A stretch of DNA of 64,000 bases, from NCBI GenBank assembly GCA_020161015.1, contig JAIUOT010000060.1, positions 1 to 64,000 on the forward strand. The letters run 5' to 3'. The position numbers were made by a program, and so were the translations under genes. The notes under the pieces were generated by a model that was not told the origin of the DNA, searched no databases, and saw nothing but the letters and a program-made list of their open reading frames with translations. This stretch comes from Actinomycetota bacterium (GTDB lineage Bacteria; Actinomycetota; Actinomycetes; Propionibacteriales; Propionibacteriaceae). Below are positions 1 through 64,000 of the stretch, piece by piece. Each line of letters starts with the position of its first letter. Position 1 is the first letter of the stretch.

Positions 1-680
1 ACGATGGTGGCGATCTGCTGAGGTGTGGCCGGCTTCGGCTCGAAGGTGCGGTGAAGGACGGTGGGATGCTCCACCTTGCACGGGGAGTCCGGAATCAGCG
101 GACGGCGGCCCGTGCTTGCGCTGCGCATGATGGTCGACAGCAGCGAGTAGGCGTGTGCCCGCCGGGTCGGAGCAGCGGGCAGCAGCATCGCGTACCAGTC
201 GTCGATGTCGTCGGCGGTGATGTCGGCCAGGTGCATGTCGCCCAGCGTGGGGAGGATCTGCTTGTCGAGCAGGATGCGATAGAGATCCTTCGTCCGGGGC
301 TTGAGCGGCTGGCCGTCTCGGGTGCGGCGGCGCTCGATCCAAATCTCGGAGTAGTCCCGCAGTGTCGGGGTCTCGGCCGCCTGCGGGTCGGGCGGACGCC
401 AGCGGTGCTCCTCCAGTTCGGCCCGGCGCATCGACAGCCACGCGTCGGCGTCGCCCTTGGTCTCGAACGTGACCGGAGCCAGATAGCGCTCCCCGTTCTC
501 GCCGAGATAGCTGGCCTGGTAGCGACCCGACCGCTGCTTCGCGATCTTTCCGAAGGCCCGCCGGCGCCTGGTTGACCTCGTCCGACTGGACGGGCGCGGG
601 GTCGAACCGGTGCGCGCGGGCGCGCTCGCGGCACCGTCCACCAGTCGAAGATTGGTCACCCTGTCACCTTGCCCTTGCAT
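1..680 (-). CDS. Tyrosine site-specific integrase, N-terminal part (cut by window edge)
   Basis: The leftward frame reads about 226 residues without a stop and runs off the left edge. It begins with a basic low-complexity leader, then an Arm-type DNA-binding segment (RSGRYQASYLGENGERY, roughly residues 50-100), then a SAM-like core-binding domain (TLRDYSEIWIERRRTRDG through LADITADDIDDWY). This order is that of phage/ICE tyrosine recombinases. The catalytic R-H-R-Y domain lies outside the window, so activity cannot be judged. The ATG at 680 has an AGGTGAG only 3 nt upstream; GTG at 659, preceded by AAGG, is an equally plausible start. The gene starts 146 bp from a tRNA 3'-end copy, as expected for an integrase beside its attachment site. 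Confidence 0.88.
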   Translation of the reverse strand, partial: MQGQGDRVTNLRLVDGAASAPARTGSTPRPSSRTRSTRRRRAFGKIAKQRSGRYQASYLGENGERYLAPVTFETKGDADAWLSMRRAELEEHRWRPPDPQAAETPTLRDYSEIWIERRRTRDGQPLKPRTKDLYRILLDKQILPTLGDMHLADITADDIDDWYAMLLPAAPTRRAHAYSLLSTIMRSASTGRRPLIPDSPCKVEHPTVLHRTFEPKPATPQQIATI

Positions 681-825
681 CTCACCTGCATCCTAACGCA
701 CCCTAACGACAGCCCATTTCTGCCCGTCTGCGCCTACTTGGCGTTTGAGAGGCGGAGACCATCGCACCTAGTCGCACCGCTGAAACTGGTAGTCAGGAGG
801 GGTGTCGGAAAGGGCCTGAGGTGGC

Positions 826-850
826 AGTTCAAATCCTGTCACCCCGACCA
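826..850 (+). other. Duplicated tRNA 3' end, probable attachment site (attR)
   Basis: The sequence GTTCAAATCCTGTCACCCCGACCA (827-850, broken here as T-loop GTTCAAATCC, stem, acceptor strand CACCCCG, then CCA) is the 3' third of a tRNA, most like actinobacterial tRNA-Pro. No D-arm, anticodon arm or matching T-stem precedes it: the bases at 822-826 do not pair with CCTGT. This is what remains at the distal junction when an element integrates into a tRNA 3' end and rebuilds the full gene at its other end, here predicted to lie left of the window. The tRNA identity is an inference. Confidence 0.72.
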
Positions 851-853
851 GCG

Positions 854-900
854 GAAAGCCGCTCTCATTAGGGACTAGATCCCCAGCGAGAGCGGCTTTC
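854..900 (+). terminator. Hairpin following the tRNA end
   Basis: GAAAGCCGCTCTC (854-866) and GAGAGCGGCTTTC (888-900) form a perfect 13-bp inverted repeat with a 21-nt spacer, starting 3 nt after the tRNA CCA. It is likely the original terminator of the host tRNA gene left on the chromosomal side of the element. There is no long T run, so termination may rely on the hairpin alone. The rest of 901-1081 holds nothing that I can identify. Confidence 0.6.
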
Positions 901-1081
901 AGCGTTTGGTGCGCCTGCAGTTCCGCGGAGCCCGTCGCCAGCACCCCTCGCCCCCCACCGCGAAACGCCAGCCCAGACCGGTCGCCCCACTGCGTTCCGA
1001 ACCAGCGTGCTCGTTCCTGACCGAGGACGGGTCACAACGGTGCACGGTGAGGACGGTCGAGCTTGAGACGCCAGGGATGAC

Positions 1082-1573
1082 TCACTCCAGCCTGAGCAGC
1101 CACCCGCGTAGCAGCCCCTCGAGCTGCGCGCGCTCCTCAGGGCTCAGGACGGAGACGAGGCGGGCCTCGTTGCGCATGTGCTCGGTGAAGGCCTCGTCGA
1201 TCACCCGCAGGCCGGCGTCGGTGAGCCCGACGATCCGTCCGCGCGCGTCCGCGGCGTTCCCGCGACGCGCCACCAGGCCGGACTCCTCGAGCCGGTCGAT
1301 CCGCTTGGTGATCGCCCCGGTGGTGACCATGGTGTGCCGGGCGAGCTCCCCGGGCGCCAGCTCGTACGGCGCCCCCTGGCGACGCAGCGCGGCCAGCACG
1401 TCGAACTCGCCCTCGCCGAGGCCGTAGCGGCGGTAGGTCTTGATGACCTCCTCGCGCAACCGGTCGCCGAGCCGGTGCAGCCGGCCGATCACGCCGGCGG
1501 GACTGACGTCGAGGTCGGGACGCTCGAGGCGCCACTGCTCCTGGATGCGGTCGACGTGGTCGTTCTCGGACAT
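1082..1573 (-). CDS. MarR-family transcriptional regulator
   Basis: A 163-residue protein with the MarR winged-helix layout: N-terminal dimerisation helices, then a DNA-binding core reading ELARHTMVTTGAITKRIDRLEESGLVAR and a wing (NAADARGRIVGLTDAG), with a C-terminal helix. It is divergent from an EamA exporter, and the 39 bp between the two starts hold two palindromes spaced 21 bp apart, so it most likely represses both itself and the exporter and is released by the exporter's substrate. The ATG at 1573 begins MSENDHVDR; the frame stays open far upstream but runs into the divergent gene, so the longer form is rejected. Confidence 0.9.
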   Translation of the reverse strand: MSENDHVDRIQEQWRLERPDLDVSPAGVIGRLHRLGDRLREEVIKTYRRYGLGEGEFDVLAALRRQGAPYELAPGELARHTMVTTGAITKRIDRLEESGLVARRGNAADARGRIVGLTDAGLRVIDEAFTEHMRNEARLVSVLSPEERAQLEGLLRGWLLRLE

Positions 1574-1585
1574 GCGGGAATAATA

Positions 1586-1620
1586 CCTTCCACGGAAGGC
1601 ATTATTGCTTCCATGGAAGC
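1586..1620. promoter_or_regulatory. Twin MarR operator palindromes
   Basis: CCTTCC-AC-GGAAGG (1586-1599) and the perfect palindrome GCTTCCATGGAAGC (1607-1620) have centres 21 bp apart, two helical turns, placing both on the same face of the DNA. The second palindrome contains the ATG of the EamA gene (1613). This is a strong candidate for cooperative binding by the divergent MarR protein. Confidence 0.75.
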
Positions 1621-2542
1621 TAATGGACGCTGGGTCGCCGTCACCGCCATCGCGCCGATCGTGTGGGGCTCCACCTACTTCGTGACCCGGCAGTTCCTGC
1701 CCGCGGACGCGCCCCTGTGGGGGTCGGCCATCCGGGCGCTGCCGGCGGGCATCGTCCTGCTCCTGCTGGCCCGCAGCCTCCCCCGGGGCTCCTGGTGGTG
1801 GCGGTCCCTCGTGCTGGGGTTCCTCAACTTCGGCGGCTTCTTCGGCCTGCTCTACGTCTCCGCGATCCTGCTGCCGAGCTCGGTCGCGTCCTCGATCATG
1901 GCCCTCGCGCCGCTGGCGCTCGCCGGCTTCGGGTGGGCGATCCTCGACCAGCGGCCCGGCGTGCGGATGGCGCTGGGCGCCGCCGGGGGGATCCTCGGCG
2001 TCCTGCTGATCGTGGGCGCGGGCACCAGCAGCGCCAACCCGTGGGGCGTCCTGTCGTCCCTCGCGGCACTGGTCATGTCGTCGGTCGGGGCCGTCCTCAG
2101 CCGGAAGTGGGGCGAGGGCGTCCCGCTGCTGGCGTCGACAGCCTGGCAGGCGGTCGCCGGCGGCCTCATGCTGCTGGTCGCTGCGGTGGTGTTCGAGGGC
2201 GCACCCCCCGCCGTCGGCCCGGTCGAGCTGGCGGCCTTCGCCTACGTGTCGCTGATCGCCACAGCCCTCGCCTCGCTGTGCTGGTTCGCCGGTCTCGCGA
2301 AGCTGCCCGCCGGGACGGTGGGCACGATCGGCCTGCTCAACCCGGTGACCGGCGTCCTGCTCGGGACGCTGGCCGCCGGCGAGCAACTCACCTGGCAGCA
2401 GGCAGCGGGCATCGCCCTCGTCCTGGCCGCGATCGCTGTCGGCCGGTCAGCACCGCGTGTTCGCGTCCCCTCCCCCGCCCGCCGGGCCGGGGGCGGCTAC
2501 GTCCAGCCTCTGGAGAGCACGTCGTCCAGCGCGGCGACGTAA
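1613..2542 (+). CDS. EamA/DMT-family exporter
   Basis: A 309-residue membrane protein with about ten hydrophobic segments arranged as two EamA repeats (first from WVAVTAIAPIVWGSTYF, second from NPWGVLSSLAALVMSSVGAVLS), the drug/metabolite transporter fold. Family members export amino acids, metabolites or small drugs; the substrate is not visible here. The ATG at 1613 lies inside an operator palindrome; GGAAGG lies 13 nt upstream, longer than ideal, so translation may be leaderless. The last 46 bp overlap tail-to-tail with the convergent aminotransferase gene, and the final 25 residues look like an extension beyond the transporter fold. Confidence 0.85.
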   Translation: MEANGRWVAVTAIAPIVWGSTYFVTRQFLPADAPLWGSAIRALPAGIVLLLLARSLPRGSWWWRSLVLGFLNFGGFFGLLYVSAILLPSSVASSIMALAPLALAGFGWAILDQRPGVRMALGAAGGILGVLLIVGAGTSSANPWGVLSSLAALVMSSVGAVLSRKWGEGVPLLASTAWQAVAGGLMLLVAAVVFEGAPPAVGPVELAAFAYVSLIATALASLCWFAGLAKLPAGTVGTIGLLNPVTGVLLGTLAAGEQLTWQQAAGIALVLAAIAVGRSAPRVRVPSPARRAGGGYVQPLESTSSSAAT

Positions 2543-5433
2543 TGGTCGACGTCCGCCAGCGTCAGGGTCATCGGGGGCTTCACCTTCAGCACGTTCTGGC
2601 GCTCGGAGGTGACCTGGTCGATCACCCCGCGCGTCAGCAGCGACTCGCACAGCAGCGCGGCCTCCGCGGCCGCCGGGGTGAGCAGTTCGGGGTCGCTGAC
2701 GAGCTCGACGCCCTGGTAGAAGCCGCGGCCGTGCACGGCGCCGATGAGCGGGTACCGCCGCGCCAGTTCGGCGACCTGGCCCGCGAGGTAGGAGCCGACC
2801 TCCCGCGCCCGGGCCATCAGGCCCTCGCCCTCGATCACCTCCAGCACGGCGAGCCCCGCAGCGCAGGCGGCCGGTGAGCCCCCCGTCGTGGAGAAGAACA
2901 GCCCCTCCCTGCCGAGAACCGAGCTGATCTCCCGTCGGGTGATCACCGCCCCGAGCGGGAAGCCGTTTCCCATGGCCTTGGCGCACACGATGATGTCGGG
3001 ACGCGCCCCCTCTGCCTGGAAGGCCCAGAAGCTCGTGCCCGTGCGCCCGTAACCGACCTGCACCTCGTCGGCGATGCCGAGTCCGCCGGCCCGGTGGACG
3101 AGGTCGATCACGCCGGCGAAGTAGCCGGGAGGCGGCACCACGCCGCCGGCGTTGCCCAGGATGCTCTCCATCACCACCGCCGCCGGAGGCGTCCCGCCGG
3201 CGACCAGGCCGTCGACCAGCCGGCCGGCGTCGCGGAGGTAGGACGGACCGGCGTCCGGCCCGCGGTGGCGTCCCCGGTAGGGGTTGGGCGCCTCGGCCAG
3301 GCTCACCCACGACGGGCGGGTGTGCAGTGCCGACGGGTTGTCGTGGGCGGACGTCGTGATCGCGTCCGCCGCCATCGACCACCCGTGGTAGCCCTCCCGG
3401 TGGGCGATCACCTGGGAGCGGCCCGTGGCGAGCCGGGCGATCCGCAACGCGAGGTCGACAGCCTCGGTGCCGCTGTTCACCAGCAGGACGCTGTCGTAGC
3501 CGCCGTCGCCGGTGGTGGCGAGCAGGCGCTCGGAGAAGTCGGCGAGCGAGCGGTAGAGGAACCGGGAGTTCGTGTTCAGCAGACCGAGGCTCCTGCTCAC
3601 CGCACGGCGCACCGCCGGGTGGGAGTGCCCGACCGCGGCCACGTTGTTCACCAGGTCGAGGTAGGCCCTCGCCTCGGTGTCGACCAGATAGGCGCCCCAG
3701 CCCCGCACAATGGTGGGCGGCTCTGCGTAGTAGCGCTCGGTGTTGTCCGGGAGGAACCGGTTGCGGCGCGCCTGCTCGGCGGCGCTCGCAACCTCCGGCG
3801 CCACCGGATCGGGCTCCGGGAGCCCGATCGCACTGTTCGTCCCGCCCACCAGCGGCGCGTAGCCGGGAGCGAGGTCTGCACGGCAGAAGGCCGGGAGCGC
3901 CGCGTCCCCCTCGACCAGCTGGACGCGGACGCGGTGGCACGCCCCCTCGGCGTCGGCGACGGCCGTACCGATCGCCTCGCCCCGGTGCAGGCGGTCGCCC
4001 GGCACCACGCCGGGCGCCGGCGCCAGGCCGCCGAGCACGAGCAATCGCCCGTCCCCGGTGCGGAGGTCGACGCCGTCGGTCCGGGCACCGGCCACCTCGA
4101 GCACCGCGGTCGCCTCCACGGTGAAGGCCTGGCCGGAGACGAACTCCGCGACCAGCGAGAACGGCTCCTGCGCGGCGGCGTCGAGGGCCGGGCGGCTCCG
4201 GCTCAGCCGGTACTCGCCCTGCGGGATCGCGTGGACGGTCGCCGTCCCCGCGGTGCGGCCGCGCAGCACGTCCGCCTCCACGTGCTCGCCGAGCCAGCGG
4301 CCGTCGTCGTGGTCCTCCGATGCTGGCCCGAGGGGGAGGACCTCCGGCGTCGCGCCCCGTGGAGCCACCAGCTGCGGGCACGTCACCGGCGCCGGCGGCG
4401 TGCGCCGGGCCAGGAACAGGTTCGTCATCACCGGCACGGGCAGCGTCCGTGCCCGCTCGAAGCAGGCCCACTCGTGGTCCATGCGCTCGGCGGCGTAGTC
4501 GTTGCCGGGGTCGATCGCGAGCTGCTGCCAGCCGGACACCACCAGCACCGCGCAGCGCAGCTGGACGAGCGGCCAGGCGGCCCGCACCTCGGCCTCGGTG
4601 AGGCCGGTCTCGGCATCGAAGGCGTCCACCATGTCGGCCAGGACGTCCAGCCCGGCGAACTCGTGGTGCAGCATCGAGGCGAGGAGGACGGCCAGCTCGC
4701 CGATCCGCCAGCTGGTCGCCAGGTCGCCGAAGTCGATCACCCCGACCGGCTCGAGCACGCCGTCCGCCGCCGGGACGGCGACGACGTTGTCGTCGGTGAT
4801 GTCCCCGTGGACCACCTGGATGGGCAGCCCGTCCGCGACCCGCTCGACGGCCGACCACGCGACCTCGGCCACGTCCAGCACCACGCCACGCCGGTCCTCG
4901 GGCACGGAGCCCGCCAGCTCACGCACGACCTGCAACGGCACGCGCAGGTCCCACTGGGAGTCGCGCGGGTGCACCCCGCTGACGCCGCCGAGCGCCGCAC
5001 TGACCCGACCCGCCAGGCGCGCCAGCGCGCGGGCGACCCGTCGCGACAGGCGGGGGACGCCCACCAGCTGCGTCCCCTCGACGAAGGTGAGCAGGACGAC
5101 GGTGTGCGCGGCGCCGTCCGCGGCCGTCCAGTGCTGGCGGTGGGCGCCGTCCAGCCCGGGGACCGGCTGCGGCGCGGGGATGCCGGCGCCGGCGAGGAGG
5201 CGCATGGCGGCGAGCTGGTCCTCCACCAGCCCCGGCGGCGTCGCGGCGTGGAAGATCTTGAGGACGTGGCGTCCGTCCCCGCCGGAGACGAGGTAGTTGC
5301 GGTCCTGCTGGCTGCCGAGCTCGGAGAGCGTCCCCGCGACCCCGAAGAGGTGCGCGAGCAGGCGCCCGGCGGCGGCCTCGTCCACCTCGGGACGGCCGCG
5401 CTCGTAGGTGGATGCCAGCCCGGAGCCCTCCAT
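2497..5433 (-). CDS. Aminoglycoside-phosphotransferase-like kinase / class III aminotransferase fusion
   Basis: A 978-residue three-part protein. Residues about 25-330 form an APH/choline-kinase fold with the catalytic HGD at 209-211 followed by N216. Residues about 380-530 resemble a beta-rich carrier or M23-like domain (PAPGVVPGDRLHRGEAIG). Residues about 560-978 are a class III PLP aminotransferase with the Schiff-base lysine K819 in CAKAMGNGFPLGA. Related fusions occur in actinobacteria and proteobacteria and are close to ethanolamine-phosphate phospho-lyase; kinase then phospho-lyase or transaminase action on one amino alcohol is a reasonable inference. Start ATG 5433 has GAGGGGGAG 7 nt upstream. 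It converges on the EamA exporter. Confidence 0.85.
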   Translation of the reverse strand: MEGSGLASTYERGRPEVDEAAAGRLLAHLFGVAGTLSELGSQQDRNYLVSGGDGRHVLKIFHAATPPGLVEDQLAAMRLLAGAGIPAPQPVPGLDGAHRQHWTAADGAAHTVVLLTFVEGTQLVGVPRLSRRVARALARLAGRVSAALGGVSGVHPRDSQWDLRVPLQVVRELAGSVPEDRRGVVLDVAEVAWSAVERVADGLPIQVVHGDITDDNVVAVPAADGVLEPVGVIDFGDLATSWRIGELAVLLASMLHHEFAGLDVLADMVDAFDAETGLTEAEVRAAWPLVQLRCAVLVVSGWQQLAIDPGNDYAAERMDHEWACFERARTLPVPVMTNLFLARRTPPAPVTCPQLVAPRGATPEVLPLGPASEDHDDGRWLGEHVEADVLRGRTAGTATVHAIPQGEYRLSRSRPALDAAAQEPFSLVAEFVSGQAFTVEATAVLEVAGARTDGVDLRTGDGRLLVLGGLAPAPGVVPGDRLHRGEAIGTAVADAEGACHRVRVQLVEGDAALPAFCRADLAPGYAPLVGGTNSAIGLPEPDPVAPEVASAAEQARRNRFLPDNTERYYAEPPTIVRGWGAYLVDTEARAYLDLVNNVAAVGHSHPAVRRAVSRSLGLLNTNSRFLYRSLADFSERLLATTGDGGYDSVLLVNSGTEAVDLALRIARLATGRSQVIAHREGYHGWSMAADAITTSAHDNPSALHTRPSWVSLAEAPNPYRGRHRGPDAGPSYLRDAGRLVDGLVAGGTPPAAVVMESILGNAGGVVPPPGYFAGVIDLVHRAGGLGIADEVQVGYGRTGTSFWAFQAEGARPDIIVCAKAMGNGFPLGAVITRREISSVLGREGLFFSTTGGSPAACAAGLAVLEVIEGEGLMARAREVGSYLAGQVAELARRYPLIGAVHGRGFYQGVELVSDPELLTPAAAEAALLCESLLTRGVIDQVTSERQNVLKVKPPMTLTLADVDHYVAALDDVLSRGWT

Positions 5434-5527
5434 GGGTCACTCCCCCTCACGCGAGCGCGCCGCCGGCCACACGGTGGCACCGCGGGCGCGCTGGTCCACG
5501 TATCTGCGTGAATGCTAGAGGAGGCGG

Positions 5528-5968
5528 TCAGCCGATGCGCTCGGCCAGCGCGACGATGATCCCCTCGGGCCCGCGGACGTAGGCCATCCGCCACACGCCT
5601 TCGTACTCGCCGATGCCGCCCACCAGCCCGTAGCCCTGGGCGGCGGCCCAGTCGACGGCGCCCGCGAGGTCGTCGACCTCGAACGCGACACTGCGCAGGC
5701 CGAGCTCGTTGGCCGGGGCCGCCGGGGAGCCGGGACGCGCGTCCGGGCGCTCGAACCTCGACAACTCGACGCCGGTGCCCCCGCCCGGGGCGTGCAGCAT
5801 CACGATCTCCGTCCGTGAGCCGGGGATGCCGATCACCGTGTCGATGAATTCCCCTTCGACGGGGGTGCGGCCCTCCACCTCGAGACCGAGGCCGACGAAG
5901 AACGCCGTGGCGGCCTCCAGGTCAGCGACGGTGATACCGATGTGGTTGAAGCGGCGAACCGTGGGCAT
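5528..5968 (-). CDS. VOC-family (glyoxalase/bleomycin-resistance fold) protein
   Basis: A 146-residue protein made of two beta-alpha-beta-beta-beta modules: FNHIGITVADLEAATAFFVGLGLE at the N-terminus and LRSVAFEVDDLAGAVDWAAAQGY then MAYVRGPEGIIVALAERIG at the C-terminus. Metal ligand positions typical of the family (H in the first strand, E in the last ones) are present. Substrate unknown. Start ATG 5968 has GGAGG 8 nt upstream; an upstream in-frame start would add an unlikely Arg/Pro leader. It stands alone, 94 bp upstream of the aminotransferase gene on the same strand. Confidence 0.85.
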   Translation of the reverse strand: MPTVRRFNHIGITVADLEAATAFFVGLGLEVEGRTPVEGEFIDTVIGIPGSRTEIVMLHAPGGGTGVELSRFERPDARPGSPAAPANELGLRSVAFEVDDLAGAVDWAAAQGYGLVGGIGEYEGVWRMAYVRGPEGIIVALAERIG

Positions 5969-6028
5969 GCCCCCATCCTCCCCGCCCCGCGCCCGGGGTG
6001 CGGCGGCGCTACGCACTACTGCGCGGCG

Positions 6029-6198
6029 TCACCGCGGGTTTCGGCGCGCACCAGTCGACCCGCCGGTGCCGACTCCCGGTGACCGCGGGTTTCGGCGCGC
6101 AAACCGGGCCCTGGAGAGGCTTGCAGCGGCCCGAAACCCGCGGTGAGGGCGTGGCGGACGGGAGAGCGACCGTGGAGCGCGTCGAAACCCGCGGTGAG
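6029..6198. repeat. Four-copy intergenic repeat CACCGCGGGTTTCG
   Basis: The core ACCGCGGGTTTCG occurs twice forward (6029-6050 and 6080-6101, both continuing into GCGCGCA) and twice inverted (CGAAACCCGCGGT at 6132-6144 and 6183-6195), with about 50 bp between starts. Any forward and inverted pair can form a stem. It fills the gap between the VOC gene's upstream side and the end of the ABC permease gene. It may be a REP-like element or a bidirectional RNA-end signal. Confidence 0.7.
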
Positions 6199-6206
6199 CG
6201 GTCCTG

Positions 6207-6974
6207 CTACGCCGACAGGCGCCGGCGATAGGTGGCCATCGCGAGCACGAAGGCGAGCACGAGGATCCCGCCGCACCAGGCCAGCGCCAGCCACAGGTCC
6301 GTGCCGACCGGCCGCTGCGCGAGGAGGTCCCGCACGGCGTTGACGATCGACGTCACCGGCTGGTTCTCAGCGAACCAGCGCACGGGCCCGGGCATGGTCT
6401 CCGTAGGCACGAACGCCGAGCTGATGAACGGGAGGAAGATCAGCGGGTAGGAGAACGCGGTGGCTCCGTCGATGGAGGTGGCGGTGAGGCCGGGAATGAC
6501 CGCGAACCACGTCAGGGCCAGGGTGAACAGCACCAGGATGCCGGCCACGCCCAGCCACGCCAGCACGCCGGCACCGGAGCGGAAGCCCATCAGCAGCGCC
6601 ACCAGCACGACCACGACGATCGAGATCAGGTTCGCGACCACGGACGTCAGCACGTGCGCCCAGAGCACGGACGAGCGTGCGATGGGCATCGAGTGGAAGC
6701 GCTCGAAGATGCCGCCCTGCATGTCCAGGAAGAGGCGGTACGCGGTGTAGGAGATGCCCGAGGCGATCGTGATGATCAGGATGCCGGGCAGCAGGTAGGT
6801 CACGTAGTTGTCCGAGCCGGAGTTGATGGCGCCGCCGAGCACGTACACGAACAGCAGCATCATGGCGATCGGCGTGACCGCGGTGGTGATGATCGTGTCC
6901 ATGCTGCGGGAGACGTGGCGCAGCGAGCGTCCGGTGAGGACGGCGGTGTCGCCGACGAAATGAGTGGCGGTCAT
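6207..6974 (-). CDS. ABC-2 type exporter permease (DrrB-like)
   Basis: A 255-residue integral membrane protein with six hydrophobic segments and the ABC-2 pattern (Q/GGIFERFHSMPIARSSVLWAHVLTSV; later PLIFLPFISSAFVPTETMPGPVRWFAENQPVTSIVNAVR). It forms the membrane half of a DrrAB-type efflux pump with the upstream ATPase. Its ATG overlaps the ATPase stop by 4 bp (ATGA), fixing the start and implying coupled translation. Last gene of a padR-DUF1048-ATPase-permease operon; substrate unknown. Confidence 0.9.
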   Translation of the reverse strand: MTATHFVGDTAVLTGRSLRHVSRSMDTIITTAVTPIAMMLLFVYVLGGAINSGSDNYVTYLLPGILIITIASGISYTAYRLFLDMQGGIFERFHSMPIARSSVLWAHVLTSVVANLISIVVVVLVALLMGFRSGAGVLAWLGVAGILVLFTLALTWFAVIPGLTATSIDGATAFSYPLIFLPFISSAFVPTETMPGPVRWFAENQPVTSIVNAVRDLLAQRPVGTDLWLALAWCGGILVLAFVLAMATYRRRLSA

Positions 6975-7795
6975 GACTTCTCCTTGGGGGTGGCGGCGGA
7001 CGCCGCGCTGCGTGCGGCGTCCGCGTCCTCGCCCTTCCCGACGAGGGAGAGGAACACGTCTTCGAGGGTGGGCTGCTTCTCCACGTACTCCACGGTCGCG
7101 GGCGGGAGGAGCTTCTTGAGTTCGGCGAGCGTCCCGTTCACGAGGATGCGGCCGTCGTGCAGGATCGCGATGCGGTCGGCGAGCTGCTCGGCCTCGTCCA
7201 GGTACTGCGTGGTGAGCAGCACGGTCGTCCCCTGCGAGGCGAGCTCGCGGACCGCGGCCCACACCTCGAGCCGGCCCTGCGGGTCGAGTCCGGTGGTCGG
7301 CTCGTCGAGGAAGACGACCGGCGGGTTGCCGATCAGGCTCATTGCGATGTCGAGGCGGCGACGCATGCCGCCGGAGTAGGTCGACACCTTGCGCGTGCCT
7401 GCCTCGGTCAGCGCGAAACGCGCCAGGAGGGCGTCCGCGATGGCTCCGGGCTCCGGCAGGTGGCGCAACTGGGCCACGAGGACGAGGTTCTCGCGTCCGG
7501 TGAGGATCTCGTCGACGGCCGCGAACTGGCCGGTGAGGCTGATCGCCTCGCGCACCTCGCCGGGCCGGGTCGCCACGTCGAGCCCGGAGACCTCGGCGGT
7601 GCCGCCGTCCGACGTGATCAGGGTGGACAGGATCCTGACCACCGTGGTCTTGCCGGCGCCGTTCGAGCCGAGCAGGGCGAAGATGCTGCCGCCCGCCACG
7701 TCGAAGTCGACGCCGTTGAGCACCCGCAGGTCCTTGTAGGACTTCTTCAGTCCCTGCACACGGATCGCCGGCGCCTGGAGCTGGGTCGCTGTCAT
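6971..7795 (-). CDS. ABC exporter ATP-binding protein (DrrA-like)
   Basis: A 274-residue ATPase with Walker A GSNGAGKT (43-50), signature YSGGMRRRL, Walker B VVFLDEPTTGLDP and the C-terminal DrrA-type extension after the H-loop (LTTQYLDEAEQLAD). It energises the adjacent ABC-2 permease. Start ATG 7795 has GGAGG 8 nt upstream. Transcribed with the PadR regulator and the DUF1048 gene, so expression should rise when PadR is displaced, as known for drug-efflux operons with this layout. Confidence 0.92.
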   Translation of the reverse strand: MTATQLQAPAIRVQGLKKSYKDLRVLNGVDFDVAGGSIFALLGSNGAGKTTVVRILSTLITSDGGTAEVSGLDVATRPGEVREAISLTGQFAAVDEILTGRENLVLVAQLRHLPEPGAIADALLARFALTEAGTRKVSTYSGGMRRRLDIAMSLIGNPPVVFLDEPTTGLDPQGRLEVWAAVRELASQGTTVLLTTQYLDEAEQLADRIAILHDGRILVNGTLAELKKLLPPATVEYVEKQPTLEDVFLSLVGKGEDADAARSAASAATPKEKS

Positions 7796-7815
7796 GTCGA
7801 TGCCTCCGTCCCGGG

Positions 7816-8181
7816 TCAGGCCGACTCGCCGGCCGCCCGCCGGATGGACTCGTTCAGCCGCCGGCGTTCCTTGCTGATCCACGAGCCGTCGGAGTAGTTG
7901 GAGACGAACGCCTCGACGAACTCGACCGGGTCGTCGCCGACGATGCCGCGGATCGGGACGCCGTCCGCAGCGCTCTCCTCGAACAGGCCGACCAGGTCGT
8001 CGTACATGCGCACCAGGACGTCGCCCGCCGCGATCCCGCCGGCGTACATGAGGTACCGCTCGATCGCTTCGGCGGCCGTGCGGTAGTTCTCCGGGAGCGC
8101 CTTGATCCTAGCCTTGGCCTGCCGGTACTGCCGCTTCTCCTCCAGCGAACCGGTGACGAGTTCCATCCACTTTGCAGCCAT
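7816..8181 (-). CDS. DUF1048 family protein
   Basis: A 121-residue soluble, mostly helical protein (KWMELVTGSLEEKRQYRQAKARIKALPENYR at the start) matching the DUF1048 proteins that accompany PadR regulators and ABC exporters in actinobacteria and firmicutes. Function unknown. AAGGAGG lies 9 nt before the ATG at 8181; a GTG two codons upstream overlaps the padR stop as GTGA but is too close to that Shine-Dalgarno. Position between padR and the pump genes suggests an accessory or modulating role. Confidence 0.8.
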   Translation of the reverse strand: MAAKWMELVTGSLEEKRQYRQAKARIKALPENYRTAAEAIERYLMYAGGIAAGDVLVRMYDDLVGLFEESAADGVPIRGIVGDDPVEFVEAFVSNYSDGSWISKERRRLNESIRRAAGESA

Positions 8182-8183
8182 GT

Positions 8184-8525
8184 TCACTTGCCTCCTTGGT
8201 GTAGGTGTTCGAGCCGCTCCGACAGGAAGCCCCACGTCCTCCAGAACTCCTCGAGTTCGTCCTTGCCGCGCACGTTCAGCGAGTACACCTTCCGCGGCGG
8301 GCCCTTCTCGGACGGGACCTTCTGCACGTCCACCAGGCCCTTCTGCTCGATCCGCACCAGGACGGCGTAGACCGTGCCCTCGGCGATGTCGGCGAAGCCG
8401 CGCTCGCGCAGCCCGGCGGTGATCTCGTAGCCGTACGCGGGACGCAGCGCCAGGATCGCGAGGACGATGCCCTCCAGGGTGCCCTTGAGCATCTCCGTGA
8501 TCTGCCGCCCCACAGTTCCCTCCAC
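8184..8525 (-). CDS. PadR-family transcriptional regulator
   Basis: A 113-residue protein with the PadR winged helix: LKGTLEGIVLAILALRPAYGYEITAGLRERGFADIAEGTVYAVLVRIEQKGLV, then a wing (KGPPRKVYSLNVRGKDEL) and a C-terminal dimerisation helix. The GTG at 8525 is the only upstream start that keeps the whole first helix. A 26-bp imperfect palindrome sits just upstream at 8534-8559, the expected autoregulatory operator. It heads the exporter operon. Confidence 0.9.
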   Translation of the reverse strand: MEGTVGRQITEMLKGTLEGIVLAILALRPAYGYEITAGLRERGFADIAEGTVYAVLVRIEQKGLVDVQKVPSEKGPPRKVYSLNVRGKDELEEFWRTWGFLSERLEHLHQGGK

Positions 8526-8533
8526 TACTCATT

Positions 8534-8559
8534 GTCACTAGCTACCGGTAGATAGTAAC
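8534..8559. promoter_or_regulatory. PadR operator candidate
   Basis: A 26-bp inverted repeat centred on the perfect palindrome CTACCGGTAG (8542-8551), flanked by ACTA/TAGT and GT/AC, with only three mismatched position pairs. It lies 9 bp upstream of the padR start codon and should cover the promoter, fitting autorepression. Confidence 0.72.
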
Positions 8560-8997
8560 ACTGAATAGCCCGGCCGCAAGCCCCCGGTGCACGATGGCCC
8601 CAGCGACGCCTGACCCACCCGTCCCGAACGAGCACAGACCCGTCACGAGCACCCGATGCGCGGCCTCCCCTCGCGGGCTGGTAGGCTGGGTCTTCGCACC
8701 TCGAGTGCCCACTGTCCAGTTCGAGCAGCCACCACGGCGTCACGCCACCGGGTTCGTCTCCTACACCGATGGCTGACTTCTCTCGAACAGCCCCGCACCT
8801 GCCGATCCGGCAGCCACCCGTCCGCAACAGAAACGACGTCCATCACCGCTGCACCCCGCGTACCCGACGCCCTCCGGCGTCCGGCGACTCGCGCCCCCGC
8901 ATGTCGGGCGGACGTCCCCCCACAGCCCCACGTCGGCAGTTCCGGCGTGGTCACCAGGGCCACAATCCGTGGCCCGAGAACACGAAGGAAAGACGAC
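8560..8997. other. 438-bp gap upstream of cold-shock gene
   Basis: No open frame here has plausible coding character. The stretch lies between the leftward padR promoter and the rightward cold-shock gene, so it must contain both promoters. Cold-shock mRNAs in other bacteria often carry long structured 5' leaders, and this could be one; I could not define a structure by eye. Confidence 0.4.
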
Positions 8998-9201
8998 ATG
9001 GCCACTGGCACTGTCAAATGGTTCAACTCCGACAAGGGCTTTGGCTTCATCGCCCCGTCCGACGGCTCCGCGGATGTCTTCGCGCACTTCAGCGCCATCG
9101 CCGGCTCCGGCCGTCGCGACCTCTACGAGGGCCAGCAGGTCGAATTCGACACCGAGCGCGGCCAGAAGGGCCTCCAGGCCACCAACATCCGCGCCCTCTG
9201 A
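8998..9201 (+). CDS. csp: Cold-shock protein
   Basis: A 67-residue single cold-shock domain. The RNA-binding motifs RNP1 (KGFGFI, residues 16-21) and RNP2 (VFAHF) are intact, with the usual [17 protein letters not shown] start and the C-terminal [20 protein letters not shown]. Members bind single-stranded nucleic acid and act as RNA chaperones. GAAGGAAAG precedes the ATG at 8998. Monocistronic, convergent with the arsenic gene at 9307. Confidence 0.97.
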
Positions 9202-9306
9202 GGCGCACCGGGAGCGGGCCACGCGGTTGACGCCGGCCCGCCCCTCGGACGGGATCCCCGCCGCGCCCACGCCGGGCCGGTCAGGGGAACCCCGGCCGAC
9301 GCACGC

Positions 9307-9963
9307 TCACAGCCCGACCGACGCCGCCAACAGCCGGACGCGCCGCTCGACGTCGTCACGGATGCGACGCACCCCGTCGAGATCCTCGGCGGCGGGATCG
9401 TCGACCTCCCAGTTCTCGTAGCGCTTGCCGGGGAAGACCGGGCAGGCGTCCCCACACCCCATGCTGACGACGACGTCGGCCGCCCGGACGGTCTCATCCG
9501 TCCACGGCTTGGGGAACTCCCCGGAGATGTCGATGCCTCGCTCGGCCATGGCGGTGACGGCGAGCGGGTTGACCCGCATTCCCGGCTCCGAACCCCCCGA
9601 CCACGCCACGGCGCCGTCTCCGGCGAGTGCCTGGAAGAAGCCGAGCGCCATCTGCGAGCGACCCGCGTTGTGCGTGCAGAGAAAGAGGACCACCGGCCTG
9701 CCGTCGTCGTGCAGCCCCTCCACGCGGGCGAGCGCGTGCAGGCGTTGGCGGGCGAATCTCTCGGCCAGCAGGGGCAGGAACTTGGTGACAGTGGCGCGAT
9801 CGGCGAACTGGTCGAACGAACTGGCAAGGAAGCGCTCGATGGTCTCGGCACCGTAGACGCCGGCGAAGTCCACCGCCAGCCTCGCCGCCGCCTGCCTCAG
9901 TGCCACCCTCTCATCGGGGTGGCGGCTCTCCCAGGTGTGACCCGGCATCGGGTGGAGCGTCAT
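9307..9963 (-). CDS. Arsenate reductase with N-terminal helical domain
   Basis: A 218-residue protein. Residues 1-85 form a helical domain (three-helix-bundle type, HPDERVALRQAAARLAVDF); residues 92-218 form a low-molecular-weight phosphatase-fold arsenate reductase with nucleophile C96 in FLCTHNAGRS, and a second cysteine pair in SMGCGDACPVFPGKRY. Actinobacterial enzymes of this type use mycothiol and mycoredoxin or thioredoxin; the cysteine arrangement here does not settle which. The ATG at 9963 overlaps the upstream ArsR fusion gene by 4 bp, confirming the start and an operon. Confidence 0.88.
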   Translation of the reverse strand: MTLHPMPGHTWESRHPDERVALRQAAARLAVDFAGVYGAETIERFLASSFDQFADRATVTKFLPLLAERFARQRLHALARVEGLHDDGRPVVLFLCTHNAGRSQMALGFFQALAGDGAVAWSGGSEPGMRVNPLAVTAMAERGIDISGEFPKPWTDETVRAADVVVSMGCGDACPVFPGKRYENWEVDDPAAEDLDGVRRIRDDVERRVRLLAASVGL

Positions 9964-10628
9964 GGCCGTTCTGCTTCCATGCTCGCCGCCAGGCCATCCA
10001 CCCGACTGGTGAGGTCCTGGTAGGCGGCCTCGAACGCCGCCATGTCACCCGAGCGCGCCGGATCGGGGACCGACCAGTGGAGGTCTGCGGCCACGAACTC
10101 CTCGTAGGCGAGATCGCACACCGCGACCACCAGCTCGGAGCCGTCCAGGACCTCCGCGACGAGCTTGGCCCTGGCCGCGCTGAGGTCGAGACCGTGGCGA
10201 CGCCCGGCCGCGATCGCGCGCGGGTGAACCTGGGGAGCCGGCCGCGTCCCCCCGCTGACGGCCGGTACGTCGCTGATCGTGCGCCAGTAGTGCTCCGCCA
10301 GTTGCGAGCGCGCCGAGTTCTGCGAGCACACGAAGGCCACGCGGCGCGGACGGGCGAGGTGGGGAACCCCGACGAGGTCGTCGCAGGTCCTGGTGCGCCG
10401 CACGTAGGTCCGCCGCCCGTCACCCTCCGACCGTCGCCGGGCGACCAGACCGGCCTCCTCCAGCACGCGCAAGTGGTGCGCGAGCAGGTTGGTGGGCAGG
10501 TCGAGCCGTGCGGCGAGGTCACCCGAGGCCAGGTCGTCGTGCGCGAGGAGGTCGACGATCGCGAGCCGCGACGGGTCGCCCAGCGCCGCGTACGCCCGTG
10601 CCCGGGCTTCGAGTCCTCTGGTTGACAT
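9960..10628 (-). CDS. ArsR-type regulator fused to LMW-phosphatase/arsenate-reductase domain
   Basis: A 222-residue two-domain protein. Residues 10-85 are an ArsR winged helix (ALGDPSRLAIVDLLAHDDLASGDLAARLDLPTNLLAHHLRVLEEAGLV). Residues 95-222 have the LMW-phosphatase P-loop VCSQNSARSQLAE with C101. The later cysteine pair typical of arsenate reductases (MGCGDxC) is missing; only a single C occurs in VVAVCDLAYEE, so the catalytic domain may sense rather than reduce. GGAGGTG lies 8 nt upstream of the ATG at 10628. It is divergent from a free-standing ArsC, with candidate operators between them. Confidence 0.87.
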   Translation of the reverse strand: MSTRGLEARARAYAALGDPSRLAIVDLLAHDDLASGDLAARLDLPTNLLAHHLRVLEEAGLVARRRSEGDGRRTYVRRTRTCDDLVGVPHLARPRRVAFVCSQNSARSQLAEHYWRTISDVPAVSGGTRPAPQVHPRAIAAGRRHGLDLSAARAKLVAEVLDGSELVVAVCDLAYEEFVAADLHWSVPDPARSGDMAAFEAAYQDLTSRVDGLAASMEAERP

Positions 10629-10649
10629 CCGACAGTCACCTCCATGACG

Positions 10650-10671
10650 ATTGAGTCAATAGTAACTGACT
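10650..10671. promoter_or_regulatory. ArsR-type operator between divergent ars genes
   Basis: ATTGAGTCAAT (10650-10660) is a perfect palindrome around a central G, and its AGTCA half is repeated inverted as TGACT at 10667-10671. The AT-rich patch lies 22 bp upstream of the ArsR-fusion start and 39 bp upstream of the divergent arsC, so it probably holds both promoters and their operator. Confidence 0.55.
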
Positions 10672-10710
10672 GATCGTTCCCGTCAAGCGCGGGGCGGAAG
10701 GAGAACCCAC

Positions 10711-11115
10711 ATGCCGAAGCCGACCGTCCTGTTCGTCTGCGTGCACAACGCGGGCCGTTCCCAGATGGCCGCCGGCTACCTGCGCCACCTGGGTGGCGGC
10801 CGGGTGGACGTGCTGTCCGCCGGATCCGCCCCGGCCGGGTCGATCAATCCGGTCGCGGTCCAGGCGATGGCGGAGGAGGGCATCGACATCGCCGCCGAGC
10901 AGCCGAAGATCCTGACCACCGACGCGGTGAAGACCTCCGACGTCGTGATCACGATGGGGTGCGGTGACACCTGCCCGTTCTACCCGGGCAAGCGGTACGA
11001 GGACTGGGTGCTGGACGATCCCGCGGGGCAGGGCATCGAGTCCGTCCGGCCGATCAGGGACGAGATCCGCCGGCGGGTGGAGGCACTTCTGGCGGAGTTG
11101 CTCCCCGCGGCCTGA
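10711..11115 (+). CDS. arsC: Arsenate reductase (LMW-phosphatase fold)
   Basis: A 134-residue enzyme with the P-loop VCVHNAGRSQ (nucleophile C10, R16) and resolving cysteines C84 and C88 in MGCGDTCPFYPGKRY, followed by DPAGQ. This is the complete thioredoxin-type or mycothiol-type arsenate reductase pattern: it reduces arsenate to arsenite for export. GGAAGGAG lies upstream of the ATG at 10711. The arsR gene begins 20 bp after its stop. Confidence 0.93.
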   Translation: MPKPTVLFVCVHNAGRSQMAAGYLRHLGGGRVDVLSAGSAPAGSINPVAVQAMAEEGIDIAAEQPKILTTDAVKTSDVVITMGCGDTCPFYPGKRYEDWVLDDPAGQGIESVRPIRDEIRRRVEALLAELLPAA

Positions 11116-11123
11116 TCGGGTCT

Positions 11124-11162
11124 ACACTTCAACCGTGCTTGATTCAAGACCGGTTGAAGTGT
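11124..11162. promoter_or_regulatory. Nested ArsR operator overlapping arsR start
   Basis: ACACTTCAACCG (11124-11135) and CGGTTGAAGTGT (11151-11162) are perfect 12-bp inverted arms. Between them sits a second palindrome, CTTGATTCAAG (11138-11148). The GTG start of arsR (11135) lies inside it, so binding would block both transcription and any leaderless start. Confidence 0.72.
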
Positions 11163-11473
11163 CTACGACCCTTCTCTCCGCGGTCGCCGACCCGATCCGC
11201 TGGCAGCTGATCGCCCAGCTGTCGCAGGAGGAGAGCCGCTGCGTGTGCCGGTTCCGCACCGAGCCGGAGATCCCCGCGAACCTGCTCAGCTACCACCTGA
11301 AGGTGCTGCGCGAAGCCGGCCTGGTCGTCGGGACCCGGCGGGGACGCTGGATCGACTACCGCCTCACCGACGACGCGCTCGACCGGCTGCACGCCGCGCT
11401 CCCCGTCCCCGGAAGCCGGGCGTGCGGCTGCGCGGTCGATCCCGAGCCGGCACTGGCGGGTACCCGCCCGTGA
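11135..11473 (+). CDS. arsR: ArsR-family metalloregulator
   Basis: A 112-residue ArsR/SmtB protein: ADPIRWQLIAQLSQEESRCVCRF, recognition region PANLLSYHLKVLREAGLVVGTRRGRW, wing, and a C-terminal CGC motif. C36 and C38 in RCVCRF, with the C-terminal cysteines near residue 95, are candidate As(III) ligands. GTG 11135 lies within a palindromic operator and has no Shine-Dalgarno; GTG 11159 (VSTTLLSAV) is the alternative start. Its stop overlaps the permease GTG by 4 bp, so arsC-arsR-permease-thioredoxin reads as one operon under its own control. Confidence 0.9.
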   Translation: MLDSRPVEVSTTLLSAVADPIRWQLIAQLSQEESRCVCRFRTEPEIPANLLSYHLKVLREAGLVVGTRRGRWIDYRLTDDALDRLHAALPVPGSRACGCAVDPEPALAGTRP

Positions 11474-12516
11474 CCACCCAGACCGGCCCCCACCGGACCG
11501 CCACCCGGCGCTGGGCCCTCCTGGGCGCAGCCACCGCCGGCTGGGTCGCGGCCTACGCACTGAACGAGGTGGCCTGGACCTGGCTCTACGGGACGGCGCT
11601 CGCGCTCGACATCACCGCCGGCTGGCCGTCGATGCTGCACTTCTTCAGCTACGACACCGTCAAGATCACCCTGCTGCTGGCCGGGATCATCTTCGTGGTC
11701 ACGGTGCTGCGCTCCTTCATGAGCATCGAGCGCACCCGGGCCCTGCTGGGCGGACGGCGCGAGGGCGTCGGCAACGTGCTGGCCGCGGCGCTGGGGGTGG
11801 TCACGCCGTTCTGCTCGTGCAGCGCCGTCCCCGCCTTCATCGGGTTCGTCGCCTCCGGCATACCGCTCGGGGTAACGATGAGTTTCCTGATCGCCAGCCC
11901 GCTGGTCAACGAGGTCGCGATCGCCCTGCTGCTCGGCCTGTTCGGGATCGGCCCCACCCTGCTCTACGTCGGCGCCGGGCTGGTCATCGCGATCGTGGCC
12001 GGCATGGTCATCGGCCGGCTGCGCCTGGAGGGCCAGGTGGAAGGGTTCGTCTACGAGACCAGGCTTCGCGGCCAGGTCGTCGACTCCACCGCGGGGCTGA
12101 CGTGGGACGACCGGCTCGCCATGGGACGGGAGGAGGTCGCCTCGATCCTGCGGAAGATCTGGCCCTACCTGCTCGTCGGCATCGGCCTCGGCGCGGTCAT
12201 CCACGGCTGGGCGCCGGCGGACTTCTTCGCCCGCTGGGCCGGGCCGGACAACCCGTTCGCCGTGCTCGTCGCAGTGGGGATCGGGGTCCCGCTGTACTCC
12301 AACGCCGCCGGCGTCCTGCCGCTGGTGGACGCCCTGTACGCCAAGGGCATGCCGATGGGCACCCTGCTGGCGTTCATGATGGCCACCGTCGCGCTCAGCC
12401 TGCCCGAGATGATCCTGCTGCGCCGCGTCCTCAAGCCCCGCCTGATCGCCACCTTCGCCGGTGTCACCGCCCTCGGCATCATCGCCGTCGGCTACCTGTT
12501 CAACGCCATCCTCTAG
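11470..12516 (+). CDS. ArsP/DUF318-type permease (COG0701)
   Basis: A 348-residue protein with about eight hydrophobic segments in two repeats. The family hallmark FCSCSAVPAFIGFVASGIPLGVTMSFLIASPLVNE marks the first repeat, and GVPLYSNAAGVLPLVDALYAKGMPMGTLLAFMMATVALSLPEMILLRRVL the second. Family members export trivalent organoarsenicals or arsenite; the context (arsC, arsR) supports arsenite or organoarsenical efflux. The GTG at 11470 overlaps arsR by 4 bp. The cysteines of FCSCS may pair with the next gene's CxxC protein. Confidence 0.9.
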   Translation: MTTQTGPHRTATRRWALLGAATAGWVAAYALNEVAWTWLYGTALALDITAGWPSMLHFFSYDTVKITLLLAGIIFVVTVLRSFMSIERTRALLGGRREGVGNVLAAALGVVTPFCSCSAVPAFIGFVASGIPLGVTMSFLIASPLVNEVAIALLLGLFGIGPTLLYVGAGLVIAIVAGMVIGRLRLEGQVEGFVYETRLRGQVVDSTAGLTWDDRLAMGREEVASILRKIWPYLLVGIGLGAVIHGWAPADFFARWAGPDNPFAVLVAVGIGVPLYSNAAGVLPLVDALYAKGMPMGTLLAFMMATVALSLPEMILLRRVLKPRLIATFAGVTALGIIAVGYLFNAIL

Positions 12517-12529
12517 AAAGCGAACGACC

Positions 12530-12766
12530 ATGCACGTCAAGATCCTCGGCTCCGGCTGCGCCAACTGCGTCAACCTCGAGAAGGCCACCCGCCAGGCCGT
12601 CGAGGAACTCGGCCTCGAGGCCACCTTCGAGAAGGTCACCGACTACGCCGACATCGCCGCCTACGGCATCATGCGCACCCCCGGGCTCGTCGTCGACGAG
12701 CAGGTCCTGCTGTCCGGACGCGTCCCCACCTCCGGCCAGGTCAAGGACCTGCTCGCCACGCGCTGA
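12530..12766 (+). CDS. Small thioredoxin-like protein (CxxC)
   Basis: A 78-residue glutaredoxin/thioredoxin-fold protein, MHVKILGSGCANCVNLEKATRQAVEEL, with the redox pair C10/C13 and the cis-proline segment MRTPGLVVDEQVLLSG. Proteins of this mini-thioredoxin group (TM0996-like) are repeatedly found next to COG0701 permeases. It begins 13 bp after the permease stop and is the last gene of the operon. It may reduce permease cysteines or hand over metalloid; neither is shown by sequence. Confidence 0.9.
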   Translation: MHVKILGSGCANCVNLEKATRQAVEELGLEATFEKVTDYADIAAYGIMRTPGLVVDEQVLLSGRVPTSGQVKDLLATR

Positions 12767-12778
12767 CCGAGCCCCGGC

Positions 12779-12794
12779 CCTCCCCGGCGGGAGG
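12779..12794. terminator. Weak bidirectional hairpin between convergent genes
   Basis: CCTCCC (12779-12784) and GGGAGG (12789-12794) enclose a 4-nt loop, in the 43-bp gap between the end of the arsenic operon and the end of the rhodanese gene. No T run follows on either side. Confidence 0.4.
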
Positions 12795-12809
12795 CGGGAG
12801 CCGGTGAGC

Positions 12810-13148
12810 TCAGACGATCGCGCCGGGACGCCCGTCGTCCGCGACGACCGGGCCGCCGGCGTCCCGCCAGGCACCCATGCCGCCGCTGACCGCGAACGCC
12901 TCGACGCCGCGGCGACGCAGCAGGCCGGTGGCCGAGGCCGCCCGGCTCCCGCTGCGGCACAGCACCACGACCGGACGGCCGTGCCATGGCGTCGCCTCCA
13001 GCGCGAGGTGGCCCAGCGGCAGGTGCCGGGCCTGCGGCGCGTGGCCGGCTCGCCATTCGTCGGGTTCGCGGACGTCGAGCACCTGCGCGCCGCCCGAGGC
13101 GAGGCGCAGCGCATGGCGGGCGGTGACTTCAGGGGCGGTGTCGCTCAC
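12810..13148 (-). CDS. Rhodanese-domain sulfurtransferase
   Basis: A 112-residue single-domain rhodanese with the CH2A motif VLDVREPDEWRAGHAPQARHLPLG and active-site loop VVVLCRSGSRA; C64 is the persulfide-carrying cysteine. Such proteins move sulfane sulfur. The GTG at 13148 is preceded by GGAGGAAC. It is divergent from a class-V aminotransferase operon over a CsoR/CstR-type palindrome, which ties it to persulfide or copper-responsive control. Confidence 0.92.
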   Translation of the reverse strand: MSDTAPEVTARHALRLASGGAQVLDVREPDEWRAGHAPQARHLPLGHLALEATPWHGRPVVVLCRSGSRAASATGLLRRRGVEAFAVSGGMGAWRDAGGPVVADDGRPGAIV

Positions 13149-13182
13149 TCGTTCCTCCAGGGTCTTGACGGTTCGCTGTCAC

Positions 13183-13200
13183 TATACCCCCCGGGGTATA
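13183..13200. promoter_or_regulatory. CsoR/CstR-type operator
   Basis: TATACCCC-CC-GGGGTATA (13183-13200) has 8-bp arms and the G/C tract flanked by TA that characterises CsoR-family operators. It lies between the divergent rhodanese (start 13148) and the 13213 gene, with an AT-rich TATATA that probably forms the rightward -10. No CsoR/CstR gene is encoded in the window, so the regulator must be elsewhere. Confidence 0.7.
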
Positions 13201-13212
13201 TAGGATGGCGGG

Positions 13213-13656
13213 GTGATGTCCTCCGAGCCGCTCCCCCGGCCTGCCCCCGGCGCGCGGTCCGCGCCCCCGGGGTCGGCGGCGTCCGACGCGCTGGAGCGAC
13301 TGGTCGAGGACGCGCTGGCGCAGCTCCAGCAGGCGTCCACCGGCCCGAGCCTGTGCGAGGCCGGCCGGTCCCGCACGCCGGTGCCGTCGGCCAAGTTCGC
13401 AGAGGGACGCCTCGCCGCCCTGCGCCAGGTGCGGCGGCTCGCCGGCGCCGCCGGCCCGGCGGCGAGCATCGAGCAGGTGCGCGCGGAGTGGTCGGCCGAC
13501 CTCGCCCGACGGCGGGAGAGCGGTGCCGGGCCGGACTGGATCGCGTACCGGGAGGGCGGGCTCGCCGGCCTGGCCGACCTGGCCGGCACCGGCGGGGGGT
13601 CCGACGACGGCACGCGGCCCGCGGCGGCCCTTCGCGGGTGGGAGGATGAGGCATGA
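13213..13656 (+). CDS. Hypothetical protein upstream of class-V aminotransferase
   Basis: A 147-residue protein of unknown family. The first 25 residues are Pro/Ala-rich; residues 25-120 look helical ([49 protein letters not shown]); one cysteine (SLCEAG). GTG 13213 or ATG 13216 could start it; there is no Shine-Dalgarno, and the operator-covered promoter is only about 13 bp away, suggesting a leaderless message. Its stop overlaps the next gene as ATGA, so the two proteins are probably made together. Confidence 0.65.
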
Positions 13657-15380
13657 GCGCCGTCGGGTCCCCCACCGACCCCGGCGCGCTCCCGGCGACG
13701 GCCCGTGGCCAGGCCCTCGTCGAGCGCATCCGCAGCGGGGTGATCGGGGACGACCAGGTGATGCCCGGCCCCTACGGGCCCCGGCGCGTCACCTACGCCG
13801 ACTACACGGCGTCGGGACGGAGCCTGGACTTCATCGAGGACTTCATCCGCACCGAAGTCCTCCCCCGGTACGCGAACACCCACACCGAGGCCAGCGGCAC
13901 CGGGCTGCAGACCACGCGGCTCCGCGAGGACGCCCGCCGGATCATCCGCGACGCCGTGGGCGGGGACGAGCACACCGCGGTGATCTTCACCGGGGCCGGC
14001 TCGACGGCCGCCATCAACAAGCTCATCGGCATCCTCGGGCTGCGGCTGCCGTCCGCCCTGGACGACCGGTTCGGGCTGTCGGGCGCGATCCCTGCCGGGC
14101 AGCGCCCGGTCGTGTTCATCGGCCCCTACGAGCACCATTCGAACGAGCTCCCGTGGCGGGAGTCCGTGGCCGACGTGGTGACCATCCACGAGGACGCCGA
14201 CGGACAGATCGACCGTCGCCACCTCCGCGCGGAGCTCGAGCGCCACGCCGACCGCCCGCTGAAGATCGGCTCGTTCTCCGCGGCGTCCAACGTCACCGGC
14301 ATCACCTCCGACGTGCGCGGCATCGCCGAGCTGCTGCACGCGCACGGCGCGCTGAGCTTCTGGGACTTCGCCGCCTGCGCGCCCTACGTCCGCATCGACG
14401 TGTCCGCCCCCGAGGACCGTCCCGAGGCCTACCTGGACGCGGTGTTCATCTCCCCGCACAAGTTCATCGGCGGCCCCGGCACCCCCGGGGTGCTGGTGGC
14501 CCGCTCCGACCTGCTGGCCAACCGCGTGCCCGACTCCCCCGGCGGCGGCACCGTGGCCTACGTGAACGCGACCGAGCACCGCTACCTCGCCGACCCGGTG
14601 CACCGCGAGGAGGGCGGCACCCCCGCGATCATCGAGTCGATCCGCGCCGGACTGGTCTTCCAGCTGAAGGACGCCGTGGGCGTCGACGTGATCGAGGAGC
14701 GCGAGCGGGCGCTCACGGAACGCGCCATGCGGGTGCTGCGGAGCGAGCCGACGGTGGAGGTCCTCGGGAACCCGGCCGCGCCCCGGCTGTCGATCGCGTC
14801 GTTCGTCATCCGCACGCCGGCCGGGCGCTACCTGCACCACAACTTCGTGGTGGCCCTGCTCAACGACCTGTTCGGCATCCAGGCCCGTGGCGGCTGCTCC
14901 TGCGCCGGCCCGTACGGCCACCGGCTGCTCGGCATCGACCTCGCCCGGTCGCACCGCTACGACGCGGAGATCGCCACCGGCTGCGAGGGCATCAAGCCCG
15001 GCTGGGTGCGCGTGAACTTCAACTACTTCCTCGACGACGAGGTCGCCGACTACGTCGTCGAGGCGATCCGGCTGGTGGCCAGGGACGGGTGGCGCCTGCT
15101 GGGCGACTACCGGTTCGAGCCGGCCACCGGCATGTGGCGCCACAAGCGGGGACGCGGCGAGCCGCCGCTCCGGCTCACCGACGTGGGCTACGCCGGGGAC
15201 GGAACCATGGTGTACCCGCACCACACCGACACCGCGCCGGTGTCGGCGCTGGCCGGCTACCTCGACGAGGCGCGCCGGCTGTTCGCGGAGGCCGGAGACC
15301 CCACTCCCGACACCGCGCACGTCTCGCAGGAGTTCGACGAACTGCTGTGGTTCGAGCTGCCGCCGGCGTGCCTCGCCTGA
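13653..15380 (+). CDS. Class-V aminotransferase-fold protein (cysteine-desulfurase-like)
   Basis: A 575-residue PLP enzyme, longer than SufS/NifS (about 400). The fold is recognisable from [18 protein letters not shown], the PLP-phosphate segment [15 protein letters not shown], the [11 protein letters not shown] segment, and the Schiff-base lysine K270 in [15 protein letters not shown] cysteine-rich loop ([17 protein letters not shown], about residue 415) sits where desulfurases carry their catalytic cysteine. With a divergent rhodanese and a shared CstR-like operator, persulfide production or handling is the best inference; other class-V activities remain possible. Confidence 0.82.
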
Positions 15381-15388
15381 CCGTCCCG

Positions 15389-15429
15389 CTTCACACAAGC
15401 TTCACGCGCACCCCCCACGCCGCTTCATC
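15389..15429 (+). promoter_or_regulatory. Response-regulator direct repeats (GCTTCAC boxes)
   Basis: GCTTCAC at 15389-15395 and 15400-15406 are exactly 11 bp apart, with a related GCTTCAT at 15423-15429. The same pair with the same phasing precedes the NapH-like gene at 18134. OmpR/PhoB-type regulators bind 11-bp-phased direct repeats, and one is encoded between these two sites. Confidence 0.7.
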
Positions 15430-15482
15430 GGGCGCTCCTACGGTCGTGCCATCACGGTGGACGACGCTGACAAGGAGTACCC

Positions 15483-16211
15483 ATGACCCTCACCTGGATT
15501 CGGCGGGCCGCGGTGGCGGCCTCTGCGGCGGCACTGGCCCTGCTCGGCTGGACCGGTGTCGCTCAGGCCGCGCCCACCCCCGTCCCCCCTCCCGCGGTGA
15601 CGGCGACGGGGGGCGCCGACGCCGCGCTGGCCGAGAGCCTCACCTCCCTGCGCGAGGAGGAGAAGCTCGCCCGCGACGTGTACACCGCCCTCGCGGCCGC
15701 CCACGACCAGTCCGCGCCGTTCGTGAACATCGCGCGGAGCGAACAGCGCCACTACGACACCGTCGGGCTGCTGCTGTCGCGCTACGGCATCGCCGACCCT
15801 GCCGCCGGCCGCGCTGCCGGCTCCTACGCCGACCCCGACTTCCAGGCGCTCTACGCCTCTCTGGTGGCCACCGGCACAGCGTCGCTCGCCGGCGCGTACG
15901 AGGTGGGCATCACCATCGAGACCACCGACATCGCCGACCTGGAGGCCACGCTCGCCGGGAACCCGCCGGCGGACGTCACGGCGGCGCTGACCACCCTGCT
16001 GAACGGCTCCCGCAACCACCTCGCCGCCTTCACCGCTGCGAAGGACGGGCGCGCGCTCGGCGCCCGGGACGGGCGGGGCATGCGGAACGGCCGCGCAGCC
16101 GGGTCCGCCACCGCCCCCGGGGGTGGCGCGGGCACGGCGTCGGCTCCCGGCCGCGCGGGTGGCCAGCGTCGGGCCGCGACCGATCGTCCCTCGACCTGCC
16201 CGATCCCCTGA
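15483..16211 (+). CDS. Secreted DUF2202 (ferritin-like) protein
   Basis: A 242-residue exported protein. Residues 1-29 are a signal peptide ending AQA. Residues about 40-185 form a DUF2202 domain of four helices with ferritin-like carboxylate motifs: LREEEKLARDVYTAL, SEQRHYDTVGLLLSRYGI, YEVGITIETTDIADLEATL and LNGSRNHLAAF. The final 55 residues are a Gly/Ala/Arg-rich tail. Metal-binding is plausible from the E/ExxH pattern; function unproven. It lies immediately upstream of a two-component system and carries that system's probable binding repeats in its promoter. Confidence 0.85.
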   Translation: MTLTWIRRAAVAASAAALALLGWTGVAQAAPTPVPPPAVTATGGADAALAESLTSLREEEKLARDVYTALAAAHDQSAPFVNIARSEQRHYDTVGLLLSRYGIADPAAGRAAGSYADPDFQALYASLVATGTASLAGAYEVGITIETTDIADLEATLAGNPPADVTAALTTLLNGSRNHLAAFTAAKDGRALGARDGRGMRNGRAAGSATAPGGGAGTASAPGRAGGQRRAATDRPSTCPIP

Positions 16212-16259
16212 CCCCTTCACTGCGCGAGGGACCCTAAGCTGACCGCCAGGAGGAAGCCG

Positions 16260-16979
16260 ATGCCGCGTCGCGTCCTCGTCGTCGACGACGAGCCACAGAT
16301 CCGCACGGTGCTGCGCGCCTACCTCGAGGCGGACGGCTTCGACGTGGCCGAGGCCGGCACCGGGGCGGACGCGCTCGCGGCGCTGGCCCGCTCCGGGGGC
16401 GACCTCGACCTGGTCCTGCTCGACGTCGGCCTGCCCGACCTGTCGGGGCTGGACGTGCTGGCGAAGCTGCGGGCGACGTCCTCGATCTACGTGATCCTGG
16501 TCACCGCACGGTCGGAAGAGGTCGACAAGCTGGTCGGCCTCAGCGTCGGCGCCGACGACTACATCACCAAGCCGTTCAGCCCGCGCGAGGTGGTGGCGCG
16601 GGTGAAGACCGTCCTGCGCCGCCGCCGCGACGAGGACGGGGCCCCCGCTGTCGAGCCCGACCCCGTGCTGCGGTTCGACGGGCTGACGATCGATCCGCAG
16701 CGCCGCGAGGTGGTGACGGCGAACGGTCCGGTCGAGCTGTCCGCCCTCGACTTCGACCTGCTCCTGGCCCTCGCCACCTCCCCCGGGCGGGTGTTCTCCC
16801 GTCCCCAACTCCTGGAGAAGGTCTGGGGCTACGACTTCTACGGCGACGAGCGGATCGTCGACGTGCACGTCCGCAGCATCCGGAGCGCCCTCGGTGACGA
16901 CGCCAACGCCCCGCGCGTGGTCGGGACCGCTCGCGGCGTCGGCTACAAGTTCCTCCTCCGGCAGGAGGCGTCGAGGTGA
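16260..16979 (+). CDS. OmpR/PhoB-family response regulator
   Basis: A 239-residue regulator. The receiver domain (3-120) has the acidic pair DDE near residues 9-11, phosphoacceptor D55 in LVLLDVGLPDLSGLDVL and K in YITKPFSPREV. The C-terminal winged helix (about 140-235) reads FSRPQLLEKVWGYDFYGDERIVDVHVRSIRSALGDD. GGAGGAAG precedes the ATG at 16260. Its gene overlaps the sensor kinase by 4 bp. It likely binds the GCTTCAC direct repeats upstream of the DUF2202 and NapH-like genes. Confidence 0.95.
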   Translation: MPRRVLVVDDEPQIRTVLRAYLEADGFDVAEAGTGADALAALARSGGDLDLVLLDVGLPDLSGLDVLAKLRATSSIYVILVTARSEEVDKLVGLSVGADDYITKPFSPREVVARVKTVLRRRRDEDGAPAVEPDPVLRFDGLTIDPQRREVVTANGPVELSALDFDLLLALATSPGRVFSRPQLLEKVWGYDFYGDERIVDVHVRSIRSALGDDANAPRVVGTARGVGYKFLLRQEASR

Positions 16980-18097
16980 ACCGGCTGAGCGTCCGCCTGG
17001 TGCTCTCGCACCTCTTCGTCGCCCTGGCCGGCGCGGTGACCACCTACCTCGTCGTCCGCGCGCTGGCGCCCGCCCTGTTCGACGCCAGCCTGCGCGGCAA
17101 CCCCAACGCCGGCCCGGGCCGAATGGGCGGCGGCGGTGGCCCCGGCGCGAACCAGGCATTGCGGGAGCAGTTCGCGATCGCCGTCGACCAGGCGCTGCTG
17201 ATCGGAGCGCTGGTGGGCGTGGTCGCCGCCGCCGTGCTGGGTGCCGTCCTGGCCGCCCGGGTGATCCGACCACTCCGCACAATGCGGGGGGCCACGCGGC
17301 AGATGGCCCGCGGTCGCTACGACGTGCCGATCGAGCTGCCGCGGGAGACCGAGCTGGCCGAGCTGGCCTCCGACGTCAACACGCTCGGCAGCGCCCTGTC
17401 CGAGACCGAGTCCCGGCGCGTGCGGCTGCTCGGCGAGGTGGCCCACGAACTGCGGACGCCGCTCACGGTGATCGACGGCTACGTCGAGGGCATGATCGAC
17501 GGCGTCCTGCCCACGACGCCCGACGGGCTGATGCACGTCAGCGAGGAGGTGCGGCGCCTGCGGCGGCTCGGCGACGACCTCTCCGCGCTGTCGAAGGCCG
17601 AGGAGGGGCGGATCCCGATGTCTCCGGTCGCGCTCGACCTGCGCGACGTCGTGGCGGCCGCCGGCGAGCGGCTGCGTCCCCAGGCCGTGGACGCCGGCAT
17701 TGCCCTCGGCATCGACCCCGGCCCTGAGCCGTTGCGGGTCGAGGTCGACCCCGACCACATCGCGCAGGTCGTGACGAACCTCGTCGGCAACGCCCTGCGG
17801 GCCACCGACGCCGGCGGACGCGTCACGATCACGTGCGCGCGCGCCGGCACGGACGCGGTGACCGCCGTCGCCGACACCGGGGTGGGCCTCGACCCGGGCG
17901 ACCTGGAGCGCGTGTTCGAGCGGTTCTACCGTGCGCCCGGACGGCGGCCCGGCGCGGGCGACACCGGCTCTGGCATCGGGCTGACCATCGCGCGCGGCAT
18001 CGTCGAGGCGCACGGTGGCGCGATCACAGCCACGTCCCCCGGCCGCGGCCTGGGAGCAACGTTCACCGTCCGGCTGCCGCTGGCGACGGGCGCCTGA
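16976..18097 (+). CDS. Sensor histidine kinase
   Basis: A 373-residue kinase. TM1 (about 5-30) and TM2 (about 65-90) enclose a short external segment of about 35 residues rich in glycine (GRMGGGGGPGANQ), too small for a folded ligand domain. HAMP follows TM2, then HisKA with H157 in GEVAHELRTPLTVIDGY, and HATPase with N-box LVGNALRATD, G1 DTGVGLDPGDLERVFERF and G2 GSGIGLTIARGIVEAHGG. GTG 16976 overlaps the regulator stop (GTGA). A sensor without a real input domain may read the membrane or a partner protein such as the NapH-like product next door. Confidence 0.95.
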   Translation: MNRLSVRLVLSHLFVALAGAVTTYLVVRALAPALFDASLRGNPNAGPGRMGGGGGPGANQALREQFAIAVDQALLIGALVGVVAAAVLGAVLAARVIRPLRTMRGATRQMARGRYDVPIELPRETELAELASDVNTLGSALSETESRRVRLLGEVAHELRTPLTVIDGYVEGMIDGVLPTTPDGLMHVSEEVRRLRRLGDDLSALSKAEEGRIPMSPVALDLRDVVAAAGERLRPQAVDAGIALGIDPGPEPLRVEVDPDHIAQVVTNLVGNALRATDAGGRVTITCARAGTDAVTAVADTGVGLDPGDLERVFERFYRAPGRRPGAGDTGSGIGLTIARGIVEAHGGAITATSPGRGLGATFTVRLPLATGA

Positions 18098-18122
18098 GCA
18101 CGCGCCGGCACGACTCGCGCGA

Positions 18123-18151
18123 TCCTCACGCCGGCTTCACCGGAGCTTCAC
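18123..18151 (+). promoter_or_regulatory. Response-regulator direct repeats, second copy
   Basis: GCTTCAC at 18134-18140 and 18145-18151 are 11 bp apart, with a degenerate third box TCCTCAC at 18123-18129 in the same phase. They lie 48 bp upstream of the NapH-like start and match the repeats at 15389, giving a small regulon centred on the two-component system. Confidence 0.7.
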
Positions 18152-18198
18152 AGACGCACGGAACGCTCTGGGGTGACCCCGGACCCATGGAGGACACC

Positions 18199-19152
18199 GT
18201 GCCCCGCAACGACGCCGCCGCCGGCACCAGCCGGCTCACCCGCTTCCAGCAACGCACCCGCCAGATCCTGCGCGTGAAGCGTGCCCGCCACCTGGTCCAG
18301 CTCGCCGTGGCGGCCCTGATCGTGGTGGCCGCGGTCCGCCACCAGCTGGAGGAGGAGCAGGCGGGGGCCGCCTCCGTGGACGCCCTGTGCCCCTTCGGCG
18401 CGGTCGAGACGCTGCTCACCTGGGTGACGACGGGCTCACTGGTGAGCCGCACGCACCCGTCGAACCTGGTGCTGGGCGCCGCGCTGCTGGCCGCGACCGT
18501 GCTCGCAGGCAACGCGTTCTGCGGCTGGATCTGTCCGTTCGGCGCGGTGCAGGACGCACTGTCCTGGCTGCGCCGGCGGCTCCACCTGCCACGCCTCACC
18601 ATCCCGGAACGGGCCGACCGGATCCTCCGGTACGGCCGCTTCGTCGTGCTCGCCGTGGTGATCGTCCTCAGCTACACCACCGCCCGCCTGTGGTTCGCCG
18701 ACTACGACCCGTACCTGGCCCTGTTCGGGCTGAACTGGCTGTTCGGATCCGACAGCCCGCTGCTGTGGGCCGGGCTGGCGGTCCTGGCCGTCGTGCTGGC
18801 CGGCGCCCTGGTGGTGGACAGGTTCTGGTGCCGCTACCTCTGCCCGCTGGGAGGCGTCCTGAGCGTGCTGGGGCGGCTCAGCCTGCTGCGGATCAGGCGC
18901 TCGCCGTCCGCCTGCACCGACTGCACGCTGTGCGACCGTGCCTGCCCGGTCGGTCTCCGGCCCAGCGCCGCCGCACCGCTGGTGCACCCCGACTGCGTCG
19001 GCTGCATGGACTGCGTGACCACCTGTCCGGTGCGTGGTGCCCTCCAGGTGGAGGCGCCGGTGCTGCTGGGCGTTCCCGTGCTGTCGGCGACGGGCGCTGC
19101 GGCCCCACCGGCGCGCCGAGCGCCCCGGACGGCCGGAGGGGAGGAGTCATGA
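18199..19152 (+). CDS. NapH-like membrane polyferredoxin (4Fe-4S)
   Basis: A 317-residue protein of the NapH/MauN/NosR-type. Five or so hydrophobic helices alternate with the family cysteine motifs FCGWICPFGAVQD and WCRYLCPLGGVL; the C-terminal part has two [4Fe-4S] ferredoxin motifs, CTDCTLCDRACPVGL and CVGCMDCVTTCPVRG. It probably passes electrons between the quinone pool and a soluble or exported partner. GTG 18199 is favoured because GGAGG lies 5 nt upstream; ATG 18187 overlaps that Shine-Dalgarno. No nap or nos reductase is nearby, so its partner is unknown. The next gene overlaps by 4 bp. Confidence 0.88.
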   Translation: MPRNDAAAGTSRLTRFQQRTRQILRVKRARHLVQLAVAALIVVAAVRHQLEEEQAGAASVDALCPFGAVETLLTWVTTGSLVSRTHPSNLVLGAALLAATVLAGNAFCGWICPFGAVQDALSWLRRRLHLPRLTIPERADRILRYGRFVVLAVVIVLSYTTARLWFADYDPYLALFGLNWLFGSDSPLLWAGLAVLAVVLAGALVVDRFWCRYLCPLGGVLSVLGRLSLLRIRRSPSACTDCTLCDRACPVGLRPSAAAPLVHPDCVGCMDCVTTCPVRGALQVEAPVLLGVPVLSATGAAAPPARRAPRTAGGEES

Positions 19153-19478
19153 GGGCGACGGTCTGGGTGGCGCCGGTGGCGTCGGTCGTCATCCTCTTCG
19201 GATCGGTCGGGATCGCCCAGGCGACCGGCGGCTGGACGACCAGCGGCCGCACGGCCGTCGTGCAGGCCGACCTCACCGCCGACGACGTGAAGGGGTGGAT
19301 GACCATCCAGCAGGCGGCGGACGGCCTCGGCGTACCCGTCGCGGCGATCATCGACCTCATCGACCCGCCGGAGGGCGTGGTGCTCGAGCCGGGCACGGCC
19401 CTGCGCGACGTGGAGGCGGTGGTCGACGGCTTCAGCCTTGCCACCCTCCGGGAGAAGCTGCGGACGCTCGCGCGCTGA
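19149..19478 (+). CDS. Small exported or membrane-anchored protein coupled to NapH-like gene
   Basis: A 109-residue protein: an N-terminal hydrophobic segment (VWVAPVASVVILFGSVGIAQA) that is either a signal peptide or a TM anchor, then a globular domain with TADDVKGWMTIQQAADGLGVPVAAIIDLI. The KGWMT-type motif resembles a domain found attached to some membrane ferredoxins in other bacteria, but I cannot name a family with certainty. Its ATG overlaps the NapH-like stop (ATGA), implying a shared complex outside the membrane. Confidence 0.75.
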   Translation: MRATVWVAPVASVVILFGSVGIAQATGGWTTSGRTAVVQADLTADDVKGWMTIQQAADGLGVPVAAIIDLIDPPEGVVLEPGTALRDVEAVVDGFSLATLREKLRTLAR

Positions 19479-19500
19479 CGTCCGCTGGCCGTGGCTCGCC

Positions 19501-20061
19501 TCAGGCGGACGCGTCCGGCAGGCGGCACGCCTGCGTGAACCCGGCCGGCGGGATGCCGAGCGCCTGGATGACCCGCGCCCAGTAGTTGACCTGGGCAGCG
19601 GTCGTGGCCAGGATCACCAGCTCCCGCTCGCTGAACGCCGCGCGCAGCTCGGCCTGGAGCGCCTCCGGGAAGCGCAGCGGCGTCGAGGAGACCAGCCGGG
19701 CGTATTCGATCGCCAGCCGTTCGCGGGGGTCGAAGGAACCCACGGCGCCGACGTCACCCCCGGTGATCGCGGCCAGCTCGGCGTCGGTGAGGCCCGCGCG
19801 GTCGTGGGCGAAGCTGTTCATGTCGACGCAGAAGGCACAGTTCGCCGTGACCGAGGCGGTGACGCGCACGAGCTTCAGCAACCGTGCGGACGGCTCGTCG
19901 TGCGCGACGAGCGCCTCGAGGATGCCGGAACCGATCGCGGCCCTGGGGTACCACGCGAGCAGCCGGGCCGGCAGCATCCGCCGTCCGGTGATCCGCTCGG
20001 CGAGCGCCACGCCCAGCCTCAGGACGGGGTTGGGCCGGCGCGGCTCGGCGACCAGTGGCAT
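19501..20061 (-). CDS. Carboxymuconolactone-decarboxylase-fold (AhpD-like) protein
   Basis: A 186-residue all-helical protein with the AhpD redox motif NCAFCVDMNSF and downstream helices (YARLVSSTPLRFPEALQ, ELVILATTAAQVNYWARVIQALGI). The CxxC plus following H/D pattern suggests alkylhydroperoxidase-type activity. Its ATG shares one base with the lgt stop (TGATG), and lgt's own GAGGAGG supplies its ribosome site, so expression is coupled to lgt. Confidence 0.88.
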   Translation of the reverse strand: MPLVAEPRRPNPVLRLGVALAERITGRRMLPARLLAWYPRAAIGSGILEALVAHDEPSARLLKLVRVTASVTANCAFCVDMNSFAHDRAGLTDAELAAITGGDVGAVGSFDPRERLAIEYARLVSSTPLRFPEALQAELRAAFSERELVILATTAAQVNYWARVIQALGIPPAGFTQACRLPDASA

Positions 20062-20957
20062 CACGCCTCCTCGGTGGCGACGGGCTCCTCCGTGGCGACG
20101 GGCTCCCCCACGGCCGGGGCGAGCGCGGCGGCCGCCTCCCGCTTCGCCCGCCGGTCCGACCACACCCACAGCGCGGCGCCGCCGAGGATCATCGGCACGC
20201 ACAGCCACTGGCCCATGCTGAGGCCCAGCGGCAGCAGGCCCAGGAAGCTGTCCGGCTCGCGGGAGAACTCCACCACGAAGCGGAGGACGCCGTAGCCGAA
20301 CACGAACAGGGCGCTCGACTTGCCGCGATCCGGGCCGCGCCGGGCGTACAGCCATCCGACCACGAACAGCAGCACCCCCTCCAGCGCGAACTCGTAGAGC
20401 TGCGAGGGGTGCCGCGGCACCGCGTCCACCTGCGGGAACACCATCGCCCAGGGCAGGGACGGGTCGGCGGGCCGCCCCCACAGCTCGCCGTTGATGAAGT
20501 TCCCGATCCGCCCGAACGCCAGACCGACCGGGACCACCGCCACCAGCAGGTCGCTGACCTGGAGGAACGGACGGCCCTGCCGGCGCGCGAACAGCCACAC
20601 GCCGGCGGCGACGCCGAGCGCGCCGCCGTGGAAGCTCATGCCCCCGTCCCAGACCTTGAGGATCTCCAGCGGCTGGGTCAGGTAGAACGCCGGTTGGTAG
20701 AACAGGCAGTAGCCGAGCCGTCCGCCCAGGATGACGCCGGCGATGACGTAGGTCATCAGGTCGGCCACCACCGTCGACGTCCACGGCGCGGGCTCGGTGA
20801 TACCGGCGTAGGGAGGGTGCTTCAGGCGTCGGAGCAGCAGCAGGTAGCCGACGACGAACCCCAGCAGGTACATCAGCCCGTACCAGTGCACGGCGAGCGG
20901 GCCCAGGCGGAAGGCCACGGGGTCGAAGGAGGGGAACGTCAGGACGAGGGCGAGCAC
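20061..20957 (-). CDS. lgt: Prolipoprotein diacylglyceryl transferase
   Basis: A 298-residue membrane enzyme with seven hydrophobic segments. The signature GRIGNFINGELWGRP and the conserved GGMSFHGGALG and HPSQLYEF (catalytic H and R region) are all present. It transfers diacylglycerol from phosphatidylglycerol to the lipobox cysteine of prelipoproteins, of which several are encoded nearby (22171, 31393, 35668). It starts with GTG at 20957 only 6 bp after a CATAAT -10 box, so the message is probably leaderless. Confidence 0.96.
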   Translation of the reverse strand: MLALVLTFPSFDPVAFRLGPLAVHWYGLMYLLGFVVGYLLLLRRLKHPPYAGITEPAPWTSTVVADLMTYVIAGVILGGRLGYCLFYQPAFYLTQPLEILKVWDGGMSFHGGALGVAAGVWLFARRQGRPFLQVSDLLVAVVPVGLAFGRIGNFINGELWGRPADPSLPWAMVFPQVDAVPRHPSQLYEFALEGVLLFVVGWLYARRGPDRGKSSALFVFGYGVLRFVVEFSREPDSFLGLLPLGLSMGQWLCVPMILGGAALWVWSDRRAKREAAAALAPAVGEPVATEEPVATEEA

Positions 20958-20963
20958 GCGGCC

Positions 20964-20969
20964 ATTATG
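20964..20969 (-). promoter_or_regulatory. -10 box of leaderless lgt promoter
   Basis: Reading leftward, CATAAT (20969-20964) precedes GGCCGC and the lgt GTG. The spacing places transcription start at or next to the start codon. Confidence 0.5.
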
Positions 20970-20997
20970 CGCCCGCCCACGAGGGCCGGACGGACGA

Positions 20998-21027
20998 CGG
21001 GGGCCCGGCCGCCCGGCCGGACCCCCG
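20998..21027 (-). terminator. GC-rich hairpin after the LigD-like gene
   Basis: CGGGGGCCCGGCC (20998-21010) pairs with GGCCGGACCCCCG (21015-21027) with one mismatch and a 4-nt loop. It lies between the end of the LigD-like gene and the lgt promoter; no U tract. Confidence 0.5.
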
Positions 21028-21101
21028 CCACGGCCAACGGTTGGCGAACCCTGGCCGAGATACCATTCCGCCTCCAGTGTCCACCCCCGTCCAAGCGCGG
21101 G

Positions 21102-22037
21102 TCACTCGGGAAGGCCGTCCCGGTCCGCCCACTCCAGCAGCGTGTCGAGGCGGTGGGCGACGTCGTCGATCGCCGCGTGCGGGTCGCCCTGCGCTGCGAA
21201 GCGCGCGGGCACCGTCGCCAGGGTCAGCTCGCGGGGCGTGATCGCGTCCAGCTCCTCCCAGGCGAACGGGGTGGACACGGTGCCCTCGGGCACCCCGCGC
21301 ACCGACCACGCGCTGGCGATCGTGTGGTCGCGGGCGTTCTGGTTGAAGTCGACGAACACGTGGCGGGGGTCGCGGTCCTTGCGCCACCAGGTGGTGGTGA
21401 CGTCGTCGGGCAGCCGCCGCTCCACCTCCCGGGCGAAGGCCAGCGCGGCCCGCCGCACCTGCCCGAAGGACCACTCCGGCACGATCCGCACGTAGATGTG
21501 CAGCCCGCTGCCGCCGGAGGTCTTGGGGAACCCGAGGATGCCGAGCTCGTCCAGCACCTCCCGGGCGACGCCCGCGGCCCGGCGGACCCTCTCGAACCCC
21601 GCATCCGGCATCGGGTCGAGGTCGATCCGCCACTCGTCGGGACGCTCCACGTCGGCCCGGCGCGAGTTCCACGGGTGGAACTCCACCGTGGCCATCTGCA
21701 CCGCCCACAGCACGGAGGCGAGCTCGGTCACGCACAGCTCGTCCGCGGTGCGCCCGTAGCGCGGGAACGACACCCGCACGGTCTCGATCCACGGCGGGGC
21801 GCCGGCGGGCAGCCGCTTCTGGTGCACCTTCGCCCCCGCCAGCCCGGACGGGAACCGGTGCAGCATGCAGGGCCGCTCCCGCAGCGCCCGGACGATGCCG
21901 TCGCCGACGGACAGGTAGTAGGTCGCGAGGTCGCGCTTCGTCCAGCCCCGGGCGGGGAAGTAGACGCGGTCGGGGCTCGTCAGCCGGATCACGCGGTCAC
22001 CGACCTCGAGCTCCACCGGCTCGCCAGTGGCCTCCAT
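21102..22037 (-). CDS. LigD-type DNA polymerase/primase domain protein
   Basis: A 311-residue stand-alone archaeo-eukaryotic primase fold as in the LigD polymerase domain of bacterial non-homologous end joining. Metal ligands are visible: D139 and D141 in RIDLDP, H180 in GSGLHIYVRI, and D230 in HVFVDFNQNARDHTI. The N-terminal region YFPARGWTKRDLATYYLSVGDGIVRAL is typical. There is no ligase or nuclease domain here and no Ku gene in the window, so it either acts with distant partners or is one of the additional polymerases common in actinobacteria. Confidence 0.92.
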   Translation of the reverse strand: MEATGEPVELEVGDRVIRLTSPDRVYFPARGWTKRDLATYYLSVGDGIVRALRERPCMLHRFPSGLAGAKVHQKRLPAGAPPWIETVRVSFPRYGRTADELCVTELASVLWAVQMATVEFHPWNSRRADVERPDEWRIDLDPMPDAGFERVRRAAGVAREVLDELGILGFPKTSGGSGLHIYVRIVPEWSFGQVRRAALAFAREVERRLPDDVTTTWWRKDRDPRHVFVDFNQNARDHTIASAWSVRGVPEGTVSTPFAWEELDAITPRELTLATVPARFAAQGDPHAAIDDVAHRLDTLLEWADRDGLPE

Positions 22038-22127
22038 GCCGTCACGCTACCCGCAGCCCCCGACCGCGTCGAGGCGCCCGCGTCCCGGGTCGTGGACCCG
22101 CCCTGACCACTTTTCCCATCTTTAACG

Positions 22128-22146
22128 TAGGATTAATGGCAATTCC
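22128..22146 (+). promoter_or_regulatory. AT-rich promoter with possible Rrf2 site
   Basis: TAGGAT (22128-22133) is a plausible -10 inside an unusually AT-rich patch. It overlaps GGATT-n7-AATTCC (22130-22146), an imperfect inverted repeat of the kind bound by CymR/Rrf2 regulators; an Rrf2 gene ends this operon. Confidence 0.45.
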
Positions 22147-22170
22147 CCTTCTCCCCGGTGAGGATCCGAC

Positions 22171-23217
22171 ATGCCCCCTCGTCCCCGACGCGCCGCGGCC
22201 GCCGCCGTCGCCCTGGCCCTGCTCGGCTCCCTCGGAGTGAGCGCCTGCGCCGGCACCCCGGCCGCGGGAACGCCGCTGACCGTGACCCTCGGGTACTTCC
22301 CGAACCTCACCCACGCCCCCGCCCTCGTCGGGGTCGAGAAGGGCACCTACGCCGCCGCCCTCGGCCAGGGCGTCCAGCTCAAGACCGTCACCTTCAACGC
22401 CGGCCCGGCGGCCCTGGAGGCCCTGAACGCCGGCTCGGTCGACATCACCTTCATCGGGCCCAACCCGACCATCACCGGGTTCACCCGGTCGAAGGGCCAG
22501 GCGCTGCGCGTGATCTCGGGCGCCGCGGCCAACGGGGCAGCCCTCGTGGTGAGCAAGGACATCACCACGCCCGCCCAGCTCAAGGGACGCAGGCTCGCCA
22601 CCCCGCAGCTGGGCAACACCCAGGACGTGGCCCTGCGCTACTGGCTGAAGGAGCAGGGGTTCGCGACCGACACCGAGGGCGGCGGCGACGTCAGCATCCT
22701 GCCGCAGGAGAACGCGACCGCGCTGCAGGCGTTCTCCGCCGGCCAGATCGACGGCGCGTGGGTGCCGGAGCCGTGGGCGACGCGGCTGGTGCGCGAGGGC
22801 GGCGGCCACGTGCTCGTGGACGAGGCCGAGCTGTGGCCGGACAAGAAGTTCGTCGTCACCAACGTCGTCGTCCGCACCCAGTTCCTCACCGAGCACCCCG
22901 ACCAGGTGAAGGCCTTCCTGACCGGCCTGCTCGACACCCTGGACGGCATCGCCGCCGACCCCGACGGCGCCAAGAAGGTCGTGAACGACCAGCTGGAGGC
23001 CCTGACCGGGAAGGGCATGGACGCCGCCGTGCTCGACGAGGCGTGGGGCAAGGTCGTGTTCACGGCGGATCCGCTGGCCTCGACCCTCGCCGAGGGCGCC
23101 GCCCACGCCAGCGCCGTCGGCCTGCTGGAGCAGCCCGACCTCACCGGGCTGTACGCCGTCGACACCCTCAACGGCCTGCTCGCCGAGCGCAAGGAGAAGG
23201 CGGTGAGCGTGCCGTGA
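22171..23217 (+). CDS. SsuA/NMT1-type substrate-binding lipoprotein
   Basis: A 348-residue lipoprotein with signal peptide and lipobox LGVSAC (C26). The mature part is an NMT1/SsuA-type periplasmic-binding fold: LTVTLGYFPNLTHAPALVGVEKG, SVDITFIGPNPTITGF, DGAWVPEPWATRLV. Relatives bind aliphatic sulfonates, nitrate, taurine or thiamine precursors. With the ATPase and permease downstream it forms a complete importer; the Rrf2 regulator hints at sulfur compounds. GGTGAGGA precedes the ATG. Confidence 0.9.
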   Translation: MPPRPRRAAAAAVALALLGSLGVSACAGTPAAGTPLTVTLGYFPNLTHAPALVGVEKGTYAAALGQGVQLKTVTFNAGPAALEALNAGSVDITFIGPNPTITGFTRSKGQALRVISGAAANGAALVVSKDITTPAQLKGRRLATPQLGNTQDVALRYWLKEQGFATDTEGGGDVSILPQENATALQAFSAGQIDGAWVPEPWATRLVREGGGHVLVDEAELWPDKKFVVTNVVVRTQFLTEHPDQVKAFLTGLLDTLDGIAADPDGAKKVVNDQLEALTGKGMDAAVLDEAWGKVVFTADPLASTLAEGAAHASAVGLLEQPDLTGLYAVDTLNGLLAERKEKAVSVP

Positions 23218-23972
23218 CCGCCGTCCCCGCCGCCCTCACCGTCTCGGACGTGAGCAAGGTCTACGCCGACCACCACGAGCCCACCCTCGCCCTCAGCGGC
23301 ACCAGCCTCACCGTCGGCGAGGGCGAGTTCGTCTGCCTCCTGGGCCGCTCCGGCTGCGGCAAGAGCACCCTGCTCTCGCTCATCGCCGGCCTGGCCGCCC
23401 CCACCACCGGCACCATCGACACCCACGGCAACCGGGTGGGGATGATGTTCCAGGACGCCAACCTGTTCCCGTGGCTGACCGTCCGCGGGAACATCGAGCT
23501 GGCGCTGCGGCTGTCCGGGGTGCCGAAGGCCGACTGGCTCGGCCGCGTGGCCGAGCTGCTCGAGATCGTCCAGCTGCCCGACGCGGCAGCCAAGCGCCCC
23601 CACCAGCTCTCCGGCGGCATGCGGCAGCGCGTGGCGCTGGCCCGCGCCCTGGCCCAGGACTGCCGCATCCTGCTGATGGACGAGCCGTTCGGCGCCCTCG
23701 ACGCGCTCACCAGGGACGCCCTGCACGAGGAGATCGAACGGGTCTGGGCCGCCCGCGGACTCGCCATCGTCTTCGTCACCCACAACGTGCGCGAGGCCGC
23801 CCGCCTCGCCGACCGGGTGGTCGTGATGTCGCCCTCGCCGGGACGGATCGTCGAGGAGGTGCCGATCGGCCTGCCGCGTCCCCGCGAGATGTCGGACGCC
23901 GCCGTCGCGCACCTGTCCGGGGAGCTGCACCACGTGATGGACGCCTACGACACCGTCCGGGAGGCGTCATGA
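23214..23972 (+). CDS. SsuB-type ABC transporter ATPase
   Basis: A 252-residue ATPase of the nitrate/sulfonate/taurine group: Walker A GRSGCGKS (44-51), the Q-loop MMFQDANLFPWLTVRGN, signature LSGGMRQRVALARAL, Walker B ILLMDEPFGALDALTR and H-loop FVTHNVREAARLADR. The GTG at 23214 overlaps the binding-protein stop (GTGA). A longer open frame upstream overlaps the binding-protein gene and is not coding. Confidence 0.95.
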   Translation: MTAVPAALTVSDVSKVYADHHEPTLALSGTSLTVGEGEFVCLLGRSGCGKSTLLSLIAGLAAPTTGTIDTHGNRVGMMFQDANLFPWLTVRGNIELALRLSGVPKADWLGRVAELLEIVQLPDAAAKRPHQLSGGMRQRVALARALAQDCRILLMDEPFGALDALTRDALHEEIERVWAARGLAIVFVTHNVREAARLADRVVVMSPSPGRIVEEVPIGLPRPREMSDAAVAHLSGELHHVMDAYDTVREAS

Positions 23973-24850
23973 CCACGGTGCTCACCGATCGCGCGTCGGC
24001 CACCGCCGCGCCGGCGTCCCGTCCGGCGGAGGGGTCCGCGGCGGGTGCCGGCGTTCCGCGGTGGTCGGCCGGCCGCGCGTGGCGCGCGGTCTGGCCGGGG
24101 CTGCTCGCCACCGTGCTCGCCGTCGTGGCGTGGGAGGCCGCCCACCTGTCGGGCTGGAAGCCCGACTACGTGCTGCCGTCCCCGGCGACCGTGGGCGGGG
24201 AGCTCCTCGCCTTCCTCGGCGAGCCGAAGTTCTGGCTGGCCCTGGGCAACACGGTCACCCGCGCCCTGCTCGGCTTCAGCGTCTCCCTGGTGATCGGCAC
24301 GGTCCTTGGCATCGCCGTGTCGAGCTCCCGGGTGCTGCGCACGGCGATCGGGTCGATGCTCACCGGGCTGCAGACCATGCCGTCCATCGCGTGGTTCCCG
24401 TTCGCCATCCTGCTGTTCGGGCTGTCGGAGAACGCGATCCTGTTCGTGGTGGTGCTGGGCGCGGCGCCCTCGATCGCCAACGGGCTGATCTCCGGCATCG
24501 ACGACGTCCCGCCCCCGCTGCTGCGGACGGCGACCGTGCTCGGCGCCCGCGGGTTCGACCTGTACCGGCACGTCGTGCTGCCGTCCGCCCTGCCGACCTA
24601 CGTCGCCGGGCTCAAGCAGGGCTGGGCGTTCGCCTGGCGGTCGCTGATGGCGGGCGAGCTGCTGGTGATCATCGCCAGCAAGCCGTCCCTGGGGGTGCAG
24701 CTCCAGTTCTACCGCGAGTTCGCCAACGCCCCCGCGCTGATAGCTACCATGATCGTGGTCCTGGTCCTCGGCATGGTCTTCGACGCGGTGTTCAGCCGGA
24801 TGTCCGACGTCGTCCGCCGCCGGCGCGGGCTGGGGACGGTCAGGCTCTAG
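23969..24850 (+). CDS. SsuC-type ABC transporter permease
   Basis: A 293-residue BPD-type permease with about six transmembrane helices and the EAA loop (LLRTATVLGARGFDLYRHVVLPSALPTYVAGLKQGWAFAWRSLMAGELL). The first 40 residues are an Ala/Pro-rich cytoplasmic extension. ATG 23969 overlaps the ATPase stop by 4 bp. Completes the importer begun at 22171. Confidence 0.94.
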   Translation: MTTVLTDRASATAAPASRPAEGSAAGAGVPRWSAGRAWRAVWPGLLATVLAVVAWEAAHLSGWKPDYVLPSPATVGGELLAFLGEPKFWLALGNTVTRALLGFSVSLVIGTVLGIAVSSSRVLRTAIGSMLTGLQTMPSIAWFPFAILLFGLSENAILFVVVLGAAPSIANGLISGIDDVPPPLLRTATVLGARGFDLYRHVVLPSALPTYVAGLKQGWAFAWRSLMAGELLVIIASKPSLGVQLQFYREFANAPALIATMIVVLVLGMVFDAVFSRMSDVVRRRRGLGTVRL

Positions 24851-24858
24851 GAGGCGCG

Positions 24859-25314
24859 ATGCAGGTCACGGCTCGCGTGGACTACGCGATCCGTGCGATG
24901 GCCGAGTTCGCTGCCCAGCCCGACCGCGCGCTGACCCGCAAGGACCTCGCGACCGCGCAGGGCCTGCCGGGGAAGTTCCTCGAGTCCATCCTGCGCGACC
25001 TGGCGCGCGACGGCATCCTCACCTCCCAGCGCGGGGCGTCCGGCGGGTTCCGGCTGGGCCGCCCGGCCGCCGACATCACCCTCGCCGACGTCGTGCGGGC
25101 GGTGGACGGCCCGCTGGCCGCCGTCCGCGGGCAGCCCCCGGAGTCTGTGGAGTACACCGGGCCCGCCCGCGCCCTCACCCGGGTGTGGGTGGCCACCCGC
25201 GCCGCCCTGCGCCAGGTCCTGGAGGCGACGACGGTGGCCGACCTCGCCTCCGGCACGCTGCCGGAGCACGTCGAGCGGCTGACCGAGGACACCGAGGCCT
25301 GGCGCCGCCGCTGA
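24859..25314 (+). CDS. Rrf2-family transcriptional regulator
   Basis: A 151-residue Rrf2 winged helix: MQVTARVDYAIRAMAEFAAQPDRALTRKDLATAQGLPGKFLESILRDLARDGILTSQRGASGGFRLGRPAADITLADVVRAVDGPL. The FeS-ligand cysteines of IscR/NsrR are absent, so it resembles CymR-type, cluster-free members that control sulfur metabolism through O-acetylserine. GGAGG lies before the ATG at 24859, 8 bp after the permease gene. It probably regulates this operon. Confidence 0.92.
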   Translation: MQVTARVDYAIRAMAEFAAQPDRALTRKDLATAQGLPGKFLESILRDLARDGILTSQRGASGGFRLGRPAADITLADVVRAVDGPLAAVRGQPPESVEYTGPARALTRVWVATRAALRQVLEATTVADLASGTLPEHVERLTEDTEAWRRR

Positions 25315-25325
25315 CCGCCGGCGCG

Positions 25326-26270
25326 TCAGCCGATCCGCGCACGGTGGTGCCGGACGCGGGCCGCGTCCGCCCCACCCGGGGACCACTGCTCGATCGCAGC
25401 GCACGAGGTCGCCATGCCCCAGGCGACGGCCTCCGCGAAGGGCAGCCGCTGTTCGAGCCGCGCGACCAGACCGCCCATGAACGCGTCGCCCGCTCCGATC
25501 GGGTTGCGTACGTCCACGGCGAGCCCGGGAAGGGTGCCGGACTCCCCGCCGGAGGCCCACGCGAGACCGGCGGCGCCCGCCGTCACGACCGCGGACGCGA
25601 GCCCGCGGGACCGGAGGGCCAGCGCCGCGGACGCCGCCCGCTCCAGCGCGTCCTCACCCACCCAGGTGTGCTCCACGGCCGCGTCACCGGCCAGGATGGC
25701 CTCGGCCTCGGCCAGGTTCGGGGTGACCAGGGCCGGCAGCGCGGCACCAGAGAGCGCGGCCGGCATCCACGCCGGGCCCGTGTCGAGCGCCAGCAGGCCG
25801 CCGGCGCCGGTCACCGCCGCGACGAGGTCCGCCACGGCGGACGGGGCCACGCCGGGCGGGAAGCTGCCACTGCACACCACCCACGTCCCGGGTCGCGTGC
25901 GGGCCACCGCCGCCTCCACGAAACCGTCCCAGGTGGCGGCGTCGACCGGCGCCCCGGTCCCGTTCAGCACGGTGACCCGCCCGTCGTCCTCGATCACGAT
26001 GACCGACTCGCGCACCCGTCCCGGGTAGCTGTGGGCCGCGACCTCGACGCCCTCGCCCCGCAGCGTCTCCAGGTACCAGGCGGAGCCCTCCACCGGCAGC
26101 AGCGCGAGGACGCCCGGTGCCGCGTCGTTCGCCCGGCCGCCCCGGGCCGCGGACACCGACTTGCCCGCAGGGTAGGCGCGGTTCTCGCGGGCACGTCCGA
26201 CCGTGCCGGGCAGCAGCTCGTCGAGCACCACCAGGCGGTCGATGGTCGGGTTGGGGCACACCGCCAGCAT
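25326..26270 (-). CDS. PfkB-family carbohydrate kinase (1-phosphofructokinase-like)
   Basis: A 314-residue ribokinase-fold kinase. LAVCPNPTIDRLVVLDELLPGTVGRARE is the start typical of hexose and 1-phosphofructokinases; the catalytic motif NPIGAGDAFMGGLVARLE with its base D is near residue 258. The N-terminal sugar-binding GGKGxN motif is altered to SAARGGRANDAAPG. ATG 26270 is chosen because GGAGG lies 9 nt before it; GTG 26297 would add nine residues. Proximity to the frc-like sugar importer (28.2-32.4 kb) suggests a role in fructose or related sugar use. Confidence 0.82.
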   Translation of the reverse strand: MLAVCPNPTIDRLVVLDELLPGTVGRARENRAYPAGKSVSAARGGRANDAAPGVLALLPVEGSAWYLETLRGEGVEVAAHSYPGRVRESVIVIEDDGRVTVLNGTGAPVDAATWDGFVEAAVARTRPGTWVVCSGSFPPGVAPSAVADLVAAVTGAGGLLALDTGPAWMPAALSGAALPALVTPNLAEAEAILAGDAAVEHTWVGEDALERAASAALALRSRGLASAVVTAGAAGLAWASGGESGTLPGLAVDVRNPIGAGDAFMGGLVARLEQRLPFAEAVAWGMATSCAAIEQWSPGGADAARVRHHRARIG

Positions 26271-26354
26271 CGCCACGTCCTCCGACTCCCCCGCCACCTG
26301 CGGTGGGGCCAGACTAACCGCTGCGCGAGCGCGTCCGTGGCCGCTGGACGTGGC

Positions 26355-27695
26355 TCAGCCGAGCGTCGAGTACGCCCTCAGCCGGTCGAGCTGGGCCTCG
26401 ACGACGGCGGCCTCCAGCGGCGTGGCGATCCGCCGGCACTCCACCGACAGCGCGTCCAGCAGCTCCATGCCCGCCGCCGTGCGGTCGAGGCCCGCCTGCA
26501 CGGTCTCCGCGGTCCGGGCGAAGGACGCCGAGCCGTGGTCGGCCGTCGCGAGCCACTGCCGGATCATCGCCTGGGGGAGGTCGAGGAGCTCGCGCAGCGC
26601 GGCGATGCGGTCGGCCGCCGCAGCGGCGAAGGCCGCGTTCCGCGCGGTCTGCTCCCTGGTCTCGGCGATTCCCTCGTCGAGGGCGCGCCGCAGCCCGGCG
26701 ACCGCGGGACGCGCCTCGTCGAACCCTGGTACCTGGTCGATCAGCTCGGTGACGAACTGGCCCAGCGCCAGGTTGTGCAGCACCGCCAGCGCGATCCGGA
26801 AGCGCGTCCGGGCGCAGCTGCGCCGCAGCTGCTCGAGCTCCGCGACCAGTTCTGTGACGAGCACCGACACCTCCGGCGCCATCCCGGCCCACAGCCGCAG
26901 GTACACCACGGCCGACGCGAACTGCCCGCCGGTGTCCTCCTCGCGGATGCGGTCGGCGTCCTCGCGGTTCGCCTGCACGGTGGCCCGCAGCCGGGGTGCA
27001 GCGGCCAGCAGCCGGTCGGCCACCGCCTGGAGGTCGCCGAGCCGCCCGGCCCAGCCGTGCAGTTCGGCCTCGATGGTGCGCGTGGCGGCCAGCATCCCGG
27101 CCAGCGGCCCCTGCGCGCCGGGCCGCTCGGGGATCCCGGCGGCCTGGGCCAGCCGGGCCTCGACCTCCGCGGGAAGGGCCACCCACGCGAACTCCTCGTA
27201 GGAGGCGAACCCGGCCTCGGCCAGCAGCCCCGCCAGCCGGTCGAGCCCGAGGACGGCGGCGTCATGGGCGCTGCCGCCCGCCTCGCGCGCGCCGAGCTCC
27301 TCGGGCCGGACGCGCCGGTAGAGGTCGAAGGCCGCGTCGCGCAGTGCCGTCTGGAAGGGGCGCCCGCGCACCGAGAGGTACCCCTCCCCCAGCGGGGTGA
27401 TGGTGGCGAAGACGCCGTAGGTGCTGCCGTCCGCGGCGAGGTTGTCGACGTAGGCGCAGAACGGCTCGCCGGCCTGGAGCGTCGACCACATCATCAGGAA
27501 GGCGCCCCCGGGCATCACCGGGTGCCGGATGATGTTGTGGGGCGCGCCGACGAGGGCCTCGCGCGGGTGGCGCGAGAGACGGACGAACACCGAGTTGGCC
27601 TGCTCGATGACACCCCTGGCGTCGGTCGTGGAGAAGAACAGCTCCTCGACGCCGACGTCATGGCGTGCCCCGGAGGGGGCGGGTGGGCTCACCAT
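26355..27695 (-). CDS. Orphan PAS-domain protein (Aer-type PAS)
   Basis: A 446-residue soluble protein. Residues 15-125 are a PAS domain of the aerotaxis/MCP type (LFFSTTDARGVIEQANSVFVRLSRHPREALVGAPHNIIRHPVMPGGAFLMMW). The remaining 320 residues are helical, Ala/Leu/Arg-rich, with coiled-coil-like stretches but no methyl-accepting hairpin, kinase, GGDEF or HTH domain that I recognise. No chemotaxis genes are in the window. The output of this sensor is unknown. ATG 27695. Confidence 0.8.
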   Translation of the reverse strand: MVSPPAPSGARHDVGVEELFFSTTDARGVIEQANSVFVRLSRHPREALVGAPHNIIRHPVMPGGAFLMMWSTLQAGEPFCAYVDNLAADGSTYGVFATITPLGEGYLSVRGRPFQTALRDAAFDLYRRVRPEELGAREAGGSAHDAAVLGLDRLAGLLAEAGFASYEEFAWVALPAEVEARLAQAAGIPERPGAQGPLAGMLAATRTIEAELHGWAGRLGDLQAVADRLLAAAPRLRATVQANREDADRIREEDTGGQFASAVVYLRLWAGMAPEVSVLVTELVAELEQLRRSCARTRFRIALAVLHNLALGQFVTELIDQVPGFDEARPAVAGLRRALDEGIAETREQTARNAAFAAAAADRIAALRELLDLPQAMIRQWLATADHGSASFARTAETVQAGLDRTAAGMELLDALSVECRRIATPLEAAVVEAQLDRLRAYSTLG

Positions 27696-27797
27696 CGCCG
27701 CATTCTGACACTGCTGTCCGGGTGGTGGAAGGTGCCCCGCACGGGCGTGGTCGGGGCGGGCCTACGATGGCTGCGTCCCGACCACTGGAGGAGCACC

Positions 27798-28136
27798 GTG
27801 ATCATCGCCACGCCCGTCACCGAGGACGGCCGTTCGGCCGCAGCCTGGGGCCGCGCCCACTGGGTGGGTGTCGCCGACGTCGAGGACGGCGCCGTGCGTT
27901 CCTGGCAGGTCCACGAGGTGGGCTGGGACGTCTCGCACGACGAGGGCACCCACGGCTCACACCACGCCCGGATCGTCCGCTTCCTGAAGGAGGAGGGCGT
28001 GCAGGCGGTCGTGGTCGACCACATGGGCGAGGGCATGCAGCGCGTGATGAACACGATGGGCATCCCGCTCCTGCCGGCCAGCCCGGGCGACGCGCAGGCG
28101 TCGGTGCTGGCGGCGGTGGCGTCGGCCGGCGCCTGA
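27798..28136 (+). CDS. NifB/NifX-like (dinitrogenase iron-molybdenum cofactor family) protein
   Basis: A 112-residue protein with the RNase-H-like fold of the NifX/NafY/NifB C-terminal family: IIATPVTEDGRSAAAWGRAHWVGVADVEDG, then HHARIVRFLKEEGVQAVVVDHMGEGMQRVMNTMGIPLLPASPGDAQ. Non-diazotroph members bind metal clusters or have unknown roles, and no other nif cofactor gene is present. GGAGGAG precedes the GTG at 27798. Confidence 0.82.
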   Translation: MIIATPVTEDGRSAAAWGRAHWVGVADVEDGAVRSWQVHEVGWDVSHDEGTHGSHHARIVRFLKEEGVQAVVVDHMGEGMQRVMNTMGIPLLPASPGDAQASVLAAVASAGA

Positions 28137-28157
28137 CCGCGGATCACCCCGAAGGGC

Positions 28158-28814
28158 TCACCAGGCCGGCCAGCGCAGCACCAGGTCGGCCGCGTCACGG
28201 TGGGACGCGACCAGTCCCGCGTTCCGCTCGTCGGAGGAGAACACGTGCGCCCTGGCGTGCTCGGGCGTCTTCCCGAAGTGCTCGTGCCGCTCGATCAGCC
28301 TGCTGACCCGGAGCTCCTCGTCGGGCGCCTCGAGGAACCAGACCTCGTCCAGGTGCGCCCGCACCCTGCGCCAGGCCGGGTCGGGGTGCAGCAGGTAGTT
28401 GCCCTCGGTGACCACGACCGGGCACGCCCGGGGCACCGCGATCGCCCCGGCCACCGGGTCCTCGATCTCGCGCCGGTACTCCGGGGCGTACACCACCTCC
28501 TCGACGTTCGCGCGGAGCCTGGACAGCAGGGCCGCGAAGCCGTCGGGGTCGAACGTGTCGGGCGCCCCCCGGCGGGTCGCCCGGTCGTCGACGGCGATCA
28601 CCGAGGCCGCCAGGTGGAAGCCGTCCATGGGCACGACCACCGCCGTGCCGGGCTCGTCGCGCTCGAGCTCCGCGGCCAGCAGGGCGGCCAGGGTGGACTT
28701 GCCCGCCCCCGGCGCGCCGCACAGGCCGACGATCACCCGCGCGCCGTTGGCCGCCCGGCTCCTCAGCCGGGCGGCCAGCGCGGACGGGTCCGCCGGGAGC
28801 GACGCCGGGGTCAC
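28158..28814 (-). CDS. P-loop nucleoside/sugar kinase (FrcK/PanK-like)
   Basis: A 218-residue kinase of the uridine-kinase/pantothenate-kinase fold. Walker A GLCGAPGAGKSTLAALL is near residues 30-46, followed by VVPMDGFHLAASV (substrate Asp and His) and YLLHPDPAWRRV. It overlaps the upstream ATPase gene by 4 bp (GTGA). This order, importer then kinase, is that of rhizobial frcBCAK, where the kinase gene accompanies a fructose transporter. The substrate here is not proven. Confidence 0.82.
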   Translation of the reverse strand: MTPASLPADPSALAARLRSRAANGARVIVGLCGAPGAGKSTLAALLAAELERDEPGTAVVVPMDGFHLAASVIAVDDRATRRGAPDTFDPDGFAALLSRLRANVEEVVYAPEYRREIEDPVAGAIAVPRACPVVVTEGNYLLHPDPAWRRVRAHLDEVWFLEAPDEELRVSRLIERHEHFGKTPEHARAHVFSSDERNAGLVASHRDAADLVLRWPAW

Positions 28815-30328
28815 CGGGCCGCCGCCTCCTCGTGGCCGACGGCGTACTGCATGACGACCTCCTCGGACGCCTGCTCCCTGCTCAGTTCCTTGACGATGCG
28901 GCCCTCCCGCATGACCATCACCCGATCGCTCATACCCAGAACCTCGGGCAACTCGGAGGAGATCATCAGGATCGCCACGCCCTGGTCGGCGAGATCGGCC
29001 ATGATCTGGTAGATCTCGGCCTTGCTGCCCACGTCGATGCCGCGCGTCGGCTCGTCCATGATGAACACCTTGATGCCGAGGCTCAGCCAGCGGGCGAGGA
29101 CGACCTTCTGCTGGTTGCCGCCGGACATGTTCACCACGAGGAACTGCGGCGTGGGCGTCTTGATCCGCAGGTTCTGGATCCAGGTGCGCACCAGGCCCTG
29201 CTCGCCCTTGAGGTCGAGGACGCCGAACCGGCTGAGCCGGTCGAGCCCCGAGATCGTGGTGTTGAAGAACACCTGGAGCTTCAGCAGCAGGCCCTGCCGC
29301 TTGCGGTCCTCGGTCACCAGGGCGACGCCGTGGTTGATCGCGTCGCGCGGCGAGCGGGGGCTGTACGGCGCGCCGAACAGGGTCATCGTCCCTGCCGTGG
29401 CCCGGTCGGCACCGAACAGGACGCGGGCGGTCTCGGTGCGGCCGGACCCGGTGATCCCCGCGAAGCCGATGATCTCCCCGGCCCGCAGGTCGAAGCTCAC
29501 GTCCTTCGCGAGGTGGCTCTGCGCCAGGTGCGACACCGTGAGGACGACCTCGCCGGGGGGGACCGCCCGCTTGGGGTAGACGTCCTCGAGATCGCGGCCG
29601 ATCATCAGCTTGACCAGGTCGTCCATGCCCACGTCCGCCACCTGCTTGGTGTCCACGTAGCGCCCGTCCTTCAGCACCGTCACCTCGTCGGCCAGCTCGA
29701 AGATCTCCTTCAGCCGGTGCGAGATGTAGATGATCCCGATGCCCGCGGCCTGGAGCCGGCGGACCACCGCGAACAGGTTCTCGATGTCCCGCTCGCTGAG
29801 CACGGCGGACGGCTCGTCCATCACCAGGATCCGCGTGTTCCGGTTCAGCGCCTTCGCGATCTCCACCATCTGCTGCTGGGCCACCGACAGCCGGCCCGTC
29901 AGGGTGTCGACGGGCAGGTCGACGTCGAGGCTGTCGAGCAGCTCGCGCGACCGCGACCGCACCGTCCCCCAGTCGATCCGCCCGCCCTTGACCGGGAGGT
30001 GGCCGAGGAAGATGTTCTCGGCGATCGTCATGTTCGGGGTGAGGTTGAACTCCTGGTAGATGGTCGAGATGCCCAGGCGCTCGGCGTCCGCGGGGGTGCG
30101 GATGTCGGCCTTCGCGCCGTCGAAGAAGATCTCCCCCTCGTCACGGGTGTAGGCGCCGGAGAGGATCTTGATCAGCGTCGACTTGCCGGCGCCGTTCTCG
30201 CCGAGCAGCGCGTGCACCTGGCCCTCGCGGATCGTCAGGTTCACGCCCTCGAGCGCCTTCACGCCGGGGAAGCTCTTGCCGATCCCCTTCATCTCCAGCA
30301 GCACCCGCCCGGGTGCCTCGGTCGTCAT
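28811..30328 (-). CDS. Sugar ABC importer ATPase, double NBD (FrcA/RbsA-like)
   Basis: A 505-residue carbohydrate-uptake-2 ATPase with two nucleotide-binding domains. The first has GENGAGKSTLIKILSG, LSVAQQQMVEIAKAL and ILVMDEPSAVLSERD. The second has the degenerate P-loop GITGSGRTETARVLFG and NMSGGNQQKVVLARWL with FIMDEPTRGIDVGSK, the usual CUT2 asymmetry. It partners the permease immediately upstream. Start ATG 30328 with GAGGGGGG upstream. Confidence 0.95.
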   Translation of the reverse strand: MTTEAPGRVLLEMKGIGKSFPGVKALEGVNLTIREGQVHALLGENGAGKSTLIKILSGAYTRDEGEIFFDGAKADIRTPADAERLGISTIYQEFNLTPNMTIAENIFLGHLPVKGGRIDWGTVRSRSRELLDSLDVDLPVDTLTGRLSVAQQQMVEIAKALNRNTRILVMDEPSAVLSERDIENLFAVVRRLQAAGIGIIYISHRLKEIFELADEVTVLKDGRYVDTKQVADVGMDDLVKLMIGRDLEDVYPKRAVPPGEVVLTVSHLAQSHLAKDVSFDLRAGEIIGFAGITGSGRTETARVLFGADRATAGTMTLFGAPYSPRSPRDAINHGVALVTEDRKRQGLLLKLQVFFNTTISGLDRLSRFGVLDLKGEQGLVRTWIQNLRIKTPTPQFLVVNMSGGNQQKVVLARWLSLGIKVFIMDEPTRGIDVGSKAEIYQIMADLADQGVAILMISSELPEVLGMSDRVMVMREGRIVKELSREQASEEVVMQYAVGHEEAAAR

Positions 30329-30338
30329 CGGGCCCCCC

Positions 30339-31325
30339 TCACTTGCGGTGGGTCAGCTGGTCCACCGACACCGCGGCGATGACCAGGATGCCCGTGATCA
30401 GCACCTGGTAGGTCGACTCGACGCCCATCAGCTGCAGCCCGTTGCGGAAGACACCGACGATCAGCGCGCCGATGAGGGTGCCGACGATGCTGCCGCGGCC
30501 ACCGAAGAGGCTGGTCCCGCCGAGCACGACGGCGGTGATGCTGTCGAGGTTCGAGGTCTGGCCGGCCTGAGGGTCGCCCACGCCGGTGCGGGCCACCTGG
30601 AGCAGCGCGGCGATGCCGTAGGCGAGCCCGGCGAAGGTGTACACGCCGAGCAGGACGCGCTTGGTGTTGATGCCGGCCAGGCGGGCGGCCTCGATGTTGT
30701 CACCGACGGCGAACACCGAGCGGCCCGGGGCCGTGTACTTCATCACGAACCAGGTGATGGCGTACAGGATGATCATCAGGACGGTGCCGTAGGCGATCGC
30801 CGTGCCGGCGACGTTGAAGGTCTCGCCGAGGAAGGTGAGCTCCTTGGGCAGGTTCGTGATGGTGGAGGTCGTGTAGATCCGGGTCAGCGCGTAGGCGATG
30901 TTCATGGTGCCCAGCGTCACGATGAACGCAGGGAGCCCGATCCCGGTGACCAGGCCACCGTTGAGCATGCCGAACGCCATCGCGATCACCAGGCCGATCA
31001 GGATCGCGAGCCACGGGTTGAGGCCCTTCTGCGCGGCGAAGCTGGCGATCAGGACGCCGGACAGCGCCATCACCATGCCGTTGGACAGGTCGATGCCGGT
31101 GGTGATGATCACCAGGGTCTGGCCGATCGCGAGGACGCCGACCACCATCACCTGCTGGAGGATGAGGGAGAAGTTCGGGCCGGTGAGGAACCGTGGGCTC
31201 ATCACCGCGAAGAAGATGCTGGCCATCAGCAGGGCTGCGACCGGGCCGAGGATCGGCGAGGCGAGCAGGGTCTTGACGAGGGCCGGGCGCTGATCGGTCT
31301 TGACCGCGCTCTGCACTGAGCTCAT
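30339..31325 (-). CDS. Sugar ABC importer permease (FrcC/RbsC-like)
   Basis: A 328-residue membrane protein with about nine to ten hydrophobic segments of the BPD_transp_2 family: SLILQQVMVVGVLAIGQTLVIITTGIDLSNGMVMALSG near the start and NLDSITAVVLGGTSLFGGRGSIVGTLIGALIVGVFRNGLQLMGV near the end. Carries ribose/fructose-type sugars together with the binding protein and ATPase. ATG 31325. Confidence 0.95.
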   Translation of the reverse strand: MSSVQSAVKTDQRPALVKTLLASPILGPVAALLMASIFFAVMSPRFLTGPNFSLILQQVMVVGVLAIGQTLVIITTGIDLSNGMVMALSGVLIASFAAQKGLNPWLAILIGLVIAMAFGMLNGGLVTGIGLPAFIVTLGTMNIAYALTRIYTTSTITNLPKELTFLGETFNVAGTAIAYGTVLMIILYAITWFVMKYTAPGRSVFAVGDNIEAARLAGINTKRVLLGVYTFAGLAYGIAALLQVARTGVGDPQAGQTSNLDSITAVVLGGTSLFGGRGSIVGTLIGALIVGVFRNGLQLMGVESTYQVLITGILVIAAVSVDQLTHRK

Positions 31326-31348
31326 GGTTCAACTGCCTTTCTGGTGCA

Positions 31349-31379
31349 GGCGGCGGCGACCGTCACGGTCGCCGCCGCC
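31349..31379 (-). promoter_or_regulatory. Intercistronic stem-loop between binding protein and permease
   Basis: GGCGGCGGCGACC (31349-31361) and GGTCGCCGCCGCC (31367-31379) form a perfect 13-bp stem with a 5-nt loop in the 67-bp gap. Such hairpins after the binding-protein gene stabilise the upstream mRNA or partly terminate, giving excess binding protein, as known for malE-malF. Confidence 0.7.
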
Positions 31380-31392
31380 CGGGAGGTGCGGA

Positions 31393-32439
31393 TTACTTGT
31401 TGCCCCAGCAGTTGGCGGTGCCGAACGCGGAGTCCTTGCTGTCGACGCCGGTCTGCGGCTTGTCGGTGATCAGGGTCACGCCGGTGTCGGTGTAGCCGGA
31501 GGGCTTGGTGCCGTCCTTGGCGTACTTCACGATCGCCTCGACGCCCATCGAGGCCATCTTCAGCGGGTACTGCTGCGAGGTGGCCGCGATCTTGCCGTCC
31601 ACCACGCCCTGGACGCCCTGGCAGCCGCCGTCGACGGAGACGATGGTCACGTCCTTGTCCTTGCCGGCGTTCTTCAGCGCGGTCCACGCGCCGAAGGCCG
31701 CGGGCTCGTTGATGGTGTAGACGAGGTTGATGTCGCCGTTCTTGCTCAGGCAGTTCTCCATGGCGGTCTGGCCCTCGGTCTGGTCACCGTGGGTGTCCTG
31801 GGCGCAGACGACCTCCTTGCTGGTGGCGAGGTCGGTGGAGGTGCTGGCGATGCCGGAGACCAGGCCCATGCCCTGCAGGAAGCCGTTGTGGCGCTGGGCG
31901 CCCACGGTGATGCCGGGGGCGAGGTCGAGCGTCGCGATCACCGGGGTCTTGCCGGTCATCGCCTTGGCCGCCCACTGGCCGATCAGCTCGCCGGCCTTGA
32001 AGTTGTCGGTGGCGAACAGGGCGTCGGACGCGTCCTGCGGGTCGGTGGCGGTGTCGAGGGCGATCACGACGATGCCGGCCGCACGGGCCTTCTGGATGGA
32101 CGGCACGATGGCCTTGGTGTCGGACGGGGTGATCAGGATGCCCTTGGCCCCGGCGTTGATCATGTTCTCCATGGCCGTGACCTGGCCCTCGTTGTCACCG
32201 TCCTTGGCGCCGGCGCCGGTGAGCAGCTTGGCGCCGAGTTCGGTGGCCTTGGCCTGAGCGCCCTCCTTCATCTTGACGAAGAAGGGGTTGGTCTCGGTCT
32301 TGGTGATGAGGCCGACGATGATCTCGCCGGAGGCGGCGGAGCCGCTGGTGCTCGCGGCGGGGGCGGCGCCACCGGAGCTACAGGCGGTGAGGACGATCGG
32401 AAGTGCAATGGCGACGGCCGCTGCGATCTTGCGGAACAT
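31393..32439 (-). CDS. Sugar-binding lipoprotein (FrcB/RbsB-like)
   Basis: A 348-residue lipoprotein: signal peptide with lipobox LTAC (C20), a Ser/Ala/Gly linker, then a peripla_BP_4 fold (EIIVGLITKTETNPFFVKMKEGAQAKATELG, AKGILITPSDTKAIVPSIQKARAAGIVVIALDTA, DVTIVSVDGGCQGVQGV). Closest to fructose/ribose binding proteins. ATG 32439 has GAAAGG 7 nt upstream. First gene of the importer-kinase operon. Confidence 0.94.
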   Translation of the reverse strand: MFRKIAAAVAIALPIVLTACSSGGAAPAASTSGSAASGEIIVGLITKTETNPFFVKMKEGAQAKATELGAKLLTGAGAKDGDNEGQVTAMENMINAGAKGILITPSDTKAIVPSIQKARAAGIVVIALDTATDPQDASDALFATDNFKAGELIGQWAAKAMTGKTPVIATLDLAPGITVGAQRHNGFLQGMGLVSGIASTSTDLATSKEVVCAQDTHGDQTEGQTAMENCLSKNGDINLVYTINEPAAFGAWTALKNAGKDKDVTIVSVDGGCQGVQGVVDGKIAATSQQYPLKMASMGVEAIVKYAKDGTKPSGYTDTGVTLITDKPQTGVDSKDSAFGTANCWGNK

Positions 32440-32928
32440 CTGGTGCCTTTCTTCATTGAAGGGATGTGTGGGAGTTCCCGAGCCGGAATCTAGCGCACCC
32501 AAAACGTTCAAAGAAGTGTTTGCGAAAAGGTCACAAAACAACCACGAACAGGCGTTTCGTGTTGCTATCAACATCGGCATTCCACCCCATTTGGGATCCG
32601 CGGCCGCCGTGTTCCGGAGGGCTGCCGCGGACGCGTGGCATCCCCACGCGAACAGGTCCCCGGCTGTGGGATACCCGCGGGATGGGGAGCCCGCCCTGGC
32701 GGCGCGAAACGGGCGATGGCGAGGCCTTTCACACTCGATTCGCACGGAGGTGCCCGGCGGCCCTCCAGTGGTGGGACCTGCGATCCCACATTCCCACAAC
32801 TGCGATGGTGAGATCGTTACACAATGGCGCGTGATCATGCCCAACGGGCCCGATGTTGGTTCGCCGGACAAGGAATTCTCCGATGCTGGTGACGTCGGCG
32901 AAAATTCGTGTTGGTTGCGTACCGACAG
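32440..32928. other. 489-bp promoter region between sugar and thiamine operons
   Basis: No credible gene. The part next to frcB (32495-32575) is markedly less GC-rich and should contain its promoter. AAAACGTTCA (32501-32510) and TTTGCGAAAA (32519-32528) have the central-CG form of LacI-family operators and are candidates only. The region 32580-32928 holds nothing that I recognise. Confidence 0.4.
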
Positions 32929-33924
32929 TCAAACCGAAACCGGATCGGCAAGCACCACGCAGCCGTCCGGGTCGAGCCGCACGGCCAGCTGCCGGGGCGC
33001 TTCGTGGTGCCCGGGGAGCTCCCGGCTCCGCACCCGCGCGGCCTGTCCGTCCGGCAGCGCGACGGTCACCTCGGCGCCCCCGCGGCGGGCGCGCACCTCC
33101 AGGACGGGGCACGGCGTCCCCGCCGGGTCCGCCACCAGCCCGTCGGGCCCGACCCCGACGACCCCGTCCGCCCCGGGGAGCCCGAGAGAGGCCGCCTGCG
33201 CGGGGTCGAGGAACGGGCCGTAGCCGAGGAACGAGGCCACCTCCCGTCCAGCCGGGTGCCGCCACAGCACGGACGGCTCCGCAACCTGGAGCAGGCGTCC
33301 CCCGGAGAGCACAGCGACGCGGTCGGCGATCGCGAAGGCCTCGTCCTGGTCGTGGGTGACGTAGAGCGTGGGAATGCCGGTGGCGCGCAGGGTCTCGTCC
33401 AGCACCGCGCCGAGGTGCTCGCGAAGACCGCGGTCGAGCGCGGAGAGGGGCTCGTCCAGCAGCAGCAGGCGCGGCTCGGCGGCCAGCGACCTCGCGAGGG
33501 CGACCCGCTGGGCCTGGCCACCCGACAGCGCGGTCACCGGACGCGGCCCGTAGCCGGGCAACCCGACAAGGTCGAGCAGGTCCGCGACCCGGGCGTCACG
33601 CTCCGCGCGCGGGCGCCCGTCGAGGGCGTAGCCGACGTTGGCGGCCACCGACAGGTGCGGGAACAACTGGCCGTCCTGGAACATCACCACGAAGCCACGG
33701 CGGTGCACCGGCACGCCGGCGAGGTCCTCGCCGTCCCAGCGGACGGCGCCCGCGGCGAGCGGCTCGAGGCCCGCCACCGCCCGCAGGAGCGACGACTTCC
33801 CCGACCCGGACGCCCCGAGCAGCGCCACGACCTCGCCGGGAGCGACCTCGAGGCTCACCCGGTCGACGGCGGTCACGGGTCCGTAGCGCACCACAGCATC
33901 GGCGACCTGGAGCCCGGCTACCAC
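32929..33924 (-). CDS. thiQ: Thiamine ABC transporter ATPase
   Basis: A 331-residue ATPase with GASGSGKSSLLRAVAG, Q-loop VMFQDGQLFPHLSV, signature LSGGQAQRVALARSL, LLLLDEPLSALDRGLREHL and VTHDQDEAFAIADR, plus a C-terminal regulatory beta domain (TOBE-like) ending RLDPDGCVVLADPVSV. The GTG at 33924 lies within the last codons of thiP (7-bp overlap). The assignment to thiamine rests on the TPP riboswitch at the operon head. Confidence 0.9.
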   Translation of the reverse strand: MVAGLQVADAVVRYGPVTAVDRVSLEVAPGEVVALLGASGSGKSSLLRAVAGLEPLAAGAVRWDGEDLAGVPVHRRGFVVMFQDGQLFPHLSVAANVGYALDGRPRAERDARVADLLDLVGLPGYGPRPVTALSGGQAQRVALARSLAAEPRLLLLDEPLSALDRGLREHLGAVLDETLRATGIPTLYVTHDQDEAFAIADRVAVLSGGRLLQVAEPSVLWRHPAGREVASFLGYGPFLDPAQAASLGLPGADGVVGVGPDGLVADPAGTPCPVLEVRARRGGAEVTVALPDGQAARVRSRELPGHHEAPRQLAVRLDPDGCVVLADPVSV

Positions 33925-35606
33925 GGGTTCACCTCCCTGGGTCGGATCCACTCGGCAAGCCCCATGGCCAGGGCGGTCAGCACGGCGAGCACGACCGACG
34001 CCGCCAGGGCCATGCCGAAGTTCTCCGCGCCCGGGCGTCCGATCAGCTGGAAGATCACCACCGGCAGCGTGGGACGGTCCGGCCGGGCGAGGAACGAGGT
34101 GGCCCCGAACTCGCCCAGGCTGGTGGCGAAGGCGAAGCCGACCGCCAGCCCGAGCCCCCGCAGCGCGAACGGGAGGTCGATCGTGGCGACGATCCGGGCG
34201 GGCGCGGCACCCAGGCTCGCCGCCGCCTCGTGCAGGCGCGGGTCGATGGCCCGCAGCGTGGGGAGCAGCGTCCGCACCACCAGCGGCAGGGCCACCATCG
34301 CCTGCGCGACGGGGATCAGCAGCCAGCTCGACCGCAGGTCGAGCGGCGGCCGGTTCAGCGTGATCAGGAAGCCGAACCCGACGGTCACCGCCGACACCCC
34401 CAGAGGAAGCATGAACACCGCGTCCACCCCGCGCAGGAACCGCCGTCCCCGTGGCGAGGACGGCCGGCGGGACAGCACGTAGCTCACCAGCAGCCCGAGC
34501 ACGACGGCGATCGCCGTCGCGGCCACGGCCGTGACCACGGAGTTCAGCAGGGCCTGCCAGGCGCTCACCGTGAGCTGGCCGGTGCGTCCTCCCAGCGCGA
34601 CGTAGTGGGCGAACCCGATCCCGTCCGCGGTCACCAGCGAGCGCCAGGCGAGCGAGCCCATCGGCAGGAGCAGCAGTCCGGCCACCACCACAGCGGTGAC
34701 CGCTGCGGCCGGCAGGTCCCCGCGCCGCAGGGGGGCGTCGACCGGGTTGCCGGACAGGCGCAGCGCGCGTTCCTGGCGCGCCCTGGTCGCGCCGGCGACC
34801 ATCAGCGAGGCGGTGACGACGACGAGTTGCAGGATCGACAGCGCGGCCGCGGCGGGCAGGTCGAGCAGCTGCGTGGTCTGGTACCAGATCTCGGTCTCGA
34901 TCGTCCCGTAGCCGCTGCCGCCGAGGACGAGGACGACCCCGAACGCCGACGCGCAGAACAGGAACACCAGCGCGGCGGCCGATGCGATCGCCGGGGCCAG
35001 CGCCGGCAGCGTCACCGTGGCCAGCACCCGTAGCCGTCCCGCGCCCAGGCTGCGCGCGGCGTCCTCGGCCCGGGGGTCGAGCCGTGCCCACAGCGCGCCG
35101 ACCGTGCGCACCACCACCGAGTAGTTGAAGAACACCAGGGCCGCGACGATCGCCACGAACGACTCCTGGAGACCGAGGAAGCCGAGCAGTCCCCGCGGCG
35201 CCAGCAGCGACTGGAACGCCACCCCGACCACCACGGTGGGCAGCACGAACGGGACGCTGACCAGCGCACGCAGTGCCCGGCGCCCGGGGAAGCGGCAACG
35301 GTAGAGCAGGTACGCCCCCGGCAGCCCCAGCAGGACGGAGACCGCCGAGCCGGCCACAGCCTGGCCGAGGGTCTGGCCGACGATGCGCCACGTACGGGGA
35401 GCGGCGAGCACGTCCTGGACCCCGGCCAGGCTGGGCCGTCCGTCGACGATGAAGCCGCGCGCGACGAGAGTGGCCACCGGCCAGGCGAAGAAGACCGCGA
35501 GGAACACCACCGGCAGCACCGCAGCGGCGACCCACACCCACGGGTGGCCGCCCACCCCCGCGGCCCGGGGGCCCCGGACGCGCGGCACGGGCAGGGCGGC
35601 GGTCAC
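33918..35606 (-). CDS. thiP: Thiamine ABC transporter permease
   Basis: A 562-residue permease with about twelve hydrophobic helices and two BPD_transp_1 modules, each with an EAA loop (LDPRAEDAARSLGAGRLRVLATVTLPALAPAIASA; IDPRLHEAAASLGAAPARIVATIDLPFALRGLGLA). Fused double permeases are characteristic of thiamine and iron importers. GTG 35606. Lies between thiB and thiQ in the riboswitch-controlled operon. Confidence 0.92.
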   Translation of the reverse strand: MTAALPVPRVRGPRAAGVGGHPWVWVAAAVLPVVFLAVFFAWPVATLVARGFIVDGRPSLAGVQDVLAAPRTWRIVGQTLGQAVAGSAVSVLLGLPGAYLLYRCRFPGRRALRALVSVPFVLPTVVVGVAFQSLLAPRGLLGFLGLQESFVAIVAALVFFNYSVVVRTVGALWARLDPRAEDAARSLGAGRLRVLATVTLPALAPAIASAAALVFLFCASAFGVVLVLGGSGYGTIETEIWYQTTQLLDLPAAAALSILQLVVVTASLMVAGATRARQERALRLSGNPVDAPLRRGDLPAAAVTAVVVAGLLLLPMGSLAWRSLVTADGIGFAHYVALGGRTGQLTVSAWQALLNSVVTAVAATAIAVVLGLLVSYVLSRRPSSPRGRRFLRGVDAVFMLPLGVSAVTVGFGFLITLNRPPLDLRSSWLLIPVAQAMVALPLVVRTLLPTLRAIDPRLHEAAASLGAAPARIVATIDLPFALRGLGLAVGFAFATSLGEFGATSFLARPDRPTLPVVIFQLIGRPGAENFGMALAASVVLAVLTALAMGLAEWIRPREVNPW

Positions 35607-35667
35607 CGTCGTCCTGTCCGCTCGTGTGGCACCCGCTGCCGGACGCCGCCCCCCGGGCCCGCCGCGC

Positions 35668-36720
35668 TCACCCGATGACGCCCGCCGTCCACTCCTTGAT
35701 CCACTGCTCGCGCTTCGCGCCGAGCTCGGCCACCGGCACCTGGATCGGTGCGTCCACCCTGGCCGCGTGGGCCTTCCAGTCCGCGGGGAGCTCCACGTCG
35801 GGGTCGACCGGGCTCATGTACATCGACTCGGGAATCTCCGCCTGCACTGCGGCGGACAGAAGGAAGTCCACGAACTTCCGCGCCCCCACCTCGTTCTGCG
35901 CGCCGGCGAGGACGCCGGCGTACTCGACCTGGCGGAAGCAGGTCGAGGTCAGCGCCTCCGTGGCGGGCTCGTAGGCCGGGGAGGAGGCATAGGAGACCAC
36001 CAGCGGCCGGTCGCCCTTGCCCGAGGAACCGGAGAACTCGACGGTGTACGCCTCCGTCCAGCCCTTCACGACCTTCACGCCGTTGGCCTTCAGGGCCTTC
36101 CAGTAGTCGAGGTAGCCCGGGTCGCCCTTCGCGCCGACGGTGGCGGCGAGGAAGGCCAGGCCGGGCGAGGAGGACGCCGGGTTCTCCACCACGAGCAGGC
36201 CGGAGTACTCGGGCCGCGCGAGGTCGTCGAGCGTCCGGGGGACGGCGAGACCCTTGGCCGCGAACCAGCGGGTGTCGGCGTTCACGCAGACGTCGCCGTA
36301 GTCGACCGGCGTCAGCGCGTGGGTGTCGTCCGCGGCGAAGGCTTCCGCACCCTCGGGCAGCGCCGGCGAGGTGTACGGGCTGAGGATGCCGGCGCCGATG
36401 GCACGTCCGGCGAAGGTGTTGTCGATGCCGAACACGACGTCGCCCAGCGGCGCGTCCTTGGTGAGGATGAGCTGGTTCACCACCGTCCCGGCGTCACCGG
36501 GGGCGACGAAGGTGACGTCGTAGCCGGTCTCGGCCTTGAAAGCGGCGATGGTCTTCTCCCCGAGTGCGAACGAGTCGTGGGTGATGACGGTGAGGGTGCC
36601 GCTCTCCGTGGGGGCGGACGGCGTCCCTGACGCCGGCGTACCCGACGGCGCGGGGGTGCCCGCGCAGCCGGCGAGCAGGACGGCCGTGGCCGCGGCGGCC
36701 ACGAGCTTCCGGATGGACAT
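35668..36720 (-). CDS. thiB: Thiamine-binding lipoprotein
   Basis: A 350-residue lipoprotein: lipobox LLAGC (C19), Thr/Ser/Pro linker, then a ThiB/iron-type extracellular solute-binding fold (GTLTVITHDSFALGEKTIAAFKAETGYDVTFVAPGDAGTVVNQLILTKDAPLGDVVFGIDNTFAGRA). ATG 36720 has GGAGGAG at the right distance; a TTG 15 nt upstream overlaps that Shine-Dalgarno and is rejected. Preceded by a TPP riboswitch. Confidence 0.94.
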   Translation of the reverse strand: MSIRKLVAAAATAVLLAGCAGTPAPSGTPASGTPSAPTESGTLTVITHDSFALGEKTIAAFKAETGYDVTFVAPGDAGTVVNQLILTKDAPLGDVVFGIDNTFAGRAIGAGILSPYTSPALPEGAEAFAADDTHALTPVDYGDVCVNADTRWFAAKGLAVPRTLDDLARPEYSGLLVVENPASSSPGLAFLAATVGAKGDPGYLDYWKALKANGVKVVKGWTEAYTVEFSGSSGKGDRPLVVSYASSPAYEPATEALTSTCFRQVEYAGVLAGAQNEVGARKFVDFLLSAAVQAEIPESMYMSPVDPDVELPADWKAHAARVDAPIQVPVAELGAKREQWIKEWTAGVIG

Positions 36721-36775
36721 GCTGGTCTCCTCCAACTTCTCGGAGGGCCCGGGACGGCTCCCGGGGAGAATTCCC

Positions 36776-36862
36776 GACTCCCTACGCCGGTGCTAGCCGG
36801 ATCAGGTTCGAGGGTCTGCGGACTCCCGCACTCTCAGCGCCCCGCGGCGCTCCCCTGTCGGT
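36776..36862 (-). promoter_or_regulatory. TPP riboswitch (THI element)
   Basis: Reading leftward, the RNA shows the THI-box hallmarks in order: ACAGGGGAGCGCC, CTGAGAGTGCGG, ACCCTCGAACCTGATCCGG and CTAGCACCGGCGTAGGGA. These are the conserved pyrimidine- and pyrophosphate-binding arms. It ends about 55 nt upstream of thiB's ATG; no U-tract terminator follows, but GC-rich arms (CCCGGG repeated near 36745-36765) approach the Shine-Dalgarno, favouring translational control. Confidence 0.95.
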
Positions 36863-36935
36863 ATCAGAGGCTACCAGTGCCAGGAGCGGTCCGACTCTGG
36901 CGCGGGGGTACCCCGGTTGTGCCAGTCTTGGGCGC

Positions 36936-38513
36936 ATGACCGCGCAGTCCGACGCCATCGCCAAGATCAAGACCGGCTACACCTTCGACACCCCGTCCAT
37001 CGACCTCGGCGTGCTGATGGCCGACGGGACGCCGCAGACCGACGTGCGGGTGCGGCTGTCACTGTCGATGCTGAACCGGCACGGCCTGGTCGCCGGCGCC
37101 ACCGGCACCGGGAAGACCCGCACGCTCCAGCTGCTGGCCGAGCAGATCTCCGCGGCCGGGGTCGCGGTGTTCGCCGCCGACATCAAGGGCGACCTGTCCG
37201 GCATCGCGATCCCGGGGACGCCGAGCGAGAAGCTGCTGGCCCGCACGCAGAAGATCGGCCAGGACTGGCAGCCCGTCGGCTGCCCGACCGAGTTCTACGC
37301 GCTCGGCGGCCAGGGCACCGGCATCCCGCTGCGGGCCACCGTGTCGTCGTTCGGGCCGATCCTGCTGAGCAAGGTGCTGGGCCTGAACGAGACCCAGGAG
37401 TCCAGCCTCGGCCTGGTGTTCCACTACGCCGACACCGCCGGCCTCCCGCTGCTCGACCTCGCCGACCTCCGGCAGGTGCTGCAGTACCTCACCGGCGACG
37501 AGGGCAAGGCGGAGCTGAAGGCGATCGGCGGGCTGTCGGCCGCCACGGCCGGCGTGATCCTGCGCAGCCTGGTGACCCTCCAGACCCAGGGCGCGGACGA
37601 GTTCTTCGGCGAGCCGGAGTTCGACACCCGCGACCTGCTGCGCACCTCCGCCGACGGCCACGGCGTGATCTCCCTGCTGGAGCTGCCGAACCTCCAGGAC
37701 CGTCCGGCGATCTTCTCCACGTTCCTGATGTGGCTGCTGGCCGACCTGTTCCACGACCTGCCCGAGGTCGGCGACCTCGACCAGCCGAAGCTGGTGTTCT
37801 TCTTCGACGAGGCGCACCTGCTGTTCAACGGCGCGTCCAAGGCCTTCCTCGACGCCATCGCGCAGACCGTCCGGCTCATCCGCTCCAAGGGGATCGGGAT
37901 CTTCTTCGTCACGCAGTCGCCGACCGACGTTCCCGACCAGGTTCTCGCCCAGCTGGGCTCCCGGGTGCAGCACCAGCTGCGTGCCCACACCCCCAAGGAC
38001 GCGAAGGCGCTGAAGGCCACCGTCGAGACCTACCCGACCAGCCAGTACGACCTGGCAGAGACCCTCCAGTCGCTCGGCATCGGCGAGGCGATCGTCACCG
38101 TGCTGAACCCCGACGGCGCCCCGACCCCGGTGGCGTGGACGCGGATGCTCGCCCCGCGCGCCTCCATGGAGCCGATGCCGTCGGACTGGCTGGCCAACGG
38201 CGTGGCGTCCTCGGCCATGCAGGCCAAGTACGGCCAGGACATCAACCGCGACTCCGCCTACGAGATGCTGGCCCGCCGGCTGGAGGCGGGCGCGGCCAGG
38301 GCGCAGGCCGAGGCCGACGCACAGGCGCGCGCCCGGGAGGAGGCCGCCGACCAGCGCGAGGCGGAGCGCGAGCGCGCGCCGCGTTCGACGTCCTCGCGGC
38401 GCGCCCCGAAGTCCGGAGTGGAGAAGGTGCTCGGCTCGGCCACCTTCTGGAACCAGGTCATCCGCGTCGGCGGGCAGGTCGTCCGCACGATGTGGGGCAC
38501 CGCCCGCCGCTGA
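36936..38513 (+). CDS. HerA-like ATPase (DUF853/YjgR family)
   Basis: A 525-residue FtsK/HerA-type P-loop ATPase: Walker A GATGTGKT (54-61), Walker B LVFFFDEAHLLF with D291-E292, and motif FVTQSPTDVPDQVLAQLGSRVQHQLRAHTPKD carrying the arginine finger. The C-terminal 80 residues are Ala/Arg/Glu-rich, coiled-coil-like. Family members are hexameric helicase-like proteins of unsettled role. ATG 36936; monocistronic. Confidence 0.92.
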   Translation: MTAQSDAIAKIKTGYTFDTPSIDLGVLMADGTPQTDVRVRLSLSMLNRHGLVAGATGTGKTRTLQLLAEQISAAGVAVFAADIKGDLSGIAIPGTPSEKLLARTQKIGQDWQPVGCPTEFYALGGQGTGIPLRATVSSFGPILLSKVLGLNETQESSLGLVFHYADTAGLPLLDLADLRQVLQYLTGDEGKAELKAIGGLSAATAGVILRSLVTLQTQGADEFFGEPEFDTRDLLRTSADGHGVISLLELPNLQDRPAIFSTFLMWLLADLFHDLPEVGDLDQPKLVFFFDEAHLLFNGASKAFLDAIAQTVRLIRSKGIGIFFVTQSPTDVPDQVLAQLGSRVQHQLRAHTPKDAKALKATVETYPTSQYDLAETLQSLGIGEAIVTVLNPDGAPTPVAWTRMLAPRASMEPMPSDWLANGVASSAMQAKYGQDINRDSAYEMLARRLEAGAARAQAEADAQARAREEAADQREAERERAPRSTSSRRAPKSGVEKVLGSATFWNQVIRVGGQVVRTMWGTARR

Positions 38514-38525
38514 GCCCTCCGGGGA

Positions 38526-39773
38526 TCAGCCGGCCAGGTCGTCCAGCGGGACGGACGGGTCGGCGAGGCGGTCGGCGGCGACCACCGTCCGGGCGCGGAT
38601 GAGCCGCTGGACGGCGTCCATCGTGCCCCAGACGTTGACGTGCAGGCCGGCGAGCACGCGGACACCGGACCCCTCCGGCACGACCCAGAACGCCATGAAC
38701 TCCGGAGCCGACTCATCGCCCCGCAGCACCAGCTCTGCGTCCGTGCCCCGCGGCACGTGGCCCGCGTACTCCAGTCCGGCCTCGTACTGGTCGGAGAAGA
38801 AGAACGGCACCGGGTCGTAGGCCACCCTCGCGCCGGCCATCGACCGGCCCGCGGCGAACCCGCCGTCGTGCGCGTTCGCCCAGTGCTCGACCCGCACCGG
38901 CCCGCCGAGGAGGCTGCTGCGCCAGCGGGCAACGTCGCCGGCGGCCCACACCCCGTCCAGGCTGGTCCGCAGCGCGGCGTCGGTGAGGACGCCGTCGTCG
39001 ACGTCGGCACCGGCGGCCTCTGCCAGCTCCGTGCGCGGACGGATGCCGACGCCGACCACCACGACCCGCGCGGGCAGCGTCTCCCCTGCCGAGGTGACCA
39101 CCCCGGTGACCGCGTCCTCACCGGCGAACGACGCCACCCCCGTGCCGAGGCGGAACTCCACCCCGTGGCTGCCGTGCCACCGGGCGAACCAGCCGCCGAT
39201 GTGGGTGCCCATCACGGCCTCCAGCGGCGCCGGCCGGGGTTCCACGACGGTCACCGCGCACCCGTGGGCGCGGGCTGCCGCGGCGACCTCCAGCCCGATC
39301 CACCCCGCGCCGACGACCACCACGTCGCCCCCGTCGCGCAGGCGCTCCCGCAGGGCGAGGGCGTCGTCGAGCGTGCGCAGGTGGTGGACGCCGGGCAGGT
39401 CAGCGCCGGGCACGTCCAGCCGCCGGACCGCAGAGCCGGTGGCCAGGAGCGCGCGGTCCCAGGACAGCACGGTGCCGCCGGCCAGCGTGGCGGTGCGCGC
39501 CGAAGCGTCGAGGGCGGCCACCGGGTCGCCCAGCACCAGGTCGACCCGCTGGTCGGCGTACCACTGCGGATCGTGGGGGAAGGCCGCGCCCTCCCCGGCG
39601 GTGTCGAGGAGGAGGTCCTTCGACAGCGGCGGGCGCTCGTAGGGCAGGTGGTCCTCCTCGGTCACCAGCAGGATCTCGCCGTCCGCGTCCTGCTCGCGGA
39701 TGCCCTCCACCGCCCGCGCGGCGGCCAGGCCGCCACCGACGATCAGGTACCGGGTGCGCTCTGTCTCGCTCAT
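38526..39773 (-). CDS. FAD-dependent ferredoxin/rubredoxin reductase-type oxidoreductase
   Basis: A 415-residue pyridine-nucleotide-disulfide oxidoreductase fold: FAD motif LIVGGGLAAARAVEGIRE, PYERPPLSKDLL, NAD motif VVVVGAGWIGLEVAAAA, and FAD site GVWAAGDVARW. The C-terminal domain (EHWANAHDGGFAAGRSMAG to the end) is of the reductase_C type found in ferredoxin and putidaredoxin reductases. Its partner is not evident; it could serve ferredoxins reduced by the PFORs encoded nearby. ATG 39773 chosen; open frame continues upstream without support. Confidence 0.9.
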   Translation of the reverse strand: MSETERTRYLIVGGGLAAARAVEGIREQDADGEILLVTEEDHLPYERPPLSKDLLLDTAGEGAAFPHDPQWYADQRVDLVLGDPVAALDASARTATLAGGTVLSWDRALLATGSAVRRLDVPGADLPGVHHLRTLDDALALRERLRDGGDVVVVGAGWIGLEVAAAARAHGCAVTVVEPRPAPLEAVMGTHIGGWFARWHGSHGVEFRLGTGVASFAGEDAVTGVVTSAGETLPARVVVVGVGIRPRTELAEAAGADVDDGVLTDAALRTSLDGVWAAGDVARWRSSLLGGPVRVEHWANAHDGGFAAGRSMAGARVAYDPVPFFFSDQYEAGLEYAGHVPRGTDAELVLRGDESAPEFMAFWVVPEGSGVRVLAGLHVNVWGTMDAVQRLIRARTVVAADRLADPSVPLDDLAG

Positions 39774-39897
39774 GACCCCACAGTGCGCGCCCGACGTGCG
39801 CCGCGTCGATACCAGCTTCGACCCAGCGCGCCGCGGCACCGTGGTGGGTAGGGGTCCCTGGAGGGCCGAGGGACCGGGCCCGTACTAGCCTTCCCCC

Positions 39898-40572
39898 GTG
39901 ACCAGCGAATCCCCCGGCCCGTCCGCCCGTCCCGGACTGAGGGTGGGCCACGTGCCCGGCGTCACCCTGACGAAGTGGCGGCGCACGTGGGCCGAGCGCC
40001 TGCCCGGCGTCCCGCTGGAGGTCGCCGAGGTCACCGAGGCCGACCAGCGCGCGGCCCTGGACGACGGGCGCGTCGACATGTGCTTCGCCCGGTTGCCGCT
40101 CGACAGCGCCGGGCTGCACGTCATCCGCCTGTACGACGAGGTGGCGGTGGTCGTCGCGCCGAAGGACCACCCCTTCGCCGAGCGGGAGGAGGTGTCGCTG
40201 GAGGACCTGTCCGTGGAGACGCTGGTGACCGGGGACGCGGAGGCGAGCGCCACCGAGCGGGTCGCCTGGGGCGCCGGGGTCGCCGTGATGCCCCACTCGA
40301 TCGCCCGCTCGCAGAGCCGCAGCGACCTCGTCTTCCGGCCCCTCACCGACGCCGAGCCGACGACCGTCGTGCTGGCCTGGCGGGTGGACACCCCCGACGA
40401 GCTCGTCCAGGAGTTCGTCGGCATCGTCCGGGGACGCACGGCGAACAGCTCACGGACCGCGGCGGAGCGGGCGAGCCGGCCCGCTCCGGCCCCGGAACCG
40501 CGCAGGGAACGTCCCGCGAAGGCCCCGCGGCGCGGCGGCGGGCCGCAGCGCGGGCGCGGGCGTCGCCGCTGA
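39898..40572 (+). CDS. LysR-type substrate-binding domain without HTH
   Basis: A 224-residue protein consisting of a LysR-type effector domain (LRVGHVPGVTLTKWRRTWAERLPGVPLEVAEVTEADQRAALDDGRVDMCFARLPL; VAVVVAPKDHPFAEREEVSLEDL) from residue 14 to about 185, then a basic Arg/Pro-rich tail of 40 residues. There is no helix-turn-helix. Such proteins occur in actinobacteria; the Arg-rich tail might bind nucleic acid or a partner, but this is speculation. GTG 39898. Confidence 0.8.
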   Translation: MTSESPGPSARPGLRVGHVPGVTLTKWRRTWAERLPGVPLEVAEVTEADQRAALDDGRVDMCFARLPLDSAGLHVIRLYDEVAVVVAPKDHPFAEREEVSLEDLSVETLVTGDAEASATERVAWGAGVAVMPHSIARSQSRSDLVFRPLTDAEPTTVVLAWRVDTPDELVQEFVGIVRGRTANSSRTAAERASRPAPAPEPRRERPAKAPRRGGGPQRGRGRRR

Positions 40573-40582
40573 GCCGCTCGGC

Positions 40583-41587
40583 TCAGGCGTAGCGGCCGGA
40601 GTGGAGCACCGCCTGGTACTGGGCGCGCTCGTAGGCCGAGGAGTCCTCGACGGAGGCGGCGCTCATCGAGCCCCGCAGCTGGGCCACCCCGGTGTACTCG
40701 TGGGCCGTCATCCAGCGCTCGGCCTCGGCGAGCATGACCGCGACCGCCTCCGGCCCCCGCCGCAGGATCGCGGACGCCGTGCAGGCCACGTCGGCGCCCA
40801 CCAGCAGCGCCTTGATGATCTCAGACCCGGAATGGACGCCCGAGGTGCAGGCCAGGCCCACCTCGGGGAGCTGCCCGCGCAGGATGCCCAGCCAGCGCAG
40901 GGCGATCCGCTGGTCGTCCGGCTCGGACAGGTCGGCCCGGGCCAGCAGGGACAACCGCTCCAGGTCGAGGTCCGGGGCGTAGAACCGGTTGAACAGCACG
41001 AGGCCGTCCGCCCCGGCGTCCACCGCGAGGGCGGCGAACTTCGACATCGCCGAGTAGTAGGGCGACAGCTTCACCGCCAGCGGGATGTCGACGGCGATCT
41101 TGACGGCCTCGATCGCGGCCAGGTGCGCGAGCTCGACGTCGGCCGCGCCGACCGACGGGTCGGCGGCCATCGTGTACAGGTTCAGCTCGAGCGCGTCGGC
41201 CCCGGCGTCGGCGAGCTGGGAGGCGTAGCGCTGCCAGGAGCCGGGACGGGTGGCGTTGAGGCTGGCGATCACCGGGATCCGCAGCTGCTCCTTGGCGCGA
41301 CGCACCAGGTTGACGTGGGCACCGGCACCGAGGTCGGGCTGCTCGAGCTCGGGCAACGGGCTGCCGGAGAACTCGGCGAAGTCCTCGCCGGCGTCCATCA
41401 GTTCGGCGAGCTGGCTCTCCTCGGCCAGCACCTCCTCCTCGAACAGCGAGGGCAGCACGACCGCGGACGCACCGGCCGCCTCCAGCGCGAGCAGCGAGTC
41501 CAGCCGGCCCGTCATCGGCGATGCCGAGGCCATCAGGGGACCCGAGAGCGGCAGCCCGAGGTAGCTGGTCGAGAGATCGGGCCTCAT
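40583..41587 (-). CDS. Dihydroorotate-dehydrogenase-like flavoprotein linked to PFOR
   Basis: A 334-residue TIM-barrel FMN protein: LSTSYLGLPLSGPLMASASPMTGRLDSLLALEAAGASAVVLPSLFEEEV, then IPVIASLNATRPGSWQRYASQLADAGADALELNLY, PLAVKLSPYYSAM and ADGLVLFNRFYAPDL. The FMN- and orotate-site pattern resembles PyrD, but this subgroup is a separate family repeatedly placed beside nifJ in bacteria and cyanobacteria; its reaction is unknown. ATG overlaps the PFOR stop by 4 bp. Last gene of the PEPCK-PFOR operon. Confidence 0.88.
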   Translation of the reverse strand: MRPDLSTSYLGLPLSGPLMASASPMTGRLDSLLALEAAGASAVVLPSLFEEEVLAEESQLAELMDAGEDFAEFSGSPLPELEQPDLGAGAHVNLVRRAKEQLRIPVIASLNATRPGSWQRYASQLADAGADALELNLYTMAADPSVGAADVELAHLAAIEAVKIAVDIPLAVKLSPYYSAMSKFAALAVDAGADGLVLFNRFYAPDLDLERLSLLARADLSEPDDQRIALRWLGILRGQLPEVGLACTSGVHSGSEIIKALLVGADVACTASAILRRGPEAVAVMLAEAERWMTAHEYTGVAQLRGSMSAASVEDSSAYERAQYQAVLHSGRYA

Positions 41588-44500
41588 GGTTCCTCCTTGG
41601 GGGCGGGCAACCCACGTTCCATACCCGCCAGTTGCGAGTAATAGTGCCAGCGTTCGTCGGCGTCCGCCTGTGCGAGTTGTGCCAATTCCTCCGCGCGTGT
41701 CGGGTTCGCCCTCGCCAGCATCGCGAATCTCGCCTCGCTCTGCATGAAATCGCGGACCGGCATGCTCGGCGCGCGGCTGTCCAGGTGGAGGGGATGGCCG
41801 TCCCCGCCCGGCCGGAACCGGTACAGCGGCCAGTACCCGCTCGCGACCGCCTCCGCCTGGTGGCTCATCGAGGTGGCCATGTCGATGCCGTGGGCGATGC
41901 AGGTCGAGTAGGCGATGAGCAGGGACGGGCCGGGCCAGGCCTGCGCCTCCAGCATCGCCCGGACGGCCTGCTGCTGGTTGGCGCCGATCGCGAGCTGGGC
42001 GACGTAGACGTCGCCGTACGCCTGCGCGAGCACGCCGAGGTCCTTCTTGGCCGTGCCCTTGCCCGCGGTGGCGAACTTCGCCGTCGCGCCCCTCGGGCTG
42101 GCCTTGGACGCCTGCCCGCCGGTGTTGGAGTAGACCTCGGTGTCGAGCACGAGGATGTTCACGTTGCGGCCGCTGCCGAGCACGTGGTCGAGGCCGCCGT
42201 AGCCGATGTCGTAGGCCCAGCCGTCGCCGCCGATGATCCACACCGACTTGTCGACGAGCTCGTCGGCCAGCGAGAGCAGCCGGCGGGCCGCGTCGTCGGT
42301 CGCGACGTGGCCGGCGAGCACCGCCTTGAGGCGCGCGACGCGTTCGCGCTGGGCGGCGATGCCCGCCTCGTCGGCCTGGTCGGCGGCCAGCAGGGCGTCC
42401 GCCAGCTCGGCGCCCACCTGGGCACGCAGGACGCCGAGCAGCCGGCGGGCCTCCGCGGACTGGAGGTCCTGGGCGATGCGCATGCCGAGGCCGAACTCGG
42501 CGTTGTCCTCGAACAGGGAGTTCGACCAGGCGGGGCCCCGGCCGTCCGCGTTCGTGGTGTAGGGGGTGGTCGGCAGGTTCCCGCCGAAGATCGAGGAGCA
42601 CCCGGTGGCGTTGGCGATGATCATCCGGTCGCCGAACAGCTGGGTGAGCGTCTTGATGTAGGGCGTCTCTCCGCAACCGGAACAGGCCAGGGAGAACTCG
42701 AACAGCGGCTGGAGCTGCGCCACCCCCTTGACCTGGTCGGCGCGCACCTCGGTGCGGTCGGCCTCGGGCAGCCCGAGGAAGAACGCGAAGTTCCCCCGCT
42801 CGGCGTCGCGGTGGTCGCGCGCCGGCGCCATGTCGAGCGACTTGTGCTTGTGCTCGCTCTTGGAGCGGGCCGGACAGATGTCGGAGCAGATCCCGCACCC
42901 CGTGCAGTCGTCCGGGGCCACCTGCACCACGAGCCGCCGACCCGGGTGGGCGCGATCCTTGTACTCCTTGTGCAGGAAGCCCTCGGGGGCGCCGGCCAGG
43001 TCGACGGGGTCGGCCAGCTTGATCCGGATCGCGGTGTGCGGGCACACCACGGCGCACTTGCCGCAGTCGATGCACAGGGACGGGTCCCACACCGGCAGCT
43101 CGGCGGCGATCCCGCGCTTCTCCCACTTCGCGGTGCCCGTCGGCCACGCGCCGTCCACGGGAAGGGCGCTGACCGGCAGCAGGTCGCCCTGCCCGTGCAG
43201 CATCGCGCCGGTGACGCGCCGGACGAGGTCCCCGGCGGCCTCGGGCAACGGCGGCAACCGGTGCTCCGTGCTGGTGGGGCGCAGGGCGGCCGGCAGCGGG
43301 CGCAGCGCGGCGATCGCGGCGTCCACGGCGGCGAAGTTGCGCTCCACGACCGTGCGGCCCCTCCGCCCGTAGGTCTTCTCGACCGACTCCTTGATGGCGG
43401 CGACGGCCTCGTCGGCCGGCAGCACCCCGGAGAGGTAGAAGAAGCAGGGTTGCATCACCGTGTTGATCCGCCGGCCCAGGCCGGCCGCCTTCGCCACCGC
43501 CTCGGCGTCGATCACCCAGGTGCGCAGGCGCTTCTCCGCGATCTCGGCCTGGACCTCGACCGGCAGGTGGTCCCAGGTGTCCTCGCCGTGGGGCGAGTTC
43601 AGCAGCAGGGTGGCGCCGGGCCGGGCCACGTCCACGGTCTTCATCGTGCGCAGCAGGTCGAACTGGTGGACGGCGACGAAGTCCGCCCGGTCGACGAGGT
43701 AGGTGGCCCGGACGGGCGTCCGGCCGAACCGCAGGTGCGAGACGGTCACCGCCCCGGACTTGCGGGAGTCGTAGACGAAGTACCCCTGGGCGAAGTTGTC
43801 CGGTTGCTCGCCGATGATCTTCACCGAGTTCTTCGCTGCCCCCACGGTGCCGTCCGAGCCGAGGCCGAAGAACACCGCGGACAGGTGGTCCTCCGGTACC
43901 CGGAACGCGTGGTCGGGCGTGAGCGAGAGGTGCGTCACGTCGTCGACGATGCCGACCGTGAACCGCGGACGGGGCTCTGCGGCGGCCAGTTCGTCGAAGA
44001 CGGCCTTGGCCATCTGCGGGGTGAACTCCTTCGACGACAGGCCGTAGCGGCCCCCGATCACGCGGGGACCCGGACGGCGCGACAGCGCGACGAGTACGTC
44101 CGCGTGCAGCGGCTCGGCGGGGGCGCCCACCTCCTTGATGCGGTCGAGCACCGCGATGGCGCGGACGGTCGGCGGCAGCGCGGCCAGGAACGCCTCCACC
44201 GGGAACGGCCGGAACAGCCGGACGGTGACCAGCCCGACCTTCTCCCCACGGCGCACGAGCTCGTCGACGGTCTCGCCGAGGCAGCCGGTGGCCGAGCCCA
44301 TCACCACCACCACGCGCTCCGCGTCCGGGGCACCGGCGTAGTCGACCAGCCCGTAGCGGCGCCCGGTGCGCGCGGCCAGCTCGTCGAGCACCTCCGCCAC
44401 CACCGCCGGCACGGCGTCGTGGAAGGGGTTGGCCGCCTCCGCGGCCTGGAAGAAGGTGTCGGGGTTCTCCGCGACGCCGCGGATGATCGGGGCGTCCGGG

Positions 44501-45144
44501 GTGAGCCCGCGAGCCCGGTGGGCCAGGACGTCCTCCTCGCGCACCAGCGCGCGCAGGTCGGCCTCGGCCAGCACCTGGACGCTGTTCACCTCGTGGCTGG
44601 TGCGGAACCCGTCGAAGAAGTGCAGGAAGGGGACGCGGGTGCGCAGGGTCGCCGCGTGCGCGACGAGGGCGAAGTCGTGGGCCTCCTGCACGCTGGACGC
44701 GCACAGCATCGCCCAGCCGGTCGTGCGTGCCGCCATCACGTCGGAGTGGTCGCCGAAGATGCTCAGCGCGTGGGTGGCCAACGTGCGCGCGGCGACGTGG
44801 ATGACCGCAGGGGTGAGCTCCCCGGCGATCTTGTACATGTTGGGCAGCATGAGCAGCAGGCCCTGGGACGCGGTGAACGTGGCACCCAGCGTCCCCTTGG
44901 TGACCGCGCCGTGGAGGGCTCCGGCCGCTCCCGCCTCGGACTGGAGCTCGACGACGTCGGGCACCGTCCCCCACAGGTTGGGCCGGCCCGCGGCCGACCA
45001 CGCGTCCGCGGACTCCCCCATCGCCGAGGACGGCGTGATCGGGTAGATCGCGAGCACCTCGCTCAGGGCGTGCGCGACCCTGGCCGCCGCCTCGTTGCCG
45101 TCCAGCGTCTCCCAGCGTGTCACCGGCCCATTGTCGCCGGTCAC
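41584..45144 (-). CDS. nifJ: Pyruvate:ferredoxin (flavodoxin) oxidoreductase, classical single chain
   Basis: A 1186-residue homodimeric-type PFOR with the normal domain order. Domain I has [20 protein letters not shown]; the gamma domain reads [21 protein letters not shown]; two [4Fe-4S] motifs follow, [12 protein letters not shown] from C691 and [12 protein letters not shown] from C747; the TPP domain has [36 protein letters not shown] and [18 protein letters not shown] with the Mg-binding D974. It converts pyruvate and CoA to acetyl-CoA, CO2 and reduced ferredoxin, or the reverse. GTG 45144 overlaps the PEPCK stop (GTGA). Confidence 0.97.
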   Translation of the reverse strand: [1186 protein letters not shown]

Positions 45145-48100
45145 AGGGGCTGGCGACCGACGGTCCCGACGATCCCCGCCCGGTAGGCGTCACTGCTGAA
45201 CTTGTCGTACTCGGCCTGGGCCGCCTCGATCCGCTTCGGCACGTCGAGGCGCACGGACGGCTCCTCGTTCCCCGGTGTGGTGATGAACTTCTGCAGCGCC
45301 TCCAGGCCGGCCTGCGCGCGGGAGGCCGCGGCGGCCTGCTTGGCGTCCAGGCGGGCGGCGTACCAGTCGGAGGCGAGGATGGCCTCGCGCTCGAACAGCG
45401 CCCGGAACTCCGGCGAGTGCAGCGTCCAGCCCTCCGCGGAGGCACCGTGGGCCATGATCTCCAGCAGCGCCCGCACCGGGGGGATCGCCAGGTCCACCGT
45501 GCCGTCGTCGAAGTACGACCGCGCCACCCGCTCGTGGGTGGCGATGATCGTGGCCACGGACTCGGCGTAGATGTCGGCGTCCTGGAGCTCCGGTCGCAGC
45601 ATCTCCTCGGTGAACACCGCGTGCGGGTGCAGGAAGATCCGGCCGAAGTACTTCCGCGAGAACGCCTGCGTCATCCGGTAGCCCAGCCGGCTGGCCAGCA
45701 CCTGCGTGCCGTTGTGCTCGAAGTCCTCGATCCGCTCCAGGGCGCCCTCGGCGATCAGTGCTGCGGCGCTGCGCTCGGCAGGGGTCATCCGCGAGAACAC
45801 CTCCGGCACCAGCATCGAGATGTCGTGGTCGACGCGCACGTGCGGCCCGACGTACCCGGCGCACGACACCCAGCCGTCGTACCCGGTGAGGGCGAACGAC
45901 AGCAGCGCGGCGTTCAGGTCGAGCACGGCCGGCATCGCGTTGAACGGGCCCTTGGTCATCGCACCCTCCGAGCCGGCGCCCGTCGTGGACGGCGACTTGC
46001 CGGTCATCGAGGAGATGAACTCCGCGAACAGCTCCGGCAGCTCCATGTAGTGCAGCGGGTTGTACGAGCACAACGGCGGGACGGGGCCGTCCGGCGGGTT
46101 GTTCCGGCGGCCGGCGGCGACGACGTCCACCGGCAGCGGCAGCGGGCTGCCCGCGGGCAGCCGCCGGACGAGGTGCCCGGCCAGGTCGGCCACGGCCGTC
46201 GCGGCCGCGTTGGTCCGGTCGGGGCGCTTCTGCAGGTAGCGCGGGTTCTTGCTGGGTTTGCCGTCCACCAGGCGCGGGTTGGCCGAGCACACGAAGTAGT
46301 TCGGCGAGCGGCCGTCCGGGCTGTCGGCGAAGGTGCTGACGAGGCTGCGCATCGGCTCGGTGAACTGGCTGAAGGCCACCGCGTCGTCGCGCATCTCGCG
46401 GGCGTCGTCCCTTGTCAACGGCTGGAAGTTGGACAGGAACGTGCCACGGGCAGCGATGTCGGCCTCCGCCTGCTTGTCGTAGCCGCGGTGGATCGCGTCG
46501 TCGGGGCGCTGGAAGAGGAGGTTCTCGCAGTTCTCCACCAGCTTGTAGGAGCGGTCCTCGTCGAGCCCGAGCATGTGGCCGCCGATCACCACCGACGCGG
46601 TGATGTCGTCCTCGGTCTGCACCTTCACCGCCGGGTTGAAGTCGTGGCGCAGGCCGAACAGCCGCCAGGAGCCGTCCGCGTCGAACCCGACGCGGAGCAT
46701 GTTCACCATGATCTTCTCGCCGTCCAGGCGCAGGTTGATGCCGCGGCGGCCGTTGATGATGCCCACGGTGAAGTGGCTGCGCCAGTCGCCGCCCCATTCG
46801 GGACGGTAGAAGCGCTTCACCACGAAGACGAGCTCCTTGACGTGCTGCGGGATCGAGTCCAGCCAGGCGTTGAACTCCGCGGTGTACTCGGTGGCGGACG
46901 GGGTGAGCAGCTTGATCACGCTGCCGATCGAGCGGTCGTCGGACAGGATCGGGCGCTGGTCGCGGCCGCGCTCGCCCGGGTCGGCGAACCGGTCGGAGAA
47001 GTCGCGGGCGAGGATCTCTGCGACCGCGTCCATGTCGGCGTCGTAGTCGGGGGAGTAGGCGTTGCCGAAGATGAAGGCGTCGGTGATCGCCTTCGAGATC
47101 TCCGACTTGCCGCCGCCGGACACCGTGGCCGGCTTGTGGCAGTGGGTGGCCGTCGCGACCGTGCCGACCAAGCTCCACTGGGTGCGGTCGGACGCCTGCT
47201 GCACCATCCGCACCTGGTATCCCGACGGCGTCAGGTAGGTCTTGTCCGCGCGCAGGCGGATGGAGCCGGCCGAGCCGTCGGGGTTCGTCCAGGCGACGGT
47301 GAGGGTGCGCAGCGAGAAGGTCGGGCCGTCCGGCACGACGATGATGTGCGGCTGCTCCAGGTCGGTGGCGTGACCCTCGGGCCGGGGCACGAACCGCTGC
47401 GGGTCGCGCTCGACGACGGCCTGCACGCTGTAGCCCTCGCCCGCCGGTGAGACGGTGTACTCCTGGCCGAGGTTGTAGCTGGGGTAGACCAGGGCGCCGC
47501 CGGCGTGCTCCTCCTCCGCGTTGCCGAAGAGGTTGGCCGAGTAGCTGACCTGGGTCTTCACCTCCTTCTTGCAGTAGCCGAAGTAGTTGTCCGCGATCAC
47601 GGTGACGATGACGCCCCGCTCGTCGCGCGCGCAGGCCTTGAACGCCTGGCCGCCGTTGTAGCACTCGTCCTCGTGCTCCCAGCACATGCCGTCGCGGCGC
47701 TGGCGCGCGGTCGCCTCGCTCACGTGCGGCAGGCCAAGGGACTTCTTGGTGACCCGGGTCAGGTGCGGGGCGAGGATGACCGCGCCGGTGTGGCCCGTCC
47801 AGGTCTCGGGCGCGAGCGAGGCGTCGTTCTCGGGCAGGTACGGGTCGCCGCCGTTGCCGAAGATGCCCTCGACGAAGTCGAGGTTGGCCACCAGGCCGCC
47901 CGGCACGATGAAGCGGGTCTCCATCCGCTTCTCGCGCACCCAGCCGGGCACGGCCGGGGCGACGAGCGGACGCAGCTGGAGCGAGACGAAGCACGCCGCC
48001 GGCCTCGCCTGGTTGGCGGTGTAGGGCAGCACCATGTCGACCTCGGGCGGCTGGAAGGCCAGGTCGAGCAGGCGCGCGAAGACCGCCTTCGGCACCGCGA

Positions 48101-48527
48101 GCTTGTCATCGGGGATGGGCAGCCCGCCCTCGGCGATGTGGAACACGCCCGCGGTCGTGCGGCGGTCGTTGGCCGGGTTGTGCAGCACGCCGTTCGCCAG
48201 CCGGTAGCTGGTGAGCAGCGGCGAGGAGTAGACGTCGGAGTCCGAGGGCAGCGACAGGGCGCGCGCCAGGCCGGGCTCGTCCAGCACGAAGGTCCGCCGG
48301 GGCAGCTTCGGCGACAGGCCGGTGTCGGCCAGGTAGTCGTCCAGCCAGTTCTGGATGCGGGCGTCCGCGGCGCACAACCGGTCGGCCAGCCGGCGGCTCA
48401 GCTCCCGCTGGCGGGCCAGGATCGGCGCGACCAGCTTCGCCGTCGCCGAGTCCTGGACCTCCGTGGGCGTGGGCAGTCCGAGCTGGGCGAGGCGGAGGTA
48501 GATGGCGGCGTGTTCGATGTGGGCCAT
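45141..48527 (-). CDS. PPi-type phosphoenolpyruvate carboxykinase (PEP carboxytransphosphorylase-like)
   Basis: A 1128-residue protein. Length, the P-loop-like segment ATVSGGGKSEISKAI with K474 and the conserved AHCHKPATVSGGG context match my memory of the PPi-dependent PEPCK family found in Propionibacterium and Entamoeba, unrelated at overall sequence level to ATP- and GTP-PEPCKs. That enzyme interconverts PEP + CO2 + Pi and oxaloacetate + PPi. The context, a 4-bp overlap with PFOR, fits the PEP/pyruvate/oxaloacetate node of propionic fermentation. ATG 48527 begins MAHIEHAAIYLR; AGGGG is very close to it, so initiation may be leaderless. I cannot run an alignment to confirm. Confidence 0.75.
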   Translation of the reverse strand: MAHIEHAAIYLRLAQLGLPTPTEVQDSATAKLVAPILARQRELSRRLADRLCAADARIQNWLDDYLADTGLSPKLPRRTFVLDEPGLARALSLPSDSDVYSSPLLTSYRLANGVLHNPANDRRTTAGVFHIAEGGLPIPDDKLAVPKAVFARLLDLAFQPPEVDMVLPYTANQARPAACFVSLQLRPLVAPAVPGWVREKRMETRFIVPGGLVANLDFVEGIFGNGGDPYLPENDASLAPETWTGHTGAVILAPHLTRVTKKSLGLPHVSEATARQRRDGMCWEHEDECYNGGQAFKACARDERGVIVTVIADNYFGYCKKEVKTQVSYSANLFGNAEEEHAGGALVYPSYNLGQEYTVSPAGEGYSVQAVVERDPQRFVPRPEGHATDLEQPHIIVVPDGPTFSLRTLTVAWTNPDGSAGSIRLRADKTYLTPSGYQVRMVQQASDRTQWSLVGTVATATHCHKPATVSGGGKSEISKAITDAFIFGNAYSPDYDADMDAVAEILARDFSDRFADPGERGRDQRPILSDDRSIGSVIKLLTPSATEYTAEFNAWLDSIPQHVKELVFVVKRFYRPEWGGDWRSHFTVGIINGRRGINLRLDGEKIMVNMLRVGFDADGSWRLFGLRHDFNPAVKVQTEDDITASVVIGGHMLGLDEDRSYKLVENCENLLFQRPDDAIHRGYDKQAEADIAARGTFLSNFQPLTRDDAREMRDDAVAFSQFTEPMRSLVSTFADSPDGRSPNYFVCSANPRLVDGKPSKNPRYLQKRPDRTNAAATAVADLAGHLVRRLPAGSPLPLPVDVVAAGRRNNPPDGPVPPLCSYNPLHYMELPELFAEFISSMTGKSPSTTGAGSEGAMTKGPFNAMPAVLDLNAALLSFALTGYDGWVSCAGYVGPHVRVDHDISMLVPEVFSRMTPAERSAAALIAEGALERIEDFEHNGTQVLASRLGYRMTQAFSRKYFGRIFLHPHAVFTEEMLRPELQDADIYAESVATIIATHERVARSYFDDGTVDLAIPPVRALLEIMAHGASAEGWTLHSPEFRALFEREAILASDWYAARLDAKQAAAASRAQAGLEALQKFITTPGNEEPSVRLDVPKRIEAAQAEYDKFSSDAYRAGIVGTVGRQPL

Positions 48528-48671
48528 ACCCCTATTCTCGACGGCCCGGCCCGCGCCGTCCCGCGGGTCTCGCCGCTGCCGTGCCGACTTGACGCACCGG
48601 GACGCGTCTCCCTGCGACCCGGGATGGCGAATTCCGTACGCGTTGTGCCCGGCGGCCGGTACCCTCGCCAC

Positions 48672-49313
48672 ATGGTTCAGGCATTGGACCAGGTCTGGGT
48701 GGGGGTGGCCGAAATCGGCCTGGGCCTGGTTTTCTGTTTCATCGGGCACTCCGCCGCCAGGGTTGTCCTCGCGGTCTGGGGCGCGCTCGTCGGGTTCGTC
48801 GCCGGGAGCCTGCTCTACGTCGTGCTGCTGCCCAGGGTCGAGGGCCAGGTGTTCGCCGCCGTCCCGTGGTGGGCGTACGCGATCGGGATGGCCCTGCTCC
48901 TCGCCTGGTTGTCCTTCGCCTTCTACACCGTCGGCGTGCTCATCTCGATGGGGGCGGTCGGCTGGGCGCTGGGGCAGTTCCTCTCGACCACCTTCACCAT
49001 GCCCTCGTGGATGACGTTCGGGATGGGCCTGGTGGTCGCGGCCGGACTGGTCATGGTCGGCTGGACGCTCAACCTGCCCAAGGCGCTGCTCGTCGTCCTG
49101 ACCGCCGTCGTCGGGGCGGGCGCGATCCTGGACGGCGTCCAGTCGCTGATGGGCCAGCGGCTGGACTGGTTCAGCCAGATGGGCTGGAAGACCGACCCGA
49201 CGATCCACGCGGCGTGGACGGTCGCCTTCGTCGTGCTCGCCGGTGCGGGCATGTTCGTGCAGTTCCGCCAGCAGTCGGAGGACAACCTGCGCGACGCGTA
49301 CAAGCGCGCCTGA
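48672..49313 (+). CDS. Multi-spanning membrane protein (DUF4203/TMEM198-like)
   Basis: A 213-residue protein with about six to seven hydrophobic segments (VAEIGLGLVFCFIGHSAARVVLAVWGALVGFVAGSLLYVVLL; AYAIGMALLLAWLSFAFYTVGVLISMGAVGWALGQFL; LPKALLVVLTAVVGAGAIL) and a short cytoplasmic C-terminus (RQQSEDNLRDAYKRA). The glycine spacing resembles DUF4203 proteins; function unknown. ATG 48672; divergent from the PEPCK operon. Confidence 0.75.
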   Translation: MVQALDQVWVGVAEIGLGLVFCFIGHSAARVVLAVWGALVGFVAGSLLYVVLLPRVEGQVFAAVPWWAYAIGMALLLAWLSFAFYTVGVLISMGAVGWALGQFLSTTFTMPSWMTFGMGLVVAAGLVMVGWTLNLPKALLVVLTAVVGAGAILDGVQSLMGQRLDWFSQMGWKTDPTIHAAWTVAFVVLAGAGMFVQFRQQSEDNLRDAYKRA

Positions 49314-49344
49314 GGCCCGCTGCGGACCCCCTAGGATCGGCGCC

Positions 49345-49728
49345 ATGCTGATCGTGACCACGAACGACGTGCCGGGGTACCGGATCGAGGCCGTGCTCGG
49401 GGAGGTCATGGGGATGACCGTCCGCAGTGCCAACATCGGCGCGAACATCATCGCCGGCTTCCGGGCCATCGGTGGCGGAGAGGTCGACGAGTACACCCGC
49501 CTCGTCTACGAGAGCCGGCAGCAGGTCATGCAGCGGATGTGGCAGGACGCCGTGTCACGCGGCGCGAACGCCATCGTGATGATGCGCTTCGACACCGGCG
49601 AGATCGGCCAGGCCTTCTCGGAGGTGTGCGCCTACGGGACGGCGGTCGTGGTCGAGCCGATCCCCCAGGGCCAGCCGGGTGCGACCAGGCAGTCGGCCGG
49701 CGTCGCCGCCCAGGCCGCGCAGCGCTGA
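49345..49728 (+). CDS. UPF0145 (YbjQ-like) protein
   Basis: A 127-residue protein with the family pattern MLIVTTNDVPGYRIEAVLGEVMGMTVRSANIGANIIAGFRAIGGGEVDEYTRLVYESRQQVMQRMWQDAVSRGANAIVMMRFDT. YbjQ-type proteins assemble into pentamers or decamers; role undefined. 31 bp after the membrane-protein gene and probably cotranscribed. Confidence 0.92.
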   Translation: MLIVTTNDVPGYRIEAVLGEVMGMTVRSANIGANIIAGFRAIGGGEVDEYTRLVYESRQQVMQRMWQDAVSRGANAIVMMRFDTGEIGQAFSEVCAYGTAVVVEPIPQGQPGATRQSAGVAAQAAQR

Positions 49729-49743
49729 GGCTCAGTCGCCGGC

Positions 49744-50019
49744 TCAGCCCTTGGCCTTGGGACCCTCCGGCGGCGGCAGCTTGCGCCGGAAGGTCGTGGA
49801 CTCCCCCGGCTCCGCCGGCGGCGCGTCACCACGCCGGATGTCGAGGAAGCCCTTCACGCCGCGGTAGGTCGCGACGACGCCCATGCCGATGATCGCCCAG
49901 TCGAGCAGGCTGAAGTCGCCGGTCGTCCCGCTGGTCGTCATCAGGAAGTAGATCCCGGCGATGATCGCCAGGGGTCCCACGACCACGTACATCCATGCCT
50001 GCCGCTTCGGATCCTCCAC
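49744..50019 (-). CDS. Small two-TM membrane protein
   Basis: A 91-residue protein with two hydrophobic helices (MYVVVGPLAIIAGIYFLMTT and LLDWAIIGMGVVATYRGVKGFL) and a Pro-rich charged tail. No recognised family. GTG 50019, or ATG 49992 nine codons later; a TAGGCT lies just upstream of the GTG, consistent with a leaderless start. Confidence 0.6.
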   Translation of the reverse strand: MEDPKRQAWMYVVVGPLAIIAGIYFLMTTSGTTGDFSLLDWAIIGMGVVATYRGVKGFLDIRRGDAPPAEPGESTTFRRKLPPPEGPKAKG

Positions 50020-50070
50020 GCGCGCAGCCTAGCCGCTCGGGAGCCCCCGGCCCACGCCGGGCGGGCGTCC

Positions 50071-50931
50071 TCAGCCGACGACGAGCCTGGCCCGCAGCGC
50101 AGCGAGCTCGTCCGCGCTGAGCCCCACCCCGCGCGTCAGGTAACGGTGCACCGAGCCGTAGCGATGGCGGGCGGTCGCCAGCCCGGCCTCGAGGTAGGAG
50201 GCGCGGAGCCGTTCGAGCTCCTTCACCACCCCGGCCCGCCGGCTGCCGGACGCGGCGCGCGCGGCGTCCACCTTCCGCTGGATCTCGGCTGCCCGGTAGG
50301 TGTTCGAGAGCAGGTACTGCTCGACGATCGTGTCGGTGGGCACCCCCGCGACGACCTGGAGCATGGCCGACACCCAGCCGGTGCGGTCCTTGCCGTGGGT
50401 GCAGTGGATGACCACCGGGCCGTCGGCGGCGATGATCGCGCGCAGCACGCGGGCCAGCGCGCGACGCTGGGCCGCCACCGTGACGAACCGCCGGTTCATC
50501 TCCCGCATGTGGGCCCGCGCCTGCGCGGCGGTGCGCAGCCCGGACGTGCTCAGCGACCGGCCGGCGAAGAGGTCCATGAGCACGTACTCCGCCCCGGGCA
50601 CGGGGACGTCGGGCGATCCGGCCGCCACGCGGGGAGTGCGCAGGTCGAGGATCGCGGTGACCCCGGCGGCCTCCAGCGCCGCGACGTCGTCCGCGGTCAG
50701 GCCGGAGAGCTTCGAGGACCGGTAGACCACGCCCGTGGCCATCTGTCCCCCGCCCTTCAGGGCCAGGCCGGCGCCGGCGACGTCCCGGAAGTTGCTCGCG
50801 CCGACGATCGGGACCGTGCCCGCGGCGGCGGGATCGGCCAGCGGCCGGGGGGCGAGTGCCACAGCAGAGGGGACGGGGCCGAGCAGCCCGGCGAGGAGGG
50901 CCAGAACCAGCAGCCACCAGGAGCGCTTCAC
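50071..50931 (-). CDS. Secreted tyrosine/serine phosphatase (Y_phosphatase3 family)
   Basis: A 286-residue exported protein: signal peptide (KRSWWLLVLALLAGLLGPVPSAVA), then NFRDVAGAGLALKGGGQMATGVVYRSSKLSGLTADDVAALEAAGVTAILDLRTP and the CX5R active site HCTHGKDRTGW. This matches actinobacterial tyrosine phosphatases such as PtpB of mycobacteria. GTG 50931 is chosen because it directly precedes the signal peptide; an upstream in-frame start adds an Arg/Pro leader overlapping the divergent gene's promoter. Confidence 0.9.
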   Translation of the reverse strand: MKRSWWLLVLALLAGLLGPVPSAVALAPRPLADPAAAGTVPIVGASNFRDVAGAGLALKGGGQMATGVVYRSSKLSGLTADDVAALEAAGVTAILDLRTPRVAAGSPDVPVPGAEYVLMDLFAGRSLSTSGLRTAAQARAHMREMNRRFVTVAAQRRALARVLRAIIAADGPVVIHCTHGKDRTGWVSAMLQVVAGVPTDTIVEQYLLSNTYRAAEIQRKVDAARAASGSRRAGVVKELERLRASYLEAGLATARHRYGSVHRYLTRGVGLSADELAALRARLVVG

Positions 50932-51052
50932 GCGAGAACGATACGCGCCGCAGGCCCGTCGCGGTGGGGATGGCGTCCGGACGGGGACGGATCGGGTACC
51001 GGGACTCACGAGCGGCCATGATGGGAGGCCGCACCACCGAGGAGGAGACCCC

Positions 51053-52060
51053 ATGCCCCGCGCGATCGTGATCCGCCGCACCGAATCCGCCGACGCCGGA
51101 GACCCGGTGAACACCGCTTCGGTGGAGGAACTCCCCGAGCCGGGGCCCGAGGCCGGCCCGGTGCTGGTCGACGTCGCCTACTCCGGGATCAACTACAAGG
51201 ACGCCCTCGCACTCACCGGACGACCCGGGGTGGTCCGCCGCACGCCCCTGGTCGCCGGCGTCGACCTCGTGGGCACCGTGCGGGCCTCCGAGGACGTCCG
51301 GTGGGCGGCGGGCGACACCGTGGTGCTCAACGGAACCGGGCTGTCGGAGACCGTCGACGGCGGGCTCGCAGAGGTCGCCCGCGTGGCGGCGGGGAACCTC
51401 GTCCGGCTGCCGGAGGGGCTCACGCCCGCGCGCGCCGCGGCGCTGGGCACGGCCGGCTACACCGCGGCGCTCTGCGTCCTGCGCCTGGAGGAGGCGGGCC
51501 TGGCGACCACGCCCGAGCAGCCGGTCCTCGTCACCGGCGCCACCGGAGGCGTCGGCTCGATCGCCATCGCGCTCCTGGCCACGGCGGGGCACCACGTGGC
51601 CGCGCTCACCGGACGGGGCGACCGCTACGGGGACTACCTCCGCGGGCTGGGGGCCACCAGCCTGGTGGCACGCGCGGAGCTGGAGGGCCCCGGCCGTCCG
51701 CTCCAGTCGCAGCGCTGGTCCGCGGCCGTCGACTCCGTGGGCGGGGAGGTGCTCGCGAACGTGCTGTCCCAGACCCGCTACGGGGGGACGGTGACAGCGT
51801 GCGGCCTCGCGGGCTCGGCCTCCCTGCCGGCGAGCGTCGTGCCGTTCATCCTGCGGGCGGTCACCCTCGCCGGGGTGGACTCGGTCTCGGCGTCCCTGCC
51901 GGCGCGGGAGGCAGCCTGGGCGCGCCTGGCCCGCGACATCGACCCCGCGCTGCTCGACGCGCTCACCGAGACCGTCCCGCTCGGCGGGGCGATCGACGCC
52001 GCCGGCCGGCTGCTGGCCGGGCGCACGCACGGCCGGATCGTGGTCGACGTCCGCGCCTGA
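51053..52060 (+). CDS. Acrylyl-CoA reductase/YhdH-type MDR oxidoreductase
   Basis: A 335-residue medium-chain reductase without the structural or catalytic zinc cysteines. PVLVDVAYSGINYKDALALTGRPGVVRRTPLVAGVDLVGTV and the NADPH site VLVTGATGGVGSIAIALLATAGHHVAALTGR followed by LRGLGATSLVAR place it with AcuI/YhdH acrylyl-CoA reductases. Acrylyl-CoA reduction to propionyl-CoA would fit a propionate-forming host, but broader quinone reductase activity is possible. GAGGAGGAG precedes the ATG. Confidence 0.88.
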   Translation: MPRAIVIRRTESADAGDPVNTASVEELPEPGPEAGPVLVDVAYSGINYKDALALTGRPGVVRRTPLVAGVDLVGTVRASEDVRWAAGDTVVLNGTGLSETVDGGLAEVARVAAGNLVRLPEGLTPARAAALGTAGYTAALCVLRLEEAGLATTPEQPVLVTGATGGVGSIAIALLATAGHHVAALTGRGDRYGDYLRGLGATSLVARAELEGPGRPLQSQRWSAAVDSVGGEVLANVLSQTRYGGTVTACGLAGSASLPASVVPFILRAVTLAGVDSVSASLPAREAAWARLARDIDPALLDALTETVPLGGAIDAAGRLLAGRTHGRIVVDVRA

Positions 52061-52129
52061 GCGGGGCACGCGCAAAGCCTGCGCCACCGGGCCGGGATCG
52101 CATACCCTGTCGCTGAGTCGGGAGGTGCG

Positions 52130-52816
52130 GTGATCCGTTCCAGCGTCGCCAGCGGCCACACGCTGCGCAGCCTGCGACTGCTGCTCGAGGCGTACGCCGC
52201 CTCGGAACTGCCGGAGTGGGACGCGTTCGCGCGGACGATGCACAGCGTGCACCTCGACCCCGGCGACGTGCTCTTCTCCGCAGGCGAGCGCCACCCGTAC
52301 GTGTACTACCTCGAGGAGGGCCTGCTGAAGGCCCTGATGACCAACGCGCGCGGCCGCACGATCATCCCCTTCTTCTCCGAGGAGGGCGAGATCTTCGCCT
52401 CGATGCCGGCGCTCGCGCCGGAGGGCGTCAGGCTGGTCGCCGCCCGGCACCTGCACCCCAGGGCGGAGGAGTTGGGCGCGGCACTGGCCGGGGTGACCAT
52501 CCACACGATGGTGGCGATCGAGCCGACCCTCGTCCACCGGTTCGACGTGCGGATCATCGAGCGCCTGGCCGGCCGGCACCCCTCCTGGTCGCGGATGAGC
52601 AACGCCGTGACGACGCTGTACGCGATCAGCCTCCAGGCCGACGCCGCGGCCCTGCGCAACTCCGCGGAGCAGCGCTACCGGGACCTCCTCGCCAACCACC
52701 CTGACCTGATCGCGCGGATCAGCCGGCGGGACCTCGCCTGCTTCCTCAACGTCACCGACGTGGCGCTGGGACGCATCGCCAAGCGGGTGGAGGCCGGAGC
52801 CGTCGAGTCGGATTGA
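52130..52816 (+). CDS. Crp/Fnr-family transcriptional regulator
   Basis: A 228-residue regulator: cyclic-nucleotide-binding-like beta roll from about 25 to 120 (LDPGDVLFSAGERHPYVYYLEEGLLKALMTNARGRTIIPFFSEEGEIFASM), a long dimer helix, and a C-terminal helix-turn-helix (ISRRDLACFLNVTDVALGRIAKRV). The RAxS cAMP signature is absent, and there is no N-terminal FeS cysteine cluster, so the ligand is unknown. GGGAGG precedes the GTG at 52130. Confidence 0.88.
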   Translation: MIRSSVASGHTLRSLRLLLEAYAASELPEWDAFARTMHSVHLDPGDVLFSAGERHPYVYYLEEGLLKALMTNARGRTIIPFFSEEGEIFASMPALAPEGVRLVAARHLHPRAEELGAALAGVTIHTMVAIEPTLVHRFDVRIIERLAGRHPSWSRMSNAVTTLYAISLQADAAALRNSAEQRYRDLLANHPDLIARISRRDLACFLNVTDVALGRIAKRVEAGAVESD

Positions 52817-53564
52817 CCCGCGTCCACAGGCGCTTTCGGCGGCGCGAGCTGCCGGGGGGTGAAAGGACTGACCAAAGGGGAGGGCCCTGGTGCACCATCC
52901 GCTGCACCAACACCTTCGCCACCTCTCGACGGGGACCCCGGGGGGGTACGAGGCTGTTCCACGGAAGCAGGTCGCTCCTGGTTCCAGCGCAGTGATAGGT
53001 CGCACCGGGTGCAACCCCTCGCACCCGGGTCGTCTCCCCCTAGGACGGCACGCGACGGCACGACCCATAGCAGTCGGATGAGTACCCCCCGCTCATGGGC
53101 CCCTTGAGGCCGGGATCACCACCCTCCCTGATCCCGGCCTTCACTGCCCCCAGCCAGGAGGCCGGCCGCCACCAGCCTCCCCTGGCCCGCAGGAGCGGGC
53201 CCCACAGACACCCCTCAGCGGCCGGTGTACCAATCGATTGACCAAGCAGCTGACCAACTCCCCGCGCACGGCGCGCGCCGCGCCCGCGGGTGTGAGAAGG
53301 TCGCCGCGGAGGATGCCGCGGTCCCGCACCGCGCGTTCCCCCACCGTGTTCGGAAAGGCCGATTCCGCCCGGCCTGACCTCGCTTGGGGTTCCCGCCAGA
53401 ACACCGGTGGCGCACTGGCCGGCGTGCCGAATTGGGAGGCAGCCGACCCGAAAAGGCCGGAGTCACCCTGGACCCCTGTGACTCCGGCCCTGCCACCTCC
53501 CCCGGCTGGTGCCGGCACCGGTCCCCGTTCTGGGATCGCTTCCATCCTGTGCGAGACTCCTCGG
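52817..53564. other. 748-bp gene-poor segment, candidate structured RNA
   Basis: No convincing protein gene. Three inverted repeats occur close together: GGTGCA/TGCACC (52889-52908), CCGGGTGC/GCACCCGG (53005-53028) and a 12-bp hairpin at 53107-53140. This clustering on one side of a terminator-like stem could mark a small RNA or a long leader for the MFS gene. It does not match RNase P, tmRNA, SRP or a riboswitch class that I can recognise. 53145-53564 shows nothing further. Confidence 0.35.
53107..53140 (+). terminator. Strong 12-bp hairpin
   Basis: AGGCCGGGATCA (53107-53118) and TGATCCCGGCCT (53129-53140) pair perfectly around a 10-nt C-rich loop. No U run follows, so it may be a terminator of the actinobacterial U-less kind or part of a structured RNA. 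Confidence 0.55.
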
Positions 53565-54821
53565 GTGCGCGCGTACCGGGAGATCCTCAGCATCCCGGGT
53601 GCGCTGAAGTTCTGCGCCGCGGGTCTCCTCGCCCGTTCGGGCGGGGCGATGATGGGCCTGGGCATCGTGCTGATGGTCTCCTCCCTCTACGGCAGCTACG
53701 GGCTGGCCGGAGCGCTGGTGGCGGCGAACGCCGTGTCCTGGGCCCTGGGGACCGCCGTGTTGTCCAACCTCGTCGACCGGTACGGCCAGCGCCGCGTGAT
53801 GTACCCCGCCACCGTGGTCTCCGCGGCGACGCTCACCGTGCTGGTGGTGCTCGCCGTGCTCCAGCTGCCGGCGTGGACGCTGTTCGCGCCCGCCATCGTC
53901 AGCGGCGCGACGGGCGGCTCTCCCGGCGCCCTCGTCCGCGCCCGCTGGACGCACGTCACCTCCGACCCCACGCAGCTGCACGCGGCCTTCTCGCTGGAGT
54001 CGACGCTGGACGAGCTCACGTTCGTCGTCGGTCCGGTGCTGGCCACCGCCCTCTCGACGGGGGTGCACCCGGCCGCCGGCCTCGTCGCGCCGGTCGTGCT
54101 CTCGCTGATCGGCGCCCGGCTGTTCTACTCCCAGCGCAGTACCGAGCCGCCGGTCGCCCCCGCCCCCGAGCCCGGCGAGGCCCGGCCGGCGGCGCTGCGG
54201 CGGTTCATCCTGCTCACCCCCGGCGTCGCGGCCGTGGTGGCCGTGAACCTGCTGATCGGCTGCGTCTTCGGCGCCATCGACGTCAGCGTCGTCGCCGCCA
54301 CGACCGACTGGGGCGTCCGGTCGGCCTCGGGCATCGTGCTGGCGGTGTTCTCGGCCGCTTCGGGAGCTGCGGGCCTGTTCTACGGGGCACGCCACTGGCA
54401 CTCGCCGTTGCACGGACGCTTCGTCGTGGGCGTCGTCGCCCTGTTCGTCTCGACCGTCGGGCTGTTCGTCGCCAGTTCCGTGCTGCTGCTCACCGGCGTC
54501 GGCGTACTCGTCGGGCTCACCGTCGCGCCGACCCTGATCAACGGCAACACCCTCATCGGACGGCTGGTGCTGCGCGAGCGGCTCACCGAGGGGCTGGCCT
54601 GGATGGGCACGGGCATTGGCATCGGGGCGGCGACCGGGTCGAGCCTCGCCGGTGGCCTGATCGACGGCCACGGCTACGCCGTCGGCTTCGCCACCGTGAC
54701 GGCCTTCGCCGCGCTGGCCGCGGTGATCGCCCTCGCCTCGTGGGCGTCCGTCCGTCGGGCCGAGGGCCTGGTGGCGGCGACCGACGCCCCCGACAGCGAC
54801 CGGGACACCGTCTTCGAATAA
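53565..54821 (+). CDS. MFS transporter
   Basis: A 418-residue protein with twelve hydrophobic segments in two halves and the MFS loop motif LVDRYGQRRVMYP between helices 2 and 3. The layout (GALKFCAAGLLARSGGAMMGLGIVLMVSSLYGSYGLAGALVAANAVSWALG) is like sugar- or drug-efflux MFS members of actinobacteria. GTG 53565 (VRAYREILSIPG) is chosen; the frame is open upstream but reads Arg/Pro/Ser-rich non-transporter sequence. Substrate unknown. Confidence 0.87.
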   Translation: MRAYREILSIPGALKFCAAGLLARSGGAMMGLGIVLMVSSLYGSYGLAGALVAANAVSWALGTAVLSNLVDRYGQRRVMYPATVVSAATLTVLVVLAVLQLPAWTLFAPAIVSGATGGSPGALVRARWTHVTSDPTQLHAAFSLESTLDELTFVVGPVLATALSTGVHPAAGLVAPVVLSLIGARLFYSQRSTEPPVAPAPEPGEARPAALRRFILLTPGVAAVVAVNLLIGCVFGAIDVSVVAATTDWGVRSASGIVLAVFSAASGAAGLFYGARHWHSPLHGRFVVGVVALFVSTVGLFVASSVLLLTGVGVLVGLTVAPTLINGNTLIGRLVLRERLTEGLAWMGTGIGIGAATGSSLAGGLIDGHGYAVGFATVTAFAALAAVIALASWASVRRAEGLVAATDAPDSDRDTVFE

Positions 54822-54945
54822 CGCGGTTCATGCCCCCGGGGGTTTGTTCTGGGGAGAGAATGGTGTCTCGTGTTGCGGTGGCACACCTGCCCATTGACGG
54901 ATCAGGGGCGCCCCGCTGCCGAGCCCGACTCAAGGAAGAGTGTGC

Positions 54946-57900
54946 ATGTCCGCGAATACCGTCCGCTTCCCCGGCGTCCCCGACGTGATCAACGGCAACG
55001 GGGCCGTCGCCTATGTCATGAAGCACGTCTGCGGCGGGGTGATCGGCTACCCGATCACCCCGTCCACCGAGATCTCCGAGATCTTCGAGGCCGCCCGCGC
55101 CGACGGCCAGCTCAACGTCTGGGGTCGTCACCCCTTCTTCGTCGAGACCGAGGGTGAGCACTCCGCCCAGAGCGGCGCCCTCGGGGCCGCTCTCGTCGGC
55201 GGCAACTTCATCTCGAACGCCTCCTCCAGCCAGGGGATCCTGTACGGCCTGGAGTCGCACTATGTGACCGTGGGCAAGAAGATCGGCGGCTTCGTGCTGC
55301 AGGTGGCCGCGCGTGTGGTCACCAAGCACTCGCTCAACGTGATGGCCGGCCACGACGACGTGTACGCCCTCCTGCCGACGGGCTACACCATCATGTTCGG
55401 CTCCAACGCCCAGGAGGCCGCCGACCTCGCGGCCATCTCCTACCGCACCGCTTCGCTGTCGCTGATCCCCGTGGCCAACGCCATGGACGGCTTCGCCACC
55501 AGCCACGTGATGGGTGAGGCCCTGCTGCCCGAGCCCGAACTGCTGCGCACCTACCTCGGCGACCCTGCCGGACGGATCCCGTGCCCCACCGTCGCCCAGG
55601 AACTGCTCTTCGGCGCCAAGGGCCGGGTGTTCCAGCTCCAGCGCTACCTCGACCGGCACGCCGACGACTTCCACGCCGACGACCTGGCCGCCCTGCGCGG
55701 CTGGCTGTCCGCCCGCGGCCCGCGGGTCGAGGCCGACAACGACGGCGAGCTGGTCGAGCAGACCCTCGACCACGTGCCCGCCCCGCTCCAGGCGCAATGG
55801 CGCCGCCAGTGGCTCAACGCCTGGCCGGCGGGCACCCGCCAGCTCGTCCCCGCCCTCGTCGACCCGCACAACCCGGGCCTCACCGGGCCGGTGCAGAACC
55901 AGCCCGACTTCCAGGCGGGCTCTGCCGACCACCGCACCCACTTCGCCAGCGCCGTGCCCGCCCTGGCGCGCCAGGCGATGGCCGAGTACACCGCCCTCAC
56001 CGGACGCGAGTACGCCCCGGTGATCGCCTACGACTGCGAGGACGCCGACTACGTGATGGTCGGCCTCGGCTCGATCACCGACGACGTCCGCGCCGTCCTG
56101 CCGCACCTGCGCGCCCAGGGGCTCAAGGTCGGCGTGGTGTCGGTCAAGCTCCTCCAGCCGTTCCCGGAGGCCGAACTCGTCGCGGCGCTCGGCAACGCGC
56201 GGGCCGTCACCGTGCTGGAGCGGTCCGACGACACCGCGCTCACCCGCCTGGTCACCCAGGCCCTCTTCAAGGCCCGCGCCAACGCGGAGGCCGGCGACGA
56301 CACCCGCTACCCGGGCGTCCCGGGCATGGCGGCACTGCCCGCGATGACCACCGCGATCTTCGGCCTCGGCGGCCACGACATCCAGCCGCGCTACCTGGTG
56401 TCGGCCTTCGAGAACATGGCCTCGGCGCAGCCGACCCCGCTGGTGTACCTCGGCTCGCAGTTCTTCACCGCGAACCCCACCCCCGCGGTGGCGGCGATCC
56501 AGTCACGGCTGCGCGCGGCGTACCCCGAGACCGAGCTGATGGCGCTCCAGACCCGGCCGAACCCGGCGATCCTCCCCGACGGCGCCCTGCGCATCCGCTT
56601 CCACTCGGTGGGCGGCTACGGCACGGTCGCCACCGGCAAGCTGCTCACCGACGTGCTGTCGTCGATGCTCGGCATGCACTCGAAGTCGGCGCCCAAGTAC
56701 GGGTCGGAGAAGTCGGGGGCTGCGACCAACTACTACATCACCCTCTCCCCCGAGCCGATCCTGCTCACCAACGCCGAGCTCGAGGACGTCGAGGTCGTGG
56801 TGGCCCCCGACCACCAGGTGTTCTCCCACACCAACCCGCTCAAGGGCCTCGTCGAGGGCGGCACCCTGATCATGCAGTCCGACCGCGAGCCGCTCGAGGT
56901 CTGGCGGACGCTGCCCGCCTTCGCCCGGAGGGTGATCCGCGAGCGCCGGATCCGCTTCCTGGTCGTGGACGCCTTCGCGATCGCCCGGGCCCACGCGCCG
57001 AACCCCGAGCTCGAGACCCGCATGATGGGCATCGCCTTCATCGGCGCCATCCTGGGCCACGTCACCGGGGCCCGTGACGCCGCAGCGGTCGAGGCCGAGG
57101 TGCGCGCAGAGCTGGCCAAGAAGTTCGGCCGGCGGGGCGAGACGGTCATCGAGGCCAACATGGCCGTCGTCCGCGAGGGCATGAAGGCCTTCGTCGTCGA
57201 GTACGACGACCCGGCCTTCGCCGCCGTCGAGGCAGACCCGGTGCTGGCCGGCGTCCGCGCCTCGCTGTCGGCGGCGATGACGCCGACCGTCGACCGGGAG
57301 CGCACCAGCGCGCTGTTCGACCCCGCCTACTACGAGGAGATGATGGCGCGACCGTTCCGGGAGGGCACCATCGACGAGGCCCCGGTTCTGCCCGGCACCG
57401 GCCTGTTCATGCCCGTGGGCACGGGTGCGGCCAAGAACAAGGGCATCTTCCGGCGCACGGTGCCGGTCTTCGACGCGTCCGCCTGCACGGCGTGCATGGA
57501 GTGCGCGCTGGCCTGCCCGGACAACGCCATCCCCAACACCGGCCACGAGATCTCCGACCTGCTCGGTGCCGCCATCGACGCCACCGACCTCACCGAGGCT
57601 GACCGCGCCTCGTGGTACGGGCTGGTGCCGGACTGGGCGGCCGGCGTCCGCGCGGGGTTCCGGGCGGTGCCCGCGGCCACCGACCTGGCCGCCGTCGCGC
57701 GCGAGGCCGCGTCCGTGCTGCCGGAGGAGAAGGCCGCCCAGCTCGGCGCCGTGCTCGCCGCCCTTGCCGCCTTCCCGGTGGCGCGGACGCGTCCGCTGTT
57801 CGATGCGGCGGAGAAGCTGGAGCCGGGCAGCGGGGTGCTGTTCTCCGCGGTCGTCGACCCCTGGAAGTGCACCGGGTGCCTGCAGTGCATCGAGGTGTGC

Positions 57901-59922
57901 GGGCCGGACGCCCTGTCGACCGCCGACCAGGACGACGTGCTGCTGTCGATGCTGGAGACCCGGTTCGAGCGGCTCACGAAGCTGCCCGACTCGCCGGCAC
58001 GCCTCACCGCAGACGCCACCGCACCGGGCGGCGACATCAAGCGGATCCTGCTCAACCGCTCCGACTACTACTCGATGACCGGCGGCCACGGCGCGTGCCG
58101 GGGCTGCGGCGAGGTGACCGCCATTCACCTGCTCAACTCCCTCAGCCACCGCATCGGCGAGGACCGGCGGCAGGCGCACCTGCTCGAGCTGGACGAGATC
58201 CTCGACCGGCTCGGCACCCTGCGCGAACGGCTGCCGGAGGGCCCGCGCAGGGAGCGCGTCGGCGCAACGATGGCCGAGCTCGAGCGCCGGCTCTACCTCT
58301 ACGAGTCCGGGCCGACCGGCGACGGGCCGTCGTCGACGGTGATGGCGAACTCCACCGGGTGCTCCAGCGTGTACGCCTCGACCGTGCCGTTCTCGCCGTA
58401 CCTCGACCCGTGGGTGAACGGGCTGTTCCAGGACGCGCAGCCGCTGGCCGTCGGCATGTACGAGGGCCTGGCGTCCGAACTGGTCGGCGAGGTCCGAGCG
58501 CTGCGGATCGCCCAGCTCGAGCTGGACGGTACGTACGACAGCGAACTACACGACGCCCAGCTGGCCACGTTGTCCTGGCGTGACTTCACCCCTGCCGAGC
58601 GGTCGCTGATCCCGGTGGTGCTCACCATCAGCGGCGACGGCGCGGCGTTCGACATCGGCTTCGGCGCCCTCTCGCGGGTGCTCGCCGGCGGCACGCCGAT
58701 CAAGTCGCTCGTGCTCGACACCGGTGGCTACTCCAACACCGGCGGCCAGGCGTCCACCGCGAGCTTCGCCGGCCAGGACGCGGACCTCGCCCGCCACGGC
58801 AGCGCCCACGCGGGCAAGCAGGAGCGCCGCAAGGAGCTCGGCCTGCTGGCCGCGTTCCACCCCGGGGTGTACGCCTGCGCGACCGCGACGGCGTTCCACG
58901 GCCACTACCTGCGCGCCACCGCCGACCTGCTGGCGTACAACGAGGGAGCGGCGCTGATGATCGCCTACGCGCCCTGCGACACCGAGAACGGCATGCCCGA
59001 GGACCTCGCCAACGCGCGGTCGCGGCTCGCCGTCGAGAGCCGGATGCACCCGTTGTTCGTCCACGACCCGCGGCGCGGCGACACCATCGCCGAGCGGTTC
59101 AGCCTCGACGGCAACCCCGAGCCGGAGGGGCTGTGGGCGGAGACGACCCTCACCTACCGCGACGACCGGGGGCGGCTCCAGCTGCTCACCGTGCCGCTGA
59201 CCCCGGCCGACTTCGCCATCGGCGAGGTGCGGTTCGCCAAGCAGTTCCGCTGGCTGGCCAACTACGAGGAGGCGGGCGCCGTGCCCATCGCCGAGTACGT
59301 CGACCTGCCGGTGCACCAGCGGGCGGGCCGCACGCCCTTCGTCTACACCACCGACCGCAAGCGACGGCTGGTGAAGATGGCGTGCTCGCCCACGATCGTC
59401 GCCCTCGTCGAGGACCGTCGCCAGAACTGGCGGACGCTGCAGTTCCTCGCCGGCCAGTCCGAGGCCCTGCTCTCGGCGCAGCACCGCTCGGAGCTCGGTG
59501 AGTGGACGGCCCGGTACAGCGACGCCCTCGCCTCCCGCGAGAACGCCCTCGACACCATCGCCAAGGCGATGGCGGACCTGGCCACCGCGAGCGGGGCGCC
59601 GGCCGGCGGCGCGCTGCACCTGGGCCTGTTCGGGGCCCCGATGGCGGCGCCCGCCACCGAAGAGCCGGCCGCGACGGCCACCGCCGTCGGCGACCGTCCG
59701 ATCTGGCTCGACCCCGCCGACCTGGCCAAGTGCAACGACTGCGCCACCTGCTACCAGGAGCTGCCGTCGCTGTTCGAGAAGGCCACCATCGTGGTGGACG
59801 GGGCCTCGCGCACCGTCGGCAGGATGCGGCCGGACGCCCTCGAGGGCCTGGAGCTGACGGCGGACACCGTCGCGCGGATCACCCGGGTCAAGAACACCTG
59901 CGACGCGGAGATCATCCAGTGA
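54946..59922 (+). CDS. Extended 2-oxoacid:acceptor oxidoreductase (PFOR-like) with C-terminal ferredoxin module
   Basis: A 1658-residue single chain, about 470 longer than PFOR. Order: pyrimidine domain (GYPITPSTEISEIFEAA), domain II (VMVGLGSITDDVRAVLPHLRAQGLKVGVVSVKLLQPF), gamma domain (FHSVGGYGTVATGKLLTDVLSSMLGMHSKSAPKYGSEKSG), ferredoxin motifs C847/850/853/857 and C975/978/981/985, TPP domain (GGHGACRGCGE 1046-1056; SGDGAAFDIGFG with D1231), then a tail with C1596/C1599/C1602 and C1652. Substrate pocket suggests pyruvate or another 2-oxoacid. ATG 54946 has GGAAG 8 nt upstream; its stop overlaps the Nfn-like gene (GTGA). Confidence 0.92.
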   Translation: MSANTVRFPGVPDVINGNGAVAYVMKHVCGGVIGYPITPSTEISEIFEAARADGQLNVWGRHPFFVETEGEHSAQSGALGAALVGGNFISNASSSQGILYGLESHYVTVGKKIGGFVLQVAARVVTKHSLNVMAGHDDVYALLPTGYTIMFGSNAQEAADLAAISYRTASLSLIPVANAMDGFATSHVMGEALLPEPELLRTYLGDPAGRIPCPTVAQELLFGAKGRVFQLQRYLDRHADDFHADDLAALRGWLSARGPRVEADNDGELVEQTLDHVPAPLQAQWRRQWLNAWPAGTRQLVPALVDPHNPGLTGPVQNQPDFQAGSADHRTHFASAVPALARQAMAEYTALTGREYAPVIAYDCEDADYVMVGLGSITDDVRAVLPHLRAQGLKVGVVSVKLLQPFPEAELVAALGNARAVTVLERSDDTALTRLVTQALFKARANAEAGDDTRYPGVPGMAALPAMTTAIFGLGGHDIQPRYLVSAFENMASAQPTPLVYLGSQFFTANPTPAVAAIQSRLRAAYPETELMALQTRPNPAILPDGALRIRFHSVGGYGTVATGKLLTDVLSSMLGMHSKSAPKYGSEKSGAATNYYITLSPEPILLTNAELEDVEVVVAPDHQVFSHTNPLKGLVEGGTLIMQSDREPLEVWRTLPAFARRVIRERRIRFLVVDAFAIARAHAPNPELETRMMGIAFIGAILGHVTGARDAAAVEAEVRAELAKKFGRRGETVIEANMAVVREGMKAFVVEYDDPAFAAVEADPVLAGVRASLSAAMTPTVDRERTSALFDPAYYEEMMARPFREGTIDEAPVLPGTGLFMPVGTGAAKNKGIFRRTVPVFDASACTACMECALACPDNAIPNTGHEISDLLGAAIDATDLTEADRASWYGLVPDWAAGVRAGFRAVPAATDLAAVAREAASVLPEEKAAQLGAVLAALAAFPVARTRPLFDAAEKLEPGSGVLFSAVVDPWKCTGCLQCIEVCGPDALSTADQDDVLLSMLETRFERLTKLPDSPARLTADATAPGGDIKRILLNRSDYYSMTGGHGACRGCGEVTAIHLLNSLSHRIGEDRRQAHLLELDEILDRLGTLRERLPEGPRRERVGATMAELERRLYLYESGPTGDGPSSTVMANSTGCSSVYASTVPFSPYLDPWVNGLFQDAQPLAVGMYEGLASELVGEVRALRIAQLELDGTYDSELHDAQLATLSWRDFTPAERSLIPVVLTISGDGAAFDIGFGALSRVLAGGTPIKSLVLDTGGYSNTGGQASTASFAGQDADLARHGSAHAGKQERRKELGLLAAFHPGVYACATATAFHGHYLRATADLLAYNEGAALMIAYAPCDTENGMPEDLANARSRLAVESRMHPLFVHDPRRGDTIAERFSLDGNPEPEGLWAETTLTYRDDRGRLQLLTVPLTPADFAIGEVRFAKQFRWLANYEEAGAVPIAEYVDLPVHQRAGRTPFVYTTDRKRRLVKMACSPTIVALVEDRRQNWRTLQFLAGQSEALLSAQHRSELGEWTARYSDALASRENALDTIAKAMADLATASGAPAGGALHLGLFGAPMAAPATEEPAATATAVGDRPIWLDPADLAKCNDCATCYQELPSLFEKATIVVDGASRTVGRMRPDALEGLELTADTVARITRVKNTCDAEIIQ

Positions 59923-62648
59923 CCGGGCCGTCGTTCAGCAACCAGCTGGGCCTGCTGGAGCGCCGGCTCGTCGCCGACCCGCGGGCGTTCCGCGAGCTGT
60001 TCACCGCCGACGGCATGGAGGCCGTCGCGTGGGAGTTCCGCCAGGAGGAGCTCGGCGCGAAGTTCACCCGGCAGCTGTGGGAGGTGCTCAGCCGCGACGA
60101 CGACTCCAGCCGGCTGCTGATGCGTTTCCTGTGGCAGCTCCCGCTGGGCAAGAAGCGGATGTTCGTCCGGGCGCTCGACGAGCACCTGTCCGGGCGCTAC
60201 CCGATGTTCTCCGGCCTCAGCGAGAACTGGCCGGCGGGCAACGCGATCAGCCCCTACATCCGCAAGCCGAGCGAGCGCAGCGAGGACTTCGAGCTCGTCA
60301 ACAAGGGGTTCCTGGGCTACATGGACCTCGGCTTCACCCGTCGTGACGTCGAGCTGTTCGTGTGGCTGGAGGCGCTGCGCGACAAGCAGTGCGCCGAGGC
60401 GCCGTGCGAGCTCGGCGTCCTGCTGGCCGGGCACCGGGAGCCCCAGGGCGGCTGCCCGGTGCAGATCCACATCCCGAAGATGTTCGAGCTGATCGGCACC
60501 GGCCGGTTCCGCGAGGCGCTGGAGATGCTCGAGTCGTGCAACCCGCTGCCCAACGTCACGGGACGGGTCTGCCCGCAGGAGCTCCAGTGCCAGGGCATGT
60601 GCATCCACAAGCAGTCGATGACCATCGGCCAGCTGGAGTGGTTCCTCCCCGAGTGGGAGAAGCTGGCCGACCCGCAGGCCACCACCCGCCGCTTCGCGGG
60701 CATCCGCGACCCGTGGGCGACGGCCGTGCGTCCCCCGATCGCGATCGTCGGCTCGGGACCGTCCGGGCTGATCACCGCGTACCTCCTGGCCGCGGAGGGC
60801 TTCCCGGTCACCGTGTTCGAGGCGTTCCACGAACTGGGCGGCGTGCTGCGCTACGGCATCCCGGAGTTCCGGCTGCCGAACCAGCTCATCGACGACGTGG
60901 TGGAGAAGATCCGGCTGCTCGGCGGCCGGTTCGTGACCAACTTCGTGGTGGGCAAGACCGCGACGCTGGAGCAGCTCGCCGACGCCGGTTTCGCCCGGGT
61001 GTTCGTCGGCAGCGGCGCCGGGCTGCCGCGGTTCCTGAACGTGCCCGGCGAGCACCTGCTGAACGTGATGAGCGCGAACGAATTCCTCACCCGGGTCAAC
61101 CTGATGCAGGGCCACCGCGGCGACCACGAGACGCCGCTGCCCGCGGTGGCCGGCAAGCAGGTGCTGATCATCGGCGGCGGCAACACGGCGATGGACGCCG
61201 CGCGCACCGCCCGCCGGCTCGGCGGCCTCGTCACGATCGTCTACCGGCGGACGAGGGCGGAGATGCCCGCCCGCGTGGAGGAACTGGAGCACGCGCTGGA
61301 GGAGGGCATCGAGCTCGCCGTCCTGCGCTCACCGGTGGAGTTCAGCGGAGACGAGACCGGGTTCGTCACCACGGCGACCGTCGAAGTGATGGGCCTCGGT
61401 GAGCCGGACGCGTCCGGGCGGCGCCGTCCGATCGCCACCGGCCGGACCGCGGAGATGCCCGCCGACCTGGTGATCATGGCGCTGGGCAACTCCGCGAACC
61501 CGATCATCAAGGATTCCGAGCCCCGCCTGACGGTCTCGGCGCAGGGCACGATCGAGCAGGTCGGCGACGGCTCGAAGGAGACCTCGCTGGCCGGCGTCTA
61601 CACCGGCGGGGACGCCGCGCGCGGCGGTTCCACCGCCATCCGGGCTGCCGGGGACGGCCAGTCGGCCGCGCGCGAGATCGTCCGCACCCTCGCCCGGTTC
61701 GAGGCGGAGGAGGTCACCGCGCGGGTGGCCCGCGCCCTGGCCTACACCGAGCTGGCCGGGGAGATCCCCGTGATCGTGGCCAAGCAGCACCTGAGCGTGG
61801 GCATCGAGGAGTTCACCGTCCGCGCACCGGTGGTGGCGCGCACCGCGCAGGCCGGGCAGTTCGTCCGCGTCCTGCCCTCGCCGGACGGGGAGCTGATCCC
61901 GCTCACCCTGGCCGACTGGGACGCCAAGGCGGGCACGATCACGCTCGTGGTGCAGAACATGGGCACCAGCACGATCCAGATCAACGCGATGCGGGCGGGC
62001 GAGGCGCTCGCCGGCGTCGCCGGGCCCCTGGGGCGTCCCAGCGACCTGCGCCGCCACCCCGACGACGCCACCGTGGTCTTCACCGCCGGCGGGCTCGGCC
62101 TGCCCCCGGTGTACCCGATCATGCGTGAGCACCTGCGGCTGGGGAACCACGTGACGCTGATCTCCGGCTTCCGCAGCGCCGACCTGATGTTCTGGGACGG
62201 CCCCGAGGAGCGGATCGGCCGCATCAAGGCCGAGTTCGGCGACCAGCTCGAGGTGATCTACGCCACGAACGACGGCTCCGTCGGCGTCCAGGGGTTCGTC
62301 ACCACGCCGCTGGAGGCACTGCTCAACGCCGCCCGCGACGGGGCGGGCCGCCGCATCGCAGAGGTGGTGACGATCGGGCCGCCGATGATGATGCGGTCGG
62401 TCTCCGACCTCACCCGTCCCTACGACGTGCACTGCGTGGCGAGCCTGAACTCGATCATGGTGGACGCCACGGGCATGTGCGGCGCCTGCATGGTTCCGGT
62501 CACCGAGGACGGGAAGCTGGTGCGCAGGCACGCCTGCATCGACGGTCCGGAGATCGACGCCCACAGCATCGACTGGGACAAGTTCCTGCCCCGGTTCGGG
62601 CTGTTCCGCGCCCAGGAGCAGGAGAGCCGCTCGCGCCACGGGCTGTGA
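59919..62648 (+). CDS. NfnB-NfnA fusion: NAD(P)H:ferredoxin oxidoreductase with novel N-terminal domain
   Basis: A 909-residue chain. Residues 1-160 match nothing that I know. Residues about 165-620 are GltD/NfnB-like: FeS cysteines C179, C218, C224, C228 (NVTGRVCPQELQCQGMC), FAD site GSGPSGL from 278, NADPH site GGGNTAMD from 419, and TGGDAARGGSTAI. Residues about 625-909 are NfnA/DHOD-B-like: SVGIEEFTVRAP, GGLGLPPVYPI, and a [2Fe-2S] site with D849, C854, C857 and C873 in the spacing of NfnA. Nfn couples ferredoxin and NADH to NADP by flavin-based bifurcation. GTG 59919 overlaps the PFOR-like gene. Confidence 0.9.
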   Translation: MTGPSFSNQLGLLERRLVADPRAFRELFTADGMEAVAWEFRQEELGAKFTRQLWEVLSRDDDSSRLLMRFLWQLPLGKKRMFVRALDEHLSGRYPMFSGLSENWPAGNAISPYIRKPSERSEDFELVNKGFLGYMDLGFTRRDVELFVWLEALRDKQCAEAPCELGVLLAGHREPQGGCPVQIHIPKMFELIGTGRFREALEMLESCNPLPNVTGRVCPQELQCQGMCIHKQSMTIGQLEWFLPEWEKLADPQATTRRFAGIRDPWATAVRPPIAIVGSGPSGLITAYLLAAEGFPVTVFEAFHELGGVLRYGIPEFRLPNQLIDDVVEKIRLLGGRFVTNFVVGKTATLEQLADAGFARVFVGSGAGLPRFLNVPGEHLLNVMSANEFLTRVNLMQGHRGDHETPLPAVAGKQVLIIGGGNTAMDAARTARRLGGLVTIVYRRTRAEMPARVEELEHALEEGIELAVLRSPVEFSGDETGFVTTATVEVMGLGEPDASGRRRPIATGRTAEMPADLVIMALGNSANPIIKDSEPRLTVSAQGTIEQVGDGSKETSLAGVYTGGDAARGGSTAIRAAGDGQSAAREIVRTLARFEAEEVTARVARALAYTELAGEIPVIVAKQHLSVGIEEFTVRAPVVARTAQAGQFVRVLPSPDGELIPLTLADWDAKAGTITLVVQNMGTSTIQINAMRAGEALAGVAGPLGRPSDLRRHPDDATVVFTAGGLGLPPVYPIMREHLRLGNHVTLISGFRSADLMFWDGPEERIGRIKAEFGDQLEVIYATNDGSVGVQGFVTTPLEALLNAARDGAGRRIAEVVTIGPPMMMRSVSDLTRPYDVHCVASLNSIMVDATGMCGACMVPVTEDGKLVRRHACIDGPEIDAHSIDWDKFLPRFGLFRAQEQESRSRHGL

Positions 62649-62781
62649 CACCCGGCCCGGCCACGGGGAGACCCGGCGTCCGGCCCCCCGCACGCGGGCC
62701 GGGAGGGGCCGGGACGGGCGTCCGTACGAAAGCGGGCGCCCGGCCCTCCCGGTCGGGGCCGGGATGTGGTGGAGTGGGCGC

Positions 62782-63795
62782 ATGTTCGGAGCCGTGATCC
62801 ATGCCGCAGGGGACGTCCGCTACGAGGAGCGCCCCGACCCCGTCCTCCTCGAACCGACCGACGCGGTGGTGCGCACCGTCGCCGCCTGCGTCTGCGGGTC
62901 GGACCTGTGGCGCTACCGCGGCCTCGCTCCCGTCCCGCGGCCCACGCCGATCGGCCATGAGTACTGCGGTGTGGTGGCCTCGGTCGGCGACGCGGTGACC
63001 TCGGTGAAGCCCGGCGACTTCGTCGTCGGCGGCTTCCTGCACTCCGACAACACCTGCCCGGTGTGCCGCAAGGGGGCCCACGCCAACTGCGTGAACGGCG
63101 GCGGCTACGCCGGGTGCCAGGCGGAGCTGATCCGGGTGCCGAACGCGGACGGGACCCTGGTCTCCACCCCCGAGCTGCCCGACGACGACCTGATCCCGAG
63201 CATCCTGACGCTCTCCGACGTGATGTGCACGGGCTGGCACGCAGCGGTGATGGCCGGCGTCGGCCCGGGACGGAGCGTCGCGGTCGTCGGCGACGGTGCG
63301 GTCGGCCTCTGCGCCGTGCTCGCCGCCGTCCAGCTGGGGGCGGGCACGGTGATCGCGATGAGCCGTCACGCCGACCGCCAGCGCCTGGCCACCGAGTTCG
63401 GCGCCACCCACGTCGTCGAGGAGCGGGACGAGGCCGGCGCCGCCGCCGTCCGGGAGCTCACCGACGGGATCGGCGCCGACTGCGTCCTGGAGTGCGTCGG
63501 CACCGAGCAGGCCCGGCTCCAGGCCATCGCCTGCGTGCGCCCGGGCGGCGACATCGGCGTGGTGGGCCTGCCCCACGGCGAGCTACCGAGCGCCGACCTG
63601 TTCTGGCGGAACGTCGGGGTGAAGGGTGGTCCCGCGCACGTCCGCGCCTACCTGCCGCAGCTGCTCGACCTCGTGCTCGCGCGCCGGATCAACCCCGGCC
63701 GCGTGTTCGACCTCGCGCTCCCCCTCTCGGAGGTCGCCGACGCCTACGCCGCCATGGACTCCCGCCGCGCCATCAAGGTCCTGCTGCGCCCCTGA
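62782..63795 (+). CDS. Zinc-dependent alcohol dehydrogenase
   Basis: A 337-residue medium-chain dehydrogenase. Catalytic zinc ligands lie in ACVCGSDLW and GHEYCG; the structural zinc loop is CPVCRKGAHANC with one of four positions altered. NAD site VAVVGDGAVGLCAVLAAVQLGAG. FGAVIHAAGDVRYEERPDPVL is the usual start of the IMP-dehydrogenase-like/threonine-dehydrogenase-like group. ATG 62782 with GGAG 9 nt upstream. Substrate unknown. Confidence 0.92.
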   Translation: MFGAVIHAAGDVRYEERPDPVLLEPTDAVVRTVAACVCGSDLWRYRGLAPVPRPTPIGHEYCGVVASVGDAVTSVKPGDFVVGGFLHSDNTCPVCRKGAHANCVNGGGYAGCQAELIRVPNADGTLVSTPELPDDDLIPSILTLSDVMCTGWHAAVMAGVGPGRSVAVVGDGAVGLCAVLAAVQLGAGTVIAMSRHADRQRLATEFGATHVVEERDEAGAAAVRELTDGIGADCVLECVGTEQARLQAIACVRPGGDIGVVGLPHGELPSADLFWRNVGVKGGPAHVRAYLPQLLDLVLARRINPGRVFDLALPLSEVADAYAAMDSRRAIKVLLRP

Positions 63796-63822
63796 CCGGC
63801 CGCCGCACCACCCCCGCCCTCC

Positions 63823-63934
63823 GCCGAGGGCCAGCCTTGTCGCCGAGGGCCAGCACACCGGTGCTGGCCCTCGGCGTGAAGGCTGGCCCTCGGTGCTGAC
63901 GGCTGGCCCTCGGCGTGGAAGGCTGGCCCTCGGT
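63823..63934. repeat. Six-copy intergenic repeat GCCGAGGGCCAGC
   Basis: The 13-mer GCCGAGGGCCAGC occurs forward at 63823 and 63842 and inverted (GCTGGCCCTCGGC or ending T) at 63863, 63882, 63902 and 63922, with 19-21 bp between starts. Copies two and three form a near-perfect hairpin (63841-63876): CGCCGAGGGCCAGCAC, loop ACCG, GTGCTGGCCCTCGGCG. It lies between the convergent alcohol dehydrogenase and the next gene and could act as a bidirectional terminator; the regular 20-bp spacing is unusual. Confidence 0.85.
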
Positions 63935-63954
63935 GTCGGGGTGCAGGGGGCGCG

Positions 63955-64000
63955 TCAGCCGACGTAGGCGGCCAGATGCTCGCCGGTGAGGGTCGACCTG
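63955..64000 (-). CDS. 3' end of a leftward gene, possibly UvrA-like ATPase
   Basis: Only the last 14 codons are present: RSTLTGEHLAAYVG then TGA (63957-63955). The ending S-x-TG-x-HLAAY resembles the C-terminus of UvrA-type excinuclease ATPases (S-x-TG-x-xL), but too little is visible to assign it. Confidence 0.35.
   Translation of the reverse strand, partial: RSTLTGEHLAAYVG

Follow-up and report, generated by a model that had tools for sequence, protein, structure and literature searches.

The window analysed here, meaning the whole stretch of 64,000 nucleotides, carries two overlapping genes on the forward strand, on which all features described below lie. The first (54946..59922) encodes a long PFOR-like 2-oxoacid oxidoreductase of 1658 amino acids with a fused ferredoxin. 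Its frame opens with an ATG at 54946, has no internal stop and closes with a TGA at 59920-59922; reading of the sequence places a Shine-Dalgarno-like AAGGAAGA (54932..54939) in front of it, ending 6 bases 5′ of the ATG. The second (59919..62648) begins with a GTG at 59919, ends at 62648 and encodes a single-chain Nfn-like protein (NF009415/PRK12779) of 909 amino acids. The two genes share the GTGA at 59919-59922, which confirms the original prediction of a 1658-residue gene overlapping a 909-residue gene by these bases. Two genes upstream of the pair, the window encodes a cyclic-nucleotide-binding protein.

A long PFOR ending in a ferredoxin domain

The gene 1 product matches the POR_N, PFOR_II, POR and 4Fe-4S models of Pfam. 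Its POR_N thiamine-diphosphate domain (residues 31-198; 55036..55539) keeps the YPITPS and VAAR motifs in the alignment, and it is followed by the POR (gamma) domain (residues 556-746; 56611..57183), a first 4Fe-4S motif with Cys 847/850/853/857 (57484..57516) and a second with Cys 975/978/981/985 (57868..57900). A further span (58096..58977) contains the proximal-cluster ligands Cys 1051/1054/1139/1344 together with the TPP beta domain, which NCBIfam places at residues 1225-1372 in agreement with the fold; a structure search with the C-terminal 479 residues likewise matched the PFOR beta domain and yielded no assignment for the extension. All twelve cluster cysteines are invariant in 64 aligned rows and are also present in a PFOR of ordinary length. 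With ligands for three 4Fe-4S clusters and aligned TPP-site motifs, the protein belongs to the PFOR superfamily, though its score of 365.9 bits misses the cut-off of the PFOR equivalog TIGR02176 (911.35). Its weaker NCBIfam matches include subunits of NADH-dependent phenylglyoxylate dehydrogenase, and a residue comparison bearing on the substrate showed that, beyond the conserved Arg, the protein departs from a canonical PFOR. Protein 1 would act on a 2-oxoacid, most likely pyruvate.

The PFOR part is followed by a flexible Ala/Pro-rich linker (residues 1551-1581; 59596..59688), which is disordered in the AlphaFold model (pLDDT <50), and then by a confidently modelled, ferredoxin-like domain of about residues 1592-1658 that carries the four cysteines of a single cluster (Cys 1596/1599/1602/1652; 59719..59919). 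These four come in addition to the twelve PFOR cysteines and are equally invariant in the 64 rows. The tail motif C-x2-C-x2-C...C occurs in 80 of 81 sequences, the sole exception having a broken frame. The C-terminal profile matches the ferredoxin 7m1o (E 5.3e-6), and Fer4_15 was found in 39/39 family members at a threshold of E<=0.1. Taken singly, the window's own domain scores 17.4 bits, under the Pfam cut-off of 22.4, and a slightly longer piece of its C-terminus gave no Pfam match at E<=0.1; the counterpart in a clade linked to Rnf (see below) clears the Fer4_13 cut-off (30.6 vs 24.5 bits). The original description of gene 1 as an extended PFOR thus stands as to PFOR, but the extension has to be amended, since it includes a ferredoxin domain that had been missed. 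Similarly, the locus was said to have no separate ferredoxin gene. This holds because the ferredoxin is built into gene 1; a ferredoxin as such is not absent. A ferredoxin tethered to a PFOR in this manner appears to be new.

The single-chain Nfn-like protein

The match of gene 2 to NF009415 spans residues 6-908 and scores 1594.2 bits, above the curated cut-off of 1519. Its NfnB/GltD-like half (residues 158-592; 60390..61694) has two 4Fe-4S sites, FAD and an NADP(H) site, and its NfnA/PyrK-like half (residues 619-908; 61773..62642) has FAD, an NAD(H) site and a 2Fe-2S site. The halves superimpose on the fold of Pyrococcus furiosus NfnI with TM scores of 0.87 and 0.89, respectively. The 2Fe-2S motif with its candidate Asp ligand, D849-C854-C857-C873 (62463..62537), is invariant in 82/82 rows, as is YRRT of the NADP(H) site, and the b-FAD motif GGVLRYGIPEFRLP is invariant in 60/60. 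The prediction of a single-chain Nfn was correct in that the two halves match NfnI L and S of P. furiosus. However, the fusion is not a new one, since it corresponds to NF009415/PRK12779 and to the "Pattern C" class of fused Nfn, whose properties are called uncharacterised in a review (Liang, Huang and Wang 2019, PMC6405883).

Residues 1-150 of gene 2 (59919..60368) form a region of modelled helices, with low confidence for residues 1-31, that is conserved in the alignments and has no Pfam match at E<=0.001. Because the alignment with 5JCA starts only at residue 148, this N-terminal region is extra relative to the studied enzyme. It is a possible docking site.

Conservation of the gene pair

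Neighbourhoods were counted for the best 80 of 299 relatives, and in 75 of these loci, from Actinomycetota and Pseudomonadota, a long PFOR lies directly upstream of the Nfn-like gene. Cellulomonas gelida, Propionivibrio dicarboxylicus and Rhodopseudomonas rhenobacensis are among the carriers. This is the co-occurrence that the original prediction had proposed to look for, and it excludes chance adjacency or an assembly error. Wherever both genes were found in genomes of the same genus they are adjacent (16/16). A sample of 398 Pseudomonadota genomes, centred on a known carrier, contained 11 long PFORs, nine of them with the Nfn-like gene downstream and the other two in rnf operons. The protein distances of the two partners run parallel (Mantel r 0.93 for 62 pairs; 0/999 permutations as high). 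Adjacency in two phyla, parallel distances and intact catalytic and cofactor motifs thus lend support to the earlier view of a dedicated two-gene module.

A larger operon was rejected on the basis of the neighbours listed. Besides the pair, a single loose cluster of neighbouring ORFs touches 19 loci; its members vary in distance and strand and include antisense frames. Among the neighbours listed, the remaining clusters lie inside the two genes or are common to few loci. A plasmid search with gene 2 returned 6 records, none of which covered 80% of it.

The pairing does not look strict. The Nfn-like gene occurs without a long PFOR in 5 of the best 80 loci (of 299). Among 24 genomes of the same genus with the Nfn-like gene, 8 likewise lack the long PFOR, although several of these 8 are incomplete. 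This weakens the case for obligate pairing, and the Nfn-like protein can therefore probably use other donors. In a tree of 83 rows (quick method, midpoint root), five of six orphans tested fall into one clade with a support of 100 that is nested among operon carriers, while the sixth is a long branch elsewhere. Given this nesting, later loss of the PFOR is a likelier origin of the orphans than an original solitary state.

These solitary genes would also fit a looser arrangement in which the operon serves only to co-regulate the two genes for anaerobic growth, electrons travelling through ordinary free ferredoxin and the proteins making no contact; the gene for a cyclic-nucleotide-binding protein noted above could be taken in the same sense. 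We consider this unlikely, given the fused ferredoxin arm with its invariant cysteines and the fact that just these two genes are closely linked across two phyla.

Proposed electron path and possible exchange of partners

We find it rather probable that the pair constitutes a dedicated module from 2-oxoacid to NAD(P)H, in which the PFOR with its tethered ferredoxin feeds the Nfn-like reductase, which in turn confurcates with NADH to NADPH. Protein 1 would oxidise and decarboxylate the 2-oxoacid on thiamine diphosphate with CoA, and electrons would pass singly along its three 4Fe-4S clusters to load a fourth in the C-terminal ferredoxin domain. On its linker of ~30 residues, this domain could act as a swinging arm that replaces free ferredoxin and binds protein 2 at its NfnB half, possibly with help from the N-terminal helical region, in what may be a complex of the two proteins. 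From there, electrons would enter the two 4Fe-4S sites and then the b-FAD, where confurcation with electrons from NADH, delivered by the NfnA half, would reduce NADP+. If confurcating, the net reaction would be 2-oxoacid + CoA + NADH + 2 NADP+ -> acyl-CoA + CO2 + NAD+ + 2 NADPH. The pair would probably drive NADPH formation from NADH and a 2-oxoacid. The source genome also holds PDH E1, two copies of PntB and two other PFORs, so the module is not the sole route to NADPH or acetyl-CoA; the presence of PDH E1 led us to discard the idea that acetyl-CoA is made through PFOR only.

A non-bifurcating variant of this module has models in phenylglyoxylate:NAD+ oxidoreductase and the 2-oxoglutarate:NADP+ enzyme of Azoarcus. 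Here, protein 2 would be a plain reductase, the pair a 2-oxoacid:NAD(P)+ oxidoreductase and the NfnA half a second outlet. In the first 4Fe-4S site of the NfnB half, the published motif of Nfn, RCx2Cx4Cx3CPV (PMC6405883), is matched by 0/82 sequences of the gene 2 family. Instead, 78 of the 82 have QC-x4-C-x15-CPV and the other four have x14, x16 or x18 as the second spacing, with one cysteine fewer than the published motif in 77/82. Electron entry thus differs from that of the studied Nfn enzymes, and the low-potential entry site has been remodelled, which favours this variant. So do the lower-scoring matches of gene 1 to phenylglyoxylate dehydrogenase subunits. The review adds that electron bifurcation is not readable from sequence (PMC6405883). 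In Clostridium acetobutylicum, an NfnB homologue that stands alone is described as a ferredoxin-NADP+ reductase with a strict dependence on NADP(H) (PMC9365771). On the other hand, a plain reductase could make do with one half, whereas gene 2 retains from Nfn the 2Fe-2S motif with its Asp, the two FAD halves and the two nucleotide sites. In the GRVCPQExQCx3C part of the second published motif, GRVCPQE, QC and the last Cys are invariant in 82/82. We regard a plain reductase as somewhat unlikely and retain the confurcating module as our preferred reading.

Divergent long PFORs that end in the same ferredoxin tail were found in members of Pseudomonadota, Bacteroidota and Gemmatimonadota, and in 5/5 cases the neighbouring gene is rnfC. 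The best reading of these sequences is that the donor is the same and the NAD-reducing partner a different one. This exchange of Nfn for Rnf among relatives appears to be new: a literature search of open-licence PubMed Central papers found no characterised example of a PFOR paired with a fused Nfn or of the PFOR-rnf arrangement. More tentatively, the 2-oxoacid oxidoreductase with its tethered ferredoxin might be a portable low-potential donor that can be combined with one or another NAD(P)-reducing machine, with electrons passing to a bifurcating flavin or an ion pump and bypassing the free ferredoxin pool. These machines would be the single-chain Nfn in Actinomycetota and Pseudomonadota and the ion-pumping Rnf in Pseudomonadota, Bacteroidota and Gemmatimonadota, and the version in the window would be a pyruvate-driven NADH-to-NADP+ transhydrogenase. 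Rnf was rejected as a partner in the source genome itself, where RnfC gave no match above the cut-off and one below it.

In principle, Nfn and PFOR can each work in both directions, and the flow of electrons might run the other way, with NADPH, bifurcating to NAD+, driving the formation of a 2-oxoacid from acetyl-CoA or some other acyl-CoA by reductive carboxylation, for biosynthesis or as an electron sink. Several carriers belong to Rhodopseudomonas, Rhodoplanes and Cellulomonas, genera of phototrophs or fermenters, which would suit such a role. No specific sequence feature speaks against it, direction not being readable from sequence, but the oxidative direction is more natural in the Rnf-linked clade. 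The reverse reaction seems improbable to us.

In the textbook scheme, PFOR feeds a shared ferredoxin pool on which Nfn and Rnf draw. That a PFOR has its own ferredoxin and shares an operon with a single enzyme using the electrons to reduce NAD(P) suggests channelling in some bacteria instead. If true, this could explain how bacteria such as relatives of Cellulomonas, Propionivibrio, Accumulibacter and Rhodopseudomonas run PFOR chemistry without loss of reducing power; it would also give the uncharacterised Pattern C class of Nfn a function and offer NADPH engineering a compact component. Through the relatives linked to Rnf, the idea of a partner swap is directly testable.

With respect to known systems, gene 2 resembles the Pattern C proteins in being one chain, NfnB then NfnA, about 200 amino acids longer than the clostridial fusions and found in Actinobacteria and Proteobacteria. 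The available text of that review names no long PFOR as a partner, though a PFOR is among the genes listed for its Figure 2 (PMC6405883); the first-cluster departure and the operon rule come from the present analysis rather than from that text. ANME-1 archaea have PFOR genes beside an FrhB6 paralogue, so that, as here, the PFOR is accompanied by its own flavoprotein serving a different hydride carrier, in that case of the F420 type, with neither Nfn nor a fused ferredoxin mentioned in the accessible part of the report (PMC9012536). The NfnAB enzymes of Thermotoga maritima and P. furiosus (4YLF, 5JCA) align with gene 2 over both halves and share its fold and D-C3 2Fe-2S motif, but they consist of two chains instead of one and carry the RCx2Cx4Cx3CPV motif that gene 2 does not have. 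Gene 1 shares domain order and three 4Fe-4S ligand sets with the PFORs of Desulfovibrio africanus and Moorella thermoacetica (1B0P, 6CIN; TIGR02176), yet it has 1658 amino acids as compared to 1171-1232, and it differs in its large inserts and in the C-terminal linker and ferredoxin. Phenylglyoxylate:NAD+ oxidoreductase (PadEFGHI) and the Azoarcus 2-oxoglutarate:NADP+ oxidoreductase also join a 2-oxoacid oxidoreductase to an NAD(P) flavoprotein of the GltD type, but use separate small subunits and are not known to have an NfnA half. In the pyruvate:NADP+ oxidoreductase of Euglena, PFOR is coupled directly to NADP+ reduction through a fused flavoprotein of the P450-reductase type, whereas in the present pair the Nfn-like protein is a chain of its own and the PFOR bears a ferredoxin arm.

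A recurring pair of genes

The reading frames bear out the two-gene arrangement that had been predicted: gene 1, for the long PFOR-like protein (54946-59922, forward strand, 1658 amino acids), and gene 2, for the single-chain Nfn-like protein (59919-62648, forward strand, 909 amino acids), are both open throughout and overlap in GTGA. Upstream of gene 1 lies AAGGAAGA, which ends six bases 5′ of the ATG.

The pairing, whose co-occurrence across genomes the original prediction had proposed to search for, recurs widely. Our locus scan (one genome per species, based on the gene 2 alignment and two seed patterns, such that relatives without these patterns are missed) yielded 299 relatives, and among the best 80, which were kept, 75 carry a long PFOR immediately upstream on the same strand. 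Sixty of these PFORs are full-length and 15 incomplete, two of them through broken frames (loci L040 and L095) and the remainder cut by contig ends. With starts of our choosing, the genes overlap by four bases in 14 cases and are separated by 41-212 bases in 60 (L040 omitted). Carriers include Actinotalea, Cellulomonas, Tetrasphaera and Kineosporia on the actinomycetotal side, and Propionivibrio, Accumulibacter, Rhodoferax, Rhodopseudomonas, Rhodoplanes and Paludibacterium among Pseudomonadota. No widely recurring identified neighbour besides the pair was found among the ORF clusters listed, where one loose cluster touches 19 loci in scattered places. For 62 pairs, the distances of the two proteins correlate with r 0.93, a value reached by 0 of 999 permutations, though a correlation would also be expected from host relatedness alone.

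Within the window's genus (30 genomes), the long PFOR is present in 18 and the Nfn-like gene in 24; both occur in 16 genomes and are adjacent in all 16. PFOR alone is seen in two genomes, in both of which a contig ends inside that gene, and the Nfn-like gene alone in eight. Five of six Nfn-only sequences tested in the tree form one clade inside the operon carriers, which suggests that PFOR loss lies behind the Nfn-only state. Gene 2 is rare: at E<=1e-150 it was found in one of 296 genomes of an Actinomycetota sample, the window's own. Matches to the family NF009415 at the same limit occur in 3 of 97 genomes of an order sample (all of the same genus, two above the family cut-off) and in none of 14 control genomes. 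Among 398 genomes sampled from Pseudomonadota, 11 have a long PFOR at E<=1e-100, the known carrier at the centre of the sample being one of them; the Nfn-like gene follows nine of these PFORs, and the other two are Rnf-linked.

The tail of the long PFOR

The domains of gene 1 are those of PFOR, with a score of 366 bits against the PFOR equivalog, below its cut-off of 911. Across 64 aligned full-length rows, among which two genomes are counted double (L107/L117 and L118/L136), none of the 12 canonical cluster cysteines varies; an ordinary-length PFOR of the window's genome has them as well, and the TPP-site motifs are retained. Likewise invariant in the 64 rows are Cys 1596, 1599, 1602 and 1652 of the C-terminal tail. 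Counting incomplete sequences, the tail motif is present in 80 of 81, the one without it being the broken frame of L040. The spacing to the last tail cysteine is 49 residues in 78 sequences and 35 in the two Rnf-linked ones of the Pseudomonadota sample (L134, L135), whose last cysteine was unaligned in the first alignment and aligned in the tail alignment. On its own, the window tail falls under the Pfam cut-offs (17.4 vs 22.4 bits), and a 96-residue piece of it gave no Pfam match; the L134 tail domain lies above the Fer4_13 cut-off. A profile of 39 tails found the monocluster ferredoxin 7m1o (E 5.3e-6), and at E<=0.1 Fer4_15 matches 39/39 and Fer4_13 38/39 members. From these profile matches, the invariant tail cysteines and a preceding linker (residues 1551-1581) that is disordered in the AlphaFold model, and despite the low score of the window tail by itself, we conclude that the gene 1 PFOR bears a ferredoxin of its own, attached through a flexible arm.

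A second long-PFOR clade, 34-42% identical depending on the stretch compared and met via sequence search and not via neighbourhood, has the same kind of tail. Besides L134 and L135, it comprises a second copy in a Rhodocyclaceae MAG (L100, 7411-12351) and genes on large plasmids of Persicobacter psychrovividus (Bacteroidota; L139) and Gemmatirosa kalamazoonensis (Gemmatimonadota; L140); among 42 plasmid records, only these two reach a query coverage of 80% or more. In all five, the long PFOR is directly followed by rnfC, D, G, E and A (the L100 record stops within rnfE, A being unseen). Only in Persicobacter is rnfB downstream, the other four having it upstream; Pfam confirmed the Rnf subunits of L134. 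Tailed long PFORs thus stand within rnf operons of three phyla, and in L100 the Nfn and Rnf modules lie side by side. These cases, five and therefore few, suggest that a tethered-ferredoxin PFOR is kept with a dedicated low-potential electron consumer, whichever one it is.

Related genes were seen elsewhere. ORFs of ~750-800 amino acids in Tetrasphaera (L128, 8733-9635) and Rhodoplanes (L130, 6221-7084) match the long PFOR at 25-30% over roughly residues 1169-1605, where its TPP domain and extension lie, possibly representing a separate protein with the same extension. In a proteobacterial MAG (L092, 1-4522), the long PFOR/Nfn pair is immediately preceded by genes for a pyruvate oxidoreductase split into gamma, alpha and beta parts and for a PRK12771 flavoprotein whose tail is PorD-like.

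The single-chain Nfn and its first cluster site

Gene 2, with an NfnB/GltD-like half first and an NfnA/PyrK-like half second, scores 1594 bits against NCBIfam NF009415/PRK12779 (curated cut-off 1519). Its AlphaFold model (60 sequences as alignment input, mean pLDDT 82.9) resembles NfnI of P. furiosus, with TM 0.87 for the large and 0.89 for the small chain (by target length); residues 1 to ~150 are conserved, helical in the model and without a Pfam match. The original prediction noted that NfnAB normally has two separate subunits; the fusion is already known. In a 2019 review (PMC6405883), single chains with NfnB first and NfnA second are named Pattern C, are recorded for Actinobacteria, Alpha- and Gammaproteobacteria and are ~200 residues longer than clostridial fusions; the review calls the properties of fused patterns uncharacterised. 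The legend of its Figure 2 names PFOR among neighbour genes, and the figure may thus already contain the PFOR/Pattern C pairing in some species.

The family departs from studied Nfn at the first cluster, for which the same review gives the motif RCx2Cx4Cx3CPV. This spacing is absent from all 82 sequences aligned; instead, 78 carry QC-x4-C-x15-CPV and four an x14, x16 or x18 variant, with no further cysteine in between in 77 and one in five. No variation was seen in the Asp-containing 2Fe-2S motif or in the GRVCPQExQCx3C part of the second cluster motif. Judged by the spacing at the first cluster, the presumed entry site for ferredoxin electrons is remodelled across the family, Nfn-only genomes included, and it cannot therefore be taken for granted that these proteins bifurcate. 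In Clostridium acetobutylicum, an NfnB homologue that occurs alone was found to be a plain NADP-dependent ferredoxin reductase (PMC9365771).

A possible electron route and known systems

We regard as most likely, with moderate confidence, a route in which 2-oxoacid electrons would reach TPP and then the three 4Fe-4S clusters of the gene 1 protein, from which the ferredoxin arm would take them to the NfnB half for the reduction of NADP+, joined by electrons from NADH through the NfnA half. That the cofactor sites are present is supported by sequence; how the arm moves and docks, which way the electrons run, which substrate is used and whether the module confurcates are inferred. It is one of several routes, because the window's genome also encodes PDH E1, two PntB copies and two other PFORs, and gave no match over cut-off for RnfC. 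It may serve anoxic growth, with which a cyclic-nucleotide-binding domain protein encoded two genes upstream of the operon (52130-52816, forward strand), which we take to be Crp/Fnr-like, is compatible, though this proves nothing.

One of the two other PFORs is canonical (1186 amino acids with an EKR domain; 41587-45144, reverse strand, ~10 kb from the long PFOR). The third, of ordinary length, is on contig C37 of the same genome and comes immediately after a GltD-like flavoprotein that has a 4Fe-4S tail (PRK12771). This stretch (L129, 4464-9799) is thus a second case in the genome of a PFOR paired with an NAD(P) flavoprotein, independent of the first.

Fused Nfn is known and so is PFOR, and there are known enzymes that couple 2-oxoacids directly to NAD(P). 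In the open-licence papers searched we found no description of a ferredoxin-tethered PFOR, of the almost constant association of such a PFOR with Pattern C Nfn, or of its Rnf-linked sister clade. A comparable neighbourhood is described in PMC9012536 for ANME-1, where PFOR genes lie beside a flavoprotein for another carrier.
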